Virus record (IMG/VR): IMGVR_UViG_3300008267_000892
Span: 1-41,462 of that record
Reading direction: 5' to 3' (one strand)
From: a virus
DNA: 41,462 nt
Shown: positions 1-41,462 of the stretch, piece after piece
How the letters are laid out: each line of letters starts with the position of its first letter
Numbering within the stretch: position 1 is the first letter of the stretch
The notes under the pieces: model-generated
Told to the model about the DNA's origin: nothing
Databases searched by the model: none
The model's input: the letters and a program-made list of their open reading frames with translations, nothing else
Program-made: the position numbers and the translations under genes

Positions 1-114
1 GATGAACGTATTCTCAAACAACGAGAATATAGTAAGAAATATTACTGGTCTAATAAAGAAAAAATCGATGAAAAACTTAAACAAAAATATCACGAAAAGA
101 AAACAAAACAATAA
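1..114 (+). CDS. C-terminal fragment of a protein cut by the window edge, possibly the endonuclease N-terminus
   Basis: Frame 1 is open from the first base and stops with TAA at 112-114. It encodes about 37 residues rich in Lys, Glu and Tyr (begins DERILKQREYSKKYY). This composition is typical of the charged helical linkers found in phage homing endonucleases. The frame overlaps the start of the next ORF, whose GIY-YIG domain begins almost exactly where this frame stops. It may therefore be the end of a separate upstream gene, or the true N-terminal part of the endonuclease separated from it by a one-base indel or a frameshift in the A-rich stretch at about 95-113. The upstream part lies outside the window. 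Confidence 0.45.
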   Translation, partial: DERILKQREYSKKYYWSNKEKIDEKLKQKYHEKKTKQ

Positions 115-694
115 CTTTATAGTTTATATTCATATACGACCTGATATTAATGAACCATTTTATGTTGGAAAAGGAGTACCTGGAAGAGAAATTAGAACAT
201 GCGGTAGAAACCAATACTGGCATAATATTGTAAATAAAAATAATGGTATATTTGAATCTAAAATATTATTTGAAGGATTAAGTGAAGAAGAAGCATTATT
301 AAAAGAACGAGAAATAGAATTGGATTTAAAAAATAAAGGTTATATATTAACTAATATAATAGAATGTGGTGTTAAAGCTGGTACTACCGGAATGAAACAC
401 TCTGAAGAATCTAAAAGAAAAATATCTGAAAGATTAAAAGGTCATATATCACCTAATAAAGGTAAAAAACAATCTAAAGAAACATGTGATAAAAAGAGTA
501 AGTCTATGATGGGTGTTATGAATAAGTCTATTCTTCAATATGATTTAGAAGATAACTTCATTAAAGACTGGTCTTCTATATCAGAAGCTTACTTATCTTT
601 AAATAAAAAAATTACAAATGGTTGTATAAATTTAGCTTGCAAAGGTAAAATAAAAACAGCATTTGGTTATAAATGGAAATATAAAAACAATTAA
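2..694 (+). CDS. GIY-YIG homing endonuclease with NUMOD DNA-binding motifs
   Basis: Predicted free-standing homing endonuclease that would cut a target gene and promote its own spread. Residues about 40-110 carry the GIY-YIG fold signature (VYIHIRP followed by FYVGKG, then a Glu-rich helix). A NUMOD3-like segment follows (GMKHSEESKRKISERLKG, about residues 128-146), then a C-terminal NUMOD1-like segment (SILQYDLEDNFIKDW and after). The ATG at 2 is doubtful because frame 1 looks coding across the same bases; the ATG at 68 is the next in-frame choice. The stop at 692-694 is one base before the ATG of the next gene. That gene is only the second half of a FAD-dependent protein, so this endonuclease probably lies inside a split gene. 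Family assignment is secure; the intron-like or free-standing status is inference. Confidence 0.85.
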   Translation: MNVFSNNENIVRNITGLIKKKSMKNLNKNITKRKQNNNFIVYIHIRPDINEPFYVGKGVPGREIRTCGRNQYWHNIVNKNNGIFESKILFEGLSEEEALLKEREIELDLKNKGYILTNIIECGVKAGTTGMKHSEESKRKISERLKGHISPNKGKKQSKETCDKKSKSMMGVMNKSILQYDLEDNFIKDWSSISEAYLSLNKKITNGCINLACKGKIKTAFGYKWKYKNN

Positions 695-695
695 T

Positions 696-1475
696 ATGAG
701 AAAAATAAAATTTGATACCTGTATTGTGGGAACAGGAAAAGCTGGAATTGATTTTTCAGCTAAATTAGCTAAAAAATATAATTTACCCACTGAGCAAAAG
801 AGTGTCCAATTGGGGGTGAGATTTGAAAGCCCACAAAAATACTTCCAAAAACTAATTGATGTAAGCTACGACTTTAAATTGTATCAAAAGTTTAACAATG
901 TATCTTTACGTTCATTCTGTACAAACAACAACGCTGCTTATGTAGCAGTAGAAGAAACATATGGTGATATTAGTTATAACGGTCATGCTAAAAAAGGAGA
1001 AGAATTTAGAAATGACATGACCAACTTTGGTATTTTAATGGAAATTAAAGGTATTGAAGATCCATTCAAATGGTCAAGAGATGTAGTTGATAAATTACAA
1101 TCAAATGGAACCGGGCTGTATTACTCACCAGGTAATACTCGCAAACCAGGATTAACATCAGAAGGTACAACAGTATCTGCTACACAAATAGGTTGGTTAG
1201 AGTTAATCAAAGTAACAGAAATGATGAATCCATACTTTGAATACATTGTTAATTTTATTGACGATATGAAAAAAGTATTCCCTGAAATGGGTGATGATTG
1301 GGGTATCTATATTCCAGAGGTAAAATATCTCTCTCCAGAGCCTCTTGTAGATTATACTAATTTAGCTTTAACCACTTACCCTAATGTACACTTTGTAGGA
1401 GATGCTTTATCAGCAAGAGGAATAACAGTAGCCGGGAGTCAAGGTTTATATGTTGCAGAATCTTTACTTTCATGA
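696..1475 (+). CDS. C-terminal half of a FAD-dependent oxidoreductase-like protein (COG2509-like), split gene
   Basis: The 259 residues match, by motif recall, the central and C-terminal parts of the COG2509 family of FAD-dependent dehydrogenases. These motifs are a GTGKAGID turn near the start, LGVRFESPQ, an RSFC segment, NGHA, and a C-terminal FAD-contacting segment HFVGDALSARGITVAGSQG. Full members are usually around 450-530 residues and begin with a Rossmann GxGxxG motif near residue 10, which is missing here. I chose the ATG at 696, just after the endonuclease stop at 694, over the in-frame ATG at 663 inside the endonuclease gene. The N-terminal half presumably lies upstream of the window, so the product may be a separately translated half-protein that reassembles, or a dead remnant. 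The substrate is unknown. Confidence 0.7.
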   Translation: MRKIKFDTCIVGTGKAGIDFSAKLAKKYNLPTEQKSVQLGVRFESPQKYFQKLIDVSYDFKLYQKFNNVSLRSFCTNNNAAYVAVEETYGDISYNGHAKKGEEFRNDMTNFGILMEIKGIEDPFKWSRDVVDKLQSNGTGLYYSPGNTRKPGLTSEGTTVSATQIGWLELIKVTEMMNPYFEYIVNFIDDMKKVFPEMGDDWGIYIPEVKYLSPEPLVDYTNLALTTYPNVHFVGDALSARGITVAGSQGLYVAESLLS

Positions 1476-1483
1476 TATTTATA
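1476..1483 (+). promoter_or_regulatory. Candidate late promoter octamer TATTTATA
   Basis: Perfect TATTTATA directly after the stop of the FAD gene. The next substantial gene starts at 1560. Same octamer as upstream of many other genes in this window. Promoter role is inferred. Confidence 0.4.
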
Positions 1484-1559
1484 TTCATGGAAGAAAACGA
1501 AGAATACCCAGATTTTATCGAAAATTTCTAATACGTATAATTAAACATTAATAATCAAA

Positions 1560-2060
1560 ATGAACAACAAATTAGTTAACACAGTTAAACGAATCATGGA
1601 AAATGATGAGTTAAACGAAATGGCACAAATTGCTGGTGCTCTTAAAGATGCTATTGACAGCGTAATTAAAAATAACCCTGAATTAGAAGGACTAGCTCTA
1701 AAAAAAGCAATTAGAGGTGATGCACGAGTAATTGCTGCTTTAGCCGGTGATCAACTATATGATAACCAATTAAATCGCTTTATAGCCTTAGTTAAAGGCG
1801 AAAGAGAATTAGGTCAACGTGGCCGCAAACCAGGATCAGTAAATGCTTCTGTTGGAAAATCAGTAATGGATAAGTTTGCTCAAGGACTATACAACGAATA
1901 TACTGCAGAAGAAAAACAATTTATCGCAGATCTATATGCTTCAGTTCAAGAAGAAGATATGGATATTCCTATGGAAGAAGTAGAAACATCTGTAGAAGAA
2001 GTTGAATTAAATGAACAACTTACTAGAATGCAGAAACTAGCAGGGGTAATTAAAGGATAA
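1560..2060 (+). CDS. Hypothetical protein with scaffold-like C-terminal tail
   Basis: I do not recognise a domain. The 166-residue product is mostly helical by composition. It has an N-terminal segment with LNEMAQIAGALKDAI, a basic GQRGRKPGS stretch near residue 95, an acidic region (about 135-150) and the ending RMQKLAGVIKG. That ending closely resembles the last residues of the capsid scaffold gene at 12158-13165 (RFQKLAGII), which hints at a shared docking or targeting signal, perhaps for the prohead core. The gene is preceded by an AT-rich leader without a clear Shine-Dalgarno sequence and is followed by a strong intrinsic terminator at 2088-2113, so it ends a transcription unit. Function unknown. 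Confidence 0.75.
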   Translation: MNNKLVNTVKRIMENDELNEMAQIAGALKDAIDSVIKNNPELEGLALKKAIRGDARVIAALAGDQLYDNQLNRFIALVKGERELGQRGRKPGSVNASVGKSVMDKFAQGLYNEYTAEEKQFIADLYASVQEEDMDIPMEEVETSVEEVELNEQLTRMQKLAGVIKG

Positions 2061-2087
2061 TTACTTATTTATTTATTTTATAAAATT

Positions 2088-2113
2088 AGGCTTGATTACT
2101 CAAGCCTTTTTTT
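2088..2113 (+). terminator. Intrinsic terminator after the 1560 gene
   Basis: Perfect 8-bp stem AGGCTTGA/TCAAGCCT with loop TTAC, followed by a run of seven T from 2107 to 2113. Confidence 0.9.
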
Positions 2114-2144
2114 ATATGTTTACATAAATTAAAAATTAAAAGTT

Positions 2145-2381
2145 ATGAATGTAAACCCACAATCTCCAACCAAACGTTTTAAATCACCTGATGGCACTAT
2201 TCGTTATATAAAAGATAATAAACTCCATAATCCTGATGGTCCGGCACTAATTCACCCTGATGGAAAAGAAGAATATTATTTTTACGGTATTCTTTATAAT
2301 AAAGAAGATTTTAAAAAAATAAAAAAGGATAGTGTAGGTTTACCATGGTATAAGTCTGGAGTAGCTAAATCTAGACATTAA
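2145..2381 (+). CDS. Small protein with a LH-x-x-DGPA-type repeat
   Basis: The 78-residue product contains SPDGTIRYIKDNKLHN followed by PDGPALIHPDGKEEYYFYG. This matches the short beta-rich repeat (LHR-DGPA-x-x-x-DGxxxWxxNG) common in hypothetical phage proteins, in a single copy. There is no signal peptide or membrane segment. It stands alone between a terminator (2088-2113) and the promoter-like octamer at 2398, so it may be its own small unit. Its role is unknown; related repeats occur in proteins of varied or unknown function. Confidence 0.75.
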   Translation: MNVNPQSPTKRFKSPDGTIRYIKDNKLHNPDGPALIHPDGKEEYYFYGILYNKEDFKKIKKDSVGLPWYKSGVAKSRH

Positions 2382-2397
2382 ATTTTATGTTTGTTTA

Positions 2398-2405
2398 TAT
2401 TTATA
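2398..2405 (+). promoter_or_regulatory. Candidate late promoter octamer TATTTATA
   Basis: Perfect octamer within TATATTTATAATT, 17 bases before the endolysin ATG at 2423. Promoter role inferred from its recurrence. Confidence 0.5.
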
Positions 2406-2422
2406 ATTAAAACATTATAGAT

Positions 2423-3082
2423 ATGAAACTAACCCAAATTGAATTTCCTGCTAACCAATACATAGCAGAAGAACACCCTAAAAAACAAATTTATTTACAT
2501 CACACTGCTGGGAACGCTGATCCGTTTGCTGTTTTTAATGGTTGGTCTTCTAATCCTGAAAGAATTGCTACCTGTGTGTCTGTTGGAGGAAAACCCAAAA
2601 AAGGATCTATATGGGTAGATGGAGAAGTAGTACAAGGATTTAGCTCAAAATATTTTGCCTACCATTTAGGATTAAAAGAAGCCACCTTCCAGAAATTTAA
2701 AATACCCTACCAATCTTTAGACAAAATATCAATAGGAATAGAAATATGTAATTTTGGTGGCCTAACATACAAAGAAGGAAAATTCTACACATATGTGAAT
2801 TCAGTTATACCTGAAGAAGAAGTTGTTGAATTAGCAACTCCTTATAAAAATTACAAATACGTACATGCCTATACGGATGCTCAAATTCAAGCTGTAAAAG
2901 AATTATTAATTTTATGGAAACAAAAATATAATATTCCTTTGACATATAATGAAGACATATGGGGTGTAACAACAAGAGCATTAAAAGGAGAAGCAGGTGT
3001 ATTCACCCACAATTCAGTAAGATTTGATAAAATAGATATTACTCCCCAACCAAAAATGATTGAGATGTTAAAATCTTTATAA
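2423..3082 (+). CDS. N-acetylmuramoyl-L-alanine amidase endolysin (Amidase_2)
   Basis: Predicted zinc amidase that cuts the bond between muramic acid and L-alanine in peptidoglycan during lysis. The 219 residues show the Amidase_2 pattern: YLHHTAG at residues 24-30 gives the first zinc histidine, AYHLG lies at 79-83, IGIEICN at 104-110 carries the conserved Glu, and THNSVR (H196) followed by DKIDITPQP (D205) supplies the remaining ligands. No signal peptide is visible, so export would need a holin or another route. A spanin-like pair lies 1.5 kb downstream (4570-5245), consistent with a dispersed lysis module. A promoter-like octamer precedes it. Confidence 0.92.
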   Translation: MKLTQIEFPANQYIAEEHPKKQIYLHHTAGNADPFAVFNGWSSNPERIATCVSVGGKPKKGSIWVDGEVVQGFSSKYFAYHLGLKEATFQKFKIPYQSLDKISIGIEICNFGGLTYKEGKFYTYVNSVIPEEEVVELATPYKNYKYVHAYTDAQIQAVKELLILWKQKYNIPLTYNEDIWGVTTRALKGEAGVFTHNSVRFDKIDITPQPKMIEMLKSL

Positions 3083-3108
3083 TATATTCAAATACTTAAA
3101 AATTAATT

Positions 3109-3633
3109 ATGAAAATAGGCTTTTGCGGAACCCAATCAGTTGGAAAAACAACATTAGTAGATGCTCTAAAACAACTCCCTGAATTTAAAGATTATTATTT
3201 TTCTACAGAACGCAGTAAATACCTACATGATTTAGGTATTCCATTAAATACCGATTCTACAGTACGTGGTCAAATTATATTCATGGCAGAACGTTCTAGT
3301 GAACTATTCAGAGAAAACCTCATCACAGACCGAAGTATTATAGATGTAATGGCTTTTACAACACTGAGTAAAACTATATCTGAACAAGATAAAAAATATC
3401 TTAACAATTGTGCATCAACATTAATCCAGGAATATGATCACATATTTTATATTACTACTGAAGGTACAGTTTTAGAAGATAATGGAGTTAGATGCACTGA
3501 TTCTAATTATAGAGATTTAATAAATAATCAAATTTATTATATTTTGTACAAATACCCACCTAGAAATTTAACAGTTTTATCAGGTTCTACTGAAGAGCGA
3601 ATTAAAAAAATAAAAGAAGCATTGTTTTTATAA
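3109..3633 (+). CDS. AAA_28/NadR-type P-loop nucleotide kinase-like protein
   Basis: The 174-residue product begins with a clear Walker A motif, GTQSVGKTT (residues 7-15). A later acidic strand, ENLITDRSIIDVMAF, resembles the Walker B region (DRS) of small nucleotide kinases, and the C-terminal part is helical. The overall pattern fits the AAA_28 group (NadR/Ttd14-like P-loop proteins), which bind or phosphorylate nucleosides or nucleotide precursors. No sequence feature shows the substrate. It stands between the endolysin and an unknown acidic protein, with a promoter-like octamer immediately after its stop. Confidence 0.8.
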   Translation: MKIGFCGTQSVGKTTLVDALKQLPEFKDYYFSTERSKYLHDLGIPLNTDSTVRGQIIFMAERSSELFRENLITDRSIIDVMAFTTLSKTISEQDKKYLNNCASTLIQEYDHIFYITTEGTVLEDNGVRCTDSNYRDLINNQIYYILYKYPPRNLTVLSGSTEERIKKIKEALFL

Positions 3634-3641
3634 TATTTATA
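3634..3641 (+). promoter_or_regulatory. Candidate late promoter octamer TATTTATA
   Basis: Perfect octamer in TAATATTTATAATAAAAA directly after the stop of the P-loop gene, 18 bases before the ATG at 3660. Confidence 0.5.
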
Positions 3642-3659
3642 ATAAAAATTTTAAAATAA

Positions 3660-4583
3660 ATGGGAACTTTGAATAAAAACCAACCAAAAAAATATATTTC
3701 CAACCCAATATCCCCCAAAATGAACCTACTCAGAGAATTTTTACAGGGTGAAATTCGTAAAGTTCTTTGTGAAAGTGATTATGGAGATCTTACAGAAATG
3801 GCTCGTAAAGCCACTGTAATTAAAATAGGTGATGAAGATAAAGCCCAAGCCGTAATTGAAAAAATTAGAGCAGTGGGTAAAAAAACATGGATTGCGGATA
3901 TGGTTGAAAAAGTAATAGAAGTAGGAGACAAAGGTATTACTCAAGTAGATTTAGCATTTGCTGTTGGGAAGGTAGCCAAAGACTACGATAAAGACACAGG
4001 AGAAAATATCCTAGTAGGTCGCCAACAAGCTATTAATCCTGAAGTACGCTCTTTCTTAAGTGGAGGAGTATTCATATTAGGAACAAATACAGTTGATGTA
4101 CCTAATACTCAAATTACTGCTGAGCCCGAAGAACTTACAATGGCTTCTGAACCCAACTCAGAACCAGTAGATAATTCACTTAGCGAACCTGAATCGACTG
4201 ATTTAGATTATGATGAAAAATATCTTAAACCTGAAGAAGAAGATGAAGAAGAAGAAATAGAACCTGAAGAAACAGAAACGGAAGAAGATGAAGAAGAAAT
4301 AGAAGATACTTATTTTAAATCTGAGGAAGAGGAAGAGGAAGAAGAAGAACCTGTTTCTAAATCAACAACCAATGGAAGAGTTGATAAATTAAAAATGGAG
4401 TTAGATAGAGTAGTAAGTGATATGAAAAATTTAGCAGCCGAATATAAAAAATCTAAATTAGCCAATGATAAAGAAAAAGAACTTGAAATAGTATCTAAAC
4501 TTAAAGAAAAAACAGTTTTAAAATCTAAATTAGAGGATCAAATAGAAACTAGTTTAGGAGGTAACACGGATGATGAGTTATAA
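3660..4583 (+). CDS. Acidic coiled-coil protein of unknown function upstream of terminase
   Basis: The 307 residues fall into three parts. A mixed N-terminal domain (to about 150) includes LTEMARKATVIKIGDEDKA and a GITQVDLAFAVGKVAKDY helix. A very acidic low-complexity linker covers about 155-235, with long Glu runs. A Lys/Glu-rich coiled coil covers about 240-300. I do not recognise the family. The place, two genes before the large terminase, and the C-terminal coiled coil would suit a small terminase or a packaging/core protein, but nothing in the sequence proves either. The start at 3660 follows the octamer at 3634; an in-frame ATG at 3720 (MNLLREFLQ) is a fair alternative. Its end overlaps the next gene by 14 bases. 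Confidence 0.75.
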   Translation: MGTLNKNQPKKYISNPISPKMNLLREFLQGEIRKVLCESDYGDLTEMARKATVIKIGDEDKAQAVIEKIRAVGKKTWIADMVEKVIEVGDKGITQVDLAFAVGKVAKDYDKDTGENILVGRQQAINPEVRSFLSGGVFILGTNTVDVPNTQITAEPEELTMASEPNSEPVDNSLSEPESTDLDYDEKYLKPEEEDEEEEIEPEETETEEDEEEIEDTYFKSEEEEEEEEEPVSKSTTNGRVDKLKMELDRVVSDMKNLAAEYKKSKLANDKEKELEIVSKLKEKTVLKSKLEDQIETSLGGNTDDEL

Positions 4584-4911
4584 ACAATTGGTATTAAACA
4601 TATTAATTACTATAATACTGGTATGGGTTGGTATAATGTTTATACCAACCTTTCAATCATCTCATGATGGAGAATATAAAAAAGAATTAGATTCGTTAAA
4701 AACGCTTATAAACGTTAATAAAGAAAAAATAGAATCTTATGAAATAAGAATAAATAATTTAAATGATAGTATAAAATTAATAGACTATAGTTTAAATCAA
4801 AACAAAATTAAATTAGATAGATTAAAAAAAGATTATGATAAAAAAATGGGTGATATTAGTAAGTATTCTATTGTTGAACTTAACAAGTTTTTCACAGAAC
4901 GCTACAAATAA
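4570..4911 (+). CDS. Membrane-anchored coiled-coil protein, candidate inner-membrane spanin
   Basis: The 113-residue product has one N-terminal membrane segment (about residues 7-27, LVLNILITIILVWVGIMFIP). A periplasmic-looking helical region of about 80 residues follows (DSLKTLINVNKEKIES and after). This is the architecture of Rz-type i-spanins, which connect inner and outer membranes at the last step of lysis. It overlaps the next gene by 77 bases in another frame, like Rz/Rz1 pairs. No sequence-level homology to Rz is claimed. ATG codons at 4570 and 4573 are both possible. The membrane segment's DNA contains a perfect 11-bp inverted repeat (4626-4650). Confidence 0.6.
   Translation: MMSYKQLVLNILITIILVWVGIMFIPTFQSSHDGEYKKELDSLKTLINVNKEKIESYEIRINNLNDSIKLIDYSLNQNKIKLDRLKKDYDKKMGDISKYSIVELNKFFTERYK
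4626..4650 (+). repeat. Perfect 11-bp inverted repeat with 3-base loop inside the spanin-like gene
   Basis: GGTTGGTATAA, loop TGT, TTATACCAACC. All 11 pairs match, so the mRNA would form a stable hairpin about 55 bases into the gene. No T-run follows, so it is not a standard terminator. It could affect translation of the overlapping lysis genes. Confidence 0.6.
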
Positions 4912-5245
4912 AGATACTTTAGTTTGTCTTCCCAAATCTATTGCTAAAAAAATAGCTTTAGATTTAACTAAAAAAGATTTAAACGATTCAATAATATCTA
5001 ATTTAACTATTGATAATAATTTTTTATTAAAAAAAATCAATTTTCAAGATAGTATTATTAAATTTAAAGAAAATCAAATAATATTATTTAATAATAATGA
5101 AAAACTATTTAATCAATCTTTAGAATATAAAGATAAAGAAATAAATAAACTATTGTTAGATTTAGATTTTCAAAAAAAATATACTAAATTTTCTTTGATT
5201 AGTGGAGGAACTTTATGTATATTAACTATAATGTTACTTAGATGA
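4835..5245 (+). CDS. Exported helical protein with C-terminal membrane segment, lysis-associated (Bacteroidetes phage type)
   Basis: The 136 residues start with a signal peptide (MIKKWVILVSILLLNLTSFSQ). Then comes DTLVCLPKSIAKKIALDLTK, a charged helical middle with repeated DSII/KDKEI-like units, and a hydrophobic C-terminal segment (about 117-135, LISGGTLCILTIMLL). I recall many Bacteroidetes phage proteins of this layout, with a VC-P-K motif after the signal and a C-terminal membrane helix, found near lysis genes. No lipobox is present, so it is not a classic Rz1-type lipoprotein. It overlaps the upstream membrane gene by 77 bases and the terminase start by four bases (ATGA). A role as partner of the 4570 product in lysis is inferred. 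Confidence 0.65.
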   Translation: MIKKWVILVSILLLNLTSFSQNATNKDTLVCLPKSIAKKIALDLTKKDLNDSIISNLTIDNNFLLKKINFQDSIIKFKENQIILFNNNEKLFNQSLEYKDKEINKLLLDLDFQKKYTKFSLISGGTLCILTIMLLR

Positions 5246-6816
5246 ACCAAGATTTAAAAGAAATAATAAAACAAGAATATATTAGGTGTGCCAAAGAACC
5301 TGATTATTTCATGAAAAAATATTGTTTCATTCAACATCCCCAAAGAGGAAGAGTTTTATTTAATTTATATCCATTTCAAGGAAAAGTATTAACTTTATTT
5401 AGAGATAATCCTTATTCAATAGTACTTAAATCAAGGCAGTTGGGTATTTCAACTTTAGCTGCTGGGTATTCTTTATGGTTAATGATATTTCATAAAGATA
5501 AGAATGTTCTTTGTATAGCTACAAAACAAGAAACTGCAAAGAATATGGTTACTAAGGTACGATTCATGTATGATAATCTTCCTTCATGGCTTAAAGGACC
5601 TAAACCACTAGAGGATAATAAACTTTCACTCAAACTACCAAATGGTTCCCAAATCAAAGCAGTATCAGCAGCTGGTGATGCCGGCCGATCAGAAGCTGTA
5701 TCTTTATTAATAATAGATGAGGCTGCTTTTATTGATGGTATCGGAGAAATATGGGCTTCTGCTCAACAAACCTTAGCTACGGGCGGTGGTGCTATTGTGT
5801 TATCAACACCTTACGGAACGGGAAATTGGTTTCATCAAACGTGGGTTAAAGCAGAAGCTAGTGAAAATGATTTTTTACCTATACGATTACCATGGAGTGT
5901 TCATCCTGAACGGGATGAAAATTGGAGAAAACGTCAAGATGAACTTTTGGGAGACCCTAGACTAGCAGCACAAGAATGTGATTGCGACTTTAACACATCT
6001 GGAGATGTAGTATTCTACCCAGAGTACCTAGAATTCTATGAAACTACTTATGTAAAAGATCCTTTAGAAAGACGAGGAATAGATAAAAACTTATGGATAT
6101 GGGAACCCGTAGATTACTCTAGAAACTATATGGTAGTAGCAGACGTTGCTAGAGGTGATGGAAAGGACTACTCAGCATTTCATGTAATCGATGTTGAATC
6201 AAACACTCAGGTAGCTGAATATAAAGGACAGTTGGGTACTAAAGAATTTGGTTATTTATTAATAGGTATAGCAACTGAATATAACAATGCTTTATTGGTA
6301 GTAGAAAATGCCAACATAGGGTGGGCCGCCATACAAACTATTCAAGAACGTGACTATAGAAATCTTTATTTTTCTCATAAAAGTGAAAACTCAGATATCT
6401 CTTCATATCTTGACAAATTTGATGATACTAATAAAATGACCCCCGGTTTTTCTATGACCTTAAGAACTCGACCGTTAGTTATTAGTAAATTTCAAGAATA
6501 CATAACTTCTAAATCTGTAACCATTCAATCTAAAAGATTAATAGAAGAAATGAAAGTTTTTTTATGGAAAAACGGTAGAGCAGAAGCCCAATCCGGATAC
6601 AATGATGATCTAGTTATGAGTTTTTCAATAGGTATGTATATTAGGGATACTGCTCTAAAATACAAACAACAAGGATTAGATCTACTTAAAGCCTCTTTAA
6701 ACAATATATCCTCAGCTAAATCACAACATATGGGAGGATATAGTTACAACAATATGAAAAATCCATATGATATGGACGTAAATGGCCAAAAAGAAAATTT
6801 TAAATGGCTATTATAA
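5242..6816 (+). CDS. terL: Terminase large subunit (T4 gp17-like)
   Basis: DNA-packaging motor ATPase and headful nuclease that docks on the portal. The 524 residues show a terminase-style Walker A, KSRQLGIST (63-71), Walker B SLLIIDEAAF (about 154-163), the coupling motif LSTPYGTGNW (188-197), and an RNase H-like nuclease domain with ADVARGDGKDYS (D301), VVENANIG (E355) and GYNDDLVMS (D455/D456). T4 gp17 is 610 residues, so this is somewhat shorter. The ATG overlaps the upstream stop by four bases, suggesting translational coupling. It is followed after 20 bases by the portal gene, the usual head-gene order. Confidence 0.97.
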   Translation: MNQDLKEIIKQEYIRCAKEPDYFMKKYCFIQHPQRGRVLFNLYPFQGKVLTLFRDNPYSIVLKSRQLGISTLAAGYSLWLMIFHKDKNVLCIATKQETAKNMVTKVRFMYDNLPSWLKGPKPLEDNKLSLKLPNGSQIKAVSAAGDAGRSEAVSLLIIDEAAFIDGIGEIWASAQQTLATGGGAIVLSTPYGTGNWFHQTWVKAEASENDFLPIRLPWSVHPERDENWRKRQDELLGDPRLAAQECDCDFNTSGDVVFYPEYLEFYETTYVKDPLERRGIDKNLWIWEPVDYSRNYMVVADVARGDGKDYSAFHVIDVESNTQVAEYKGQLGTKEFGYLLIGIATEYNNALLVVENANIGWAAIQTIQERDYRNLYFSHKSENSDISSYLDKFDDTNKMTPGFSMTLRTRPLVISKFQEYITSKSVTIQSKRLIEEMKVFLWKNGRAEAQSGYNDDLVMSFSIGMYIRDTALKYKQQGLDLLKASLNNISSAKSQHMGGYSYNNMKNPYDMDVNGQKENFKWLL

Positions 6817-6836
6817 TTTAACTTAAACTAAAAACA

Positions 6837-8726
6837 ATGGCAGATACTAGCATATTTACTAGACTAAAAAGACTATTTAGCACAGATGTATTAATCAGAA
6901 ATACAGGCGGAAATGAGTTAAAAACCGTAGATATAAACAAAATCCAAACCTCTGGAGAAATACAGACTAACTCATTAATAGATAGATTTAGAAGAATTTA
7001 TACTACTACTCCTACTTCATTGTATGGGTATAATTCTAGTATGAATTATCAAACATTGCGTTCTCAATTATATTCTGAATACGATGCTATGGATTCGGAT
7101 GCTATTGTAGCCTCTGCTTTAGATATTTTGGCTGATGAAAGTACTTTAAAAAATGATATGGGAGAAGTACTTCAAATTAGAAGTAGTGATGAAGATATTC
7201 AAAGGATACTTTACAATTTATTCTATGATGTACTCAATGTAGAATTTAATTTATGGTCATGGGTTAGAAATATGTGTAAATATGGTGATTTCTTTTTAAA
7301 ACTAGAAATAGCCGAAAAATATGGAGTATATAATGTGATCCCGTACACAGCATATCATATTGATAGACAAGAAGGATATGATCCATCAAACCCATTAGCA
7401 GTTAGATTTAAATACAATCCGGAAGGATTAGCTAGTGCTAACAGTGGGTATATTGGTGTATCTTATCAAGATGAAGGAAGAGCTGTTTTATTTGATAACT
7501 ACGAAATGGCTCATTTTCGTTTACTAGCAGACACCAATTATTTACCATATGGAAGAAGTTACCTAGAACCAGCACGTAAACTATTTAAACAATATGTTTT
7601 AATGGAAGATGCTATGTTGATTCATAGAATTGTTCGTGCGCCTGAAAAAAGGGTATTTTATGTTAATGTAGGTGGAATAGCCCCAGCTGAGGTAGAAAGT
7701 TTCATGCAAAAAACAATTAATACCATGAAACGTACTCCTTATATGGATCCACAAACTGGTGAATATAATTTAAAATACAACATGCAGAATATGCTAGAAG
7801 ATTTTTATATTCCTGTTCGAGGCAATGATCAAACTACTAAAATAGACACTGCCAAAGGGCTAGAATATACAGGTATGGATGATGTGAATTATTTAAGAGA
7901 TAAATTATTTGCTGCTCTTAAAGTACCTAAAGCTTTTATGGGTTATGAAAAAGATTTAACTGGTAAAGCCACCCTAGCTGCAGAAGATATTAGGTTTGCT
8001 CGCACTGTTGAAAGACTCCAAAGAATTATTATCTCCGAATTATATAAAATAGCCCTAATACATTTATATACTCAGGGTTACAAAGATGAAGGATTAACTA
8101 ATTTTTCATTATCTTTAACCACTCCTTCTATTATCTATGATCAGGAACGAGTAGCATTGCTAAAAGAAAAAGTAGCCTTAGCTAAAGACATTATGGATTC
8201 TAGCTTACTTCCTTCAGATTGGATATACGATAACATATTTCACTTTAGTGATGACGAATACGATGAATATAGAGATTTAGTACGTGAAGATGCTAAACGC
8301 AAATTTAGATTATCTCAAATTGAAAATGAAGGAAACGATCCATCTGAATCTGGTGAATCATATGGTACACCACATGATTTAGCATCATTGTATGGTAAAG
8401 GAAGATATCAATCTAACTCTGAAAACATACCATCTGGATATAATGAAAAAGAAATTTTAGGAAGACCTAAAGAGAAAGCTACTGACATCAACACACAAGA
8501 TAATGCTTTTGGTAAGGATAGAATAGGTAAAAAATCAATGAAAGTAGATGATCAACCTTCTAAACCTGATTTAAACTTTAAAGGAGATTCTCCATTAGCA
8601 TTAGAAAATAATGCTAGAGTTGAATTTTTGAAAAACAAACAAATATTTGAAAATATCAAGAAAAAAACAGTTTTTAACTCAGATAATGGAGAATCATTAT
8701 TAAACGAAAATAAACTTAAAAAATAA
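6837..8726 (+). CDS. gp20: Portal protein (T4 gp20-like)
   Basis: Dodecameric ring at the unique capsid vertex through which DNA is packed and ejected; it also nucleates prohead assembly. The 629-residue product has the T4-family portal pattern: YDAMDSDAIVASALDILADES (here split as YDAMDSDAI and ALDILADES) at about 83-105, WSWVRNMCKYGDFFLKLE, NYLPYGRSYLEPARKLFKQ, IVRAPEKRVFYVNVG, and GYEKDLTGKATLAAEDIRF in the clip/stem region. The C-terminal 100 residues are polar and low in complexity (Ser/Asp/Lys). T4 gp20 is 524 residues. It lies directly after the terminase with no terminator between them. Confidence 0.96.
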   Translation: MADTSIFTRLKRLFSTDVLIRNTGGNELKTVDINKIQTSGEIQTNSLIDRFRRIYTTTPTSLYGYNSSMNYQTLRSQLYSEYDAMDSDAIVASALDILADESTLKNDMGEVLQIRSSDEDIQRILYNLFYDVLNVEFNLWSWVRNMCKYGDFFLKLEIAEKYGVYNVIPYTAYHIDRQEGYDPSNPLAVRFKYNPEGLASANSGYIGVSYQDEGRAVLFDNYEMAHFRLLADTNYLPYGRSYLEPARKLFKQYVLMEDAMLIHRIVRAPEKRVFYVNVGGIAPAEVESFMQKTINTMKRTPYMDPQTGEYNLKYNMQNMLEDFYIPVRGNDQTTKIDTAKGLEYTGMDDVNYLRDKLFAALKVPKAFMGYEKDLTGKATLAAEDIRFARTVERLQRIIISELYKIALIHLYTQGYKDEGLTNFSLSLTTPSIIYDQERVALLKEKVALAKDIMDSSLLPSDWIYDNIFHFSDDEYDEYRDLVREDAKRKFRLSQIENEGNDPSESGESYGTPHDLASLYGKGRYQSNSENIPSGYNEKEILGRPKEKATDINTQDNAFGKDRIGKKSMKVDDQPSKPDLNFKGDSPLALENNARVEFLKNKQIFENIKKKTVFNSDNGESLLNENKLKK

Positions 8727-8737
8727 CAATTCCCATA

Positions 8738-8745
8738 TATTTATA
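8738..8745 (+). promoter_or_regulatory. Candidate late promoter octamer TATTTATA
   Basis: Perfect octamer in ATATATTTATAATCAAA, between portal stop and the next ATG at 8763 (17 bases). Confidence 0.5.
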
Positions 8746-8762
8746 ATCAAACTTAATTAAGA

Positions 8763-9617
8763 ATGAAAATCTCTCATAATAAATACAAAAATTCAGGTAT
8801 ATTATTTGAACTATTAGTGAGACAAATTACTACAGATACTTTAGCAGAAATAGAATCTCCTGCTATTAATATACTTAAAAAATTTTTTGTTAAAACTGAA
8901 TTAAGTAAAGAATACAAATTGTACGAAACCTTATTTAAAAAAACCCAACTTACTGAAGGGAAAGCTGAAGTTATACTTAATACAATTTTAGAATCTTCTA
9001 AAAGGTTAAATAAAACTCAATTAAAGAAAGAAAAATACAATTTAATTAAAGAGATTAAAAATCATTATAGTTTAGATGAGTTTTTTAAAACAAAATTACC
9101 TAATTATAAAGTACAAGCTGCTTTATATAATCTAATAGAAATTACTACTCAAAATATAAATAATTTAGATGCTACTATTTCTAACAAATTGACAATTTTA
9201 GAACATTTAGTAACTAAAACTCAAGAAATTTCATCTCCAAATAATATATTTGAAGAATTTTCTAAATTTGATAAAGATACTAGAATATTAAGTTATAAAA
9301 TTATTTTAGAAAAATTCAATGAAAAATACACTCCATTGAATGAAAACCAAAAAAATATATTAAAAGAATATATTAATTTAGCCGATAATAATATTAAATT
9401 ACAAGATTTTTATAATACTCAAATAGTTAAGTTAAAAGAAAACTTAATAAAACTGAATAAAAGAAATAAAGATAAAATATCTAAAATAAAAATCAATGAA
9501 ATTGTGGGGCTAATGGTTGAATTAGATAAAAATCATAAAGTTAAAGATGAAAATATAGTGAATCTTCTACACTACCATGAACTGACTGAAGAATTAACCA
9601 AAATAAATTTAAATTAA
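8763..9617 (+). CDS. Helical protein of the prohead gene block, function unknown
   Basis: The 284-residue product is strongly helical and rich in Lys, Asn, Leu and Ile, with no membrane segment. It begins MKISHNKYKNSGILFELLVRQ, which I recall as a conserved opening of hypothetical proteins beside the portal gene in T4-like marine phages. I cannot name its function. In T4 the space between gp20 and gp21 holds the small prohead core genes 67 and 68, so a core or assembly role is a reasonable inference. Its TAA overlaps the next ATG (TAATG at 9615-9619), which suggests coupled translation. Confidence 0.75.
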   Translation: MKISHNKYKNSGILFELLVRQITTDTLAEIESPAINILKKFFVKTELSKEYKLYETLFKKTQLTEGKAEVILNTILESSKRLNKTQLKKEKYNLIKEIKNHYSLDEFFKTKLPNYKVQAALYNLIEITTQNINNLDATISNKLTILEHLVTKTQEISSPNNIFEEFSKFDKDTRILSYKIILEKFNEKYTPLNENQKNILKEYINLADNNIKLQDFYNTQIVKLKENLIKLNKRNKDKISKIKINEIVGLMVELDKNHKVKDENIVNLLHYHELTEELTKINLN

Positions 9618-10162
9618 TGGATAATTTTGATTTAAAAAAATACTTATATAATAACTATCTACTCAAAGAATCAGAATTGGGTTCTCAACAAGATATTGAC
9701 TTCCAAAAATATACAGGAAATGTCTTACCATATGAAGAATTACTATATGTGATAGAAGCTGAATGGGGCAAAGAAGATTTATACTATGAAATAGAGCAAG
9801 CAATTTTTGATAAAGATTTTGAAGCCATTGTTGATATCCTTATAAACCACGGTGTTTGGGATGATTATAAAAATATTTTAAATCTAAATGAAGAATCAGT
9901 AACTGGAGGAGGAACAGAAGGATCTTCTTCCACCCCAGGAGTTGGAATGAACTATGCTACTCCTAAAAGTTTTAAAAAAAAAGTTAAAGAAACCTCATAC
10001 GGTGCGGGTAATTTAGGACCAGGTCCAAAAGCAACAGAACAAGGAGTTAAAGATAACTACTATGTAAAAAAATTCGGATATGAACCTGTTAATCGCAAAA
10101 AACAAGCTAAAAATTCTAAAGCTATAGACTATAAAGATTTATGGGGATCAACATATAAATAA
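9617..10162 (+). CDS. Hypothetical prohead-core-region protein
   Basis: The 181-residue product opens with FDLKKYLYNNYLLKESELG, a short amphipathic segment followed by an LLKE-type site. This resembles the leading peptides of T4-like core proteins that are trimmed by the gp21 protease at L/I-x-x-E sites. An acidic helical part follows (about 35-90), then a Gly/Ser/Thr-rich linker (TGGGTEGSSSTPGVG) and a basic tail. Position between portal and protease corresponds to genes 67/68 of T4, but I see no direct homology. Role in the prohead core is inferred. Confidence 0.7.
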   Translation: MDNFDLKKYLYNNYLLKESELGSQQDIDFQKYTGNVLPYEELLYVIEAEWGKEDLYYEIEQAIFDKDFEAIVDILINHGVWDDYKNILNLNEESVTGGGTEGSSSTPGVGMNYATPKSFKKKVKETSYGAGNLGPGPKATEQGVKDNYYVKKFGYEPVNRKKQAKNSKAIDYKDLWGSTYK

Positions 10163-10165
10163 TAA

Positions 10166-10173
10166 TATTTATA
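10166..10173 (+). promoter_or_regulatory. TATTTATA octamer abutting a start codon
   Basis: Perfect octamer only three bases before the ATG at 10177. A T4-like transcription start about six bases downstream would fall inside the gene, so this copy argues for care about the promoter reading. Confidence 0.35.
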
Positions 10174-10176
10174 ATC

Positions 10177-10419
10177 ATGACAACTAACAAACTAAAAGCA
10201 TTAAAAATAAAATTAGCCAATCTACAACTAGAAATACAGGCTTTAATAGACAAAGGAGAAAAAGAACCAGGATTGATTGATGCTATATCTGCTGATATTT
10301 CTGAGTTTACGGATGAAGTAACTAAAATTAGAAAAGAAATATCTGATATCAAATCTAAAAAACAGCAAAAAGAATCTGTTAGTTTAATGGAATTATACAA
10401 AGAAATAAAAACTAAATAA
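10177..10419 (+). CDS. Small coiled-coil protein in the prohead block
   Basis: An 80-residue product that is almost wholly helical and charged (LKALKIKLANLQLEIQALI, then TKIRKEISDIKSKKQQK). The heptad pattern suggests a coiled coil of about 60 residues. It ends LMELYKEIKTK. There is no recognised domain. It sits in a compact run of head genes, one base ahead of the next ATG (10421). A small core or scaffold component comparable in place to T4 gp67/gp68 is possible but not shown. Confidence 0.7.
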   Translation: MTTNKLKALKIKLANLQLEIQALIDKGEKEPGLIDAISADISEFTDEVTKIRKEISDIKSKKQQKESVSLMELYKEIKTK

Positions 10420-10420
10420 A

Positions 10421-11335
10421 ATGGCAAGCTTACAAGAACAATACAATCTTATTATAGAAGGTAAATCAACAGCTAAAGATGTTTTCTTAAAACATGCTAA
10501 ATCTTTGTTTCCTCAATATATTCCTAATCATTTTGATTTTGAATTAACTACTAAAATATTAAAACAAAAATCAATTTTAACTGAAGGTTACATTGATATG
10601 CAACTATCATTTAATACATTTGATAGACCTAAAGAAAATTGGGAAAACAAATTTACTCAATTTCTAAAAGAAGAAGAAGAGAAAAAAATTAAAGCAGATT
10701 TGAAAAAAACTGATAAAACAGTTGAAGACGTTCAATCAAATAATTTTGATTATAAAGATATTAAAAATGCTGATAACGTTATCTGGGACCAATATCAAAG
10801 AGGTATATATACTGAAATGAGTAAAGATCCTTCTCAAGAATTAAATGATGTTAAAAAATTAGTATTAAAAAATTTAGCTAAAGATCCTATTTATTATACT
10901 AAAAATAGTGCTTTTGGTTTAGAAATCGAAGGATACACAGATAAATTACCAGGAGCTAATCCTCCTAAATCTGATAAAATGGAATCTGTTTCTAAAGAAA
11001 AAACTAAAGCAAATGTTCAAGATTCATTAGGTAAAAAAGAAGCAGCTTCTAAAGGTACTCCTAAACAAGTAAAAAACGAAATGACAGTAACACCTAAAAA
11101 CTCTAAAGGTGTTAAAAAAATGGAATTACCTGGTAAAGAAAAAATTATTAAATTGAAAGAAGGAATGGGATTAAATGATCTACTAGATGAAATTGAAATA
11201 GAAGAAGGAGTTATGGATGATGCAATAGCCGCTTCTGAAAAAAAAGTAGATCAAAAGAAAGTTGAATTAGCTGTTGCTGAAAAAGAATTAGCAACTAAAA
11301 AAGAACAAGAAGCAAAAGCCTCTAAGTCATCATAA
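10421..11335 (+). CDS. Hypothetical protein between portal and protease
   Basis: The 304-residue product opens with LQEQYNLIIEGKSTAKDVFL and SLFPQYIPNHFDFE..TKILKQKSIL. I recall this pattern from uncharacterised proteins in the same place in other T4-like marine and Bacteroidetes phages. The middle holds a Glu/Lys-rich helical part and a WDQYQRGIYTEM segment. The C-terminal third is Lys-rich and low in complexity and ends in an alternating Lys/Glu/Ala coiled coil. It may be a core or head-assembly protein by position, lying directly before the gp21 protease. The biochemical role is unknown. Confidence 0.72.
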   Translation: MASLQEQYNLIIEGKSTAKDVFLKHAKSLFPQYIPNHFDFELTTKILKQKSILTEGYIDMQLSFNTFDRPKENWENKFTQFLKEEEEKKIKADLKKTDKTVEDVQSNNFDYKDIKNADNVIWDQYQRGIYTEMSKDPSQELNDVKKLVLKNLAKDPIYYTKNSAFGLEIEGYTDKLPGANPPKSDKMESVSKEKTKANVQDSLGKKEAASKGTPKQVKNEMTVTPKNSKGVKKMELPGKEKIIKLKEGMGLNDLLDEIEIEEGVMDDAIAASEKKVDQKKVELAVAEKELATKKEQEAKASKSS

Positions 11336-11349
11336 GTTAAAGTTTAATT

Positions 11350-11958
11350 ATGGAAAAACAAATATTAATAGAAACCATACCATTAACTATTTCTCCCCAA
11401 AAATTAGTAGAATCAAAACAACCTGGAGGAAAATTAATAGTAGAGGCTTTATTAGCAACTGCTGAAGTAAAAAATGGTAATGGTAGATATTATCCTCGTG
11501 AACTTTGGGAAAGAGAACTTAACAAATATACTGATGAATCTATAAACAAACGAAACAGTATCGGTGAATTAGATCATCCTGATAGTAATGTCATTAATCT
11601 AAAAAATGCATCTCATTTAATAACCAAATGTTGGTGGGATGGAGATAAAATATATGGAAGTTTAGAAATTCTCCCTACCCCATCAGGAAACATAGTTAAA
11701 GCTTTACTTGAAAGTGGAGTTACAATTGGAGTAAGTAGCAGAGGAATGGGCTCCTTAAAACAAGTAGGCGAAGTAGCAGAAGTACAAGATGATTTTAGTT
11801 TACTTTGTTGGGATATAGTATCTACCCCTTCAAACCCAGACTCTTGGATGAAACAACATTCATTAAATGAATCTTTAAACAATAAAAACAACCCATACAG
11901 CCGAATTAATTCAATTATAACTGATATCTTGTGTGCTAGTGGGAATTGTCCTATTTAA
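11350..11958 (+). CDS. gp21: Prohead maturation protease (T4 gp21-like, family S77)
   Basis: Serine protease that cuts the scaffold and capsid precursors inside the prohead. The 202 residues (T4 gp21 has 212) contain GNGRYYPRELW, the catalytic histidine in IGELDHPDS (H76), and the serine motif GVSSRGMGS (S129/S130), all in the expected order. The C-terminal part (WDIVSTPSNPDSWM) is also typical. The gene closes the early head block and is followed by a strong terminator at 11987-12017, so the scaffold and capsid genes are transcribed separately. Confidence 0.95.
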   Translation: MEKQILIETIPLTISPQKLVESKQPGGKLIVEALLATAEVKNGNGRYYPRELWERELNKYTDESINKRNSIGELDHPDSNVINLKNASHLITKCWWDGDKIYGSLEILPTPSGNIVKALLESGVTIGVSSRGMGSLKQVGEVAEVQDDFSLLCWDIVSTPSNPDSWMKQHSLNESLNNKNNPYSRINSIITDILCASGNCPI

Positions 11959-11986
11959 CTTCTTCTAAAATAGTATTTTAAAATTG

Positions 11987-12017
11987 ATGCCTTTCGAAAG
12001 AAAGGCATTTTTTTTTT
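11987..12017 (+). terminator. Intrinsic terminator after the protease gene
   Basis: Nine-bp stem ATGCCTTTC/GAAAGGCAT closed by a GAAA tetraloop, then about ten T (12008-12017). Confidence 0.92.
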
Positions 12018-12157
12018 ATTTTTTCTAATTTTTTGAAAAGTCTTCATATATGTATATTAGAATATGTTGCTATTTCTATGCAACATTCTATTAATCAATT
12101 CGCATTACGTTTCCTAATAAACGTACTCCACAAACCAATTTTGAGGAAAAAAACAAA
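12018..12157 (+). promoter_or_regulatory. Structured leader of the scaffold-capsid unit
   Basis: This 140-base gap follows a terminator and must hold the promoter for the scaffold gene. It contains a TATGTATATTAG stretch near 12050 similar to the window's promoter-like octamers. Hairpin 1 pairs AGAAT plus GTTGC with GCAACATTCT (12059-12090, two-base bulge). Hairpin 2 pairs TACGTTT with AAACGTA (12106-12125). A GAGG at 12143-12146, 11 bases before the ATG, may be a weak ribosome site. Regulatory role is inferred. Confidence 0.5.
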
Positions 12158-13165
12158 ATGAGTAAAAACAGAAATTTATTTGAAGAGGCTATTGCCGATG
12201 CAAAAGCTATTAAAAACATGGCTATTGCAAATGCTAAAGCGGCTTTAGAAGAATCTTTCACTCCACATCTTCAAAAAATGTTGTCAACTAAACTTCAAGA
12301 ATTAGAACAAGAAGATTTGGAAGAAAACATTGATGAAGTTGAAGATGAAAATCTTTATGAAATGGATAAAGAGAAAGAAATGACTGAAACCGCTGAAGTA
12401 GATGAAGAATTAAATCTTGATGAACTTTTAGCAGAGTTAGAAGAAGAAAAAACTGACGATCTAGAAGAAGAAAAAGACGATCTTGAAAAAGCACTAATGG
12501 AAGCTGAAGAAGAAGCTGAAGAAGAAGAAACTGAAGAAGTTGAAACTGAAGATGAATCTGAAGAAGCTGAAAAAGAAGAAGTAGCTATTGAAGATATGTC
12601 TGAAGAAGATTTAAAAGCATTCGTTGAAGATGTTATTAAAGATATGGTAGCAGCAGGAGAACTTGAAGCAGGCCACGAAGACATGGAAGACGAAAAAGTT
12701 GAAGATAGTGAAGAAGAAATTAACATCGATGAAATTTTAGCAGAAATTGAAGCACATGAGGCTAAAAAAGCTGTTAAAAAAGTTGTTAAAAAAGAAGACG
12801 AAAAATTAAAAAAAGAACTTGATGAAGCCATTTCTACTATTGGAATCTTACGTTCTGAACTTAATGAAGTAAATCTTTTAAATGCTAAACTTCTTTACAC
12901 AAACAAAATCTTCAGATCTAAAAATCTAACAGAAAATAAAAAACTTAAAGTATTGAGTTCTTTTGATAAAGCTAAAACAGTTAAAGAAGCTAAATTAGTA
13001 TATGAAACTATTTTAGAAAGCTTAAAAGAAAAGAAAACATCACCTATTACTGAATCAATCAGTCGTGCTTCTAAAGCTACTGGTATTTCAACAGGTATTG
13101 CTAAACCAATTCTTGAGTCTAATTCTATGGTTTCTAGATTTCAAAAATTAGCAGGAATAATTTAA
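12158..13165 (+). CDS. gp22: Prohead core scaffolding protein (T4 gp22-like)
   Basis: Main internal scaffold on which the capsid shell assembles, later removed by the protease. The identification rests on position between gp21 and gp23, and on composition. The 335-residue product has an N-terminal helix (EEAIADAKAIKNMAIANAKA), a very acidic region from about 55 to 200, and a basic and helical C-terminal third (from about 210) with NAKLLYTNKIF typical of gp22 proteins. T4 gp22 has 269 residues. It ends SMVSRFQKLAGII, a tail shared with the 1560-2060 product. It is translated from a long structured leader. Confidence 0.9.
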   Translation: MSKNRNLFEEAIADAKAIKNMAIANAKAALEESFTPHLQKMLSTKLQELEQEDLEENIDEVEDENLYEMDKEKEMTETAEVDEELNLDELLAELEEEKTDDLEEEKDDLEKALMEAEEEAEEEETEEVETEDESEEAEKEEVAIEDMSEEDLKAFVEDVIKDMVAAGELEAGHEDMEDEKVEDSEEEINIDEILAEIEAHEAKKAVKKVVKKEDEKLKKELDEAISTIGILRSELNEVNLLNAKLLYTNKIFRSKNLTENKKLKVLSSFDKAKTVKEAKLVYETILESLKEKKTSPITESISRASKATGISTGIAKPILESNSMVSRFQKLAGII

Positions 13166-13170
13166 TCAAT

Positions 13171-13208
13171 TAAAAACAAACAAAAACAAAAACAAACAAA
13201 AACAAAAA
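13171..13208 (+). promoter_or_regulatory. A/C-rich translation leader of the capsid gene
   Basis: The 38 bases before the capsid ATG are nearly pure A with single C bases (AAACAAACAAAAACAAAAAC type) and contain no Shine-Dalgarno motif. A-rich leaders are known to favour initiation in Bacteroidetes. A shorter version precedes the giant fibre gene at 18261. Confidence 0.6.
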
Positions 13209-14867
13209 ATGAGTACAATTTCATCTTTATTAGAAAGCGCTAATCCGTGGAAATCATTACAAAATGATGCAGCACGTTTAGCTTCAAAATGGGCTAAGAC
13301 AGGCCTTTTAGAAGGGTTAGGAAATGAAACCCACAAAAATAACATGTCTATGATTCTTGAGAATCAAGCAAAACAATTAGTAATGGAGTCTTCTCAAACA
13401 GGTGCTGGAACAGCAGGAGCTACTTTTACAGCAGGTGTTGGTGAACAGTGGGCTGGTGTAGCTTTGCCTTTAGTACGTAAAGTATTTGGTCAAATCGCTG
13501 CAAAAGAGTTCGTTAGTGTTCAACCAATGAATTTACCTTCTGGTCTAGTATTCTTTTTAGATTTCCAATATGGTACTACTAAAGCTCCTTTCAATGCTGC
13601 GGGTGCTGCTGGATTCTACGGAACTGAATCTTTATATGGTAATACAAATCCTGGTGCTAATACTGCTGCTAATGGTGGTCTTTATGGTGCTGGCCGTTTT
13701 AGCTATTCAATTAACAACACTTCATCAGTTGGTTTAACAGCTACTGTAGCTTCTGCTTCTTGGGCTGATTTTAACTTCGATTCAAATTATTCAGCTTCTA
13801 ATGCTGCTGGATTAAACGGTGTTAACTGGAAAAAAGTAACAGTTACTTTACCAGCAATCACTGATTTTAATGGTGTTCGTGCATTTACTTTAGCTTCTCA
13901 ATCTGGTATTACTCCAGCTGATGTACAAGCTGCTTATACTACTACTAACGGAACTTCTACAGTAACTTTCTTAGTAACTGGTTCATTAGTAGGTCAAGTT
14001 GCTTCTTTAGCTAACGTAACTGCTTCTTATCAATTACAACCAACTGATAACAGACGTGGTGATTTTGAAGATGGTAACACAGCTTTAAACACAGCTAATA
14101 ACAACCCAATTGTTATCCCAGAAATCAACGTAAAATTGAAATCTGAAGCAATCGTTGCTAAAACACGTAAATTAAAAGCAGTATGGACTCCTGAGTTTTC
14201 TCAAGATTTGAATGCTTACCACGCTTTAGATGCTGAAGCTGAATTAACATCAATCATGAGTGAATATATCTCTTTAGAGATTGACTTAGAAATTCTAGAT
14301 ATGTTAATCCAAAACGCTTCTGCAGCTACTGAATACTGGTCAGCTGTTAACAACCAAGCTTTAGATTCAACTGGAGTTACTAACAACAACTTAGGTTTCT
14401 ATAACACTCAAGGTGGTTGGTTCCAAACTTTAGGAACAAAAATCAACAAAATCAGCAACATCATCCATCAAAAAACTCTTCGTGGTGGCGCTAATTTCTT
14501 AGTATGTTCTCCAACTGTAGCTACAATCCTTGAATCAATCCCTGGATTTGCAGCTGATAACAGTGCTGAAGCTACTAAAATGAAATATGCATTTGGTGTT
14601 CAGAAAGTTGGTCAAATGAATGGTCGTTACCAAGTTTACAAAAACCCATACATGACTGAAAATACAATCTTGTTAGGTTTCCGTGGTAGCCAATTCTTGG
14701 AAACTGGTGCTGTATTCGCTCCATACATTCCATTAATCATGACTCCATTAGTGTACGATCCAGATACCTTCACTCCACGTAAAGGTTTATTGACTCGCTA
14801 CGCTAAGAAAATGGTAAGACCTGAATTTTATGCTAAACTTTATGTTAGTGGTTTAAATACACTTTAA
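13209..14867 (+). CDS. gp23: Major capsid protein (T4 gp23-like)
   Basis: Shell protein of the head. The 552-residue product (T4 gp23: 521) contains the family motif VQPMNLPSGLVFFLDFQYG at about residues 103-121, aligning with the VQPMN-P-G segment of T4. It also has KAVWTPEFSQDLNAYHALDAEAEL and GGANFLVCSPTVATILES, plus a C-terminal KGLLTRYAKKMVRPEFY. The likely maturation cleavage is after E60 (LVME, then SSQTGAG), equivalent to T4 Glu65. The Gly/Ala/Thr-rich insert at about 120-270 is probably a surface domain. A-rich leader and terminator on either side fit high expression. Confidence 0.97.
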   Translation: MSTISSLLESANPWKSLQNDAARLASKWAKTGLLEGLGNETHKNNMSMILENQAKQLVMESSQTGAGTAGATFTAGVGEQWAGVALPLVRKVFGQIAAKEFVSVQPMNLPSGLVFFLDFQYGTTKAPFNAAGAAGFYGTESLYGNTNPGANTAANGGLYGAGRFSYSINNTSSVGLTATVASASWADFNFDSNYSASNAAGLNGVNWKKVTVTLPAITDFNGVRAFTLASQSGITPADVQAAYTTTNGTSTVTFLVTGSLVGQVASLANVTASYQLQPTDNRRGDFEDGNTALNTANNNPIVIPEINVKLKSEAIVAKTRKLKAVWTPEFSQDLNAYHALDAEAELTSIMSEYISLEIDLEILDMLIQNASAATEYWSAVNNQALDSTGVTNNNLGFYNTQGGWFQTLGTKINKISNIIHQKTLRGGANFLVCSPTVATILESIPGFAADNSAEATKMKYAFGVQKVGQMNGRYQVYKNPYMTENTILLGFRGSQFLETGAVFAPYIPLIMTPLVYDPDTFTPRKGLLTRYAKKMVRPEFYAKLYVSGLNTL

Positions 14868-14894
14868 TATAATAGAGTAAAATAAATGTAAAAG

Positions 14895-14922
14895 ACCCAA
14901 CAGAAATGTTGGGTTTTTTTTT
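14895..14922 (+). terminator. Intrinsic terminator after the capsid gene
   Basis: Eight-bp stem ACCCAACA/TGTTGGGT with a GAAA tetraloop and nine T (14914-14922). Confidence 0.93.
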
Positions 14923-14991
14923 CTAAAGACTATAAAAACATTTGTTTAACTAGTATATCTTACTTATATTTACATTTAAACAATTAAAGTC

Positions 14992-15756
14992 ATGAAAGAA
15001 ACACCTTCTCAACTCAACATCCCTAGTTATTTAATGAATTTTCCCTTTACATTATCTACTGAAAATCCAAATAATATTTGGATGGGTTTACAATTACCCC
15101 ATATTAAAGATCGTAATGTAATGTTGTTATCAAATTATACTTCTGAACCAAGACGTGGTGAAGAATGGGTTGGGAAACGTTTTTTTGATATGATGGGGTA
15201 TGAAACTTTTGTATGTCCTCATAAATGGGAGGGTGAGGCTGATTTAAAATATCTTAAAGATAACATTTATATAGGAGGATATGGACAGCGCTCAATCCTA
15301 GAAGCATATGAATGGATGGAGAAAAATTTTGATATGAAAATTATTAAATTAAATATGGTTGAACCTTATTTATATCATTTAGATTGCTCTGTATTTCCTT
15401 TAACAAATGAAAAAACAATGATTTGTACTTCACTATATGATGAAAATGAATTAAAAGAGCTTAAAAAATATACTAAAATTATAGATATAAGTGAAGATGA
15501 TGCTTTTGGAGGAATTACAAATTCAGTACGATTAGGCAATATGGTTTTATGTGCTTCAAATATTTCTGAATTAAAAAAAGGTGAAGAACTATATGAATTA
15601 GAAAAAACTAAAATTAATAATTTAGAAAAAATATGTGGGGATGAAGGAATGGAACCCATCATATTCAATTTATCTGAATTTATGAAAAGCGGTGCTCTTC
15701 TCTCTTGTATGGTGCAGCATTTGAATCGAGTAGATATTAATAAAAAACTTATTTAA
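14992..15756 (+). CDS. Guanidine-modifying enzyme (DDAH/arginine deiminase/amidinotransferase superfamily)
   Basis: Predicted enzyme acting on arginine-like guanidino groups through a covalent cysteine intermediate. The 254 residues carry the superfamily pattern in order: WEGEAD (79-84, normally EGEGD), IGGYGQRS (94-101, normally GYGxRT), LYHLD (127-131, catalytic H129), NSVRLGN, and LSEFMKSGALLSC (227-239, catalytic C239). Length fits the DDAH/agmatine deiminase-like group. The product could be citrulline, ornithine or a transferred amidino group; the sequence does not decide. It follows the capsid terminator and lies four bases ahead of a phosphatidylserine decarboxylase-like gene, so the two are likely co-expressed. 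A near-match TATTTACA lies 17 bases upstream. Confidence 0.85.
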   Translation: MKETPSQLNIPSYLMNFPFTLSTENPNNIWMGLQLPHIKDRNVMLLSNYTSEPRRGEEWVGKRFFDMMGYETFVCPHKWEGEADLKYLKDNIYIGGYGQRSILEAYEWMEKNFDMKIIKLNMVEPYLYHLDCSVFPLTNEKTMICTSLYDENELKELKKYTKIIDISEDDAFGGITNSVRLGNMVLCASNISELKKGEELYELEKTKINNLEKICGDEGMEPIIFNLSEFMKSGALLSCMVQHLNRVDINKKLI

Positions 15757-15759
15757 AAT

Positions 15760-16476
15760 ATGAGTAAATCCTTAGAACAATGGCTCGATGAAGACGTTGC
15801 TAAATGCGATAAAATGTCTATTAAAAAACTATCACATGAATTTTTCTTTCGCGATCCAGCAAGACCAAACTACATAGATAACGAACATTTCTACTCACCA
15901 TGTGACGGAACAATCCTATATCAAAAATTTGTTCAACCAACCGAACAAATAATTGAAATAAAAGGTATTAATTATACCTTAAAAGATGTTATGGGTGATA
16001 AAGATTTCAATAAACCTTCCCTTGCTATAGGTGTTTTTATGTCATTCTATGATCCACACATAATTCGCATGCCCCATGGTGGAATAGTGCGTTATAGACA
16101 CTTAGATCCAATAGAATCAACTAATAGACCAATGTTGGCTGTTGAAAAAGACATATTAAATGCTGTTATTAATCCCAACAATATGGATTATGTAAAATAC
16201 AATGAACGAATGGTTATAGAATGTTATTCACCTTCATTAGATTATACTTACTATGTTGTCTTAATAGCAGATGAAGATGTAGATGTTATATGCCCTTTCC
16301 ACCCAGAACAGAATGAATTATTTACTCAAAACCAAAGATTTGGACTGGTAAGATGGGGTAGTATGACAGAGATAATATTAGTAGAAGATGAAAGATATGA
16401 TTTTGAACCAATCCAACCAGATACATGGCATGTGGAAGCGGGTATTGACAAGCTTGTAAAAATAGTAATTAAATAA
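15760..16476 (+). CDS. psd: Phosphatidylserine decarboxylase-like pyruvoyl enzyme
   Basis: Predicted pyruvoyl-dependent decarboxylase. Family members self-cleave at a Gly-Ser bond and turn phosphatidylserine into phosphatidylethanolamine. Visible motifs are FFRDPARPNYID (29-40), SPCDG with the triad Asp (D49), GVFMSFYDPHIIRMPHGG with the triad His (H100), and RFGLVRWGSMTEI, where G200-S201 replaces the usual LGST self-cleavage site. There is no membrane helix at the N-terminus. All three triad positions are present, so activity is plausible, but the substrate could be another serine-headed molecule. It is coupled to the upstream guanidine-modifying gene and lies next to phoH. Confidence 0.85.
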   Translation: MSKSLEQWLDEDVAKCDKMSIKKLSHEFFFRDPARPNYIDNEHFYSPCDGTILYQKFVQPTEQIIEIKGINYTLKDVMGDKDFNKPSLAIGVFMSFYDPHIIRMPHGGIVRYRHLDPIESTNRPMLAVEKDILNAVINPNNMDYVKYNERMVIECYSPSLDYTYYVVLIADEDVDVICPFHPEQNELFTQNQRFGLVRWGSMTEIILVEDERYDFEPIQPDTWHVEAGIDKLVKIVIK

Positions 16477-16484
16477 TATTTATA
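16477..16484 (+). promoter_or_regulatory. Candidate late promoter, TATTTATA overlapping TATAAATA
   Basis: TATTTATAAATA (16477-16488) contains both the window's recurring octamer and the T4 late consensus TATAAATA. It lies 10 bases before the PhoH ATG at 16495. Confidence 0.5.
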
Positions 16485-16494
16485 AATAAAAATT

Positions 16495-17184
16495 ATGTCT
16501 CAATCAAATAATGAAGAAGTTTTTGCTAATAAAAGAAAACCTAAGGGACCTATAAAATTTAAAATAGAATTAAATAGTGAACAAAAAGATGCAAAACAAT
16601 TAATACTAGATAATCCTGTAGTACTTTTAAAAGGTATGGCCGGCAGCGGTAAAACTCTAGTAGCATGTCAGGTTGCTTTAGACTTAGTTTTTAAAAAAGA
16701 ATTAGAAAAAATTATAATTACTCGTCCCACTGTTTCTAAAGAAGAAATTGGATTTCTTCCTGGAGATCTTAAAGAAAAAATGGACCCATGGTTAGCCCCA
16801 ATATATGCTAATCTTTATATGTTGTATGATAAAGAAAAAATAGACAAAATGTTAGCTGAAGGGCAAATAGAAATAGTACCATTTGCTTTCATGCGAGGAA
16901 GAACATTTCCTAATTGCTTTATAATTGTAGATGAATGTCAAAATATAACTCATTCTCAAACTGAAATGATGTTGGGACGTTTGGGTAAAGGGGGAAAAAT
17001 TGTATTCTGTGGTGATTTAGCCCAAGTAGATCTAAAAAGCAAGAAAGATTCAGGAATTGGATTTTTTCCTAGATTGGAAGAAAGAATTAAAGGAGTTAAA
17101 ATCTTATCTTTAAAGAAAAACCATAGACACGAAATTGTAGAAGAAATCCTAAAAATTTATGATGAATTCAGAGATATACAGTGA
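16495..17184 (+). CDS. phoH: PhoH-like ATPase
   Basis: P-loop ATPase of the PhoH family, very common in marine and T4-like phages. The 229-residue product has Walker A GMAGSGKT (47-54), TRPTVSKEEIGFLPGDL, a PFAFMRGRTF segment, Walker B FIIVDECQN (142-150), and the GDLAQVDL sensor region, followed by NHRHEIVEEIL. All core motifs are intact. The cellular role in phages is unsettled (often tied to phosphate stress or RNA metabolism). It sits between the metabolic pair and the fibre genes, with promoter-like octamers on both sides. Confidence 0.95.
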   Translation: MSQSNNEEVFANKRKPKGPIKFKIELNSEQKDAKQLILDNPVVLLKGMAGSGKTLVACQVALDLVFKKELEKIIITRPTVSKEEIGFLPGDLKEKMDPWLAPIYANLYMLYDKEKIDKMLAEGQIEIVPFAFMRGRTFPNCFIIVDECQNITHSQTEMMLGRLGKGGKIVFCGDLAQVDLKSKKDSGIGFFPRLEERIKGVKILSLKKNHRHEIVEEILKIYDEFRDIQ

Positions 17185-17200
17185 TTTCTAAATTCCATAA

Positions 17201-17208
17201 TATTTATA
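17201..17208 (+). promoter_or_regulatory. Candidate late promoter octamer TATTTATA
   Basis: Perfect octamer in CATAATATTTATAATAAATA, 20 bases before the ATG at 17229, heading the fibre region. Confidence 0.5.
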
Positions 17209-17228
17209 ATAAATAAACTTCTCGAATC

Positions 17229-17609
17229 ATGCCTGCTGGGAGATATTCATTTATTATAGAACAAGGATCAACATTAAGTCTTGAATTACAATATAAAGAC
17301 TGCAATGGGACTCCAATAGATTTAACAGGTTATGATGGAAGAATGCAAATTCGTCCTAGTGTAGCATCTCCAACAGTATATATAACATTAAGTAGTTCCC
17401 TAAACCCTGATGGAACAGGATTAAACTTTAGTGGATCCAATGGATCTACACCTCCTACCTCAGGATCTATAGGATTATATATATCCGCTATATCTTCTTC
17501 TCAATTTAATTTTGATTTAGCAGTATATGATTTAGAAATTTATTCTGGAAGTTTCGTTTCGAGGATTTTAGAAGGTCAAGTTAAATTATCTAAAGAAGTA
17601 ACTCGCTAA
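17229..17609 (+). CDS. Beta-rich virion structural protein at the head of the fibre region
   Basis: The 126 residues begin with GRYSFIIEQGSTLSLELQYKD and IDLTGYDGRMQIR, then VYDLEIYSGSFVSRILEGQV. I recall the same layout (EQG, LTGY-A-MQIR, YDLE--SG-V-RLLEG-V) in small structural proteins of many marine T4-like and other tailed phages, beside tail-fibre genes. It is probably an immunoglobulin-like or fibre-attachment domain. The last base of its stop overlaps the next ATG (TAATG, 17607-17611), coupling it to a short collagen-like fibre protein. Confidence 0.75.
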   Translation: MPAGRYSFIIEQGSTLSLELQYKDCNGTPIDLTGYDGRMQIRPSVASPTVYITLSSSLNPDGTGLNFSGSNGSTPPTSGSIGLYISAISSSQFNFDLAVYDLEIYSGSFVSRILEGQVKLSKEVTR

Positions 17610-18184
17610 TGATAGTAAGTAATTGTGGAGATTGCAATGATTCAATAATAATATCCGGTTGTGGCTCATCAACCAATGTTATTGAAATATTAACAGGCCC
17701 TATGGGTCCCAAAGGTGATCCCGGAGGATCAGGAAGTAGTTTACCTTTTACCTATGACGGGGGCGATTTATATAGTACTACAAGTAGTCTTCAAGTAACA
17801 GGAAACATATTTGGGACCTCTTCTTGGGCTTCAAGCTCAATCAGTGCTTCTTACGCACCTCCTAGTGATGTTATCCAAAATGATGGAATATCAGCTAGAG
17901 TAGCAACATCTCCCACTTCTTTATTTGTAATACAAAGTAGTTCTGCTGATTTACTAAAATTAGATAATACTAGTTTATTTGCTTTTAGTGGAAGTATAGA
18001 AATCAATAGCACAAATACATCTAGCATATTTTTGATTACAAAAATCGATGGAATAAATGATGATAAAAAATTTGAAATAAACAGTGAAGGAGTAGTAGTA
18101 TTAGGTATGTTTAATCAAACTCCAACTCCTGTTGTGGGTGGGATGTTTTTAAGCAGCAGCCTAGAATTTTTCATAGGCATGTAA
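17609..18184 (+). CDS. Short fibre protein with collagen-like segment
   Basis: The 191-residue product has a Cys-rich start (NCGDCNDSIIISGCG) and a short collagen-like stretch GPMGPKGDPGGSG (about 32-44), which usually marks trimeric phage fibres. A segment GTSSWASSSISASYA follows and matches the repeat style of both giant fibres. The rest is Ser/Thr-rich and beta-prone. It lies directly upstream of the first giant fibre and is translationally coupled to the 17229 gene. Probably a minor or adaptor fibre; the receptor is unknown. Confidence 0.75.
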   Translation: MIVSNCGDCNDSIIISGCGSSTNVIEILTGPMGPKGDPGGSGSSLPFTYDGGDLYSTTSSLQVTGNIFGTSSWASSSISASYAPPSDVIQNDGISARVATSPTSLFVIQSSSADLLKLDNTSLFAFSGSIEINSTNTSSIFLITKIDGINDDKKFEINSEGVVVLGMFNQTPTPVVGGMFLSSSLEFFIGM

Positions 18185-18213
18185 ATTTCATATGTGTTTT
18201 ACTAAAAAGGTTA

Positions 18214-18221
18214 TATTTATG
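18214..18221 (+). promoter_or_regulatory. Near-match promoter-like octamer TATTTATG
   Basis: Seven of eight bases match the recurring octamer. It lies 39 bases before the giant fibre ATG at 18261, whose leader ends in an A/C-rich stretch. Confidence 0.35.
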
Positions 18222-18260
18222 TTAGATAATCAATAATTTAAAAACCAAAACAAACAAACA

Positions 18261-21200
18261 ATGGCAGAATGGAAGAAGGTCGTAGTCTCGGGCAGCGCCG
18301 CCGAACTATCAGACTTAAAAGTAGATAGCCTTGTCTCAGGTTCAGTTGTAATTGGTGGTGGATCAGATGGAAATCTGACTTCAACAACAATTAACGGAAC
18401 GGGAGATATACTAGCTACTACGGGCGCAACAAACGTATCAATCACAGGTTCCTTTACTGGATCTTTTGATGGTATAGCATCTAATGCAACGAGTGCATCA
18501 TATGCAAACAATGCTTCAACAGCAGACTCCGCTACAAGTGCAAGTTATGCTAGCAACGCTTCTACAGCAGACAGTGCTACAAGTGCAAGTTATGCTCTAA
18601 ATGCTTCAACAGCAGATAGTGCTACAAGTGCAAGTTATGCTCTAAATGCTTCAACAGCAGATAGTGCTACAAGTGCTTCTTACGCTTTAAATGCATCTAC
18701 AGCAGATTCAGCAACAAGTGCATCCTATGCTCTAAATGCCTCTACAGCAGACAGTGCAACAAGTGCATCTTATGCAAACTCAGCTACTTCAGCTTCTTAT
18801 GCTCTAAACGCTTCAACAGCAGATTCAGCAACAAGCGCAAGCTACGCTAATAATGCCTCTACAGCGGATAGTGCAACAAGTGCATCGTATGCTTTGAACG
18901 CATCAACTGCAGACAGTGCTACTAGTGCAAGCTATGCTAACAATGCCTCTACAGCGGATAGTGCTACCAGTGCATCTTATGCATTAACAGCAACCAGTGC
19001 ATCACACGCTGCAACTGCTTCTTATGTAAACACGTTAAACCAAGACGTATTGATTACTGGTTCATTAACAGTATTACAAGGAGCAACAATCTATGGATCA
19101 ACTTCATTCCAGTACGTAACTGCATCACAACTTGACGTAAGTGCTTCATTTATTTCAGTAAACGTATTTGAACCTCTTGAAAGATTTGGTGGATTAAAGA
19201 TTTATGATTCAGGTTCTTCATCAGCAACCGCTTCATTTGCTTGGGATTCACTACATAATCACTTTGTATATCAAAATGTAAGTGGTAGCACTCCAGCTGG
19301 TGGTATGTTTATCGCAGGTCCTCAAAACACTGGATCATTAGGTGATGAACAAGGATTAACCCAATACTTTATACCAGTAGCGCAAGATGATAATCACATT
19401 CAAGATTCAACTATCTTTAACAGTGGATCAATCACACAAATCACTGGTTCATTAACTGTAACAGAAGGAGTAAGCGGTTCATTTAGTGGATCTTTTGAAG
19501 GTGATGGTGCTGGATTAACAAACATCCCAGCAGGTGCTATTACAGGATTAAATTTAAGTGCAATTGCAACTGGATCTGTAACGGCATCAGTAGATGTAGC
19601 TGATAATTCATTTACAGTTGTATCTGGTTCAACTACTTTATTTAATGTAAAAAGTAATGGTGGTTTTGAACATGGATCCAATGTAACGGCTAGTGGTAAT
19701 TGGAGTCATGCTGAAGGTTATAATACAATCGCATCAGGAAGTTATTCTCATGCTGAAGGTCATAGTAATCAAGCTATTGGTGATACATCACATGCTGAAG
19801 GTTATCAAACAACAGCTATTGGTCCTACTTCCCATGCTGAGGGTGTCTACACAACAGCAATTGGTGAAGGAGCACATGCTGAAGGTACGGGCACAACAGC
19901 TAGTGGATATAATTCACATGCTGAAGGATATAATAATCAAGCAATAGGAAATGCTTCTCATGCTGAAGGTAGTACTACAGTAGCATCAGGAAATTACTCA
20001 CATGCTGAAGGTCTCCAAACAATCGCATCAGGAAGCCAATCTCATGCTGAAGGTCAGTTTACAACAGCATTAGGAGAAGGCTCACATGCTGAAGGTCTTT
20101 ATACAATCGCATCAGGAAGTTATTCGCATGTTGAAGGTACTAACACAACTGCATCAGGTAATTATTCACATGCTGAAGGTAATACTACAGTAGCATCAGC
20201 CAATAATTCACATGCTGAAGGTCAAGCTACAACAGCAATTGGTATTGCATCTCATACTGAAGGTAAAAACACAACAGCATCAGGATATGCTTCTCACGCT
20301 GAAGGTCAAAATACAACAGCAGTAGGAGATTACTCTCATGCTGAAGGTTATGCTACAATAGCATCAGGAAGCAATTCACACGCTGAAGGTAATACTACAA
20401 CAGCACTAGGAAATAGTTCACACGCTGAAGGATACAACACAATAGCATCAGGAAGTCCTTCGCATGCTGAAGGTAATACTACAACAGCACTAGGAGATTA
20501 TTCACATGCTGAAGGTAATATTGCAACCGCCTCAGGATACGCTTCCCATGCTGAAGGTTACCAAACAATTGCATCAGGAAGTTACTCTCATGCTGAAGGT
20601 CAAGGTGTACAAGCACTAGGACAAGCTTCTCATGCAGAAGGTTACCAAACAACAGCATCTGGATATTCTTCTCACGCTGAAGGTAATCAAACACTCGCAT
20701 ACGGGATAACATCTCACACAGAAGGTCAAGCTACAACAGCACTAGGAAATGGCTCACACGCTGAGGGTCATTTAACTACAGCATCAGGAACTTATTCTCA
20801 TGCTGAAGGTTTTAGCACTCAAGCACTAGGACAAGCTTCTCATGCAGAAGGTTACCAAACAACCGCATCAGGAGATTATTCACATGCTGAAGGTAATGTC
20901 ACAGTAACAGTAGCAGAATATTCCCATGCTGAAGGTATTGGTACAATAGCATCTGGATCAGGTCAGTTAGCAGCAGGTAAGTACAATACTCAAGGTAATG
21001 ATACTTCACTTGTAGTAATTGGTAACGGTGTTGATGACAATAATAGAAGTGATTTAGCTTTATTTAACGTAGACAGCATCACATTCAATGCACCAGTAAC
21101 CGGTTCAATCTTTACAGGTTCATTTGTTGGTGATGGTAGTCAGTTAACTGGAGTAGTAGCAACAGATTTAGCATACACTTTAGACAACGGCACAGGTATT

Positions 21201-21707
21201 ACATCCTTTAGCTTTGATGGCTCTACTAGTGGTGTAGTTGTTGAAGTATCTGGATCTGACACATTATCTACAAACACAATTACAAAATGGACTGGTGATG
21301 CATTTGCAGACACCAGCATCACAGATGATGGTTCATTAGTAACTGTAGCAGTTAATACCTTATTCCAAGGTGATATTACAGTACAAGGTACTGCATCATT
21401 CCAAAACACAGAGAACTTATTAGTAGCAGATAGATTCGCTTTATTTGCTTCAGGTTCAAATACAGCAGGAGATGGTGGTATCATCGTACAACAAGGTACA
21501 CAAAACGTAGGTGAATTGTATGGATTTGATAGTGATGTAACTCGTTGGGGTTTCACTTCATCATTCGATGCTTCAGGAGCATCATTTGTCCCAGACGCTT
21601 ATGTTGCTGCTGTAGTTGATGTTGATGGTGGTCAAGCAGACGTAGCTAGATATCAAAAAGCCGGTAACATTAAAGTTGAAGGCGGTGATATTTACATCTA
21701 TGTGTAA
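18261..21707 (+). CDS. Giant repeat-rich tail fibre/adhesin 1
   Basis: A 1148-residue fibre. The N-terminus MAEWKKVVVSGS matches that of the second giant fibre (MPSWKKVITSGS) and probably attaches to the virion. Residues about 75-255 hold ten 15-residue repeats of the type TADSATSASYALNAS. After a linker with ITGSLTVLQGATIYGS, residues about 482-900 hold thirty 14-residue SHAEG repeats, as in YadA-type trimeric adhesin heads, predicting a left-handed beta-roll trimer. The C-terminal 240 residues are non-repetitive and end at V1148 without a recognised chaperone domain. Genes for sulfotransfer and O-heptosyl transfer follow immediately, so this fibre is a candidate substrate for modification. 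Confidence 0.9.
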   Translation: MAEWKKVVVSGSAAELSDLKVDSLVSGSVVIGGGSDGNLTSTTINGTGDILATTGATNVSITGSFTGSFDGIASNATSASYANNASTADSATSASYASNASTADSATSASYALNASTADSATSASYALNASTADSATSASYALNASTADSATSASYALNASTADSATSASYANSATSASYALNASTADSATSASYANNASTADSATSASYALNASTADSATSASYANNASTADSATSASYALTATSASHAATASYVNTLNQDVLITGSLTVLQGATIYGSTSFQYVTASQLDVSASFISVNVFEPLERFGGLKIYDSGSSSATASFAWDSLHNHFVYQNVSGSTPAGGMFIAGPQNTGSLGDEQGLTQYFIPVAQDDNHIQDSTIFNSGSITQITGSLTVTEGVSGSFSGSFEGDGAGLTNIPAGAITGLNLSAIATGSVTASVDVADNSFTVVSGSTTLFNVKSNGGFEHGSNVTASGNWSHAEGYNTIASGSYSHAEGHSNQAIGDTSHAEGYQTTAIGPTSHAEGVYTTAIGEGAHAEGTGTTASGYNSHAEGYNNQAIGNASHAEGSTTVASGNYSHAEGLQTIASGSQSHAEGQFTTALGEGSHAEGLYTIASGSYSHVEGTNTTASGNYSHAEGNTTVASANNSHAEGQATTAIGIASHTEGKNTTASGYASHAEGQNTTAVGDYSHAEGYATIASGSNSHAEGNTTTALGNSSHAEGYNTIASGSPSHAEGNTTTALGDYSHAEGNIATASGYASHAEGYQTIASGSYSHAEGQGVQALGQASHAEGYQTTASGYSSHAEGNQTLAYGITSHTEGQATTALGNGSHAEGHLTTASGTYSHAEGFSTQALGQASHAEGYQTTASGDYSHAEGNVTVTVAEYSHAEGIGTIASGSGQLAAGKYNTQGNDTSLVVIGNGVDDNNRSDLALFNVDSITFNAPVTGSIFTGSFVGDGSQLTGVVATDLAYTLDNGTGITSFSFDGSTSGVVVEVSGSDTLSTNTITKWTGDAFADTSITDDGSLVTVAVNTLFQGDITVQGTASFQNTENLLVADRFALFASGSNTAGDGGIIVQQGTQNVGELYGFDSDVTRWGFTSSFDASGASFVPDAYVAAVVDVDGGQADVARYQKAGNIKVEGGDIYIYV
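18480..19020 (+). repeat. About ten 45-bp repeats coding TADSATSASYA-x-NAS
   Basis: The encoded 15-residue unit is nearly invariant, while codons vary widely between copies (for example AGT/TCA/TCC for Ser, GCT/GCA for Ala). Each unit carries several Ser/Thr and an N-A-S triplet. Confidence 0.9.
19704..20963 (+). repeat. Thirty 42-bp repeats coding SHAEG-type 14-mers
   Basis: Thirty consecutive units with pattern SHAEG-x-x-T-x-A-(S/I/L)-G-x-x, counted by reading the translation. A few vary (SHVEG, SHTEG, AHAEG). The pattern is the YadA/Hep_Hag type head repeat. Confidence 0.92.
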
Positions 21708-21723
21708 CACTTACAACTAAATT

Positions 21724-21927
21724 ATGAGTTTAGTAAATAAAACAAAGAATGAATCTCCTTCCTTTACGGAAGGAGATCTTTCTATAAAAAAAGATGATTT
21801 TTCTTTGGAAAAACAAGAAATAGAGTTTATGTTGATATTAATAAAAAATTCTACATTTAAAGGTGAAAATTTAGAATTATTATATAATTTAACATATAAA
21901 TTACAACAACAATACCTTAAAAAATAG
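21724..21927 (+). CDS. Small conserved phage protein after the fibre gene
   Basis: The 67-residue product ends in a helical part FMLILIKNSTFKGENLELLYNLTYKLQQQY. I recall the same pattern (LLxLIKxSxFKGxxLExxYxLxxKLQ) in many small hypothetical genes of marine T4-like phages near tail fibres. Function unknown. The 5' part contains a 10-bp inverted repeat (21753-21777) that may serve as a terminator for the upstream fibre gene. Confidence 0.75.
   Translation: MSLVNKTKNESPSFTEGDLSIKKDDFSLEKQEIEFMLILIKNSTFKGENLELLYNLTYKLQQQYLKK
21753..21777 (+). terminator. Terminator-like hairpin inside the 21724 gene
   Basis: Ten-bp perfect stem ATCTCCTTCC/GGAAGGAGAT with loop TTTAC, followed by a weak CTTTCT tract. 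It lies 46 bases after the fibre stop. A true terminator role is uncertain because the T-run is short. Confidence 0.4.
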
Positions 21928-21949
21928 TTTTTAAACCAAAAGTACAGTT

Positions 21950-22768
21950 ATGCCAAATCAAATTTTTTTTCAATCATCTCTACCAAGAGCTGGATCAACT
22001 TTGTTACAAAATATAATGGGGCAAAACCCCAATTTTTATGTAACACCCACATCAGGAGTACTAGAATTACTTTACGCAGCCAGAGGAAATTACACAAACT
22101 CTCCTGAATTCAAAGCTCAAGATTCTCAATTAATGCAAAAAGGATTTAGATCCTTTTGCCTATATGGAATGTCAGGTTTTTTTAATGGAATAACAAACAA
22201 ACCTTATGTTTTAGATAAAAGTAGAGGTTGGGGTATCCATTATGGATTCTTAAATTCTTTCTATCCAAATCCTAAAATTATCTGCATGATTCGAGATCCA
22301 AGAGCTATATTTGCTTCTATGGAAAAAAACTTTAGAAAAAACCAAGATAAAGATTCAGGCATTGTTAATCACTCGAAAATGCAAAATACAACTACCCAAA
22401 AAAGAGTAGAGACGTGGTCATCAACTCCACCAGTAGGATTAGCATTCGAAAGAATACAACAAATCTTGCAGGAAGGAATAGGTAGTAAAATGCTATTTGT
22501 AAAATTTGAAGACCTATGCTCCAACCCAGAATCCGAAATAGGGAGAATATATGGTTATCTAGGTGTGCCCCACTATCAGCATGACTTTGATAATGTAGAA
22601 CAAATCACAGTAGAAGATGATGAAGTATATGGAATTTATGGAGACCATAATATTCGTAAAAAAATAGAACCAGTACAAAATAATTATAAAGAAGTACTAG
22701 GAACAAATACTTGCAATTTTATTAAATCCAAATACGATTGGTTCTTTAAAGAATTCAAATATAATTAA
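21950..22768 (+). CDS. PAPS-dependent sulfotransferase
   Basis: Predicted to move a sulfuryl group from PAPS to a hydroxyl or amino acceptor. The 272 residues show the 5'-phosphosulfate loop SSLPRAGSTLL (9-19) at the N-terminus and the 3'-phosphate motif CMIRDPRAIFASM (112-124, R115 and S123). A later FVKFEDLCSNPESEI segment is typical of Sulfotransfer_1/3 families. Both cofactor sites are intact. It is four bases upstream of an APS kinase fusion that would make PAPS, and lies between two giant fibre genes. The acceptor (fibre, glycan on the fibre, or host surface) cannot be read from the sequence. Confidence 0.88.
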   Translation: MPNQIFFQSSLPRAGSTLLQNIMGQNPNFYVTPTSGVLELLYAARGNYTNSPEFKAQDSQLMQKGFRSFCLYGMSGFFNGITNKPYVLDKSRGWGIHYGFLNSFYPNPKIICMIRDPRAIFASMEKNFRKNQDKDSGIVNHSKMQNTTTQKRVETWSSTPPVGLAFERIQQILQEGIGSKMLFVKFEDLCSNPESEIGRIYGYLGVPHYQHDFDNVEQITVEDDEVYGIYGDHNIRKKIEPVQNNYKEVLGTNTCNFIKSKYDWFFKEFKYN

Positions 22769-22772
22769 CAAA

Positions 22773-23669
22773 ATGAATAAAGTTTATTGGTTTACAGGTC
22801 AGCCGGGTGCTGGAAAAACAGTTTTGTCTAATTTATTAAAAGAGTACTTAGAAAAACAAAGCACGCAAAAAGTTTTTCACATCGATGGTGATGAACTTAG
22901 AGCTCTTTTCAATAATACCAAATACGGTAGAGAGGGAAGAGAAGAAAACATCAAACGAGCTCAGGATATTGCTAAATTTATGTTTTATGGAGGACACAAT
23001 GTTATAGTTAGTTTAGTAGCTCCTTATAGGGAATTGCGTGAATCTTTTAAAGCTGCTTTAGGCGATAGTATAGTTGAATTATATGTACATACAACGGATG
23101 TACGTGGTAGAGAACATTTCCACACAACAGAATATGAAGCTCCACTTACCAACTTTATAGACGTTGATACAACAAACACTACACCTCAAAACTCTCTAAA
23201 ATATATTTTAGAAAAACTAGGACACTGGTCTAAAGTAAATCATGGTGGGTCACCAACAAATAATCCTGACAAAAAATATGCAGTATTTGTTGGTAGGTAT
23301 CAACCTTATCACTATGGTCATATAAAGTTAATTGAGCAGAAATTAAAAGAAGGAATACCGGCTTTAATAATGGTGCGTGATATTGAACCGGATGAAAAAA
23401 ATCCATTTACAACAGAACAAACACTACAGATGATAAAAAAGTATCATCAAGCTAAAGGTGATGATGTGCAAGTAATAGTAATTCCTGACATTGAATCTGT
23501 AAATTATGGAAGGGGTGTAGGGTATGAAATAAATGAATTTACACCACCAGATAACATTGGGTTTATTTCTGCTACAAAAATAAGAGAGTCTATTAAGAAT
23601 AATGACGATTCGTGGAAAGAAATGGTACACGAATCAATACAAGAAGATATAATTAGTTATTTAAAATAA
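22773..23669 (+). CDS. cysC: APS kinase fused to an HxGH-type nucleotidyltransferase
   Basis: Bifunctional enzyme of 298 residues. Residues 1-150 form an APS kinase domain: P-loop GQPGAGKT (9-16), HIDGDELR (36-43), NIKRAQDIAKFM, an APYRELR motif (83-89, family ISPYR) and YEAP (121-124). Residues 168-298 form a cytidylyltransferase-like fold domain with VGRYQPYHYGH (173-183), RDIEPDEKNPF and ISATKIRES (265-273). The first domain would make PAPS from APS. The second could make APS from ATP and sulfate, but its motif is closer to NadM-type adenylyltransferases than to classic ATP sulfurylase, so that step is inference. It lies between the sulfotransferase and a DUF2061 gene. Confidence 0.88.
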   Translation: MNKVYWFTGQPGAGKTVLSNLLKEYLEKQSTQKVFHIDGDELRALFNNTKYGREGREENIKRAQDIAKFMFYGGHNVIVSLVAPYRELRESFKAALGDSIVELYVHTTDVRGREHFHTTEYEAPLTNFIDVDTTNTTPQNSLKYILEKLGHWSKVNHGGSPTNNPDKKYAVFVGRYQPYHYGHIKLIEQKLKEGIPALIMVRDIEPDEKNPFTTEQTLQMIKKYHQAKGDDVQVIVIPDIESVNYGRGVGYEINEFTPPDNIGFISATKIRESIKNNDDSWKEMVHESIQEDIISYLK

Positions 23670-24100
23670 TGATTGAACAAAAAACATACCAAATAAGATA
23701 CAACACAGCTTCAAAGGATGATAGTGAAAGTTGGAGATTAATCTGTAATGGAGAAGAAACATTAGTTTCAGACATTGTTATCACATCCAAAACAAGAACA
23801 ACTAAAGATTTTATAAAGGATTTAGGAAATAAATACCACATCACTTGTGAGGGTGTTCTAGAAGTAAAAGATGGTGTAGCTTACATTAAAACAAAAAGAG
23901 AAGACAATCCAAATTTAAGACATCTATTAAAAACCATTACGTATAGACTAATAGCTACAGCAACAACAGTAATTACAGCCTATTGTTTAGGAGCATCTTG
24001 GGAAGTATACTCATTATTAGGAGCTGGTGAATTATTAATTAAACCATTTATTTATTTCTTACACGAAAAAGCATGGTTTAGAATACCTTTTAACAAATGA
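23669..24100 (+). CDS. Phage N-terminal domain fused to a DUF2061-type membrane domain
   Basis: The 143-residue product has a soluble N-terminal part (TYQIRYNTASKDDSESWRLI through HITCEGVLEVKDGVAYIK, about 5-72). I recall similar stretches in small T4-like marine phage proteins. From about 82 it has RHLLKTITYRLIATATTVIT and LGAGELLIKPFIYFLHEKAW, the pattern of the DUF2061 membrane domain with two helices. As I recall, DUF2061 occurs near or fused to sulfate-activation genes in bacteria, which would fit the neighbouring APS kinase. Start overlaps the upstream stop (TAATG), and the end overlaps the next gene (ATGA). Function unknown; a membrane partner for sulfation is an inference. Confidence 0.7.
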   Translation: MIEQKTYQIRYNTASKDDSESWRLICNGEETLVSDIVITSKTRTTKDFIKDLGNKYHITCEGVLEVKDGVAYIKTKREDNPNLRHLLKTITYRLIATATTVITAYCLGASWEVYSLLGAGELLIKPFIYFLHEKAWFRIPFNK

Positions 24101-25158
24101 GAGCAAAAATAAATTTCACAACAGATCAACCCTTCAAAATAGGATCTCCATCTATAACATTACTACCAGACACAGAAGAAGAACTAAACAACCCAGTAGT
24201 AGTAGATTATATCGATGAACAAACAGGAGAACTGGTTGATACCAAAATAATAAACCTAAACAACATTCCTGTTATCGGACCCCGACAGTATTATACAAAG
24301 TGGAAATTACAATTCAAAGACTTACAGAATAACATAATACATACCCATGTTTTGAATTTAGAAAATAAAGTGGTTTTTATTAAAATGGATGCTAGAGCTT
24401 TGGGTGATAATTTAGCTTGGATTGATTATGTAGAGCAATTTAGAATAAAACACAATTGTAGAGTTATTTGCTCCACTTTTTGGAACGACTTATTCACTAA
24501 CACCTACCCAGAAATAATGTTTGTTGCGCCAAATACCAAAATACATAACGTGTATGCTCAATATTACATTGGAACTTCAAATATTATTAATCCTGTGTAT
24601 CAACCGAGTTTATATTTAAACAATCCTCTACAAAAAATAGCATCGGATATTTTAGGACTAGAATATAAAGAAGCAAAACCAAGAATCAATTATCCATTAA
24701 TTTCACGTAAAAAGAAAGTTTGCATTAGTGAATATGCTTCGCTTAAAGTAAAAGAATGGAATGTTGTGGGTGGTTGGCAAGCTATAGTTGATTTATTCAA
24801 TTCATATGGATATGAGGTAGTAGTAATTAGTAAAGAACCATCTTATTTAAAGAATGTTATAAATAAATCGGGAGATTATCCGTTAGAAGACAGAATCAAA
24901 GATTTAGCAGAATCTGAATTTTTTATTGGAAATTCATCTGGGTTATCTTGGTTGGCTTGGGGGTGTGGAGCACATATTATATTAATTAGTGATTTTACTC
25001 CTCCTTACCATGAACCAACACAAAACTTCACTAGAATATATAATAAAGAATATCCAAGGGATATTATAAAATATGAAGAAGTACTACACCCAGCACCTAA
25101 AGAATATGTATTACAAACAATAGAAGAAAAAATAAAAGAATATGTTTACACTACCTGA
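24097..25158 (+). CDS. Autotransporter-type O-heptosyltransferase homologue (TibC/AAH family, GT9-like)
   Basis: Predicted glycosyltransferase. The 353 residues have a small N-terminal beta domain (1-90). The family core follows: VFIKMDARALGDNLAWIDYV (93-112, catalytic-type Asp D104), EQFRIKHNCRVICSTFWNDL (113-132), HNVYAQYYIG, ASDILGLEYKEAKPRI and the donor-site region GNSSGLSWLAWGCGAH (278-293). Bacterial relatives add heptose to serines of repeat-rich autotransporter adhesins (TibA, AIDA-I). As I recall, those enzymes carry a C-terminal cysteine cluster binding iron. None is visible here after C290. Neighbours are two giant repeat fibres and a sulfation module, so the fibre is the likely acceptor by analogy. 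The sugar donor is unknown. Confidence 0.82.
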   Translation: MRAKINFTTDQPFKIGSPSITLLPDTEEELNNPVVVDYIDEQTGELVDTKIINLNNIPVIGPRQYYTKWKLQFKDLQNNIIHTHVLNLENKVVFIKMDARALGDNLAWIDYVEQFRIKHNCRVICSTFWNDLFTNTYPEIMFVAPNTKIHNVYAQYYIGTSNIINPVYQPSLYLNNPLQKIASDILGLEYKEAKPRINYPLISRKKKVCISEYASLKVKEWNVVGGWQAIVDLFNSYGYEVVVISKEPSYLKNVINKSGDYPLEDRIKDLAESEFFIGNSSGLSWLAWGCGAHIILISDFTPPYHEPTQNFTRIYNKEYPRDIIKYEEVLHPAPKEYVLQTIEEKIKEYVYTT

Positions 25159-25318
25159 ACTACAAATCCTCAGAGCAGCTTTAGATCATATTACCATTAA
25201 GGGGGCTGATTCAAAGTTTTTAACTCAATTACAATTGAAAATAGAACAAAAAATAAAAGAATTATCTGAACCTCGAGTAAAAGAAACAGGAGATGATTTG
25301 TTTGTAAAAGAACAATAA
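25142..25318 (+). CDS. Small conserved phage protein, 58 residues
   Basis: A 58-residue gene overlapping the glycosyltransferase end by 17 bases. It reads MFTLPELQILRAALDHITI, then KGADSKFLTQLQLKIEQKI. A pattern of this type (LxxxELxxLRxALDxITIKGxDAKFVAxLQxKIE) is familiar from short genes of T4-like marine phages. Helical and without membrane segments. Function unknown. It closes the modification gene run; a non-coding leader for the second giant fibre follows. Confidence 0.7.
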   Translation: MFTLPELQILRAALDHITIKGADSKFLTQLQLKIEQKIKELSEPRVKETGDDLFVKEQ

Positions 25319-25442
25319 AAACTTTGATTCTTTTTAAAATTTTATTATATTTATTACAAATAATATTGTTGGCCGAAAGGAAGTAGGCATATACACGGCA
25401 TAAGTGTATGTATCTAACCATAATATAAAAATTAAAAATAAT
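25319..25442 (+). promoter_or_regulatory. Leader of the second giant fibre gene
   Basis: A 124-base gap. It has the near-match octamer TATTTATT at 25348-25355, a G-rich stretch GGCCGAAAGGAAGTAGG around 25372, a short hairpin ATACAC/GTGTAT (25391-25409) and an A-rich end before the ATG at 25443. Promoter and structured leader are inferred. Confidence 0.4.
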
Positions 25443-28400
25443 ATGCCAAGTTGGAAAAAAGTCATCACATCAGGTAGTGATGCTACTTTAAACTCATTAA
25501 CCGTATCAAACGGAATTACAGGTTCTTTATTTGGAACCTCATCATATGCTTTAACAGCTTCATTCCTATTAGGAACTATTGAATCAGCATCATATGCTTT
25601 AACCGCTTCGTATGTTCTGAATGGAGGTGGAGGAAGTACAGATACTGGATCTTTACTTACAACAGCATCTGCAAATTTAAACACAATTACTTTTACCAAA
25701 GGAGATGGTAGTACATTCCCTATTACAGTAGATACAGGTAGTGGAGGAGGAAGTGGAGCTGGATTTCCATACACTGGAAGCGCAGAAATAACTGGTAGTT
25801 TAGTAGTAACAGGATCTATCCTATCAACAGATGGGTTTACTGGTTCTTTATTCGGTACTGCTTCTTACGCAAACCAAGCTACAACAGCCAGCTATGTATT
25901 GCAAGCTGTATCATCGTCTTTTACAACTACAGCATCCTTTGCCGAAACTGCTAGCTACATAGCAACAGCTTCATATGCAAACCAAGCATTAAGTAGTTCA
26001 TACGCCACAACAGCCTCCTACTCTTTTACAGCATTAAGTAGCTCCTATACTGCTACTTCCAGCATATCTGAAACCTCATTAAATACCTCAGACGTTTTAA
26101 TCTATGTTAAAAATGTCACTGGTGCTACTATACCAAAAGGTAAAGTAGTAAGAATATCAGGAGCCACAGGAGATAATGCCTTAATAAGTACTGCATCTTA
26201 TGAAGCAGACAACAACTCAGCCAATACATTAGGTATATTAAAAGAAACTATTGCAGATCAAGCATTTGGTTATGCAATGACAGAAGGAAAATTACTAGGC
26301 ATTGACACAGACTTATTTACTGCAGGTCAACTTTTGTATTTAGGTCCAACTGGTTCTATTATAGGCTACACCCCTCAACCACCATTACACTCTGTTCGCT
26401 TAGGTCAAGCACTTCGTATACAGCAAAATAATGGATCTATGTACGTCCGTATAGATAACGGATATGAATTAGATGAATTACATAATGTACTTATAATATC
26501 TGGTTCTGATGGTGATTTAATTGTAGCAAGTGGTAGTAATGGAAACGGTAAAAAACTATATATAAACACCAAACAACTTACTGGTTCTTATGGTTTAACT
26601 GGAAGTTTAAATATAATTAACGGAGGTGTAACGGGTTCTTTATTTGGAACTGCATCTAATGCAACAACTGCTTCTTATGCATTAAATGCTATAAGTAGTT
26701 CTTACGCTGCGACTGCGTCTTATCTTAATACATTAAACCAAAACGCAACAATATCTGGGTCGTTAACTATCACAAATGATTTAATTGTATTGGGTTCATC
26801 ATCAATACAGTACGTTACATCATCCCAACTAGATATTTCAACAAATATCATATCTGTTAATACAATCAACCCAGGAGCTAGATTTGGTGGATTGGCAGTT
26901 ATAGATTCAGGATCTTCACCTCAAACATCTGGTTCATTGTTATTTGATTCTTTAAATAATCAATGGATATTTGTACATCAAAATTTAGGGACATCTGTTA
27001 CAAGCTCTGTGTTGATAATGGGGCCACAAACTTTTGATAATGTGGGTGGAGAAACAACAATAACTACAAATAGATTAACAAAAGGAACTGGAGGAGATTT
27101 AGGAGAACACATTGGTGATTCTAATATTACAGATACAGGAACTTTAGTTAGTATCAATAGTAATACACAAGTAACCGGTTCTTTAAATGTATCTGCAGGT
27201 ATAACTGGATCTTTACTTGGTACATCTTCATACGCAACCCAAGCATTAAGTAGTTCATTCGCATCAACTGCTTCATATGTTCTAAACGCTATAAGCAGCT
27301 CGTTCGCATCAACTTCCTCATTTGTTAATCCACTCAATCAAAATGTAATTGTCACTGGATCCTTAACAATATCCGGCTCAGCAACAGGAAGTATATTTTC
27401 AGTTTCTGCTTCATATCTTGATTTTGATTTTGATAGTTTCCTATTTTCAGGAAGTACAGTATTCCAATCAGCTTTAGATGCTACTCAAGCCGTTTCTACA
27501 TTTGGAACAGCAAGTATCACTTTTGGTAATATTACTGGTAGCTTTACTGGTTCATTATCAGGTAGTTTGTTTGGTACAAGTTCATGGGCTACAAATGCCT
27601 CAGCATCAATAAGTGCTTCAAGAGCAATATCTGCTTCAAGAGCAGATTCATCATCTTTTGCTTTTACAGCATCCTTTGTTAATCCATTAATACAAACAGT
27701 ATTGATAACGGGTTCAGCTTTATTGACTGGATCTATGACTTTGACTGGTAGACAAACACTAACTGGATCCTTCTCAGTACTTAATTCAGAATCAGTACAA
27801 TACATAAACCAAGGATTAACTCATCCTGCTACAACTGGTTCAAGAATTTTCCAAACAACTATTGCTCCAGTATTCACAAACAACTCACCAAATCAAACTT
27901 CAACTGCATTAAGGTTGTTACCAACTTTCACTGGATCTTTTAGTGGATCTAATACACAAAATTTAATAGTAGATTTTGGAGCATCAAATGTTGGTAGTCA
28001 ATTCACAGTAAACGATGTAACATCAGGATCAATTTACATGGTAAATGATGTTTCTGGTTTACCAATAATTGAAGCAACTTCAAATTGGGATGTTAACATA
28101 TACGATTATCCGAACGTTGTTTTGAAAAAAACAGGTAGTTTAGTAAACGTATCGGGATCATTAAACATAAGACCAGGTGGTATTAATAATGCCCAAACAA
28201 CATCTTCTTTAACATTTACTGTACCAACCGGATCATCTACACAAAATTACAATGTAGGTATTACAAAATATAGAAGTTTTAGTTACTTAACCACAACCAG
28301 ACCTATATACCAAGATAACTACATACTTTTAGGATATGACTCATCAGGCACTGACCCCGAATTAACAGTATTAACAGATCCATCTGCAGGTAGAGTTCAA

Positions 28401-28634
28401 TGTCATGTATTTAGTTCAACAGCAGCAACAACTGTTACCAGTGATGTTAATGTAGCTTCAGGTATAGTAGATATATATCCAACAGGAATGGGATCTGACA
28501 TGAGATTAGATATTACCATAAGCGCTGGATCTGATGCAAACTATCCATTCTATAGAATTACCATGTTTAGAAGTAATACAACTTATGGTGGAAACATTAG
28601 TGTACTAGTTGAAAGATTCTTTGTAAATCAATAA
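25443..28634 (+). CDS. Giant repeat-rich tail fibre/adhesin 2
   Basis: A 1063-residue fibre starting MPSWKKVITSGSDATLNSL, a close relative of the first giant fibre's N-terminus. The ATG at 25443 is preferred over an upstream in-frame GTG at 25404. The body repeats ITGSLFGTSSYALTAS-like and ALSSSYATTASYSF-like units, including a shared ITGSLTI-(20-30)-SSQLDIS-ISVNT block that also occurs in fibre 1. No SHAEG roll is present. The C-terminal 150 residues (after about 910) are non-repetitive, with TKYRSFSYLTTTRPIY, and may be the tip. Like fibre 1 it is Ser/Thr/Ala-rich, so it is another possible acceptor for the neighbouring glycosyl- and sulfotransferase. Confidence 0.88.
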   Translation: MPSWKKVITSGSDATLNSLTVSNGITGSLFGTSSYALTASFLLGTIESASYALTASYVLNGGGGSTDTGSLLTTASANLNTITFTKGDGSTFPITVDTGSGGGSGAGFPYTGSAEITGSLVVTGSILSTDGFTGSLFGTASYANQATTASYVLQAVSSSFTTTASFAETASYIATASYANQALSSSYATTASYSFTALSSSYTATSSISETSLNTSDVLIYVKNVTGATIPKGKVVRISGATGDNALISTASYEADNNSANTLGILKETIADQAFGYAMTEGKLLGIDTDLFTAGQLLYLGPTGSIIGYTPQPPLHSVRLGQALRIQQNNGSMYVRIDNGYELDELHNVLIISGSDGDLIVASGSNGNGKKLYINTKQLTGSYGLTGSLNIINGGVTGSLFGTASNATTASYALNAISSSYAATASYLNTLNQNATISGSLTITNDLIVLGSSSIQYVTSSQLDISTNIISVNTINPGARFGGLAVIDSGSSPQTSGSLLFDSLNNQWIFVHQNLGTSVTSSVLIMGPQTFDNVGGETTITTNRLTKGTGGDLGEHIGDSNITDTGTLVSINSNTQVTGSLNVSAGITGSLLGTSSYATQALSSSFASTASYVLNAISSSFASTSSFVNPLNQNVIVTGSLTISGSATGSIFSVSASYLDFDFDSFLFSGSTVFQSALDATQAVSTFGTASITFGNITGSFTGSLSGSLFGTSSWATNASASISASRAISASRADSSSFAFTASFVNPLIQTVLITGSALLTGSMTLTGRQTLTGSFSVLNSESVQYINQGLTHPATTGSRIFQTTIAPVFTNNSPNQTSTALRLLPTFTGSFSGSNTQNLIVDFGASNVGSQFTVNDVTSGSIYMVNDVSGLPIIEATSNWDVNIYDYPNVVLKKTGSLVNVSGSLNIRPGGINNAQTTSSLTFTVPTGSSTQNYNVGITKYRSFSYLTTTRPIYQDNYILLGYDSSGTDPELTVLTDPSAGRVQCHVFSSTAATTVTSDVNVASGIVDIYPTGMGSDMRLDITISAGSDANYPFYRITMFRSNTTYGGNISVLVERFFVNQ

Positions 28635-28644
28635 TAAATTTATT

Positions 28645-28851
28645 ATGTTGTATATAACATCAATTAGAATAAATAAAACAGAGACAGTAGAGGAATATAC
28701 AAAAACATATTCACTCACTGATACTCATTTGGTAGAAGCAGATAATGAAGATGCTGTTAAAGATAAAATTACACTATATTATCAAAATCAACAAACAGAA
28801 TCTACAGCATACGATATTACTTTCATCAGTATACATAACACTATTGTTTAA
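28645..28851 (+). CDS. Small protein between fibre 2 and the adhesin array
   Basis: A 68-residue product (TSIRINKTETVEEYTKTYSL, then DAVKDKITLYYQNQQTES). Predicted mixed alpha/beta, with no signal or membrane segment. Starts 10 bases after the fibre stop and ends eight bases before the first adhesin paralogue. Related short proteins with a VEADNEDAVKDKI-type segment are common phage hypotheticals. Function unknown. Confidence 0.65.
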   Translation: MLYITSIRINKTETVEEYTKTYSLTDTHLVEADNEDAVKDKITLYYQNQQTESTAYDITFISIHNTIV

Positions 28852-28859
28852 AGTATTTT

Positions 28860-29630
28860 ATGGCTATTTATAAAAATTCACCACCAGACACACATAACTT
28901 TATTCAAGCAACAGGAATAACAGATAGAACCCAAATTACAGCGGTATCTACTCTTGTTGCTGATTTAAAGTATGCGGGTATATGGAATAAAATGAAAGCT
29001 ATATATCCTATAGTGGGAGGCACTGCTGCTGCTCATAAATTCAACTTAAAAGATCCTCGTGATTTAGATATAGCTTATAGATTAACTTTCACAGCAGGTT
29101 GGGTACACTCAAGTACAGGAATGTTGCCTAATGGTAGTAGTGATTATGCTAACACTTTTTTAAATTCAAATTCAGTTTTATCATTAAATGATGCTCATGT
29201 ATCATTTTATTCACGCACAAATAGTGACTCAGGTTGTGACATAGGATTATTTGATTCAATGGCTAACAGTGCTACGCAAATATTTCCAAAATCATCAAAC
29301 ACGCGTTACGTAAGAATGTTTTCCTCATTTACAAGTGTTTCGACAACTGAAAATACTGCTGCTTTTTATTTGAATAGTAGATTGTCAAGTACTCAAATGG
29401 TCGGTTATCGAAATGGTAGTGTTTTACAAACAGTTAATCAAAATAGTATCTCAAAGATAAATGCAAATTTTTCAATAGGAGTAAGAACAGTAGTTGGGGG
29501 TACATTTGATAATTATTCAAATAGACAATGTGCCTTCGCCTCAATCGGAGATGGTTTAACAGATACTGAAGCAGCAAACTTCTACACAGCAGTACAAAAA
29601 TTTCAAACAACTTTAGGACGTCAAGTGTAA
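28860..29630 (+). CDS. Adhesin-like paralogue 1 (intact reference copy)
   Basis: The 256-residue product is the most complete of four related genes. Shared blocks are an N-terminal FIQATGITDRTQITAVSTLV, LKYAGIWNKMKAIYPIVGGT, TFTAGWVHSSTGMLPNGSSD, and a nearly invariant end CAFASIGDGLTDTEAANFY then FQTTLGRQV. The middle (about 110-220) varies and resembles a beta-sandwich lectin-like domain. I recall this family in Bacteroidetes phages in the fibre region, likely receptor-binding or tip proteins. It is directly followed by the next paralogue (two bases). Confidence 0.75.
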   Translation: MAIYKNSPPDTHNFIQATGITDRTQITAVSTLVADLKYAGIWNKMKAIYPIVGGTAAAHKFNLKDPRDLDIAYRLTFTAGWVHSSTGMLPNGSSDYANTFLNSNSVLSLNDAHVSFYSRTNSDSGCDIGLFDSMANSATQIFPKSSNTRYVRMFSSFTSVSTTENTAAFYLNSRLSSTQMVGYRNGSVLQTVNQNSISKINANFSIGVRTVVGGTFDNYSNRQCAFASIGDGLTDTEAANFYTAVQKFQTTLGRQV

Positions 29631-29631
29631 T

Positions 29632-30286
29632 ATGGGAGGTTTATTTCAAAATAGTACATTCACAACAACACCACAAGTATTCTACAACACAATACCAGAT
29701 GTAGATGCTCAAGCATTCATTACAGCAGCCAATATTACAAATGGAATACAAAAAATTGCTATATATAGACTGGTAACTGATTTAAAAGGATATGGTATAT
29801 GGACTAAAATGAAAGCTTTGTATCCGGTTGTAGGTGGAACTGCTGCAAGTCATGCTGTGAATTTAAAAATACCTGGAACTTATAATTTAACTTTTACAGC
29901 AGGATGGGTACACTCAAGTACAGGAATGTTGCCTAATGGGACTAGTGATTACGCAGATACTAGTTTAATACCATCGACTGCATTATCATTAAATAATGTA
30001 CACATATCTGTATATATTAATGTTAATACTGCAATAAACGGTCCGGCAATAAGTTCAGAAGACGCATCAACATATAATAATGGATTATATATATGGCCAA
30101 GAATCGCAACTGTCACTTGCTTTAAACACAAGTTCAATTTATTTAGCCAAATCCAGAAACAATGCAACGTACGGTAATTTTCGTACAGCCTTTGCCTCAA
30201 TCGGAGACGGCTTAACAGACACCGAAGCAGCAAACTTCTATATAGCAGTACAACGCTATCAAATAACATTAAATAGACAAGTTTAA
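29632..30286 (+). pseudogene. Adhesin-like paralogue 2, frameshifted and internally deleted
   Basis: The first part (29632 to about 30110) matches paralogue 1 in frame 1: DAQAFITAANITNGIQKIA, ALYPVVGGTAASHAVNLK, GWVHSSTGMLPNGTSDYAD. The conserved end FASIGDGLTDTEAANFYIAV is in frame 2 and stops at 30286. The break lies between about 30096 and 30125. Around 40 residues of the variable domain present in paralogue 1 are also absent. A deletion whose length is not a multiple of three explains both. Read without correction, frame 1 gives a 181-residue protein ending at 30177. Decay, phase variation or an assembly fault are all possible. Confidence 0.75.
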
Positions 30287-30288
30287 CA

Positions 30289-30990
30289 ATGGGACTAATA
30301 CTAAGCAAATTATCAGGAGCAAGAGGTTATTTAAACTATGGAAGAGGTATCGATAGTGATGCACAAGCATTTCTTACTGCTGCTAGTATTACAAACATAG
30401 TTCAACAAAAAGCAGTTAATGATTTAGTAATAGCTTTAAAAGGTTATAGTATATGGAATAAAATGAAAGCTGGTATGTTACCTAATGGAACAAGTGATTA
30501 TGCAAATACTAGTTTAAATTCACTAACAAATCTAACGAGTACTAGTAATCATTTGTCTTTTTATTCACGTTCTACAAGCGTTGGACTTGAGTGTGAAATT
30601 GGTAACGCTGATACTGTGACTCAAAAGTTTTTTCAATTAAGAGCTGCTAGTAATTTTGCAAGCGGCGGAGCTGGAACCGCTGTTAATTTTACCACAACTT
30701 TAGACGCTAAAGGTTTTTGGATAGGTTCAAAAAGAGCAGATAATGATAGGGAAGTTTACTTAAATGGAATAAGCCAATCTACAATAACAACGAATGATAC
30801 AACAGTATTATTTAATGGTAATGTATATATAAGTGCAAGAAATCAAGCTTCATCAAGTCCGCCAACAGCTTTATATTCAACAAAACAATGTGCCTTCGCC
30901 TCAATCGGAGATGGCTTAACAGACACTGAAGCAGCAAACTTCTATACAGCAGTACAAGCATTCCAAACAGCACTTGGTCGTCAAGTGTAA
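30289..30990 (+). CDS. Adhesin-like paralogue 3 with in-frame internal deletion
   Basis: The 233-residue product shares the start (DAQAFLTAASITNIVQQKA), the KGYSIWNKMKA block and the invariant end CAFASIGDGLTDTEAANFY through LGRQV. However, KMKA is joined directly to GMLPNGTSDYAN. The block of about 39 residues between them in paralogues 1, 2 and 4 (IYPIVGG through GWVHSST) is gone without breaking the frame. The variable middle domain is full length and differs from the other copies. Likely expressed; whether it still folds is uncertain. Confidence 0.72.
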   Translation: MGLILSKLSGARGYLNYGRGIDSDAQAFLTAASITNIVQQKAVNDLVIALKGYSIWNKMKAGMLPNGTSDYANTSLNSLTNLTSTSNHLSFYSRSTSVGLECEIGNADTVTQKFFQLRAASNFASGGAGTAVNFTTTLDAKGFWIGSKRADNDREVYLNGISQSTITTNDTTVLFNGNVYISARNQASSSPPTALYSTKQCAFASIGDGLTDTEAANFYTAVQAFQTALGRQV

Positions 30991-31022
30991 AATTTATATA
31001 TTAAAAAAATAAAAAACACAAT

Positions 31023-31293
31023 ATGAAAGGAAGAATAGTAACAGAACAACAAGCACAAGAATTACAAGGAGTATTCTTTACACCAGAAACCTTTTTTCAT
31101 TTTGTACAAGATATAAATGATAATTGGTTTTTATTTTTAAGTGAACAAAATGAAGAAATTATAGCTCAAACACCATATGCTTATTTTTTTAAGTGAACAA
31201 AATGAAGAAATTATAGCTCAAACACCATATGCTTATTTATTAGAAATAGGATTAAGTGAATACGAACCAAAACCAACACCAGAATTGTTATGA
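31023..31293 (+). pseudogene. Small phage gene disrupted by a 52-bp tandem duplication
   Basis: The ATG at 31023 opens MKGRIVTEQQAQELQGVFF and continues to ETFFHFVQDINDNWFLFLSE. The reading frame stops at 31194-31196 after 57 residues because of a perfect 52-bp tandem duplication. Removing one copy restores a gene of about 74 codons ending PYAYLLEIGLSEYEPKP and then stopping with the TGA at 31291-31293, which overlaps the next ATG (31290) as ATGA. The restored form resembles small phage proteins with a DINDNW motif near fibre genes. The overlap with the next gene supports the longer form as ancestral. Confidence 0.8.
31134..31237 (+). repeat. Perfect 52-bp tandem duplication
   Basis: Copy 1 is 31134-31185 and copy 2 is 31186-31237, identical base for base. 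Each begins TTTTTAAGTGAAC and ends TATGCTTATT. It breaks the reading frame of the 31023 gene. Confidence 0.95.
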
Positions 31294-31967
31294 TATTTGG
31301 AGCACCTTCTATAGTTACTAGTGGATTAGTACTTAATTTGGATGCTGCTAATAACAAATCATATCCTGGTTCTGGAACAACTTGGACTGATTTAAGTGGT
31401 AATGGGAATAATGGAACTTTAACTAACTTTGGTTCTCAAACTATATGGAACAAAGATAATGGAGGTAGTATTGTTTTTGATGGTACTAATGATTATGCTT
31501 CTTTTTCTGATGCAAACCTATTACCGACTGCGGGTCTTACTGTATGTGCTTGGTTTAAAACAACTGTTGCTAACAAGTGGATCATAGATAAATCAAACGG
31601 AGGTATTACAAATGGGTATCTTTTAGCAGGAACATCAGCTGGTAACATGGTTTTCTACATCAATAATATTTCAGTAAATTCTAATCCCTCTACAGTTACA
31701 AGTGGTCTATGGATTAACATTGTAGGAACTTGGACACCTTCAAATTCGCTTATACTATATCAAAATGGAGTTCAAGTGGCTACAAACACAACATCTATAC
31801 CAGCTACAATCAATAATCCCTCAGCTAACTTACAGATAGGTAGAAGAGCTACAGCTGTTGATTATTGGAATGGGAACATAGCGCAAACACAAATATATAA
31901 CCGAGCACTCACAGCCTCAGAAGTCCTCCAAAACTACAACGCATTAAAATCAAGATTTAATTTATAA
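31290..31967 (+). CDS. LamG/concanavalin A-like lectin-domain protein 1
   Basis: The 225-residue product shows the LamG-type jelly-roll pattern: GLVLNLDAANNKSYPGSGTT, WTDLSGNGNNGTLTN, GGSIVFDGTNDY, WFKTT, a WINIVGTWTPSNSLILYQNG strand pair, and GNIAQTQIYNRALTASEV. Such domains bind sugars or surface proteins and are common at phage fibre tips. The gene overlaps the preceding (disrupted) gene by four bases and is followed by a paralogue after six bases. Its last 20 codons are almost identical in DNA to those of that paralogue. Confidence 0.85.
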   Translation: MIFGAPSIVTSGLVLNLDAANNKSYPGSGTTWTDLSGNGNNGTLTNFGSQTIWNKDNGGSIVFDGTNDYASFSDANLLPTAGLTVCAWFKTTVANKWIIDKSNGGITNGYLLAGTSAGNMVFYINNISVNSNPSTVTSGLWINIVGTWTPSNSLILYQNGVQVATNTTSIPATINNPSANLQIGRRATAVDYWNGNIAQTQIYNRALTASEVLQNYNALKSRFNL

Positions 31968-31973
31968 AACAAA

Positions 31974-32738
31974 ATGGGAGTATATACAAGACCAAGCATA
32001 GTAACAAATGGATTAATACTTAACCTAGATGCTGCTAATATTAAATCTTATGCAGGTAGTGGTACTACTTGGACTGATTTAAGCGGTAATAGGAATAATG
32101 GTACGTTGACTAATGGACCTACTTTTAGTAGGAATGGAGGTGGTAGTGTTGTATTTAATGGTACCAATCAATATGGAAGTGTTCCATCAACATCTTTATT
32201 TAATTTTGGCTCTAATAACTTTGCTATAGATGTTTGGTGTTTTTATGATGCATCTACATCTACTGATGACACATATAGATACTTATTCAACTTCCAAACA
32301 CCAACAACTCTATCCCACTTACTATTAGTAAAGTGGAGATCAAATATCTTACCAGGCAATACAGGAAATGGAGTGCTTCTTGATTATTCTGTAGCTGGTA
32401 GTAGATATACTATAACAACTAGTAATTCAGTTCCCAATCCAAATGTTGCTAATACAATTACATCGCCATTATATGATGTACCTAACAAATGGAGTAATTT
32501 TATTATCTCTGTTTCTTCTAATGTTATGTCTTTATATGTTAATAGTGTTTTATATGGTTCTGTGAGTTTAGGTTCTAGATGGAATAGTAACGCCAATTTA
32601 TATTTAGGGACATATGATGCCACAGGTTCTTTTATGAAAGGATTAATCCCTAATTTTAAAGTTTACAACAGAGCATTATCAGCATCAGAAGTCCTCCAAA
32701 ACTACAACGCACTAAAATCAAGATTTAATTTATCATAA
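31974..32738 (+). CDS. LamG/concanavalin A-like lectin-domain protein 2
   Basis: The 254-residue paralogue of the preceding gene shares NGLILNLDAANIKSYAGSGT, WTDLSGNRNNGTLTNGP, a GGSVVFNGTNQYGS block and the end YNRALSASEVLQNYNALKSR. The central region (about 70-200) is different and longer, with YLFNFQTPTTLSHLLLVKW. Two neighbouring lectin genes with conserved ends and diverged middles suggest duplication followed by domain swapping. Likely a receptor-binding component; ligand unknown. Confidence 0.84.
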   Translation: MGVYTRPSIVTNGLILNLDAANIKSYAGSGTTWTDLSGNRNNGTLTNGPTFSRNGGGSVVFNGTNQYGSVPSTSLFNFGSNNFAIDVWCFYDASTSTDDTYRYLFNFQTPTTLSHLLLVKWRSNILPGNTGNGVLLDYSVAGSRYTITTSNSVPNPNVANTITSPLYDVPNKWSNFIISVSSNVMSLYVNSVLYGSVSLGSRWNSNANLYLGTYDATGSFMKGLIPNFKVYNRALSASEVLQNYNALKSRFNLS

Positions 32739-32747
32739 TAAAAAACT

Positions 32748-33563
32748 ATGCCATTAAGAATATCAAAAAGTGGATCAACAGTAACAACTTTTAAAATTTT
32801 AAATTTTGATAGTGATGCACAAACATTTCTAACAGCAGCAGGAATAACAAATAGTACACAACAAAACGCTATAAATAAATTAACTATTGATTTAAAGTAT
32901 TATGGTTTGTGGACTAAAATGAAAGCATTGTATCCTATAGTAGGAGGTACAAGTGCTGCTCACGCAGTTAATCTTAGAACGCCTGGAACTTATAACTTAT
33001 CATTTACTGCTGGATGGACGCATTCTCTAACAGGAATGACTCCTAATGGAACAAGTGATTATGCAAATACTAATTTAAACATGTCTACAAACTATAGTGT
33101 AAATGATAGTACACATATTTCCTTTTATTCAAGAACTGCAAGTGCTAATAGCACAGATTACGAAATGGGCGTTTATAATGGTTCAACTGTAACTGGCTTA
33201 AGTCTAAGAAGAAGTGATGGAGCCAACTCAACATATTTCGGAATCAACACCAATGCATATATCTCATTTACAGACTCTAATGCCGCTGCTTTTTATATTT
33301 CAAATAGATTGGGTACAGCAATGAATGGCTGGAGAAATTCAACAAAAATGGTAGCAAACACTAACACAGCATTAACAAGACCAAATTTAAACATGTTTAT
33401 AGGAAACCTTAACGTTAATGGAACACCGGATTCAGGACTGTGGTCAACAAGACAATGTGCATTCGCTTCAATCGGAGATGGCTTAACAGATCAAGATAGG
33501 AAGACAAGTGTAATAAAAATAAGAACCAATTCCTCTGCCATATTTATAACAAAATTTAACTAA
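32748..33563 (+). CDS. Adhesin-like paralogue 4 with altered C-terminus
   Basis: The 271-residue product matches paralogue 1 through DAQTFLTAAGITNSTQQNA, MKALYPIVGGTSAAHAVNL, GWTHSLTGMTPNGTSDYAN and CAFASIGDGLTD. It then diverges to DQDRKTSVIKIRTNSS and further unrelated residues. The DNA shows why: a net deletion of about 44 bases removed most of the conserved end. The original GGAAGACAAGTGTAA (coding GRQV and stop) is still visible at about 33501-33515, but in another frame. Translation then runs into the former intergenic region, including the promoter-like octamer at 33541, and stops by overlap with the gp13 start. The changed tail may harm folding, or may be an assembly fault. Confidence 0.7.
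   Translation: MPLRISKSGSTVTTFKILNFDSDAQTFLTAAGITNSTQQNAINKLTIDLKYYGLWTKMKALYPIVGGTSAAHAVNLRTPGTYNLSFTAGWTHSLTGMTPNGTSDYANTNLNMSTNYSVNDSTHISFYSRTASANSTDYEMGVYNGSTVTGLSLRRSDGANSTYFGINTNAYISFTDSNAAAFYISNRLGTAMNGWRNSTKMVANTNTALTRPNLNMFIGNLNVNGTPDSGLWSTRQCAFASIGDGLTDQDRKTSVIKIRTNSSAIFITKFN
33541..33548 (+). promoter_or_regulatory. Candidate late promoter octamer TATTTATA
   Basis: Perfect octamer in CATATTTATAACAAAATTT, 14 bases before the gp13 ATG at 33563. It lies inside the read-through tail of paralogue 4, consistent with that tail being former intergenic DNA. Confidence 0.5.
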
Positions 33564-34747
33564 TGGCTAATATACCTATTTACCCGGGTTCATCATCGTT
33601 TTTTCCAGGAAATACCCCCTTTGGATTTTACGATAACGACTATCAGTTTCAAATGGATGCTGATAAAGTAGTAAAATTTTGTGCATATCGTTTAGGATAT
33701 CCATTAGTAGAAGTTGAATTACAAGATTTAAATTTTTATACTGCTTTTGAAGAAGCAATTACCACATATGGTAATGAATTATATGCTTATAAAGTACAAC
33801 AAGATTATTTATCTTTAGAAGGAGCAAGTGCTAATTCCAATTTAAATCACGCTTTAATCACTCCTAACTTTGCGGGTATGGTTAGACTTTCTCATCAATA
33901 TGGTGAAGAAGCAGGAGTAGGAGGGAAAACAACTTGGTATAGAGGAGCATTACCTTTAACAGCTAGTGTTCAAGATTACGATTTATCCCAATGGGCAATA
34001 GCAAATAATATTACTGGAGGTATAGAAATTAAAAAAGTATTCTATGAAGCACCCCCAGCAATCGTTAAATATTTTGATCCATATGCTGGAACAGGGATGG
34101 GTATGATGAATTTAATGGACAATTTTGGTTGGGGGAACTATTCACCCGCTATTAATTTCTTAATGATGCCTATCAATTATGATTTACAAAAGCTTCAAGC
34201 AATAGAATTTAATGATCAAATCCGTAAATCCCAATTTTCATTCGAATTAATAAACAATAAATTACGTATATTCCCAATTCCTGGAGCTTCAGCAGCATCC
34301 AATATTTCTGGATCTGCAGAAGGTTTTGCTGGGCTTTTATATTTTCAATATATTAAATTAGTTGAAAGAAATGACCCCACAGCTGGGATAAATGGAAATT
34401 CATTAATTACAAATGTTTCTAATGTCCCCTTTAAAAACCCAGTATACTGCCAAATTAACTCAATTGGAAGACAGTGGATTTTTGAATACACTTTGGCATT
34501 GTGTAAAGAAATGTTGGGGTATATTAGAGGAAAATACACAACAGTACCTATTCCTGGAGCTGAAGTTACTTTGAACCAAGCAGATTTATTAACAGCAGCA
34601 ACCGCTGAAAAAAATGCCTTAATTGAAAGATTAAGAGCATATTTTGACAATACTTCTAGAACCAAATTAATGGAAGCTAAATCTTTGGAAATAGATAGTC
34701 AACAAAAACAATTGCAACAGGTTCCAATGACTATATTTATAGGATAA
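33563..34747 (+). CDS. gp13: Neck protein (T4 gp13-like)
   Basis: Head-completion neck protein that sits below the portal and joins head to tail. The 394 residues (T4 gp13: 309) include an N-terminal DADKVVKFCAYRLGYP and a C-terminal block IGRQWIFEYTLALCKEMLGYIRGKYTTV (split: IGRQWIFEYTLALCKEMLG, then YIRGKY), followed by PIPGAEVTLNQADLLTAA and EKNALIERLRAYFD. This C-terminal pattern is characteristic of gp13 homologues in T4-like phages. The order gp13-gp14-gp15 that follows supports the call. The extra length is mostly in the central, Gly/Met-rich region. Confidence 0.88.
   Translation: MANIPIYPGSSSFFPGNTPFGFYDNDYQFQMDADKVVKFCAYRLGYPLVEVELQDLNFYTAFEEAITTYGNELYAYKVQQDYLSLEGASANSNLNHALITPNFAGMVRLSHQYGEEAGVGGKTTWYRGALPLTASVQDYDLSQWAIANNITGGIEIKKVFYEAPPAIVKYFDPYAGTGMGMMNLMDNFGWGNYSPAINFLMMPINYDLQKLQAIEFNDQIRKSQFSFELINNKLRIFPIPGASAASNISGSAEGFAGLLYFQYIKLVERNDPTAGINGNSLITNVSNVPFKNPVYCQINSIGRQWIFEYTLALCKEMLGYIRGKYTTVPIPGAEVTLNQADLLTAATAEKNALIERLRAYFDNTSRTKLMEAKSLEIDSQQKQLQQVPMTIFIG
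34734..34741 (+). promoter_or_regulatory. TATTTATA octamer in the end of gp13
   Basis: Perfect octamer within the last codons of gp13, seven bases before the gp14 ATG at 34749. May be chance, since it codes Ile-Phe-Ile. Confidence 0.25.
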
Positions 34748-34748
34748 C

Positions 34749-35255
34749 ATGGCACAATTCGGACGCAGCAGAGATATATCTGTTTTTAGACACGTAAACA
34801 GAGAATTATTAGGTAATATTATTACCCAACAAGTTGCTTTTTATAAAGTAAACTTAGAAAAAACAACCTCAAACATATATGGGGAATCTGTTGGAAAACG
34901 ATTTTTTTCAGAACCTACTTTGCTTAATTGTTTAATAGTAAGAGAAGATCCTAAATTTGAAGTAACAGATATGGGACCTGATTATACTCGAGTATTAACC
35001 TTTAGATTTCTTAGAGACGATTTAACAGTAAGTAACACTTATCCTGAACCCGGAGATGTTATTATGTATTACAATAGTTATTATGAATTAGAACAAGTTT
35101 ATGACAATCAACTATTTGTAGGAAAAGACCCTGATTACAACTATGCTGAAAATCCACTAAACCCAGGTCTAGAAGAATATGGATATTCAGTATCAATTAA
35201 TTGTGTTGGACATTATACTCCTGGAGATAAATTAGGAATAACTAAAGAAAGATAA
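34749..35255 (+). CDS. gp14: Neck protein (T4 gp14-like)
   Basis: The 168-residue product (T4 gp14: 256) lies one base after gp13 and two bases before the gp15-like gene, the canonical T4 order. It includes HVNRELLGNIITQQVAFYKV, NIYGESVGKRFFSEP, FEVTDMGPDYTRVLTFRFL and PEPGDVIMYYNSYYELEQV, a beta-rich pattern seen in gp14-type neck proteins of marine T4-like phages. The identification rests more on synteny than on strong motifs. It should form part of the collar that closes the filled head. Confidence 0.72.
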   Translation: MAQFGRSRDISVFRHVNRELLGNIITQQVAFYKVNLEKTTSNIYGESVGKRFFSEPTLLNCLIVREDPKFEVTDMGPDYTRVLTFRFLRDDLTVSNTYPEPGDVIMYYNSYYELEQVYDNQLFVGKDPDYNYAENPLNPGLEEYGYSVSINCVGHYTPGDKLGITKER

Positions 35256-35257
35256 AT

Positions 35258-36118
35258 ATGGAATATCGTAAACCAATCCCTAAAACACAAAGAGAAATAT
35301 CTCAAGAACAAATTAATCCTTATGATAAGGAAAGGGGAAATCCTAATAGTCAAATTCCTGAAAATTTAATTAGAGGAAATCAGCTTAGTTATAAAGACGA
35401 TACTACAAAACCTTTTTCTATAGGTATTCAAGATATTGATGAAGCTATTTATTATTATTTTAACAAAATAATCAAACCATCTGTTGTAGAAAATGGAGAA
35501 AGAATATCCGTTCCCGTTATTTATGGGAATCCTGAAAAATGGAAATCAATTCAAAAAGATGGATATTATAGAGATAAAAATGGAAAAATAATGGCTCCTC
35601 TTTTAGTATTTAAAAGGGATGACTTAACTAAAAATAGAAGTTTAGGAAATAAAGTTGATGCAAATCAACCCCATTTGTATAGTTCTTTTGTAAAAAAATA
35701 TTCTACTAGAAATTTTTATTCGTCTTTCAATGTCTTAAACAACATAAAACCTGAAAGCGAGCAGTATGCCGTAGTAATACCTGACTATGTTACCATAAAA
35801 TATAGTTGCGCTATATACACATATTATGTTGAACAGATGAATAAAATAATTGAAGCAATCAACTACGCTTCAGATTCATACTGGGGAGACCCAGCTCGAT
35901 TCAAATTTAATGCTAGAATCGATTCATTTAACACAGTAATAGAAGTAAATGATGGGAAAGATAGGGCTGTTAAAAGTACATTTGATATAAAATTAAATGG
36001 CCATATAATCCCAGACATATTGCAAAAAGATGTATCTGCTATAAAGAAAATTCCGGTAGTTACAAAAACTATATTCGGAATTGAAACCGAAAGAAATTTA
36101 AACAATCCTTTATTATAA
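35258..36118 (+). CDS. gp15: Tail completion/sheath stabiliser protein (T4 gp15-like)
   Basis: Predicted hexameric cap at the head-proximal end of the tail. The 286 residues (T4 gp15: 272) contain RISVPVIYGNPEKWKSIQKD and a PDYVTIKYSCAIYTYYVEQM block matching the gp15 pattern of a VPV-Y segment followed by an aromatic IYTYY-EQMN helix. Next come YWGDPARFKFNARID and STFDIKLNGHIIPDI. The long N-terminal polar stretch (1-60) is extra. Its place after gp13/gp14 and before sheath and tube genes agrees with the call. Confidence 0.78.
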   Translation: MEYRKPIPKTQREISQEQINPYDKERGNPNSQIPENLIRGNQLSYKDDTTKPFSIGIQDIDEAIYYYFNKIIKPSVVENGERISVPVIYGNPEKWKSIQKDGYYRDKNGKIMAPLLVFKRDDLTKNRSLGNKVDANQPHLYSSFVKKYSTRNFYSSFNVLNNIKPESEQYAVVIPDYVTIKYSCAIYTYYVEQMNKIIEAINYASDSYWGDPARFKFNARIDSFNTVIEVNDGKDRAVKSTFDIKLNGHIIPDILQKDVSAIKKIPVVTKTIFGIETERNLNNPLL

Positions 36119-36163
36119 ATTTGGATATTGTAAAATAAGTTTATATATTATAAAATAAAATTT

Positions 36164-36412
36164 ATGGAAAATACTAAAATTACCCAAGAAGAATTAGACG
36201 AGCTAAACAAATTTAGAATCTCAAACCAACAATTGATTATTAATTTTGGGCAACTTGAAATAGAAATTCAAAACCTCAATTTCCAAAAAAACTACTTAAT
36301 CAATAGTTTAGAATCCCTGAAAAAATCAGAATCAACTTTTCTAAACAATCTACAGAAAAAATACGGAGATGTAAATATCAACCCAGATACTGGAGAATTT
36401 ACAATAGCTTAA
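36164..36412 (+). CDS. Small coiled-coil protein upstream of the sheath gene
   Basis: An 82-residue helical product with ITQEELDELNKFRISNQQ, LIINFGQLEIEIQNL and a C-terminal LNNLQKKYGDVNINPDTGEF. I recall this pattern (coiled coil then KYGxGxIDxxTGEF) in short genes of many T4-like marine phages and Bacteroidetes phages near tail genes. No function is known to me. A TATATATTATA stretch precedes it at 36142. Confidence 0.72.
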   Translation: MENTKITQEELDELNKFRISNQQLIINFGQLEIEIQNLNFQKNYLINSLESLKKSESTFLNNLQKKYGDVNINPDTGEFTIA

Positions 36413-36434
36413 TTGTTTTTGAATCCTTTTTAGA

Positions 36435-36442
36435 TATTTATA
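36435..36442 (+). promoter_or_regulatory. Candidate late promoter octamer TATTTATA
   Basis: Perfect octamer in GATATTTATAACAAATC, 28 bases before the sheath ATG at 36471. Confidence 0.5.
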
Positions 36443-36470
36443 ACAAATCAATAAATAAATATTTTTAAAA

Positions 36471-38180
36471 ATGGCAGAAACATTAATATCTCCAGGAGTA
36501 CTAGCTAGAGAAAATGATCAATCTCAAGTTAGTCAACAACCCGTTCAAGTAGGAGCAGCTATTATAGGACCAACAGTAAAAGGTCCTGTAGAAATCCCTA
36601 CTGTAGTAACTTCTTATAGTGATTATGTAAATAAATTTGGTGATGTATTAGTTAGTGGAAGTGATACTTATTCATATTTCACATCTATTGCAGCTTACAA
36701 CTATTTCAACAATGGTGGAACTACATTAGTAGTAGCAAGAGTAGTATCAGGTTCTTACACCCCAGCAACCAGTACAGCAATCAGCGCTAGTTCAAATGCT
36801 TCTTCTCAACCAGCACTTGTATTAAAAACTATTTCTAAAGGTGCTATTATGAACAGTTCAAGTTCATTAGACAGTGCTGGTGCTCTAGCAAGTGGTTCAG
36901 CAGATAACATTAGATGGGAAATTGTAAATCCTAATACAGCATCTGGAACTTTCAATTTGTTAATTAGACAAGGTAATGATATTACTAATAGTAAAACAGT
37001 ATTAGAAACCTTTACTAATCTATCATTAGATCCTAAAGCTCCTAACTTTGTTTCTAAAGTTATAGGTGATTACGTATACAATTACAACCCGTCTACTAAT
37101 CAAATCGAATTAACTGGTAGTTATAAAAACAACTCCGCTTTTGTTTATGTAGACTCAGTAAATTTATTAACTCCTGACTACTTTGATAACAATGGTGTAG
37201 CTAAAGCTCAATACACTTCTTCAATTCCTTTAGCAGCTAGTGGTTCATTCAATGGTGCTACAGGTACTATTAAAGGTGGAGCCGCTTTTTATAACACTGT
37301 TTCATCTGCAAATAATACTCAAGGTTTAGAAGCAGCTAACTACACCAATATGGTTAATCTACTTTCAAATAAAGATGATTACCAATTCAAAATGCTTTTC
37401 ACCCCAGGGTTAATTAATTCACTACATTCAAGTACTATCTCTAACATTATCACAAACACTCAAGAAAGAGGTGACAATATTTATATAGTAGACCCTGTAG
37501 TATATGGTTCAACATCAAATTCTGCTATTACCGAAGCAGCATCTCGTGATACTTCATATGCAGCAATGTACTGGCCATGGTGCCAAATCCTAGACCCAGG
37601 AACTGGAAAAAATGTTTGGGTCCCTGCATCTACTATGATCCCAGGAGTATTTGCATACAATGATAGAGTAGGTGAACCTTGGTTTGCTCCTGCAGGTATT
37701 CAAAGAGGTGGTTTAGGTACAGTGATCAGAGTTGAACAAAAATTAAACCAAACAACTCGTGACAACTTATACTCAGGAAAAATAAACCCAATAGCTACCT
37801 TCCCAGGACAAGGAATAGTAATTTACGGACAGAAAACATTACAACAAAAAGCATCTGCTTTAGATCGTGTAAACGTAAGACGTCTATTAATTGAACTTAA
37901 ATCATATATTTCTCAAGTAGCAAATAATTTAGTGTTTGAACAAAATACTATCGCTAATAGAAATTTATTCTTAAGTCAAGTTAATCCATACTTATCTTCT
38001 GTTCAACAAAGACAAGGTTTATATGCATTCCAAGTAGTAATGGATGAATCAAACAATACTTCTGATGTGATCGATAGAAATCAAATGGTAGGTGCTATTT
38101 ACATTCAACCAACCAAAACAGCAGAATTTATTTACCTAGATTTCAATATTACACCTACTGGAGCTACGTTTAGTGCATAA
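36471..38180 (+). CDS. gp18: Tail sheath protein (T4 gp18-like)
   Basis: Contractile sheath subunit. The 569 residues (T4 gp18: 659) begin with the sheath signature SPGVLARENDQSQVSQQPVQ, VGAAIIGPTVKGPVEIPTVV and YFNNGGTTLVVARVVSG. The C-terminal conserved core has YAAMYWPWCQILDPGTGKNV, PASTMIPGVFAYNDR, EPWFAPAGIQRGGL and VNVRRLLIELKSYI, with the final strand-exchange region TAEFIYLDFNITPTGATF. A terminator follows, and the tube gene has its own leader, which fits very high separate expression. Confidence 0.97.
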   Translation: MAETLISPGVLARENDQSQVSQQPVQVGAAIIGPTVKGPVEIPTVVTSYSDYVNKFGDVLVSGSDTYSYFTSIAAYNYFNNGGTTLVVARVVSGSYTPATSTAISASSNASSQPALVLKTISKGAIMNSSSSLDSAGALASGSADNIRWEIVNPNTASGTFNLLIRQGNDITNSKTVLETFTNLSLDPKAPNFVSKVIGDYVYNYNPSTNQIELTGSYKNNSAFVYVDSVNLLTPDYFDNNGVAKAQYTSSIPLAASGSFNGATGTIKGGAAFYNTVSSANNTQGLEAANYTNMVNLLSNKDDYQFKMLFTPGLINSLHSSTISNIITNTQERGDNIYIVDPVVYGSTSNSAITEAASRDTSYAAMYWPWCQILDPGTGKNVWVPASTMIPGVFAYNDRVGEPWFAPAGIQRGGLGTVIRVEQKLNQTTRDNLYSGKINPIATFPGQGIVIYGQKTLQQKASALDRVNVRRLLIELKSYISQVANNLVFEQNTIANRNLFLSQVNPYLSSVQQRQGLYAFQVVMDESNNTSDVIDRNQMVGAIYIQPTKTAEFIYLDFNITPTGATFSA

Positions 38181-38191
38181 AAATAAAAATT

Positions 38192-38224
38192 AATCTTCCC
38201 TTCAAATAGAAGGGAAGGTTTTTT
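38192..38224 (+). terminator. Intrinsic terminator after the sheath gene
   Basis: Stem CTTCCCTTC/GAAGGGAAG with loop AAATA, extendable by AAT/GTT pairs, then TTTTTT. Confidence 0.88.
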
Positions 38225-38233
38225 AAAATACAA

Positions 38234-38241
38234 TATGTATA
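38234..38241 (+). promoter_or_regulatory. Near-match promoter-like octamer TATGTATA
   Basis: Seven of eight bases match the recurring octamer; between the sheath terminator and the tube ATG at 38275. Confidence 0.35.
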
Positions 38242-38274
38242 ATAAATAATAATAAAATTTAAACAAAATATAAA

Positions 38275-38763
38275 ATGGCAATTTTATCACCAAACGAAAT
38301 ATTCTTTACAGCATTCGAGCCCAAAGTAGCAAACCGATTCGTAATGTATGTAGATGGGATTCCTTCATTCATGATTAAAAAGATAGCTCCTGTATCTGTA
38401 GAAATGGGAGAAATAGTATTAAATCACATTAACGTTTATCGTAAAATTAAAGGCAAAGCTAAATGGGCGGATATGTCTATGACATTGTTCGATCCTATTA
38501 CTCCATCTGGTGCTCAAGCAGTAATGGAATGGGTACGTTTACACCATGAGTCCGTGACGGGCCGTGATGGTTATTCTGATTTCTACAAGAAAGATGTAAC
38601 AGTTAATGTATTGGGTCCGGTTGGTGATATTGTTAGTGAATGGATCATTAAAGGTGCTTTTATTAAATCTGCTAATTTTGGTGAATATAATTACGATACC
38701 GATGCTTCAGCTATCAACATTGAAGTAGTATTGGGTATGGATTATTGCATTCTCAATTTCTAA
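38275..38763 (+). CDS. gp19: Tail tube protein (T4 gp19-like)
   Basis: Inner tail tube subunit. The 162 residues are almost the length of T4 gp19 (163). Family features are ANRFVMYVDGIPSFMIKKI, HINVYRKIKGKAKWADMSM, TLFDPITPSGAQAVMEWVRL, HHESVTGRDGYSDFYKKDV and the end IEVVLGMDYCILNF. All are in the expected order. It is flanked by terminators, so it forms its own transcript. Confidence 0.96.
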   Translation: MAILSPNEIFFTAFEPKVANRFVMYVDGIPSFMIKKIAPVSVEMGEIVLNHINVYRKIKGKAKWADMSMTLFDPITPSGAQAVMEWVRLHHESVTGRDGYSDFYKKDVTVNVLGPVGDIVSEWIIKGAFIKSANFGEYNYDTDASAINIEVVLGMDYCILNF

Positions 38764-38796
38764 AAACAATATTGTTTATTTAACAATTTTACAAGA

Positions 38797-38824
38797 ATGT
38801 CCGATATTACTATCGGACATTTTT
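38797..38824 (+). terminator. Intrinsic terminator after the tube gene
   Basis: Perfect 10-bp stem ATGTCCGATA/TATCGGACAT with loop TTAC, then TTTTT. Confidence 0.92.
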
Positions 38825-38870
38825 ATTTTATATAAATTAAAAAAATTTGGATATTTCTTATTTTTTCATA

Positions 38871-38878
38871 TATTTATA
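38871..38878 (+). promoter_or_regulatory. Candidate late promoter octamer TATTTATA
   Basis: Perfect octamer in CATATATTTATATAAAAC, 28 bases before the ATG at 38907. Confidence 0.5.
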
Positions 38879-38906
38879 TAAAACATTAAGTCATTAAATA
38901 AAAATT

Positions 38907-39662
38907 ATGGAACAACAAGTTGTAAATCAAGAATCTACAAAATTTAATTTTCCCACAGAAACCATTGAGTTACCCTCAAAAGGATTATTGTATCCTAAAG
39001 AAAATCCATTATCAAAAGGAACAGTTGAATTAAGATACATGACGGCGGCTCATGAAGATATTTTAACTAACCAATCATATATTCAAAAAGGTGTAGTTTT
39101 AGACAAATTGATGCAAGCTTTAATTGTGTCTAATATTAATTATGGTGATCTAATTGTTGGTGATAAAAATGCAATTATGGTAGCTTCTAGGATATTAGGT
39201 TATGGAAAAGATTATACTTTTACATATAACGGAGTAGAAGAAACTATAGATTTATCTACCTTAAACAACAAACCATTTGATGAAAAATTAATTACTCCTG
39301 GAGTAAATGAATTTTCATATACATTACCTAGCACAGAAGTTAATATTACTTTTAAAATATTAAATCATTCTGATGAAAAAAAGATTGAACAAGAATTAGA
39401 AGGTCTTAAAAAAATAAAAAAAGATTCATCATCTGATTTATCTACAAGATTAAAATACATAATTACCTCAGTAAATGGCGATAGAGATGTTAAAACAATT
39501 AGAGATTTTGTTGACAATCATCTGCTAGCCCGAGATTCTCGGGCATTAAGAGAACACATTAAACAAGTTCAACCAGATGTTGACTTAACTTTTTTTCCCG
39601 AAGGAAGCGACAAAGTTACAAACATTCCAATTGGACTTAACTTTTTTTGGCCTGACCTCTAA
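38907..39662 (+). CDS. gp26: Baseplate hub/tail assembly protein (T4 gp26-like)
   Basis: The 251 residues show the T4_baseplate (gp26) pattern: ETIELPSKGLLYPKENPLSK (here read at about 18-37), GTVELRYMTAAHEDILTNQS, YIQKGVVLDKLMQALI and VGDKNAIMVASRILGYGKDY. The end IGLNFFWPDL is also family-like. T4 gp26 has 208 residues. The position between tail tube and tape measure is the usual site of tail assembly chaperones, so that role is also possible. The last 30 bases overlap a second frame (39631-39960) that lacks a normal start, which suggests a frameshift extension. Confidence 0.82.
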   Translation: MEQQVVNQESTKFNFPTETIELPSKGLLYPKENPLSKGTVELRYMTAAHEDILTNQSYIQKGVVLDKLMQALIVSNINYGDLIVGDKNAIMVASRILGYGKDYTFTYNGVEETIDLSTLNNKPFDEKLITPGVNEFSYTLPSTEVNITFKILNHSDEKKIEQELEGLKKIKKDSSSDLSTRLKYIITSVNGDRDVKTIRDFVDNHLLARDSRALREHIKQVQPDVDLTFFPEGSDKVTNIPIGLNFFWPDL

Positions 39663-39960
39663 TCTAGCTCCTCAAGTTAGATTACATTTATTTAATCAAA
39701 TACATCAAATAGTATTTCATGGAAAAGGCGGTTATGACTGGAATACGGTTTACAATATGCCTATTTGGTTAAGAAAATATACTTTTAATGAAATTAAAAA
39801 GCATTATGATGAAGAACAGGAAGCCCACGATAATGCTATTAACAAAAATAAAAACACAGCAATTGGAACGGATGGCTTAGTTAGAGATAAAAGCTTATTC
39901 CAAAACCAACCAACCCCTCAAAAATCATACAATACTAAAAAACCAGTTAGCTACAAGTAA
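39631..39960 (+). CDS. Overlapping ORF, possible frameshift extension of the gp26-like protein
   Basis: The frame is open from 39589 and stops at 39960. It codes NLAPQVRLHLFNQIHQIVFH, GKGGYDWNTVYNMPIWLRKY and a charged tail. This pattern (R-x-LxxQIHxIVxxGxGGYxWxxVYxMPIWLR) is familiar from T4-like tail gene clusters. No ATG or GTG is available before the conserved part; only a TTG at 39631 could serve. Reading the gp26 frame up to CTC TAA and moving one base forward gives FFWPDL-NLAPQVR, a natural join. A +1 (or -2 on seven T at 39642-39648) frameshift is therefore plausible. A 9-bp hairpin begins at 39661. A sequencing indel is the other explanation. Confidence 0.65.
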   Translation: MDLTFFGLTSNLAPQVRLHLFNQIHQIVFHGKGGYDWNTVYNMPIWLRKYTFNEIKKHYDEEQEAHDNAINKNKNTAIGTDGLVRDKSLFQNQPTPQKSYNTKKPVSYK

Positions 39961-39971
39961 TCCTTGTAGCT
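39949..39971 (+). terminator. Hairpin around the stop codon before the tape measure gene
   Basis: Nine-bp perfect stem AGCTACAAG/CTTGTAGCT; the five-base loop TAATC contains the stop codon of the upstream ORF. Only TTTC follows, so it may be a weak terminator or attenuator. Confidence 0.5.
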
Positions 39972-39976
39972 TTCAA

Positions 39977-39984
39977 TATTTATA
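39977..39984 (+). promoter_or_regulatory. Candidate late promoter octamer TATTTATA
   Basis: Perfect octamer in CAATATTTATAACAAAATA, 15 bases before the tape measure ATG at 40000. Confidence 0.5.
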
Positions 39985-39999
39985 ACAAAATATTTTTAA

Positions 40000-41462
40000 A
40001 TGGCTTTAGATCCTAAACAAGCAGCGGAATTAGCAAAAATGCTTCAAGAAATTGAAAGACTTTCTGCTAAATTTAAAAGGGTTAAAATCATTATCTAGTA
40101 TAGCTGAACAATTAAATTCCCATCAAAAAGGATTCAACGAACTATCAGCTAAAGATTTAAAAAATCTCCAACAAAAAGCTGACTTAGAAAGAGATCGCTT
40201 AAAAAGAAGTCTAAACATATTATCCAGTGAAGAACAAAATTTACAACAACAATTAAGAGGCCTTAATCAACAAGATCCAAAATATACCTCAATTCAAAAT
40301 AAAATAGATAAAATACGAGATCAACATGAGAAAATTTCTAATTTATTACAAAATGAAGATATAACTTTAGGAGAATTAAACAATTCTCTTGAAAAAGAAC
40401 TCAAACTTCAGAAGGATATAGAAAAACAATTAGGAGTTACGGGAATCATACTTAAAGGTATGAGTAAAATTCCTCTTATGGGTGATGCGGTCGATACTAA
40501 AAAAGCTTTAGAAGAGGCAACAACTGCTATTAAAGAAGGAGAAGGAGCAGTAGGAGGAATGAAAGTAGCTTTAAAATCTGTAGGAAAAGATGTAAAAGCC
40601 TCTTTAACAGATCCTTTAACAATTTCACTATTTTTAGTAAAGCAAATGTTTGAAGCCATTAAATCTGTAGATAAAGGTATAGGTGACTTTGCTAAAGGGA
40701 TGAATTTAAGTTATGAAGATGCTTCTGTACTTGATCAAAAATTTAAAAGCATATCCGATTCATCGGGTGACATAGCAGTTAGTACTAGAGGTATTAGAGA
40801 AACTATGCTTGCTATGGGTCAAGCAATGGGAAGTAATGCTATATTAAATGAAAAAGATGCTATTACTTTTACTAAATTAAGAGAACAAGCTGGTTTAACT
40901 AATGATGAATTATCTCAAATGGAGAAATTATCTTTAGCTACTGGTAAAAATTTAGAAGATAATGTTGCTAATACACTATACGCTGCTAAAACAACAGCTT
41001 TAAATAATGGTGTTTTATTAAATGAAAAAATGATAATGCAAGACGTAGCTAAAGCATCAGCCGCTACTAAGTTATCACTACAAAACAACCCAGAAGCACT
41101 AGCAAAAGCAGCAGCCCAAGCTAAAGCTTTAGGTATGAATTTAGAACAAGTAAATTCAATTGCTGACAAAATGCTTCAAATCGAATCCTCTATTTCAGAT
41201 GAATTAGAAGCAGAATTATTAACTGGAAAAAATTTAAATTTAGAACAAGCTCGTCTATATGCATTAAATAATGATATGGAAGGTCTATCAAGAGAAATAG
41301 CAAAAAACTTTGGTAGTGCTGCTGAATTTTCTAATTCTAGCCGAATTAATCAAGAAGCCATGGCTAAAGCAGTGGGTATGTCTCGTGAAGAATTAGCTGC
41401 TACTTTAACTGATCAAGAAGCATTAAAAGGATTATCTGGAAAGCAAGCAGAAGATGCTAAAG
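40000..41462 (+). CDS. Tape measure protein, N-terminal part, with an apparent frame break; truncated by the window end
   Basis: The ATG at 40000 opens MALDPKQAAELAKMLQEIER and LSAKFKR in frame 1, which stops at 40096-40098. Frame 2 is open from about 40076 to the window end and continues naturally as GLKSLSSIAEQLNSHQKGF, then a long coiled coil (QQKADLERDRLKRSLNILSS). A Gly/Ala region with KGMSKIPLMGDAVD, the helix DPLTISLFLVKQMFEAIKSV and Ala/Leu-rich repeats (AKAAAQAKALGMNLEQVNS, DELEAELLTGKNLNLEQAR) follow. This is typical of tail tape measure proteins, and the place after tube and gp26 agrees. Dropping one A from the AAAA at 40075-40078 restores a single frame. That suggests a homopolymer error or a real frameshift. 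Confidence 0.8.

Follow-up and report, generated by a model that had tools for sequence, protein, structure and literature searches.

The window, by which we mean the whole stretch of 41,462 nucleotides analysed here, is a virus record with a T4-type portal, head protease, major head protein, PhoH and tail sheath. By its major head protein, the closest isolate is Flavobacterium phage immuto (60%); in that phage, different genes lie between the head protein and PhoH. In the window this interval holds a pair of genes with the following features:

14895..14922, plus strand: terminator-like hairpin and T run that follow the major head protein gene and set it apart from the pair (the hairpin is listed as a minus-strand site, and the T run is read on the plus strand)
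14992..15756, plus strand: ArgZ-type arginine dihydrolase-like pentein of 254 aa (relatives about 304 aa), assigned from NF052232, the fold of a relative, and residues
15084..15085, plus strand: junction of a 150-bp in-frame deletion that removes the Asn71-equivalent segment, from comparison with the related locus L046
15760..16476, plus strand: PSD-superfamily (phosphatidylserine decarboxylase) pyruvoyl-type decarboxylase of 238 aa, assigned from PF02666, the ORF and residues
15904..15906, plus strand: codon of Asp49, equivalent to E. coli PSD D90
16057..16059, plus strand: codon of His100, equivalent to E. coli PSD H144
16357..16362, plus strand: codons of Gly200-Ser201, with the predicted self-cleavage site between them (cleavage inferred from the family)
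16360..16473, plus strand: predicted alpha chain (residues 201-238); it differs strongly from its counterpart in the nearest relative, whereas the beta chain does not

The dihydrolase-like gene lies upstream and ends 3 bp before the decarboxylase starts. Just before phoH, at 16481-16488, the word TATAAATA resembles a T4 late promoter, and it is mildly enriched in the window (20 observed, 10.8 expected). Further along, a 1148-aa protein at 18261-21707 matches phrog_25468, of unknown function, over ten stretches, and the gene at 22773-23669 joins an ATPase/kinase-like N-terminal part to a cytidyltransferase-like C-terminal part. Three matches to phrog_17104 (28860-29630, 30289-30990, and 32748-33563) apparently form a paralogous family of unknown function.

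The ORF at 15760-16476 matches the Pfam family PF02666 far beyond chance (E 4.6e-20, 72.6 bits against a cut-off of 22), as well as PHROG 12670, of unknown function (1e-33). Its residues 49, 100, 200, 201, and 202 are Asp, His, Gly, Ser, and Met. D49, D98, H100, and G200-S201 correspond to D90, D142, H144, and G253-S254 of E. coli PSD, whose published catalytic triad is D90/D142-H144-S254 (PMC7952604), and none of the five varies across 31 phage and bacterial sequences. The site of the second E. coli histidine, H147, is occupied by R103, as it is in the class II PSDs of the bacteria that carry both genes (see below). Phe93 replaces the phosphate-binding Tyr137 of the E. coli enzyme, but since class II PSDs also have Phe, this position does not discriminate. 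The AF2 model is moderate (pLDDT 78.9) and matches known folds weakly: PsiD, a tryptophan decarboxylase, is the one PSD-superfamily chain among its 50 best matches (probability 0.98, TM 0.40, E 0.04). Judged by its sequence, the ORF is thus a PSD-superfamily member whose self-cleavage machinery is intact. The highest Kyte-Doolittle mean over 19 residues is 0.92 in the window enzyme and 0.88-1.42 over 114 copies, none of which has a transmembrane-like stretch by this measure. The decarboxylase is probably soluble, and its amphipathic N-terminal helices could touch membranes. These results bear out three points of the sequence-only reading: a PSD-like enzyme with a D49, H100, and S201 triad, an intact Gly-Ser self-cleavage site, and the absence of a membrane helix. 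That reading also pointed to WGSM as an unusual cleavage motif to be compared across relatives; the motif is present, but it is peculiar to the window copy, with GSQ found in 110 of 114 relatives.

The 254-aa partner is matched by both arginine dihydrolase and dimethylargininase models. Against the equivalog-domain model NF052232 (NCBIfam), the window copy, 50 aa shorter than its relatives, scores 66 bits and does not reach the cut-off of 450. When the family profile is compared with the PDB, the cyanobacterial arginine dihydrolases AgrE and ArgZ are matched at 1e-20 to 1e-22. A full-length relative (L046) was modelled by AlphaFold2 with a pLDDT of 91.8, and ArgZ/AgrE structures take the first 13 places among its PDB fold matches (best TM 0.81 by query, 0.89 by target), ranked well above the amidinotransferases listed (E about 1e-21 vs 1e-11). 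The equivalents of N22, N71, R90, E118, R139, H168, D170, and C264 are kept in 107-110 of 110 partner copies, that of Cys264 having been assigned by hand, beyond the HMMER-aligned range. We take N71 and C264 to be catalytic in ArgZ/AgrE from the titles of PDB entries (an N71S covalent intermediate and C264S/A substrate complexes), and presumably Asn22, Glu118, and His168 are catalytic as well. R90 and R139 are assumed to hold the substrate alpha-carboxylate, which points to an amino acid substrate, so that hydrolysis would come before decarboxylation. As modelled, the partner family has an ArgZ/AgrE-like arginine dihydrolase fold with a conserved active site.

Pairing of the two genes is near-obligate. 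Searching from the decarboxylase side, both are present in 103 of 106 viral loci, and from the partner side in 77 of 78, these two sets overlapping by some shared contigs. Of the three exceptions in the first set, two are cut by the contig start, while Campylobacter phage NCTC12673 has its partner gene elsewhere in the genome; the sole exception in the second set is cut by a contig end. Every testable environmental viral contig has the decarboxylase and dihydrolase together, and the genes overlap by 1 bp in 87 of the 99 phage loci scored. In one distant phage contig (L139), about 540 bp lie between them. Of 50,697 isolate records, the decarboxylase is present in 45, every one of which has the partner too, but because these represent few lineages (NCTC12673-type Campylobacter phages and one Bacteroides phage group), they do not count as 45 independent events. 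In NCTC12673, the one Campylobacter phage examined in this respect, the genes are separated by 43 kb; therefore simple linkage does not explain the pairing. The Campylobacter phage genes are annotated as “phosphatidylserine decarboxylase” and “amidinotransferase,” and we found no role described for either.

The pair also occurs in bacteria. One scan of 84,980 species yielded 15 loci with 38-64% identity, among which L031 resembles a flavobacterial phage contig and L041 a prophage. The dihydrolase adjoins the decarboxylase in 14 of the 15, the remaining locus being truncated by its contig end. In bacteria the decarboxylase comes first and the dihydrolase second, with an exporter of the MATE or ABC type third in most loci where the next gene is readable: MATE in L033, L034, L038, L040, L042, L043, and L044 (by sequence, with five confirmed by Pfam) and ABC in L035 and L039, while L037 has no clear third gene after the pair. 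This module is found in bacteria of at least five phyla, and bacterial copies from five phyla form a single clade, suggesting horizontal transfer. It is rare: in wider sampling, the decarboxylase occurs in 2 of 396 and 2 of 298 genomes, and a close partner match twice in 289. Plasmid collections gave only distant matches to ordinary PSD and DDAH. When 10 module bacteria were checked for ornithine/arginine decarboxylases, a single PF02784 match (perhaps LysA) was found in five, and PF01276 exceeded its cut-off in none.

Taken together, we give about even credence to the decarboxylase being a soluble, self-processing, pyruvoyl-dependent enzyme of PSD fold that works outside of lipid metabolism and follows the dihydrolase in a two-enzyme module, its substrate most likely being L-ornithine and its product putrescine. 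We infer ornithine decarboxylation from the partner only. In the first step, the ArgZ-type dihydrolase (14992-15756, in its full-length relatives) would convert L-arginine into L-ornithine, 2 NH3, and CO2. The decarboxylase would be cleaved between Gly200 and Ser201, turning Ser201 into a pyruvoyl group. The product of the first step, an amino acid, would then be bound by this group as a Schiff base and decarboxylated, L-ornithine to putrescine being the most likely reaction. The phage might thereby gain a small polycation during infection, and in the module bacteria the product is probably exported. Neither spermidine synthase nor SpeD was found in the phage records searched, so there the product would stop at putrescine.

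The strongest competing explanation is that another amine is made. Here the PSD-fold enzyme would act on arginine, yielding agmatine, or on a different amino acid, and the pentein would act on the product or transfer an amidino group, the end product being a specialised metabolite that bacteria export. The MATE and ABC exporters behind the bacterial pair would also suit a specialised amine, the partner in Campylobacter phages is annotated as an amidinotransferase, and nothing in the decarboxylase itself fixes the substrate. However, the Asn22/Asn71 dihydrolase signature is preserved in the partner, as are both carboxylate-type arginines, and the fold ranking likewise favors ArgZ/AgrE over amidinotransferases. 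We regard this explanation as rather unlikely.

The copies in the window have peculiarities of their own, which raise the question of whether the pair is decaying in this phage, with neither product made. The deletion costs the dihydrolase 50 aa, including the equivalent of catalytic Asn71, which is retained in every other phage copy aligned. If the deletion is real and not an assembly artefact, the loss of that region may break the pathway in this contig. The decarboxylase, compared with L046, has a dN of 0.004 over codons 1-200 and 0.305 over codons 201-238. This leap in divergence, which sets in at the Gly-Ser cleavage codons and concerns 16357-16473, looks as though the alpha chain had been swapped, and no closer donor for the segment was found among the loci fetched; either recombination or an assembly join could account for the break. 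Loss of the Asn71 equivalent, a divergence that starts at codon 201, and a GSM unlike that of any relative would all suit decay with a replaced alpha chain. On the other hand, both frames are open, the remainder of the dihydrolase and decarboxylase is under purifying selection relative to the nearest relative (dN/dS 0.045 and 0.016), and an assembly join could yield both features, so that decay seems improbable. These defects weaken the pathway claim for this genome, not for the family.

The sequence-only reading proposed a remodelling of host phospholipid head groups, and the corresponding explanation is that the enzyme is a true PSD that shifts the host PS:PE balance during infection, with the dihydrolase a mere neighbor. 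It draws on PF02666 membership, the intact residues, and the annotation of the Campylobacter phage copies. Yet the decarboxylase misses every NCBIfam PSD equivalog cut-off (best 52.7 bits against 183, others further below), has no transmembrane anchor, and no lipid gene is seen next to it; in the bacterial modules its neighbors are the dihydrolase and exporter. The pairing with the dihydrolase holds over phages and bacteria, even when the genes are unlinked, and 9 of 10 module-bearing bacterial genomes also have another PSD-family gene. Compared with the other PSDs of the same bacteria, the module decarboxylases lack the N-terminal hydrophobic segment, and the class II motifs are altered, with QIAGLIARRI replaced by IADEDV or IADYDV and GSR by GSQ, a change in charge that would suit a cationic substrate. 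Because its near-constant partner would break down arginine, the decarboxylase more likely helps to turn arginine into a small amine, for instance putrescine, than to remodel lipids. Lipid remodelling is thus unsupported, and a true PSD is a quite improbable identity. The other substrate that had been suggested, a soluble serine compound, fares better in part: solubility agrees with our results, but the partner speaks for an amino acid derived from arginine rather than for a serine compound. Finally, although Campylobacter phages of the NCTC12673-type group carry dADG DNA (PMC6884629), a role for the pair in 7-deazaguanine or other DNA modification was dropped, as no link to the pair was found.

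Returning to the arginine-to-putrescine proposal, we tentatively extend it, with somewhat less than even confidence, to the whole family: a PSD-fold enzyme turned into a decarboxylase of ornithine or a closely related amino acid would form, with the ArgZ-type dihydrolase, a two-gene route to putrescine without PLP or other added cofactors. This route would be shared by T4-like phages found in marine samples, by phages of Bacteroides and Campylobacter, and by rare bacteria from several phyla, in which an exporter joins the pair. The pairing offers the two annotated Campylobacter phage genes a candidate joint function. If the proposal is true, a new enzyme fold is added to phage polyamine metabolism, and a further fold to ornithine decarboxylation. 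Viral psd is classed under phospholipid metabolism in a marine survey (PMC11360552), and our results advise caution when surveys of auxiliary metabolic genes interpret viral PSD matches as lipid remodelling.

Several known systems can be compared with this module. A survey of virus polyamine enzymes (PMC9992855, PNAS) lists arginase, ODC, ADC, and SpeD derivatives, and neither “phosphatidylserine” nor “dihydrolase” occurs in its main text; no paper combining PSD with pyruvoyl and ornithine decarboxylase turned up in a literature search either. The SpeD-derived pyruvoyl ornithine/arginine decarboxylases of phages (PMC9992855, PMC10407285) are likewise phage-encoded and pyruvoyl-dependent, and they feed putrescine, but they belong to a different family from the PF02666 enzyme of the window; the SpeD-type family PF02675 has no match in nine phage records. 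With class II bacterial PSD and archaetidylserine decarboxylase (PF02666; PRK05305, TIGR00164), the module decarboxylase has in common the D...DxHxxR...GS core, short length, and proenzyme cleavage site. Unlike them, it has no N-terminal transmembrane-like segment, carries GSQ instead of GSR and IADxDV instead of QIAGLIARRI, and has extra IKGxxYxL and NxPMLxxEK segments as well as a partner gene. It resembles E. coli PSD (6L06/7CNW; PMC7952604) in the D90/D142-H144-S254 equivalents and in IKGxxYxL, which is similar to the E. coli AKGHNYSL, but differs in having Arg for H147, a pathway partner, and no comparable N-terminal membrane-binding domain. The L-tryptophan decarboxylase PsiD (8X4Q) is fungal, is longer, and has an aromatic substrate, and its fold match is modest (TM 0.40), yet it sets a precedent for a PSD-superfamily enzyme acting on a free amino acid. 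As for the partner, it is a stand-alone protein of about 304 aa (50 fewer in the window copy) without the ornithine cyclodeaminase domain of ArgZ/AgrE (6JV0, 6LRF), but it has the same fold, and its relatives carry all of the active-site residues compared.
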